Origin: Alphaproteobacteria bacterium
Lineage (GTDB): Bacteria > Pseudomonadota > Alphaproteobacteria > Micavibrionales > UBA2020
Direction of reading: 5' to 3'
NCBI GenBank assembly: GCA_018971405.1
Contig: JAGXAX010000005.1
Location: 1 to 15,688 of the forward strand
DNA length: 15,688 bases
A program made the position numbers and the translations under genes. The notes under the pieces were generated by a model. That model was not told the origin of the DNA. It did no database searches and worked only from the letters and a program-made list of their open reading frames with translations. Below, in pieces: positions 1 to 15,688 of this stretch (within the stretch, counting starts at the first letter, position 1; every line of letters starts with the position of its first letter).

Positions 1-219
1 GAAAACGCCCTTGTAGAAAGCATGCCTGAACCACAAGAGGAGAAAAACCAAGATCGGAAAGATCGTGAAGAGGGAGGAAAAGGCCATGATGACAGCCGAG
101 ATGGCGACATAGAACATGGCGGCGCCGTCAGGAACGCTGGGAAAGGCGCTGTTGCCGCCGCGCTGCCGCGGCAGGAGAAATGTTCCGGGGAGAGGCTTTT
201 GCGTTGTTTCCTTTACCAT
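1..219 (-). CDS. N-terminal fragment of a membrane protein, possibly the polysaccharide polymerase
   Basis: This is the first 73 codons of a gene read on the minus strand and open at the window edge. The ATG at 217-219 overlaps the stop of the PP-loop gene by 7 bp (ATGGTAA), which points to translational coupling in the same operon. About 32 polar residues rich in Arg, Pro and Gly come first (MVKETTQKPL...). A strongly hydrophobic stretch of about 27 residues follows (roughly residues 35-61, ending ...LVFLLLWF) and then basic HAFYKG, so a cytosolic N-tail followed by a membrane helix is likely. No family motif is visible in this short piece. Because the operon so far lacks a Wzy/ExoQ-type polymerase or a flippase, one of those is a reasonable guess from context only. 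The long polar leader is uncommon for such proteins, and a later start at the Met around residue 35 is possible. Confidence 0.6.
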   Translation of the reverse strand, partial: MVKETTQKPLPGTFLLPRQRGGNSAFPSVPDGAAMFYVAISAVIMAFSSLFTIFPILVFLLLWFRHAFYKGVF

Positions 220-1550
220 GCGAGGCATCCGTTGATGAAGCGGGCGAGCGCTCTGTGGCGCAGCAGCGCAGGAATGATCCGCATGGAGAACTGCTGCGCC
301 GCGGCGGCCGGCAGCAGGGCGGCGATGCACCGCACGGCGAGCGGCACGCGATAGCCCTCTTCAGCGATCAGGCGCCGGATCTCCTTCGCGTAGATCGATT
401 TCCCGCCAATGGCTTCCACGAGATAAAGATTGTCGAAGGTCGCGAAGGAGCGGAGGTCGAAGACCTTGCCGTATTCCTCCAGCCTGCCCAGTATTTTCAG
501 CGTTGTGGCCGTACGGATGCATTTCCAGCAGACGCCGCAATTCGCGATGCCGTCCGGCGCGTTATGCGGTGACACGCAAACGTCGAGATAGTGGCGGCTT
601 TCCTCTACCTCGGCCACGCGCCGCGTCTTCTCGACGCGGCTGTGCTGTCCACCGCTCCCCATGCATTCGATGCGCTCCGTGCCGAGCAGCGGGAGGATGA
701 CGGGTTCGAGATGTGACATGTTGCTGTCAGGCCCCAGCTTCGTTTCGGAGAGCGGGTAGCCCGAGGCATAGAGGAATTTCCCGATTCTCTTCTGCATCAG
801 CAGGGCGACGGCGACGTTGCGCAGCGTATGAGTCAGCTCGAATTTTTTGCCCAGGAATTCGTCGAGGCTGGAATCGACGGCAATCACCGGTTTCCCGAGC
901 TTCTTCGCGCATTCCCGCAAGCGCGTGTAACGCCGCAGAAACAGCGCGCGGTCGGCGTTTGGCGTCATCTGCCCGTGGGCGCCGACATTGTTGAAGATGA
1001 AGTGCGTGAGGCTGAAAGCATCCGGCACGCGGCCCTGCGCGTGGTCGTAATAGTTGCAGAAGGAATCTATGCCGCCGGAGAATCCCGCAGCGACGCCAGC
1101 GCCGCCGGATGCAGCGGGCGTGAAACCATGAGGGATGACGCGCGTCAGCGGCGGTCTTTCGAAATATCCGGCGAGGATGGGGATGAGCGAACGGGAGAGA
1201 TTGTAGAACAGTCTTGCGGACATCGGCCATTCCAGCCGCATGTTCCTGCCCTGCAGGATGGCGGGAACAAGGCTGGCGACGACGAAGGCATCGAGCGTGT
1301 CGGCGGCGAGATAATCCTTGTAATCCTCCTCGACCTCGAACCACAGGGTTTTGACGTCGGCGCCGACGCGGATCTCTGCTGCCAGACGCGCTCTGCCGTT
1401 GCCCGCCGAAAGGACGGGCGGGCTGATGACGATTTCTTCCCGGTCGGCTCCGGCGTTAGCGTTTGCGGGTACGCTTTGCGAAATGGCGGTGCTGAACCCT
1501 TCAAAAAACCTGTTCGCGTTCCGCGCCCTGACGTTTACGGCTGTTGGCAT
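213..1550 (-). CDS. PP-loop ATP pyrophosphatase with QueC-like zinc site
   Basis: The product is 445 residues. Residues 158-163 read SGGIDS, the PP-loop that binds the ATP pyrophosphate in adenylating enzymes (QueC, asparagine synthetase, tRNA thiolases). Near the C-terminus Cys325, Cys338, Cys341 and Cys344 form C-X12-C-X2-C-X2-C, which resembles the zinc knuckle of 7-cyano-7-deazaguanine synthase QueC (C-X8-C-X2-C-X2-C). Residues 1-145 form an extra N-terminal domain I do not recognise, so the protein is about twice QueC length. There is no signal peptide, so it is probably cytosolic. I chose the ATG at 1550 because AGGAAGG lies just upstream; a longer reading to 1619 has no such support and would overlap exoO. 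It lies 17 bp after exoO and overlaps the next gene by 7 bp. An adenylation-dependent step (amidation, thiolation or nitrile formation) is inferred from the fold; the substrate is unknown. It is not part of the classical succinoglycan pathway. Confidence 0.82.
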   Translation of the reverse strand: MPTAVNVRARNANRFFEGFSTAISQSVPANANAGADREEIVISPPVLSAGNGRARLAAEIRVGADVKTLWFEVEEDYKDYLAADTLDAFVVASLVPAILQGRNMRLEWPMSARLFYNLSRSLIPILAGYFERPPLTRVIPHGFTPAASGGAGVAAGFSGGIDSFCNYYDHAQGRVPDAFSLTHFIFNNVGAHGQMTPNADRALFLRRYTRLRECAKKLGKPVIAVDSSLDEFLGKKFELTHTLRNVAVALLMQKRIGKFLYASGYPLSETKLGPDSNMSHLEPVILPLLGTERIECMGSGGQHSRVEKTRRVAEVEESRHYLDVCVSPHNAPDGIANCGVCWKCIRTATTLKILGRLEEYGKVFDLRSFATFDNLYLVEAIGGKSIYAKEIRRLIAEEGYRVPLAVRCIAALLPAAAAQQFSMRIIPALLRHRALARFINGCLAW

Positions 1551-1567
1551 GTCGCCTTCCTTTCTGG

Positions 1568-2500
1568 TTATGATGATAGGGGGATAAATTTTTGTGCGCG
1601 CGCCCATGCCGGCCGCCACAAATGGCGGGCGGCCAGCGGCGCGCTTGCCGCCATCCGCAGCGCAGAGGGAAGGTCGCGGTTCTTGATCGCTTCCACAAGG
1701 CAGGCGTAGGCATGGGCCTCCTTCAGGCCGGTGGAGCGCTTTTCCTGCGCCTTTTGCGCGGCGGCAGAAAGCCTGTGCGCCGAAATAAACAGTCCGTCGG
1801 CGGAGATGATGCGCCGGATGTCCGCACTGGTCAGGCGGTGCGAGACGGAACCTGCGCGGGCCGTGTACGAATATCCCTCCGCCGGATCGACGGCACAGCG
1901 CGCGCCTTGGGCAAGGGCGCGTGCCAGCAGAAAATAATCCTCGCCGATGCGCAGGCCTTCTGGATAGCGAAGCCCTTTGTAGCGGAGAAATGCGGCGGAG
2001 AAGACAGGCTTCATGTATCCCAGTGCATAGCCGCCCGCAAGAGAACTGTTTCCGGCGATGAAATCCGCCAGCCCGAGCGTGCCGAGCCGTGTGAGGCGGG
2101 CGGAGGAAAACATCGGGAAGATCGCACCGTCGCTTTCGCGGCAGACCGAAAGATTGTCGACGGCGATGTCCGCCTCTTGCACGTCGGACAGTTGCGAGAG
2201 ACGCGCCAACCGTCCGGGCAGGAAGGCGTCGTCGCCGTCGAGAACGACGATCCGGCGGCCGGAAGCGGCGCTGATGCCTGCGTTGCGCGCCGCACCGGGA
2301 CCGCGGTTTTCATCAAGGCGGATGGACAGAAGGCGCGGGTCGCCTATCCGCGAGACGACGTTCCGCGTGCCGTCCGTGGAAGCGTCGTCGACCACGATGA
2401 CTTCCATGGTCTCTGCTTGCGCAAGCGCGCTGTTCACGGCTCTTTCGATGTAATGTTCCACGTTATGGGCGGCGATAATCACGGAAATATCGGCGGACAT
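1568..2500 (-). CDS. exoO: ExoO-type family 2 glycosyltransferase
   Basis: The product is 310 residues with a GT-A fold. It starts with the family 2 opening ISVIIAAHN and has VVDDASTDGT near residue 40, the metal/nucleotide-sugar motif D88-G-D90-D91, and a GEDY motif with E187-D188 as likely acceptor-side catalytic residues. The stretch around 115-165 (AVDNLSV, GYMKPVF) resembles S. meliloti ExoO as I recall it. In succinoglycan synthesis ExoO adds the fifth sugar, a beta-1,6-linked glucose that starts the side chain, onto the undecaprenyl-PP-linked tetrasaccharide at the inner membrane. No transmembrane helix is visible, so it is probably membrane-associated. The start at 2500 follows AAAGGAAG. 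It overlaps the end of exoM by 22 bp and precedes the PP-loop gene by 17 bp. The order after exoM matches S. meliloti. Donor and linkage are inferred from the family. Confidence 0.9.
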   Translation of the reverse strand: MSADISVIIAAHNVEHYIERAVNSALAQAETMEVIVVDDASTDGTRNVVSRIGDPRLLSIRLDENRGPGAARNAGISAASGRRIVVLDGDDAFLPGRLARLSQLSDVQEADIAVDNLSVCRESDGAIFPMFSSARLTRLGTLGLADFIAGNSSLAGGYALGYMKPVFSAAFLRYKGLRYPEGLRIGEDYFLLARALAQGARCAVDPAEGYSYTARAGSVSHRLTSADIRRIISADGLFISAHRLSAAAQKAQEKRSTGLKEAHAYACLVEAIKNRDLPSALRMAASAPLAARHLWRPAWARAQKFIPLSS

Positions 2501-3405
2501 GTTTCTTCCTTTCTCTTGCGTGCCATCAGACGGGATGCGGCGCCGGCGTGCAGCGCGCCGCGCAGGGTCCAGAACCGCACCGCCCGTCCACGCGAAAAAT
2601 TGAGCAGCGACAGGGACAGGCAAAACGCGGCCTTGGCGGCGGCGAGCGCGGCGTTTTTTACGCGCATTGATGCGTCCGGCGCGGCCTCCAGCAGCAGAAG
2701 GCCGTGGGTCTGGCCGAAGCGGAAACGCCGCCGCAGCAGCCAGAGAAAACGCTCGCGTTCTTCCGGCACGTTTTCGGTGACAAGTGCGCCTCCTGCAAAA
2801 ACGATGCGGCCGCCTGCTCCGACAAATTCGTGGAAATAGGCCGTATCTTCCCCGCCGCACCGGCCGAGGTCCTCGCGAAAGCGCAGCTCCGGCGCGCTTC
2901 CGCGTCTCAAGAGAACGTTGCCTGCGCCGCCGCTGACGATTTTTCCGTTTTTCCAGACCGGCAGCGAGGAATGGAAATCGCCTTCCTTCAGCCAGGCCGG
3001 AGATTCCGGCCGGTAGACTGCGCGCACGGGGCCGAGCGCGGCGTCCGCCCCCGTTTTTTCAAGTGCTTCGGTCAGAGCGGCGAGCCAGTGCGGGCTTGCC
3101 CTTTCGTCGTCGTCGATGAAGGCGATGAGCGGTGCCGTCGCCAGTGCGAGGCAGGCGTTGCGCGCGATCGAGATGTTGCGTGCTGGTGCATGAACATAAG
3201 TGCATTGCAGGGCATGACGCTGCGCGGCGTCCGCGACCGTCGCCCGCGCCGCCGGGTGGTCGTCGTTGTCGGCGACGATGACGCGGATTTTTTGCGCGGG
3301 GTCGAGGTTTTGCCGCGCGACGGACGCCAGCGTCGCCGCGAGATGCGGACGGCGGAAGGTGCAAATGCAGACATCGATATCCGCTGCGGGAAGATTTTCC
3401 GTCAT
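2479..3405 (-). CDS. exoM: ExoM-type family 2 glycosyltransferase
   Basis: The product is 308 residues, the usual ExoM length (about 309). Characteristic ExoM features are the opening IDVCICTFRRP (10-20), VIVADND (43-47), NISIARN (77-83), the triple aspartate motif FIDDDE (96-101), GDFHSSLPVW (142-151), GGEDT with E186-D187 and RRFRFGQTHG further on. In succinoglycan synthesis ExoM adds the fourth sugar, a beta-1,4 glucose, to the lipid-linked trisaccharide on the cytosolic face. The C-terminal part is hydrophobic and basic and may bind the membrane. The ATG at 3405 overlaps the stop of exoA as ATGA, and GAGGGGGG stands at Shine-Dalgarno distance. A longer reading upstream would run inside exoA and is not needed. 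Its neighbours (exoA before, exoO after) agree with the call. The glycosidic linkage in this organism is inferred. Confidence 0.92.
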   Translation of the reverse strand: MTENLPAADIDVCICTFRRPHLAATLASVARQNLDPAQKIRVIVADNDDHPAARATVADAAQRHALQCTYVHAPARNISIARNACLALATAPLIAFIDDDERASPHWLAALTEALEKTGADAALGPVRAVYRPESPAWLKEGDFHSSLPVWKNGKIVSGGAGNVLLRRGSAPELRFREDLGRCGGEDTAYFHEFVGAGGRIVFAGGALVTENVPEERERFLWLLRRRFRFGQTHGLLLLEAAPDASMRVKNAALAAAKAAFCLSLSLLNFSRGRAVRFWTLRGALHAGAASRLMARKRKEETCPPIFP

Positions 3406-4406
3406 GGCGCCCCCCTCAGCGTGTCGAAAAGGCCGCGCATGAATCCCGATGACCAGCCAAGATGCATCAGCATGGCGGCGGGGCCGGACAGAACAATCTC
3501 CGCCCGCCGCGCGCGGATGCCCAGAGCAAGGCCGTAGGCAAGGCATACGGACATCCACAAAACCGCGGGCAGGGCTGCAGTCCATGTAAAAAAAGACAGC
3601 GGCGCGAGCGCGAGCGCGGGCGCGACGGCCAGCGGGGCCATCTGGCGCAGGCGCGGAATGGTCCGGTGCTTGACGACGGTACGCGCGCGGCCATGGCCGA
3701 AGTGGAAATACTGGCGGAAGAGAAGCGACGGCTTTACGCGCGGATAATAGGTGAGCGCCGTCTTTCCCGTCAGCCATATTTTATGCCCCGCACGACACAA
3801 GCGGATGTCCAGCTCCGCATCCTCGTTGTGGGAAAAATTTTCGTCATAGCCGCCTACGGCGCGGAAAATATCGAGGCGGATGAGCGCGTGATGCCCGTGA
3901 TCGACCCATTTTCCCGTGCCGACTGCACGGCGGTGAGCGGCACCGCCGTTGCCGAGGATCGAATTCTGCGCGGCGGCGGCGGCGCGCTGGAAAACGGTTT
4001 CCCCGGCGGTATGCATGGAAACGACGACGGCGCCTGCGCCGGTGTCTTTCTGCTCCGCGACGAGGGTTTGGCAGTAATCCGGGGGATAGTCCGCATGGCA
4101 GTCGAGCCGGAGCAGCAGGCGCGCGCTTCTGCCGTAAATTTCAACCGCCAGATTGACGGCAGCGCTTTGCAGGCGTTTCGGGTTGTGCAGATATATAACG
4201 TTCGGAAATTCCACTGCCAGTTTTCGCGCGATGGGCGGCGTCCTGTCCGTGCTGCCGCCGTCAGCGATGACGAGAAGGAACGATGGCGAAGAAAAATTGC
4301 CGATGATGTTCCGGACGACGCGCTCGATGTGACGCTCCTCGTTCAGGCACGGAATGACGGCGATGATATCGGGCGCGTCATTGTGATGCGCAGCGGATTT
4401 ATGCAT
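3402..4406 (-). CDS. exoA: ExoA-type family 2 glycosyltransferase with C-terminal membrane helices
   Basis: The product is 334 residues, close to ExoA (about 330). The N-terminal GT-A domain carries IIAVIPCLNEE (14-24), IADGGSTDRT near 48-57, a LLRLDCHADYP segment as the DxD-like site and HNEDAELDIRLCRAG with the conserved ED. After about residue 255 come two or three hydrophobic stretches (APLAVAPALALAPLSFF, LPAVLWMSVCLAYGLALG), consistent with anchoring in the inner membrane. In succinoglycan synthesis ExoA adds the first glucose (beta-1,3) to the lipid-linked galactose. The start ATG at 4406 overlaps the exoL stop by 8 bp (ATGCATAA). A GGGGAA stretch lies upstream but is a modest ribosome site, so coupling to exoL translation is likely. 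The stop overlaps the exoM start by 4 bp. Assignment rests on motifs, length and synteny; the sugar specificity is inferred. Confidence 0.87.
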   Translation of the reverse strand: MHKSAAHHNDAPDIIAVIPCLNEERHIERVVRNIIGNFSSPSFLLVIADGGSTDRTPPIARKLAVEFPNVIYLHNPKRLQSAAVNLAVEIYGRSARLLLRLDCHADYPPDYCQTLVAEQKDTGAGAVVVSMHTAGETVFQRAAAAAQNSILGNGGAAHRRAVGTGKWVDHGHHALIRLDIFRAVGGYDENFSHNEDAELDIRLCRAGHKIWLTGKTALTYYPRVKPSLLFRQYFHFGHGRARTVVKHRTIPRLRQMAPLAVAPALALAPLSFFTWTAALPAVLWMSVCLAYGLALGIRARRAEIVLSGPAAMLMHLGWSSGFMRGLFDTLRGAP

Positions 4407-5553
4407 GGACAGGTTCCCCGGGCGAGTGCGAGAGGGATGCCAGATAGCCGACAAGCGACCGGCAGTCGTCCTCGTCATGACGCCATTGCGCACGTGGCGT
4501 TTGCGTGGCACGTTCTTCCAGCGCGCGGTAACGGTCTGCCGTCAGGGTATCGAAGAAGCGCGGCAGTGATAAACGCAAGGGATCCTCCAGCGTCACGCCG
4601 GCGCCGATCTGGTCGAGAAAGACGCCGGTGAAGACGGATTTCAGCGCGACCGGAACAGCATCGAACAGCCCGCCTTCGTAAAGTCTGTTGGGCAGCAACA
4701 GGGATGAATTGCCGTCTTCCTCATAAAAATCCACCGCCCAGCTGAAATGTATGCTGCGGTAGAGCGCAGGCAGGTCTTCTGGATACCGATACGCACCCGT
4801 GAAATGCATGCCGCGCGTGCGGGAAACCACATCTTGAAAATCCGGAATTTGATCAAGCGCAGGGCGTCCGCGGATGACGATTTCGACGGCGCCGTTGCTT
4901 CGCCGAGCGAGGTCGGAAAGGATCATGAGGCTTTTGCGGCAGCGGATGACGCCGAACCAGCCGATCTTCCACGGCGGTCCGGCCGGCCTTTTTGGCCATG
5001 CGTTTTGCGCGGGAATTTTTCCCTGCGGGTCGTAAACCTTGTTTTCAATCAGCCGGACCGGCGTCGCATGACGAGAAAAATGCGCTGCGATGAATCCCGG
5101 TGAACTGGTGATGAGGGCTGTAGCCTTTTTTACAAGCAGCTCTTCGATGCGGCGCAGCAGGCGTCCGGTTGGACCTTTGTCGAACAGCAGACGGTGAATA
5201 TCGAGGCTTTCATAAACAAGGGTTGTCGCGGGAAAAATGGCGGCATGTCGCGCGCCGATTGCCAGCATTTCGAGGTTGCGGGCGACGATCACGTCCGCTT
5301 CCGCAAAAGCGGCGTTGCGGAGCGGTAACAATATATAACGCAGCGTCGCCGCAATCCTCCGCACGAACCTGCCGTCGTATGTCCGCCCGAGATCGACCGG
5401 TACATGGCCCGCGACGTCGCGCACGGGCTGCGGTGTACGGCGAAATCCGGCTACGGAAAGAATTGCGCCGCCGTCGCGCAGCATCGCGACCCGCTTGTGG
5501 ACGGCGGCATCCGCGAGATCGTGCGCGAGGTAAATGATTTTCGGCTTCCTCAT
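4399..5553 (-). CDS. exoL: ExoL-type glycosyltransferase
   Basis: The product is 384 residues and soluble, with a GT-B-like layout. The N-terminal half opens with IIYLAHDLADAAVHKRVAML and GFRR and includes ADVIVARNLEMLAIG. A second Rossmann-like part begins near GPPWKIGWFGVIRCRKSL and ends with SWAVDFYEEDGNSSLLLPNRLYEGG, where a glutamate of the NRLYEGG stretch is in the position of the donor-binding Glu of GT4-like enzymes. In succinoglycan synthesis ExoL adds the third sugar, a beta-1,4 glucose. The opening and the VHDL/AHDL pattern agree with ExoL as I recall it. The ATG at 5553 overlaps the exoK stop (ATGA), and the stop overlaps exoA by 8 bp. The ribosome site is weak (GGGAAC), so coupling to exoK translation is likely. 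No membrane segment is obvious. Confidence 0.86.
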   Translation of the reverse strand: MRKPKIIYLAHDLADAAVHKRVAMLRDGGAILSVAGFRRTPQPVRDVAGHVPVDLGRTYDGRFVRRIAATLRYILLPLRNAAFAEADVIVARNLEMLAIGARHAAIFPATTLVYESLDIHRLLFDKGPTGRLLRRIEELLVKKATALITSSPGFIAAHFSRHATPVRLIENKVYDPQGKIPAQNAWPKRPAGPPWKIGWFGVIRCRKSLMILSDLARRSNGAVEIVIRGRPALDQIPDFQDVVSRTRGMHFTGAYRYPEDLPALYRSIHFSWAVDFYEEDGNSSLLLPNRLYEGGLFDAVPVALKSVFTGVFLDQIGAGVTLEDPLRLSLPRFFDTLTADRYRALEERATQTPRAQWRHDEDDCRSLVGYLASLSHSPGEPVHA

Positions 5554-6290
5554 GGCTTGTTCCCGTGCGGCGCGTAACTGACCCAGGCAATATCCGCGGT
5601 TGCGGGTTTTTTATAAATGAAAGGACCCATCCACGCATTCTCTGCGGCTGCGCCGGACCATAGGCTCAGGTAAATACGCATGGCATTGTCCGGCATCGGC
5701 GCGCCGGTGGTGGTTTCATGCACCAGACGGCCATCGACGTACCAGTGGATGGCCGAAGGACTCCACGCAAAAGCATAATCGTGAAATGCCGCCGCAGCGT
5801 CGTAGCCGAGCGGAACGACGGTATGGTCGAGCTTTTTTCCGTGACGCCAGTAGGTGACTTCGACGGCGTGCGTGTCCCTGCCGAGGAATTCGAAATCGAT
5901 TTCGTCGTGCGACGGCACGCCAACGGGAGGGCCGACGTAAACGAAGAAGGCGGTATTGAGCCCGCTGCCTTCGGCGGCGCGGAGGCGGGCTTCGTAGCGG
6001 CCGTAGCGCGTGAGCGCGGCGCTGTGAATTTCGGCGCAGCCGTAGTGGCGCAGTTTTCCGCCCTTATCCGAAAGGCGTAACCGTAAATTGCCATGCGTGG
6101 CGGACAGGGCGTCTGCACGCCATTCGCAGGACTGCCAGTCGCCATTGGCCCAGCCGTCGGAAACGCGCCAATGCGCGCGGTCCAGACGTGGATAGGCGGA
6201 GAAGAATGGCAGTTGCCCCGCTGAGGACGCTCGCGCTTCCGCTGTCAACAGCAGTAGGACGGCACCGAGACAATAGACGAACTTTCTCAT
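5550..6290 (-). CDS. exoK: ExoK-type GH16 endo-beta-glycanase
   Basis: The product is 246 residues including a signal peptide (MRKFVYCLGAVLLLLTAEARA, probable cut after ARA at residue 21). The mature part is one GH16 jelly roll: substrate-cleft pattern around LNTAFFVYVGPP, then HDEIDFEFLG with E130, D132 and E134 as nucleophile, helper and acid/base of the short ExDxE form used by lichenase/ExoK-type enzymes, then WSPSAIHWYVDG and MRIYLSLWSG. ExoK in rhizobia cuts nascent succinoglycan in the periplasm or outside the cell. The start at 6290 is preferred over 6317 because it gives a clean signal peptide; its ribosome site (TGGGTG) is weak. It is the first gene of the minus-strand operon and overlaps exoL by 4 bp. 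All catalytic residues are present. Confidence 0.9.
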   Translation of the reverse strand: MRKFVYCLGAVLLLLTAEARASSAGQLPFFSAYPRLDRAHWRVSDGWANGDWQSCEWRADALSATHGNLRLRLSDKGGKLRHYGCAEIHSAALTRYGRYEARLRAAEGSGLNTAFFVYVGPPVGVPSHDEIDFEFLGRDTHAVEVTYWRHGKKLDHTVVPLGYDAAAAFHDYAFAWSPSAIHWYVDGRLVHETTTGAPMPDNAMRIYLSLWSGAAAENAWMGPFIYKKPATADIAWVSYAPHGNKP

Positions 6291-6454
6291 GAAACACCCA
6301 TTGCATGCCGCGCGCATTTTTGCGGAGGCTCGACCGGGTATAACGCCGTGCGTGCCGCGACGGTTCCGCGCGGATAAAAAAATATTTCATTTGATAATGC
6401 GCCGATAAACGCATAGCGTTTTCATCACTCAACCACAAAACAGCGAGGCACCGG
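6291..6454. promoter_or_regulatory. Divergent promoter region between exoK and the PCP gene
   Basis: 164 bp separate two divergent starts, so promoters for both operons must lie here or nearby. The centre (6373-6398) is AT-rich against a GC-rich background, including a run of seven A. An inverted repeat AAACGC-ATA-GCGTTT lies at 6407-6421, 33 bp before the PCP start, and could be an operator. TTGATA at 6391 and TATAAC at 6340 are the best hexamer-like elements, but I find no convincing -35/-10 pair on either strand. GAGG at 6444-6447 is the likely ribosome site of the plus-strand gene. Confidence 0.4.
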
Positions 6455-7690
6455 ATGTATTTCGAATTCAGCCTGCGCGGCCTTCTTACCGCGCTTTTCA
6501 GGAAGAGGGACGTCTTTCTTCTGGTATTTTCCTTCGTGTTTCTGGCCGGCGGACTTTATGTGCTGCACCGGCCGCCGACGTACGAATCGAAGGGCTCCTT
6601 CCTTATCAGGTTCGACCAGGGAGCCTTGCCGGCGGCAGACAGCGCGGGCGACGGGCGGGGGATGGAGTTTTCCGGTGACGGACGCGCGGAGATGCTCCAG
6701 TCGAACGTCGCGCTGATCGAGAGCGACGATCTGCTGCAGGATGTCGTCCGCTCCGTTGGCGCGTCGAGAATATATCCGGGCATCGATGACGGAAAGGGGG
6801 CGGAAACGGCAGTTCTGTCGGCAGTCGCCCGTCTGCGCGCGAAGGGACTCAAGGTCGAGAGCGACCCGCGAAGCGACGTCATCGCGTTCAGCGTCTTCAA
6901 CGGCGATCCCGCAGTCGCGCGCGATGTCGCCGCACGCATCATGCAGGTGTTCACTGCGCGCCAGTCCGTCATCTTCGGCGCGCCGCACACGGTCTTCCTG
7001 CAGCAGCAGGCCGATGCCATGCGCGGGAAGATGGAGAGATCGGAGCAGGACTTGCGCGACTTCAAGCGGATGAACGGCATTACGCTGCTGGATGAGGAGG
7101 TCACGCAGCTCCTGGCGGAGAAGAAGGACTTATCGGTGCGCGCCTTTCAGGCCATGAGCGACGGGCAGGCCGTGATCGCCAGGCTGGAGAAGAACAGGGC
7201 GGAGATGGAGGCAACCTATCGTCCGGACAGCCCGGTCATACAGCGCATCGACGAGAGCCTGGCCGCCGCCCGCGCCGAGGCGCAGGAAGAGAACTCCGGC
7301 AATGGCGCTTTTGCCGCGCGCATCGCCGTCGTCGACAAACGGCTCGCCTTGCTGGAGGCAAACCGCAGGCGCTACCATGATCTGGAGCAGCGCGTCGCTC
7401 TCGACACGGAAAACTACAAGTTCTACCAGCTGCGCAATGACGAGGCGCGCGTGAGCGAACGGCTGAACCGCGAGAACATCACACGCATATCCGTCATCGA
7501 CAGGCCGGCGGTTCCACCGGAGCCGGTGAATGGGCACAGGGCGCTTTTTCTCTTCGCCGTCCTGATGGCGGCCTCGCTGCTCGGGCTCGGCGCGGTTATC
7601 TTTCTGGAACTCATCGACGATACGGTCGTTTTCAACGAGCAGGTCATCGCCGCCACCGGACTGCCTGTTCTCGCAAGCTTTGGGAGGTAA
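6455..7690 (+). CDS. Wzz/ExoP-like polysaccharide co-polymerase (chain-length and export protein)
   Basis: The product is 411 residues with the PCP layout. A short cytosolic start is followed by a first membrane helix (about 19-37, FLLVFSFVFLAGGLYVL), then a long periplasmic region with the opening PPTYESKGSFLIR and a predicted coiled coil (about 185-320: QQQADAMRGKMERSEQDLRDFKR, LAEKKDLSVR and later helices). The proline-rich IDRPAVPPEP (348-357) leads into the second helix (about 362-385) and a short cytosolic tail. It corresponds to the N-terminal, non-kinase part of ExoP, which sets polymer length and connects polymerisation to export. The tail ends ASFGR where ExoP would continue into its kinase domain; here that part is a separate gene starting 6 bp later. 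The start at 6455 has GAGG upstream. Confidence 0.85.
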   Translation: MYFEFSLRGLLTALFRKRDVFLLVFSFVFLAGGLYVLHRPPTYESKGSFLIRFDQGALPAADSAGDGRGMEFSGDGRAEMLQSNVALIESDDLLQDVVRSVGASRIYPGIDDGKGAETAVLSAVARLRAKGLKVESDPRSDVIAFSVFNGDPAVARDVAARIMQVFTARQSVIFGAPHTVFLQQQADAMRGKMERSEQDLRDFKRMNGITLLDEEVTQLLAEKKDLSVRAFQAMSDGQAVIARLEKNRAEMEATYRPDSPVIQRIDESLAAARAEAQEENSGNGAFAARIAVVDKRLALLEANRRRYHDLEQRVALDTENYKFYQLRNDEARVSERLNRENITRISVIDRPAVPPEPVNGHRALFLFAVLMAASLLGLGAVIFLELIDDTVVFNEQVIAATGLPVLASFGR

Positions 7691-7696
7691 AGGAAA

Positions 7697-8434
7697 ATGA
7701 AAAACATAGCCGCAGTGACATCGCCGGAAGATATCCATGAAGCGCCCGCGTTCCGGATACCGGAGACTCACCACGATCAGGCCGTTCCCGCGACGATAAG
7801 CCGCACGCTTTCGCCGGCCAGGCTTCTTTCCCTTCTTCATGCCGCGGAGAAAAGCGCGTCGGTTTCGGGAACGCCCGCGCTCCTTTTCATGGGCGCACAC
7901 AAGGGAGCTGGTGCGGATATCGTCGCCTTTGAGGCGGCCTATGCGGCGGCGCTGACGGGTAGGCGCGTGCTTTTTATCGACACGAACGGCAGCGCGTCGG
8001 ACACGATCCGGGAGATCAGGGGCAGGGTGCCGATGCCACTCAACGTCGGATCAGGCGGCGTCGAGAGCATAGCGCCGTTCGTGAACGTGCAGGGTACGTC
8101 GCTGTTCTTCGCGACGCTGGATGAATACGAGGAGCGCGACGCCTTCTTCCCCGATGGAAAAGCACATGGGAAAATTATTGACGAACTGCGCTCCGTCTTC
8201 GGCCTTATCGTCGTTTATGCCGAGGCAGGCGCGCAGAACCCGCTCGCCACGATTCTGAGCGGAATTGCCGACGCAAGCGTCCTTGTCGCCGAGGAGGGGA
8301 GCACTAGAATTCCCGTCATCGGCGACCTGCGCCGCCTCGTCGAGATGCATGGCGGGCGCGTCGCGGGCGTCGTGCTGAACAAATGCCGCTCCCACATTCC
8401 GCCTTCGTTATACAGGGCCCTTTTCGGCCTTTGA
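7697..8434 (+). CDS. BY-kinase-like partner of the PCP protein, with degenerate Walker motifs
   Basis: The product is 245 residues with a ParA/CpsD-like Rossmann pattern: PALLFMGAHKGAGADIVAFEAAYAAA (60-85), VLFID (91-95), a middle segment SLFFATLDEY, FGLIVVYAEAG (168-178), ADASVLVAEEGSTRI (191-205) and VAGVVLNKC (222-230). These are the positions of Walker A, Walker A', Walker B and the late beta strands of bacterial tyrosine kinases. The Walker A lysine and serine/threonine are absent (GAGAD instead of GEGKS), the Walker B aspartate is replaced (AEAG for DTPP), and there is no C-terminal tyrosine cluster. So it probably does not phosphorylate or bind ATP normally. It starts 6 bp after the PCP gene with AGGAAA as ribosome site. 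Likely role: structural or regulatory half of a split ExoP, similar in layout to the separate PCP and kinase proteins of some alphaproteobacteria (HfsA/HfsB, GelC/GelE). Function is inferred. Confidence 0.75.
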   Translation: MKNIAAVTSPEDIHEAPAFRIPETHHDQAVPATISRTLSPARLLSLLHAAEKSASVSGTPALLFMGAHKGAGADIVAFEAAYAAALTGRRVLFIDTNGSASDTIREIRGRVPMPLNVGSGGVESIAPFVNVQGTSLFFATLDEYEERDAFFPDGKAHGKIIDELRSVFGLIVVYAEAGAQNPLATILSGIADASVLVAEEGSTRIPVIGDLRRLVEMHGGRVAGVVLNKCRSHIPPSLYRALFGL

Positions 8435-8440
8435 AAGGCC
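8426..8440. terminator. Short inverted repeat at the junction of convergent genes
   Basis: GGCCTTTGAAAGGCC spans the stop of the plus-strand pseudokinase gene, 6 bp before the last codon of exoV. It could fold as a 5-bp GC-rich stem with a 5-nt loop on either strand. No T-run follows on either side, so a bidirectional terminator is only a possibility. The gap between the two stop codons is 12 bp. Confidence 0.2.
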
Positions 8441-8446
8441 GCGTCC

Positions 8447-9313
8447 TTAACGGAAATCTCTTTGCAGCAGGGCGATTTTGCCCAGCATGGCGTCGGTGAC
8501 GCGGTTCATTTCGCGGTCGGCGCTGAGCTGCGGCGCGACGCGCGCGAGGCGCGCGAGCCTGTGCGCAGCTGCATGGGTCAGTCCCTTGCACAGCAGACCC
8601 GCCAGAGGCGATCCGGCGATGGGCTTGCGCAGGACGGAGAGCCGCGCTTCTTCCAGACTCGATGGCCAGAGCCGGCACCAGTGGAGTTTCATGCCGAGCG
8701 CGCCCGCCCAGTCGAGCCATTTCCCGCGATGGATGCGATTCAGCGGCAGTAGTGGAACCCAGGGGATGCGCAACGCGTCTGCTGCGATGGCGCCGTGCAT
8801 TGCTTCTGCGATGACCATTGTCGAATTTTCCAGCTCATGCAGAACTGTCTCCACCGGCAGGCGGGGGTCGACGAGGTTTATGCCCGCGAGACGGCAGGCA
8901 GCCACCCAGTTTCCGCGGCGCATGCTTTCCCAATGCGGCATGAAGGAGATTGTGCGAGCAGCGGCGCGTGGCAGCGGCTTCCGGATTGTGCGCAAGAGGA
9001 TGGCAGGATCCCCCAGCCCCAGACCGTCGGGGAGCCCGAGCATTTTTGCCGTGCGCGGACCCCTGACGAAATATACATTCCAGTCCGGACGGGAGATGCG
9101 CGGGCGGTTGTGGTATTCCGGCACGAAGCCGGCGCCGAATACGACTTTTTTGACGTTCATTCCGTAGTTTTTTTCGCCGAGGATGGAGCCGATGCCGATG
9201 AAGACCGTGTTTTCATCGTCGTCGAAGAAGCCGGGAATCAGCTTAGGCCAGAGCCATGGGTTGAGTTCGTCGCCGAAATTCGGCTCCTTTCCCTTGAAGT
9301 AGGTGATTTTCAT
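8447..9313 (-). CDS. exoV: ExoV-type ketal pyruvyltransferase
   Basis: The product is 288 residues of the polysaccharide pyruvyltransferase family. The N-terminus MKITYFKG followed by NFGDELNPWLWPKLIPGFF (12-30) and FIGIGSILGEKN (38-49) is the ExoV signature. VVFGAGF, VRGPRTAKMLGL and GLGDPAILL follow, and then EAMHGAIAADALRIPW (170-185), where His173 lies in the conserved E-x-M-H-G motif of this family. ExoV transfers pyruvate from phosphoenolpyruvate to the terminal hexose of the lipid-linked repeat unit as a 4,6-ketal, in the cytosol. Length is slightly short of S. meliloti ExoV (about 316). The start at 9313 follows GGGGAAAGG. It is a single gene, convergent with the PCP pair and divergent from exoN. 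Presence of this gene predicts an acidic, pyruvylated polymer. Confidence 0.92.
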   Translation of the reverse strand: MKITYFKGKEPNFGDELNPWLWPKLIPGFFDDDENTVFIGIGSILGEKNYGMNVKKVVFGAGFVPEYHNRPRISRPDWNVYFVRGPRTAKMLGLPDGLGLGDPAILLRTIRKPLPRAAARTISFMPHWESMRRGNWVAACRLAGINLVDPRLPVETVLHELENSTMVIAEAMHGAIAADALRIPWVPLLPLNRIHRGKWLDWAGALGMKLHWCRLWPSSLEEARLSVLRKPIAGSPLAGLLCKGLTHAAAHRLARLARVAPQLSADREMNRVTDAMLGKIALLQRDFR

Positions 9314-9432
9314 CCTTTCCCCTTTTTTGCAGCGTGTTGAACGTCAGTCTGTTTGAACGCTTTCGCGTGACGGAACGTTCCCGAGCGCGCGGGCGTTCAT
9401 GCGCGGGGCTGGGATGTCGTATGGAGGATGTT
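9314..9432. promoter_or_regulatory. Divergent upstream region of exoV and exoN
   Basis: 119 bp separate the exoV and exoN starts. The region has two TTGAACG copies (9337-9343 and 9353-9359, 16 bp apart) and a perfect 10-bp palindrome GGAACGTTCC at 9372-9381. These may be regulator sites or -35 elements. No clear -10 box follows either TTGAAC at 16-18 bp. GGAGG at 9423-9427 is the ribosome site of exoN, 5 nt from its ATG. Confidence 0.35.
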
Positions 9433-10341
9433 ATGGGTCATGTTCCTGTTAAAGTGAAAAAGGCCGTCTTTCCTGTCGCGGGACTCGGAACGCGTTTCCT
9501 GCCCGCCACGAAGGTATTGCCCAAGGAAATGTTGGTGCTAGGCGACAAGCCGCTCATCCAGCATGCCTATGAAGAGGCGCGCGCGGCGGGGATCGAGGAG
9601 TTCGTTTTCGTCAGCAGCAGGGAAAAATCCCTGATCGAAAAACATTTCAGGCCGCACCGGCTGCTGCACCAGACGCTGGCGGCGCGCCATAAAACCGCCG
9701 AACTCGGACGTTTGCAGGACAGCACCGCGGACGATGGCAGGCTTTCGGTTATTTATCAGGATCAGCCGCTAGGGCTGGGGCATGCGGTGTGGTGCGCGCG
9801 GAAACTGATTGGCGACGAGCCTTTCGCCGTCATCCTGCCCGACGACGTTGTCATCGGCGGTTCCTGCCTTGCGCAAATGATCGAAGCTTACGGCGAGGTC
9901 GGCGGCAATCTTGTCGCCATCGAGAATGTTCCGCGCGCGGAAACCTGCAAATATGGCGTGCTTGACGTCGCGCGCGACGGCGCGCGGCTTGTTGAAGTCA
10001 GAGGACTGGTGGAAAAGCCGGACCCCGCGGAAGCACCATCGACGCTGGCGATCATCGGCCGCTATATCCTGCAGCCGCAGATTTTCGGACGGCTTGCTGT
10101 TGCCGGAAAAGGCGCGGGAGGCGAGATCCAGCTCACGGATTCACTCGCAGCGCTGATTGGCGCGCAGCCCTTCCATGGCTTTCGCTTCGAAGGCAGGCGC
10201 TATGATTGCGGCAGCAGCGCCGGCCTTCTCAAGGCCCACATCGCCTATGCCATCAATGACAACGGTGGCGCGGCCGGCCCGCTCGTGGAATTCCTGCGCG
10301 ACGCGCTCGGTTCCGCAAACGCCGCCGCAGCCGGAACCTAA
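9433..10341 (+). CDS. exoN: UTP-glucose-1-phosphate uridylyltransferase (ExoN/GalU)
   Basis: The product is 302 residues, the normal GalU/ExoN length. The nucleotide-binding loop VAGLGTRFLPATKVLPKEML spans residues 15-34. FVSSREKSLIEKHF, QDQPLGLGHAVWCA (109-122), LPDD (135-138), VEKPDP (193-198) and GEIQLTDSL (230-238) follow as in GalU. It makes UDP-glucose from UTP and glucose-1-phosphate in the cytosol, the donor for ExoA, L, M and O. The ATG at 9433 is preferred over 9334 and 9421 because GGAGG sits 5 nt upstream and because it gives the family start just before KKAVFPVAG. In S. meliloti exoN lies after exoO; here it has moved next to exoV. Its stop overlaps the stop of the convergent exoprotein gene by 4 bp (CTAA). 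Confidence 0.95.
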   Translation: MGHVPVKVKKAVFPVAGLGTRFLPATKVLPKEMLVLGDKPLIQHAYEEARAAGIEEFVFVSSREKSLIEKHFRPHRLLHQTLAARHKTAELGRLQDSTADDGRLSVIYQDQPLGLGHAVWCARKLIGDEPFAVILPDDVVIGGSCLAQMIEAYGEVGGNLVAIENVPRAETCKYGVLDVARDGARLVEVRGLVEKPDPAEAPSTLAIIGRYILQPQIFGRLAVAGKGAGGEIQLTDSLAALIGAQPFHGFRFEGRRYDCGSSAGLLKAHIAYAINDNGGAAGPLVEFLRDALGSANAAAAGT

Positions 10342-13300
10342 ACGACCAGGTTGCCGTGGCTGATGAGCGTCTGCTCATTCAGGTTCGGCTCGCTGAAGAT
10401 GGCGACGACCTGCGTCCATCCCGCGGCGCCGGCGTGCCCCGATAGGTCCACCTCCACGATGCTGTTATGGCCGCTCGTCACGACGTTGACGAAATTCGAC
10501 ACCGCCGCGCTTGCCGCCGGATTGTAGTGCCCGGAGAGGACGTCGGAAATATCGATCTTGTCGCCGTTCGCGGCCGAGAAGCCCCTGATGGTGTCAGCCC
10601 CGCTGCCGAGATTGGCGGCCTTGAAGACGAACGTGTCATGGCCGCCGGAAGCGCCGTAGAGCATGTTGCTGCCGTAGCCGAAAGTGATGGTTTCCCCTGT
10701 CGTGGCGGGAGGTTCTATCGTGACGTTCACCGTGCCGGTCGATGTATGGCCGGCGCTGTCTTGCCCCGTGTAGGTGAAGCTGTCCGTGCCGGTGAAGCCT
10801 GCTTTCGGCGCATAGGTGAAGGTGCCGTCCGAGGCTTCGGTGACGGTCGCGCCATGGGCGGTCGTCAGCGTTTCCGGCTTGACACTCAGGGAGAGTCCGC
10901 CCGGATCCGAATCCGGCCCGTTGCCGTTGTTCGCCAACACGTTGCCGAACATCGGCAAGTTTTCCATGCCTGTCCAGATATCCGTTTGGGCAATAGGGTT
11001 GACAGGCGGCGGATTGACGGCAACCGTCGCTGTTCCCGTTGCCGTAAGGCCGGCGCTGTCGTTTAGCGTATAGGTGAAGCTGTCTGTGCCGATGAAATTC
11101 GCCGCTGGCGTGTAGGTGAAGGTGCCGTCGGCGTTCTCGACCACAGTGCCTCCGTGCGCGCTCGCGAAGATGCCGGCGGTGACGTGCAGGGCGAGGCCGT
11201 TCGGGTCGGTGTCGTTCATCAGGACATCGCCAGTGATAGCATGGTTCTCCGTGCCGGTGAAGCTGTCCGGCGCGGCCACGGGCGGCGCATCGACCGTCAG
11301 TGTCACCAGACCGGACGATTTAAGGCCTGCGCTGTCGCTTAAGGTATAGTAGACGCTGTCCGTTCCCGCGAAGCCCGCCGCGGGTGTATAGGTGAAGCTG
11401 CCGTCCGCGCTTATCAGAAGGATGCCGCCGTGCGCGGTCGCGAAGGTGCCGGGCGCGACGCTTAAGGCCAGTCCGTTCTGGTCGGTGTCGTTGGTCAGCA
11501 CGTTGCCGGTGATGACATGGTTTTCCGCGCCGGTGAAACTATCTGGCGCAGCCACGGGCGGGCTGAGGGACGCAGCAGCGATGCCGAGCGTCGCCGTGCC
11601 GGTTGCCGTAAGGCCGGCGCTGTCGTTCAGCGTATAGGTGAAGCTGTCCGTGCCGGTGAAGTTCGCCGCTGGCGTGTAAGTGAACGTGCCGTTGGCGTTC
11701 ATGACGACACTTCCGCCGTGCGCGGTCGCGAACGTTCCGGCAGTGACGCTTAAGGCGAGGCCGTTCGGGTCGGTGTCATTGGTCAGCACATTGCCGGTGA
11801 CGGCATGGTTCTCCGTGCCGGTGAAGCTGTCCGGATTGGCAGCCGGCGGGGCAGAGGGAGGCGGCGGCGCGGTGACGGTACCCGTCGTTGCCTGCACGCC
11901 GACGGTGTTGTAGTCGGCAATGGTGTTCGGCGAGGCGTAGACCTGTACAGAGCTGATTTCCATCTGGGCGGGGAACGCGGTCGCGCTGTTCGGCGCACCC
12001 GGCCAGCTGCCCGCGCCGCCCACCGCAAGGTTCATCAGAAAGTACATCGCCTGGTGCATGTCGGCGGGCGTGGCTTCCTGACCGACCTGCTTCCCGTCGA
12101 CGTAGAAGGTGATGGTGTTCGGCTCCCAGTCGACGGCGTAGGTATGGAAGCCCGTCGTCATCGGAACCTGATAGGTGATGCCTATGGTGCCGTTGGTCTT
12201 GGAGTGCAGCGTCATGTAGTCGGTGGTCGGCTGGTTGCCGATCTCCTCCAGAAGGTCGATCTCCGGCGGCCACGACATGTTGGCGGGCAGCAGCCACAGC
12301 GCGGGCCACAGGCCTTGCCCCGCCGGCAGCTTCGCCGTGACTTCATAGAGGCCGTAGGTCTGCGCGAAGCTCGTGTAGGTGGTGAGCAGGCCGGACGTGT
12401 AGGGCAGCGTCGCGCCGTTGTTTGCCGCGGCCTCCGTCGCCAGCATCTGCGCGGTGGCCGGCGCTGCGGTGATCGTCAGCACGCCGTTGCTGACTGAAAG
12501 GGGGTTCACGCCGACGGTCGGGTCGGAATAGAACTCCGCCTCGTTGTTGCTCGGCAGCGTGCGCCCGCTGAAGGCCGCGGAGCCGGGTGTCGCGTAAGGG
12601 TAGGTCGTGTCCCACGTGCCGCCCTTGTTCAAAGATGATTCGAGGCTGAGTGTGGCGAAGCTCGGGTCGAACACCAGCGAATATCCCGCCGAGGGCGTTA
12701 TGCCGACGTTCTCCGTTCCCGTCGCCGTCGCGCCGCCGCTGTCCTGCACCGTGTAGGTGAAGCTGTCCGCGCCGACGTATCCCGCGGCAGGCGTGTAGGT
12801 GAAACTGCCGTTGGCGTTCTCGACGACGGTACCGCCGTGCGCGGTCGTCAGCGTTTCTGGCGCGAGGCTTAAAGTCAGGCCGTTGGGGTCCGAGTCGTTG
12901 GTCAGCACGTTGCCGGTGAGAGGCTGGTTTTCCGCGCCGGTGAAGGTTTCGGTTACGGCAACCGGCGGCAAGAGCGTCGTCGTTTGCGGCGCTTTCACGA
13001 CGACGTCAACCGCGCCCATCGACGTGAGGCCGCTGCCATCCGTCAGCGTGTAATTAAAGCTGTCCGTGCCGGTGAAATTCGCTGCGGGCGTGTAGGTGAA
13101 GCTGCCGCTGGAGTTCTCGACGACGGTGCCGCCGTGCGCGGTCATCAGCGTTTGCGGCGCAACGCTTAAGGCCAGGCCGCCGGGGCCGGTGTCGTTCGCC
13201 AGCACGTTGCCGGTGACGGCCTGGTTTTCCGCGCCGGTGAAGCTGTCGGACCCTGCTACGGGCGCCTGCACGCCACCGAGACCGTCACCTGCGATATGGC

Positions 13301-14021
13301 TCATGTCGAGACCGTAGAAGGTCGTCTGCCCCGCGCCCGTCGCCTGCGGGAGGCTTGTGCCGGACGTGGCGGATTCGCCGTCGAAGACGCCCGCCTTGAA
13401 ATAGAGCGGCAGATGGCCCCAGCTCGAATCGATCGAGGTGACGGAAGTGTAGGTGTCTCCGCCGACGATGATCTTGGCCGTCAGAGTGCTGCCTTGCGCC
13501 TCGATCACGTAGGAAAATGTCTGGTTGAGCCCGATGACGGGGGTTTTCCCCGCCGCGTCATGGAACTGGTACGTGTCCTGATGGCCGTTGTAGAGGGTAT
13601 TTTTGAAGTAGATTTTTCCGGCGTCATAGTAGATCTGGATCAACGCTTCGTTCGAGTTCTGCACCATCAGTTGGCCGACGATGACGCTGCCTTCAGCGCC
13701 GCTTGTGAGGGTGGGAACGCTGTTGACCGCGAGCGTCGCCGACATCGTGCCGCCCGTGGAAAGGGTCCAGCCTGCCGTGCCCTGTTCGTTCAGGCCGGAG
13801 CCGGTGCCGAAGGTGGCCGCCGTCGTCGCGCCGGAGACTGGCGCGGCGAACGTCATCGAACCGTCCGGATTGCCGTAGAAATAGGGTGACGCGTAGTCCG
13901 TCAGGGATGTCACAGTCGCGCCCGTGCCGCTTGTGCCGCCGGTGGCGTTTACGGGCAGGGTCAGGTCCCAGTCCGTGAGGTTGAAGTTGTTCGAGTTGTA
14001 GTCGATGGTGCTGTTCGGCAT
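10338..14021 (-). CDS. Giant type I-secreted glycan-active protein: PL7-like, Ig-like repeats, GH16, serralysin-type C-terminus
   Basis: The product is 1227 residues without an N-terminal signal peptide. Residues about 8-243 match the PL7 (alginate lyase 2) fold: FNLTDWDLTLPV, FAAPVSGATT, VIVGQL and YFKAGVF. Residues 254-345 and 353-441 are two Ig/cadherin-like repeats (PVA...DSFTGAEN...TGNVLTND...AHGG...FTYTPAA...GTDSFTYT). Residues about 447-697 are a GH16 domain with QGLWPALWLLP and PEIDLLEEIG; E587, D589 and E592 form the catalytic ExDxxE. A proline linker and four more repeats follow (725-815, 821-910, 913-1002, 1007-1103). The end carries one RTX-like turn (GASGGHDTFVF) and SGADTIRGFSAANGDKIDISD, typical of serralysin-type type I secretion tails. 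It probably leaves the cell unfolded through a PrsDE-like exporter and acts on the EPS, like ExsH or PlyA/PlyB of rhizobia. The start at 14021 follows GGGGGA. Transporter genes are not in the window. Confidence 0.88.
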   Translation of the reverse strand: MPNSTIDYNSNNFNLTDWDLTLPVNATGGTSGTGATVTSLTDYASPYFYGNPDGSMTFAAPVSGATTAATFGTGSGLNEQGTAGWTLSTGGTMSATLAVNSVPTLTSGAEGSVIVGQLMVQNSNEALIQIYYDAGKIYFKNTLYNGHQDTYQFHDAAGKTPVIGLNQTFSYVIEAQGSTLTAKIIVGGDTYTSVTSIDSSWGHLPLYFKAGVFDGESATSGTSLPQATGAGQTTFYGLDMSHIAGDGLGGVQAPVAGSDSFTGAENQAVTGNVLANDTGPGGLALSVAPQTLMTAHGGTVVENSSGSFTYTPAANFTGTDSFNYTLTDGSGLTSMGAVDVVVKAPQTTTLLPPVAVTETFTGAENQPLTGNVLTNDSDPNGLTLSLAPETLTTAHGGTVVENANGSFTYTPAAGYVGADSFTYTVQDSGGATATGTENVGITPSAGYSLVFDPSFATLSLESSLNKGGTWDTTYPYATPGSAAFSGRTLPSNNEAEFYSDPTVGVNPLSVSNGVLTITAAPATAQMLATEAAANNGATLPYTSGLLTTYTSFAQTYGLYEVTAKLPAGQGLWPALWLLPANMSWPPEIDLLEEIGNQPTTDYMTLHSKTNGTIGITYQVPMTTGFHTYAVDWEPNTITFYVDGKQVGQEATPADMHQAMYFLMNLAVGGAGSWPGAPNSATAFPAQMEISSVQVYASPNTIADYNTVGVQATTGTVTAPPPPSAPPAANPDSFTGTENHAVTGNVLTNDTDPNGLALSVTAGTFATAHGGSVVMNANGTFTYTPAANFTGTDSFTYTLNDSAGLTATGTATLGIAAASLSPPVAAPDSFTGAENHVITGNVLTNDTDQNGLALSVAPGTFATAHGGILLISADGSFTYTPAAGFAGTDSVYYTLSDSAGLKSSGLVTLTVDAPPVAAPDSFTGTENHAITGDVLMNDTDPNGLALHVTAGIFASAHGGTVVENADGTFTYTPAANFIGTDSFTYTLNDSAGLTATGTATVAVNPPPVNPIAQTDIWTGMENLPMFGNVLANNGNGPDSDPGGLSLSVKPETLTTAHGATVTEASDGTFTYAPKAGFTGTDSFTYTGQDSAGHTSTGTVNVTIEPPATTGETITFGYGSNMLYGASGGHDTFVFKAANLGSGADTIRGFSAANGDKIDISDVLSGHYNPAASAAVSNFVNVVTSGHNSIVEVDLSGHAGAAGWTQVVAIFSEPNLNEQTLISHGNLVV
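10713..11849 (-). repeat. Four tandem Ig/cadherin-like repeats (C-terminal block)
   Basis: Four units of about 90 codons encode residues 725-815, 821-910, 913-1002 and 1007-1103 of the exoprotein. The first three are close in protein and DNA and share the core DSFTG(A/T)ENH and AHGG; the core before the hydrophobic strand is LTND or, in the third, LMND. The last is divergent (DIWTGMENLPMFGNVLANN) and has an extra NGNGPDSD stretch. Such units form rigid beta-sandwich spacers in surface and secreted adhesins or enzymes. Confidence 0.85.
12699..13262 (-). repeat. Two tandem Ig/cadherin-like repeats (N-terminal block)
   Basis: Two units of about 90 codons encode residues 254-345 and 353-441, between the PL7-like and GH16 domains of the exoprotein. 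They share the same core as the downstream block (SFTGAENQ or TFTGAENQ, TGNVL, AHGGTVVEN, FTYTPAA, GTDSF or GADSF). The DNA of the two blocks is similar enough that recombination between units is plausible. Confidence 0.83.
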
Positions 14022-14470
14022 TTATTCCCCCATACGCCTTTTGATACCGGCGCGATATGCATGCACGATGCACTCCGCCTGAACCTCGAGGTCGTTTTTT
14101 CAACGTTGTTTCAAAAAAGGGGCAGGAAAGAGCTTTCTGCTGCTCGTTTCATGCCCGGAGCGCTTTTTTGCGCATATAAGATCAAAGTTATACTTTAATC
14201 CTTAAGAGTGCCCTAACGCGGGAACTTTTTTCAGCCAAGCTTCCCATTCACCAATCTACTCCGAAATGATGACTTGGTGTGAAACTTTTTCGTTCTTCGT
14301 GCAAAAAATTTCATGCGAAAATTTTCGTTATATTTATGCATAATTTATGTCTATTGCGCGGCCGCAGATTTCCTCGCGTGCGGCGTGAGAGGAACTTAAT
14401 CCGCCATCATGCGTTGTTCGTGCGCAAGCCGCATTTCCATCGTGGCGGTCACATTCAGGAAAGAAAAATC
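14022..14470. other. Long AT-rich intergenic region between divergent exoprotein and phosphohexomutase genes
   Basis: 449 bp hold no gene I can support. The middle (about 14160-14350) is clearly richer in A and T than the flanking genes. It contains a perfect 12-bp palindrome CGAAAATTTTCG (14316-14327), AAAGT-TAT-ACTTT (14184-14196), GCGC-TTTTTT-GCGC (14160-14173), a T6...A6 pair around CAACGTTG (14095-14118) and TGCATGCA (14058-14065). TATACT at 14189 and CATAAT at 14339 resemble -10 boxes on the plus strand, without good -35 partners. Promoters for both flanking genes are expected here; regulator binding is inferred. Confidence 0.45.
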
Positions 14471-15688
14471 ATGGCAGATCACACGGAAATCCGTTCGAAT
14501 ACGGAGGCGTTCGAGCGCGAAGCGCTGATCGCGGAAAGCGGATTTCGCGAATACGACGCGCGCTGGCTTTATCCGGAGCAGCTGAACTTGCGCGGCGCGC
14601 AGCGTCTCGGCGAGGGGCTTGGAACGCTGCTGCACGATCTTTCTCCCGCCGCTTCTCCCGCTGTCGTCGTCGGGCACGATTACCGCGCTTACAGCGCCGC
14701 CATCAAGCACGCGTTGACCATCGGGCTGCTGTCTTCAGGCTGCCATGTGAAGGATATCGGCCTCGCCCTTTCGCCCGTCGCCTATTTCGCGCAGTTCGAG
14801 CTGGATTTCCCGGCCGTGGCGATGGTGACGGCAAGCCATAACGAAAACGGCTGGACCGGCGTCAAAATGGGCGCCTCCCGTCCGCTGACCTTCGGGCCGG
14901 AACTGATGGGACGGTTGAAAGACATCGTCCTGAAGGGGAAAGCGCGCGGGTGCGGCGGCGGGTCGTATGTTTATGTCGAGGACATGAAGGAGCGCTATAT
15001 CGCCGATCTTGCGCGGGGCGGAAAGCTGAAACGCAGGCTGAAGGTTGTCGTGGCCTGCGGCAACGGCACGGCGGGCGTTTACGCGCCGGAAGCGCTGGCG
15101 GCCGTCGGCTGCGACGTCATTCCCATGGACTGCACGCCTGATTACACGTTCCCGCGTTGCAACCCCAATCCGGAAGACATGGAGATGCTGCGCGCCTTGA
15201 GCGAAAGGGTAAAGGAGACGGGCGCGGACATCGGCTTCGCCTTCGATGGTGACGGCGACCGCTGCGGCATCGTCGACGACACCGGAACGGAGATCTTCGC
15301 AGACAAAATCGGCGTACTGCTGGCGCGCGATCTGGCGGCAGTGCGCGCTCGTACGGTTTTCGTCGCCGACGTCAAGTCGACGGGGCTTTACGGCACGGAT
15401 CCCGTTTTGAAAGCGCGCAATGCGACGACGGACTACTGGAAGACGGGGCATTCCTACATCAAGAGCCGCGTTGCCGCCCTTGGCGCGATTGCAGGATTCG
15501 AAAAGAGCGGGCATTTCTTCTTCAGCGCGCCGCTCGGACGCGGATATGACGACGGCATCCTTTCCGCCATCATGGTTTGCCGCATGCTCGACCGTTGCGT
15601 CGACAAAACATTGTCGCAATTGCGCGCCGGACTGCCGATGACGTGGAGTTCCCCCACCATGTCGCCGTTTTGCGCCGACGATCAAAAA
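14471..15688 (+). CDS. Phosphomannomutase/phosphoglucomutase, partial at window end
   Basis: 406 codons are visible and the frame runs off the window. The protein is an alpha-D-phosphohexomutase. The start GFREYDARWLYPEQLNLRG (24-42) resembles rhizobial phosphomannomutases. VTASHNENGWTGVKMG (119-134) holds the phosphoserine S122. FDGDGDRCG (258-266) binds magnesium with D259, D261 and D263. EKSGHFFF (344-351) is the sugar-binding loop. It interconverts hexose 6- and 1-phosphates in the cytosol and feeds ExoN (glucose-1-P) or GDP-mannose synthesis; which sugar cannot be told here. The ATG at 14471 has AGGAAAG about 8 nt upstream. It is divergent from the exoprotein gene. The C-terminal domain lies beyond the window. 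Possible names are manB, exoC or algC, so I assign no symbol. Confidence 0.9.
   Translation, partial: MADHTEIRSNTEAFEREALIAESGFREYDARWLYPEQLNLRGAQRLGEGLGTLLHDLSPAASPAVVVGHDYRAYSAAIKHALTIGLLSSGCHVKDIGLALSPVAYFAQFELDFPAVAMVTASHNENGWTGVKMGASRPLTFGPELMGRLKDIVLKGKARGCGGGSYVYVEDMKERYIADLARGGKLKRRLKVVVACGNGTAGVYAPEALAAVGCDVIPMDCTPDYTFPRCNPNPEDMEMLRALSERVKETGADIGFAFDGDGDRCGIVDDTGTEIFADKIGVLLARDLAAVRARTVFVADVKSTGLYGTDPVLKARNATTDYWKTGHSYIKSRVAALGAIAGFEKSGHFFFSAPLGRGYDDGILSAIMVCRMLDRCVDKTLSQLRAGLPMTWSSPTMSPFCADDQK

Follow-up and report, generated by a model that had tools for sequence, protein, structure and literature searches.

What is a protein resembling QueC doing in an exopolysaccharide (EPS) operon? 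PP-loop enzymes of the QueC kind release pyrophosphate and adenylate their substrates, and the QueC scaffold, at home in tRNA modification, is already known to have been taken over for phage defence; a surface-sugar branch, if true, would be another departure. The protein considered here, P0001, is encoded in a stretch of 15,688 nucleotides (the window), and a preliminary description of it had allowed for a sugar, a lipid carrier or a protein as the target. The role narrows, most likely, to a step on a glycan that is tied to pyruvyl transfer. The P0001 family is real and conserved, a QueC-scaffold variant whose partnership recurs, and its chemistry is what we infer.

The gene, its protein and the surrounding locus

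Translation of the P0001 frame (minus strand, 1550–213) gives 445 residues with no internal stop; an alternative upstream GTG at 1619 would give a 468-aa form. The upstream GT2 frame ends at 1568, leaving a 17 bp gap (1551–1567), and the overlap with the downstream gene (1–219) is 7 bp (213–219), so that reading the coordinates confirmed both the open reading frame and the operon position given in the preliminary description. Operon membership is borne out by the flanking GT2 and Wzy_C-type genes, and the upstream GT2 is of the same kind as that fused to the family domain in a further GT2 fusion, P0020.

Table 1. Features of the window and of P0001 (A1, alignment of 51 family members).
Feature	Coordinates	Strand	Basis
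Start of Wzy_C (polymerase/ligase) gene, cut by window end	1..219	-	Pfam of homologue L002:9332-10666
QueC-superfamily PP-loop protein P0001, 445 aa, no curated family	213..1550	-	Structure, motifs, family searches
C325, C338, C341, C344 four-Cys site	519..578	-	51/51 each in A1
R244-N245, positional counterpart of RN in QueC VPxRN	816..821	-	51/51 in A1; mapped by hand
SGGIDS PP-loop, residues 158-163	1062..1079	-	Alignment
Compact N-terminal domain, about residues 36-150	1101..1445	-	Model; within QatC-matched range of whole-chain alignment
GT2 glycosyltransferase frame directly upstream of P0001; true start likely inside frame	1568..2860	-	Pfam
GT2 glycosyltransferase frame	2479..3777	-	Pfam
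GT2 glycosyltransferase frame	3402..4511	-	Pfam
Weakly GT4-like protein	4399..5553	-	PF13579 below cut-off
GH16 glycan hydrolase	5550..6317	-	Pfam
Wzz-like chain length determinant	6455..7690	+	Below curated cut-offs
Polysaccharide pyruvyl transferase PF04230, proposed partner	8447..9313	-	31.6 bits, cut-off 25.3
GalU-like UTP-glucose-1-phosphate uridylyltransferase	9334..10341	+	Pfam, NCBIfam

Judged by its predicted genes, the locus is Wzx/Wzy-type EPS machinery, and a relative locus (L002) additionally holds a Wzy_C gene and a WbaP-type transferase. The PF04230 gene lies in the same locus as P0001 at a distance of 6.8 kb and is not adjacent to it. Co-inheritance is directly observed, since QueC-like, PF04230 and Wzy genes were found in the same 4 of 35 genomes (own genome counted). 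Another gene of the window (10338–14021, minus strand) encodes 1227 aa in which tandem-95 repeats, a region of GH16 type and a C-terminal domain for type I secretion are combined; the product is probably a glycanase that is secreted and bound to the polymer.

The fold supports the description of P0001 as a QueC-like enzyme: the protein has the marks of the QueC superfamily, namely a PP-loop Rossmann-like core, SGGxDS and a C-terminal CxxCxxC four-Cys site. Its best structural match is QatC, which spans the N-domain, the core and the C-terminal region (P0001 36–405 against QatC 2–457), and this whole-chain alignment gives P0001 the QatC-type architecture of a QueC core with N- and C-terminal extensions. 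The 145-residue N-terminal domain described earlier does contain an extra domain; however, it divides into about 35 residues that are disordered in the model (1–35 of the 445-aa form) and a compact part at about 36–147. Searched alone, this compact domain returned only weak RNase H-like structure matches and no listed QatC match, an outcome that does not speak against a relation to QatC.

The active-site architecture, likewise a direct observation, is conserved. Both SGGIDS at 158–163 and the C-x12-C-x2-C-x2-C cluster at 325–344 are present as first reported and hold across the 51-row alignment: S158, G160 and S163 are each found in 51/51 rows, D162 in 50/51, and position 159 is G in 44 and A in 7. 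The strict PP-loop pattern is absent from 36 of 179 family sequences, a set that includes fragments and distant members, while the four-Cys pattern (first spacer 5–25) occurs in 178 of the 179, with P0071 as the exception; the shortest first spacer is 8, as in QueC, and is seen in 37/178. The PP-loop presumably binds the pyrophosphate of ATP, as family knowledge would have it, and the four cysteines would form a QueC/QatC-like zinc site, the metal being predicted from the motif.

A sparse family and the question of queuosine

At least 196 homologues of P0001 were found at E 0.001 among 8000 scored candidates. P0001 has no Pfam, NCBIfam or PADLOC match at E up to 10 and no PHROGs match at E up to 0.01; a sequence search of the PDB gave no match, the best profile hit there reached E 0.75, and an hhalign comparison of A1 with E. 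coli QueC covered 12 columns only, at the PP-loop. Given that these sequence-level searches gave no link, the relation to QueC rests on structure and motifs. The Pfam family weakly matching most members is DUF6395 (PF19932; 24/51, best E 0.0048), with no match to P0001 itself at E 10; a genome search with PF19932 gave no match in genomes or in controls, and DUF6395 is not named in the literature searched. That literature, so far as its text was available, held no co-mention of QueC, polysaccharide and PP-loop together; co-mentions did appear of QueC with pyruvyl transferase, and of exopolysaccharide with 7-cyano-7-deazaguanine synthase and 'biosynthesis gene cluster'.

The family is sparse in genome surveys: 10 of 398 genomes in the host phylum carry it at E 1e-10, 5 of 369 in the class of G385 at 1e-20, and 9 of 392 in Planctomycetota (the phylum of G432) at 1e-30. 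G432, G792 and G880 carry the gene in two or three tandem copies, and tandem genes were also seen in Planctomycetota-type genomes (L089, 126–3838; L090, 1499–5288; L005, 259–2806), perhaps one enzyme per sugar residue.

Might P0001 nonetheless be a diverged preQ0 synthase or another 7-deazaguanine enzyme? The fold and PP-loop would suit such a role, and the one significant match in the viral structure library was a phage 7-cyano-7-deazaguanine synthase. According to excerpts of PMC13329287, E. coli QueC requires R99 (VPxRN), Y131 (YPDC) and Y35 (YxQxHxxE). The RN is kept in P0001, and a Y-x-[D/E]-[C/T] motif reminiscent of YPDC is present in about half of A1 (Y267 29/51, D/E269 41/51, C/T270 37/51), a few residues earlier than expected. 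However, hand mapping on secondary structure places NNVGAH at the YxQxHxxE site of P0001 and LSET at the YPDC loop, and PF06508 (QueC) matches 0/51 family members at E 10.

The genomes point the same way. None of 10 host-family genomes (77–99% complete) had QueD (PF01242), and these include all four carriers (79–96% complete); QueD was present in 2 of 6 genomes of the order's other families and in 9 of 14 control genomes. PF06508 does have matches in 16/16 relative genomes, 13 of them over cut-off, and in the own genome (G000) the match is on a different contig from P0001. All 22 such matches are partial (21 within model positions 1–75, one at 137–206 of 210), fall in frames of 336–658 aa and are presumed to be other PP-loop enzymes. 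No que genes are listed in the five annotated plasmid loci examined. Synthesis of preQ0 by P0001 is thus unlikely, given the missing PF06508 match, the missing QueC substrate motifs and the lack of QueD in the host family, and we regard a 7-deazaguanine enzyme of any kind as very improbable. The earlier suggestion of a role other than queuosine is therefore supported, also by fusions (at least 20 long proteins) solely to sugar enzymes, TPR or unrecognisable parts, and the family as a whole is probably not for queuosine. The one place seen where a deazaguanine link is conceivable is a viral contig (L126) with a QueD-type gene (PTPS, 1326–1775, 54.7 bits) about 4.6 kb from a family member.

Partnership with pyruvyl transferases and glycosyltransferases

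What is new here is the recurrent partnership of the QueC-like family with PF04230 pyruvyl transferases, directly seen both as fusions and as paired genes. Relatives fused or adjacent to PF04230 come from gammaproteobacteria, Planctomycetota, Gloeothece, WOR-3, viral contigs and Azospirillum plasmids. Among the long family proteins, at least seven carry PF04230, at least seven GT2, one TPR, and five have no precomputed domain (lower bounds, from 7990 scored candidates); one of these five, P0121, has a C-terminal stretch that aligns with PF04230 domains. In a quick, provisional tree of 169 sequences (FastTree), the fusions with PF04230 are scattered over at least four positions. Given that GT2 fusions are as frequent as those with PF04230, the shared substrate may simply be a lipid-linked sugar. 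One protein of 1340 aa, P0129, has GT2 domain matches and carries the QueC-like domain twice; in the first copy no PP-loop is recognisable.

In Gloeothece PCC 7822 and PCC 7424, on Azospirillum plasmids (2 of 7 records examined), in L090 and L092, and on viral contig L122, a separate PF04230 gene is found no more than 170 bp from a family member. On two further viral contigs (L123 and L124) the member and a PF04230-like gene are separated by a single gene for a methyltransferase of the FkbM type, identified by Pfam in L123. The Azospirillum two-gene cassette has a multicopper oxidase gene on one side and genes for molybdate transport on the other; the gene table, which is incomplete, lists no polysaccharide cluster around it and no glycosyltransferase within 14 kb. 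Azospirillum brasilense Sp7 has this cassette, with AMK58_RS27450 as the QueC-like and AMK58_RS27455 as the PF04230 gene, so that the question can be put to the test in a soil bacterium that grows in culture. Its QueC-like protein is a distant member of the family (103 bits).

Over all loci examined, a PF04230-type gene occurs at 13 of 55 (some repeats), of which 10 are not independent detections because the locus profile that scored them positive was trained on them. The match is above the Pfam cut-off of 25.3 bits in the window, L025, L026, L090, L092, L122 and L136, and below it in L121, L123 (22.7) and L124 (20.8). In L121 it is a weak N-terminal match (20.1 bits), missed by the locus profile, in a 603-aa family protein on a viral contig (7302–9113). 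PF04230 was nearby in none of the 22 loci with distant genome-survey members (L027–L038 and L093–L102, some with short flanks), and none was seen in core loci L089 and L005/L091, where one flank is cut within 260 bp; in L104 the PF04230 gene is on another contig than the family member. A 558-aa family protein was also noted on a Paracoccus yeei plasmid (L024, 13470–15146).

Distant relatives keep other company. Three on viral contigs adjoin a tail sheath gene (L118, 7917–9047), lie 3.7 kb from a tail fiber J gene (L132, 2057–3238) or sit in a phage structural region (L133, 7530–8762, with a weak match to PHROG 'QueC-like queuosine biosynthesis'); by eye no sugar gene was recognised beside them, and such tail-gene-associated members perhaps have a separate role. 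An 848-aa viral-contig protein (L125, 7887–10433) joins a QueC-like domain to an aspartyl/asparaginyl beta-hydroxylase domain (41.8 bits). Elsewhere, distant members stand beside Acetyltransf_6 (FemAB-like) genes (L028, 8578–10953; L032, 8572–10787) and an asparagine-synthase-like gene (L035, 8074–12199).

A proposed reaction, its alternatives and known systems

Because the gene lies between glycosyltransferase and polymerase genes, and the family is fused to GT2 and PF04230, the simplest joint reading is activation of a lipid-linked glycan carboxylate. P0001 would then be a cytoplasmic ATP-pyrophosphatase acting on the lipid-linked EPS repeat unit before polymerisation; its PP-loop would bind ATP, the glycan carboxylate would be adenylated, and an amine, in the simplest case the free ammonia that QueC uses, would attack the adenylate to give an amide, with a nitrile possible at the cost of a second ATP. 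QueC uses ammonia to take an acid to amide and then nitrile, Cap9 joins an acid to a protein N-terminus (excerpts of PMC13329287; PMC13279940; PMC11996544), and with further PP-loop enzymes the product is a nitrile on a peptide or small molecule (PMC13060819, in part). The likeliest carboxylate would be the ketal-pyruvate set by the PF04230 pyruvyl transferase, in a two-step module that might be called 'pyruvylate, then cap'. ExoV pyruvylates the lipid-linked unit in the cytoplasm, before polymerisation by ExoQ, according to the available portion of a review (PMC6801904), whose main text there has no word starting 'amidat' or 'carboxamide'. That the carboxylate is adenylated, that the product is an amide and that pyruvate is the acceptor are all points that we infer, and the reading in which P0001 tailors the repeat unit in this way, likeliest on the pyruvate carboxylate, is our tentative preference. 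A possible but slightly less likely extension is that a widespread module of PF04230 and QueC-like ligase, which would be carried by EPS loci, by plasmids in cassette form and by viral contigs, installs an undescribed decoration: ketal-pyruvate capped as an amide, nitrile or amine conjugate.

An enzyme of the same kind might instead act on another glycan group, by amidating a uronic acid or converting N-acetyl to acetamidino as WbpG-type amidotransferases do. Uronate amidation is a serious rival because NDP-sugar dehydrogenases occur in 4/4 carrier genomes; GT2 fusions do not need pyruvate, and a PP-loop/zinc family of sugar amidotransferases exists (PMC10607449, in part). However, the recurrent pairing with PF04230 speaks for pyruvate, and the cysteine arrangement of LpNASAT differs from that of P0001, which also has no NCBIfam match, so we consider this alternative unlikely, if the strongest of those that compete with pyruvate capping.

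Less credible again is protein modification, in which a small acid would be conjugated to the N-terminus of a partner in the EPS machinery and control it. The structural match to QatC over all three regions and the viral members beside tail genes would suit this, since Cap9 acts, and QatC is proposed to act, on protein N-termini (parts of PMC13329287, PMC13279940 and PMC11996544). Against it, substrates of the QatB/CD-NTase type begin MGTS or MGGS (PMC13279940), whereas the two genes flanking P0001 begin otherwise by eye, though their true starts are uncertain; near the P0001 gene no component of a qat or CBASS system could be recognised, and the family fusions are to sugar enzymes. We give equally little credence to donor-side or sulfur chemistry, that is, activation of a small acid for transfer by PF04230 or GT2 enzymes, or sulfur insertion. 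No activated donor is required by ketal-pyruvyl transferases, whose donor is phosphoenolpyruvate. Against sulfur, the four-Cys site is like the zinc sites of QueC and QatC and unlike the three-Cys cluster of LarE (PMC13329287, in part).

If pyruvate carboxylates are indeed capped, a negative charge would be hidden, and for some EPS the current view of charge, ion binding and recognition by phages or antibodies would have to be revised. The proposal also predicts a modification of the polysaccharide that could be lost, and so overlooked, in routine acid hydrolysis.

Set beside known systems, P0001 differs from QueC in having two added parts, an N-terminal domain that takes up about 110 residues and a helical part at the C-terminal end; it keeps RN (R244 N245) but not YxQxHxxE or YPDC. 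With QatC it shares 14% identity; unlike QatC it keeps RN, its four-Cys motif is C-x12-CGVCWKC and not the C-x19-CGxCxxRR zinc motif of QatC, and its partners are sugar enzymes rather than QatA/B/D. The QatC NCBIfam model matches 1/51 members at E 0.17 and leaves P0001 unmatched, and qatA, qatB and qatD neighbours were not found in the window, where Pfam and NCBIfam point to EPS genes (for qatB, Pfam offers no model). Cap9 of type IV CBASS is minimal, at about 185 aa beside a CD-NTase (PMC13329287, in part), whereas P0001 has 445 aa in an EPS operon. The 2026 map of the QueC family in PMC13329287 starts from PF06508, and in the part available its surface-polysaccharide cluster is the WbpG-like one only; since PF06508 does not match the P0001 family, that map probably omits it. 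The N-acetyl sugar amidotransferases arrange their cysteines as CXXC-Xn-CXXC (44, 47, 79 and 82 in LpNASAT), whereas P0001 has C-x12-CxxCxxC after the PP-loop; WbpG, WbuX and LpNASAT are nonetheless like P0001 in combining a PP-loop, a tetracysteine zinc site (the metal being predicted for P0001) and a role in surface polysaccharide (PMC10607449, in part).
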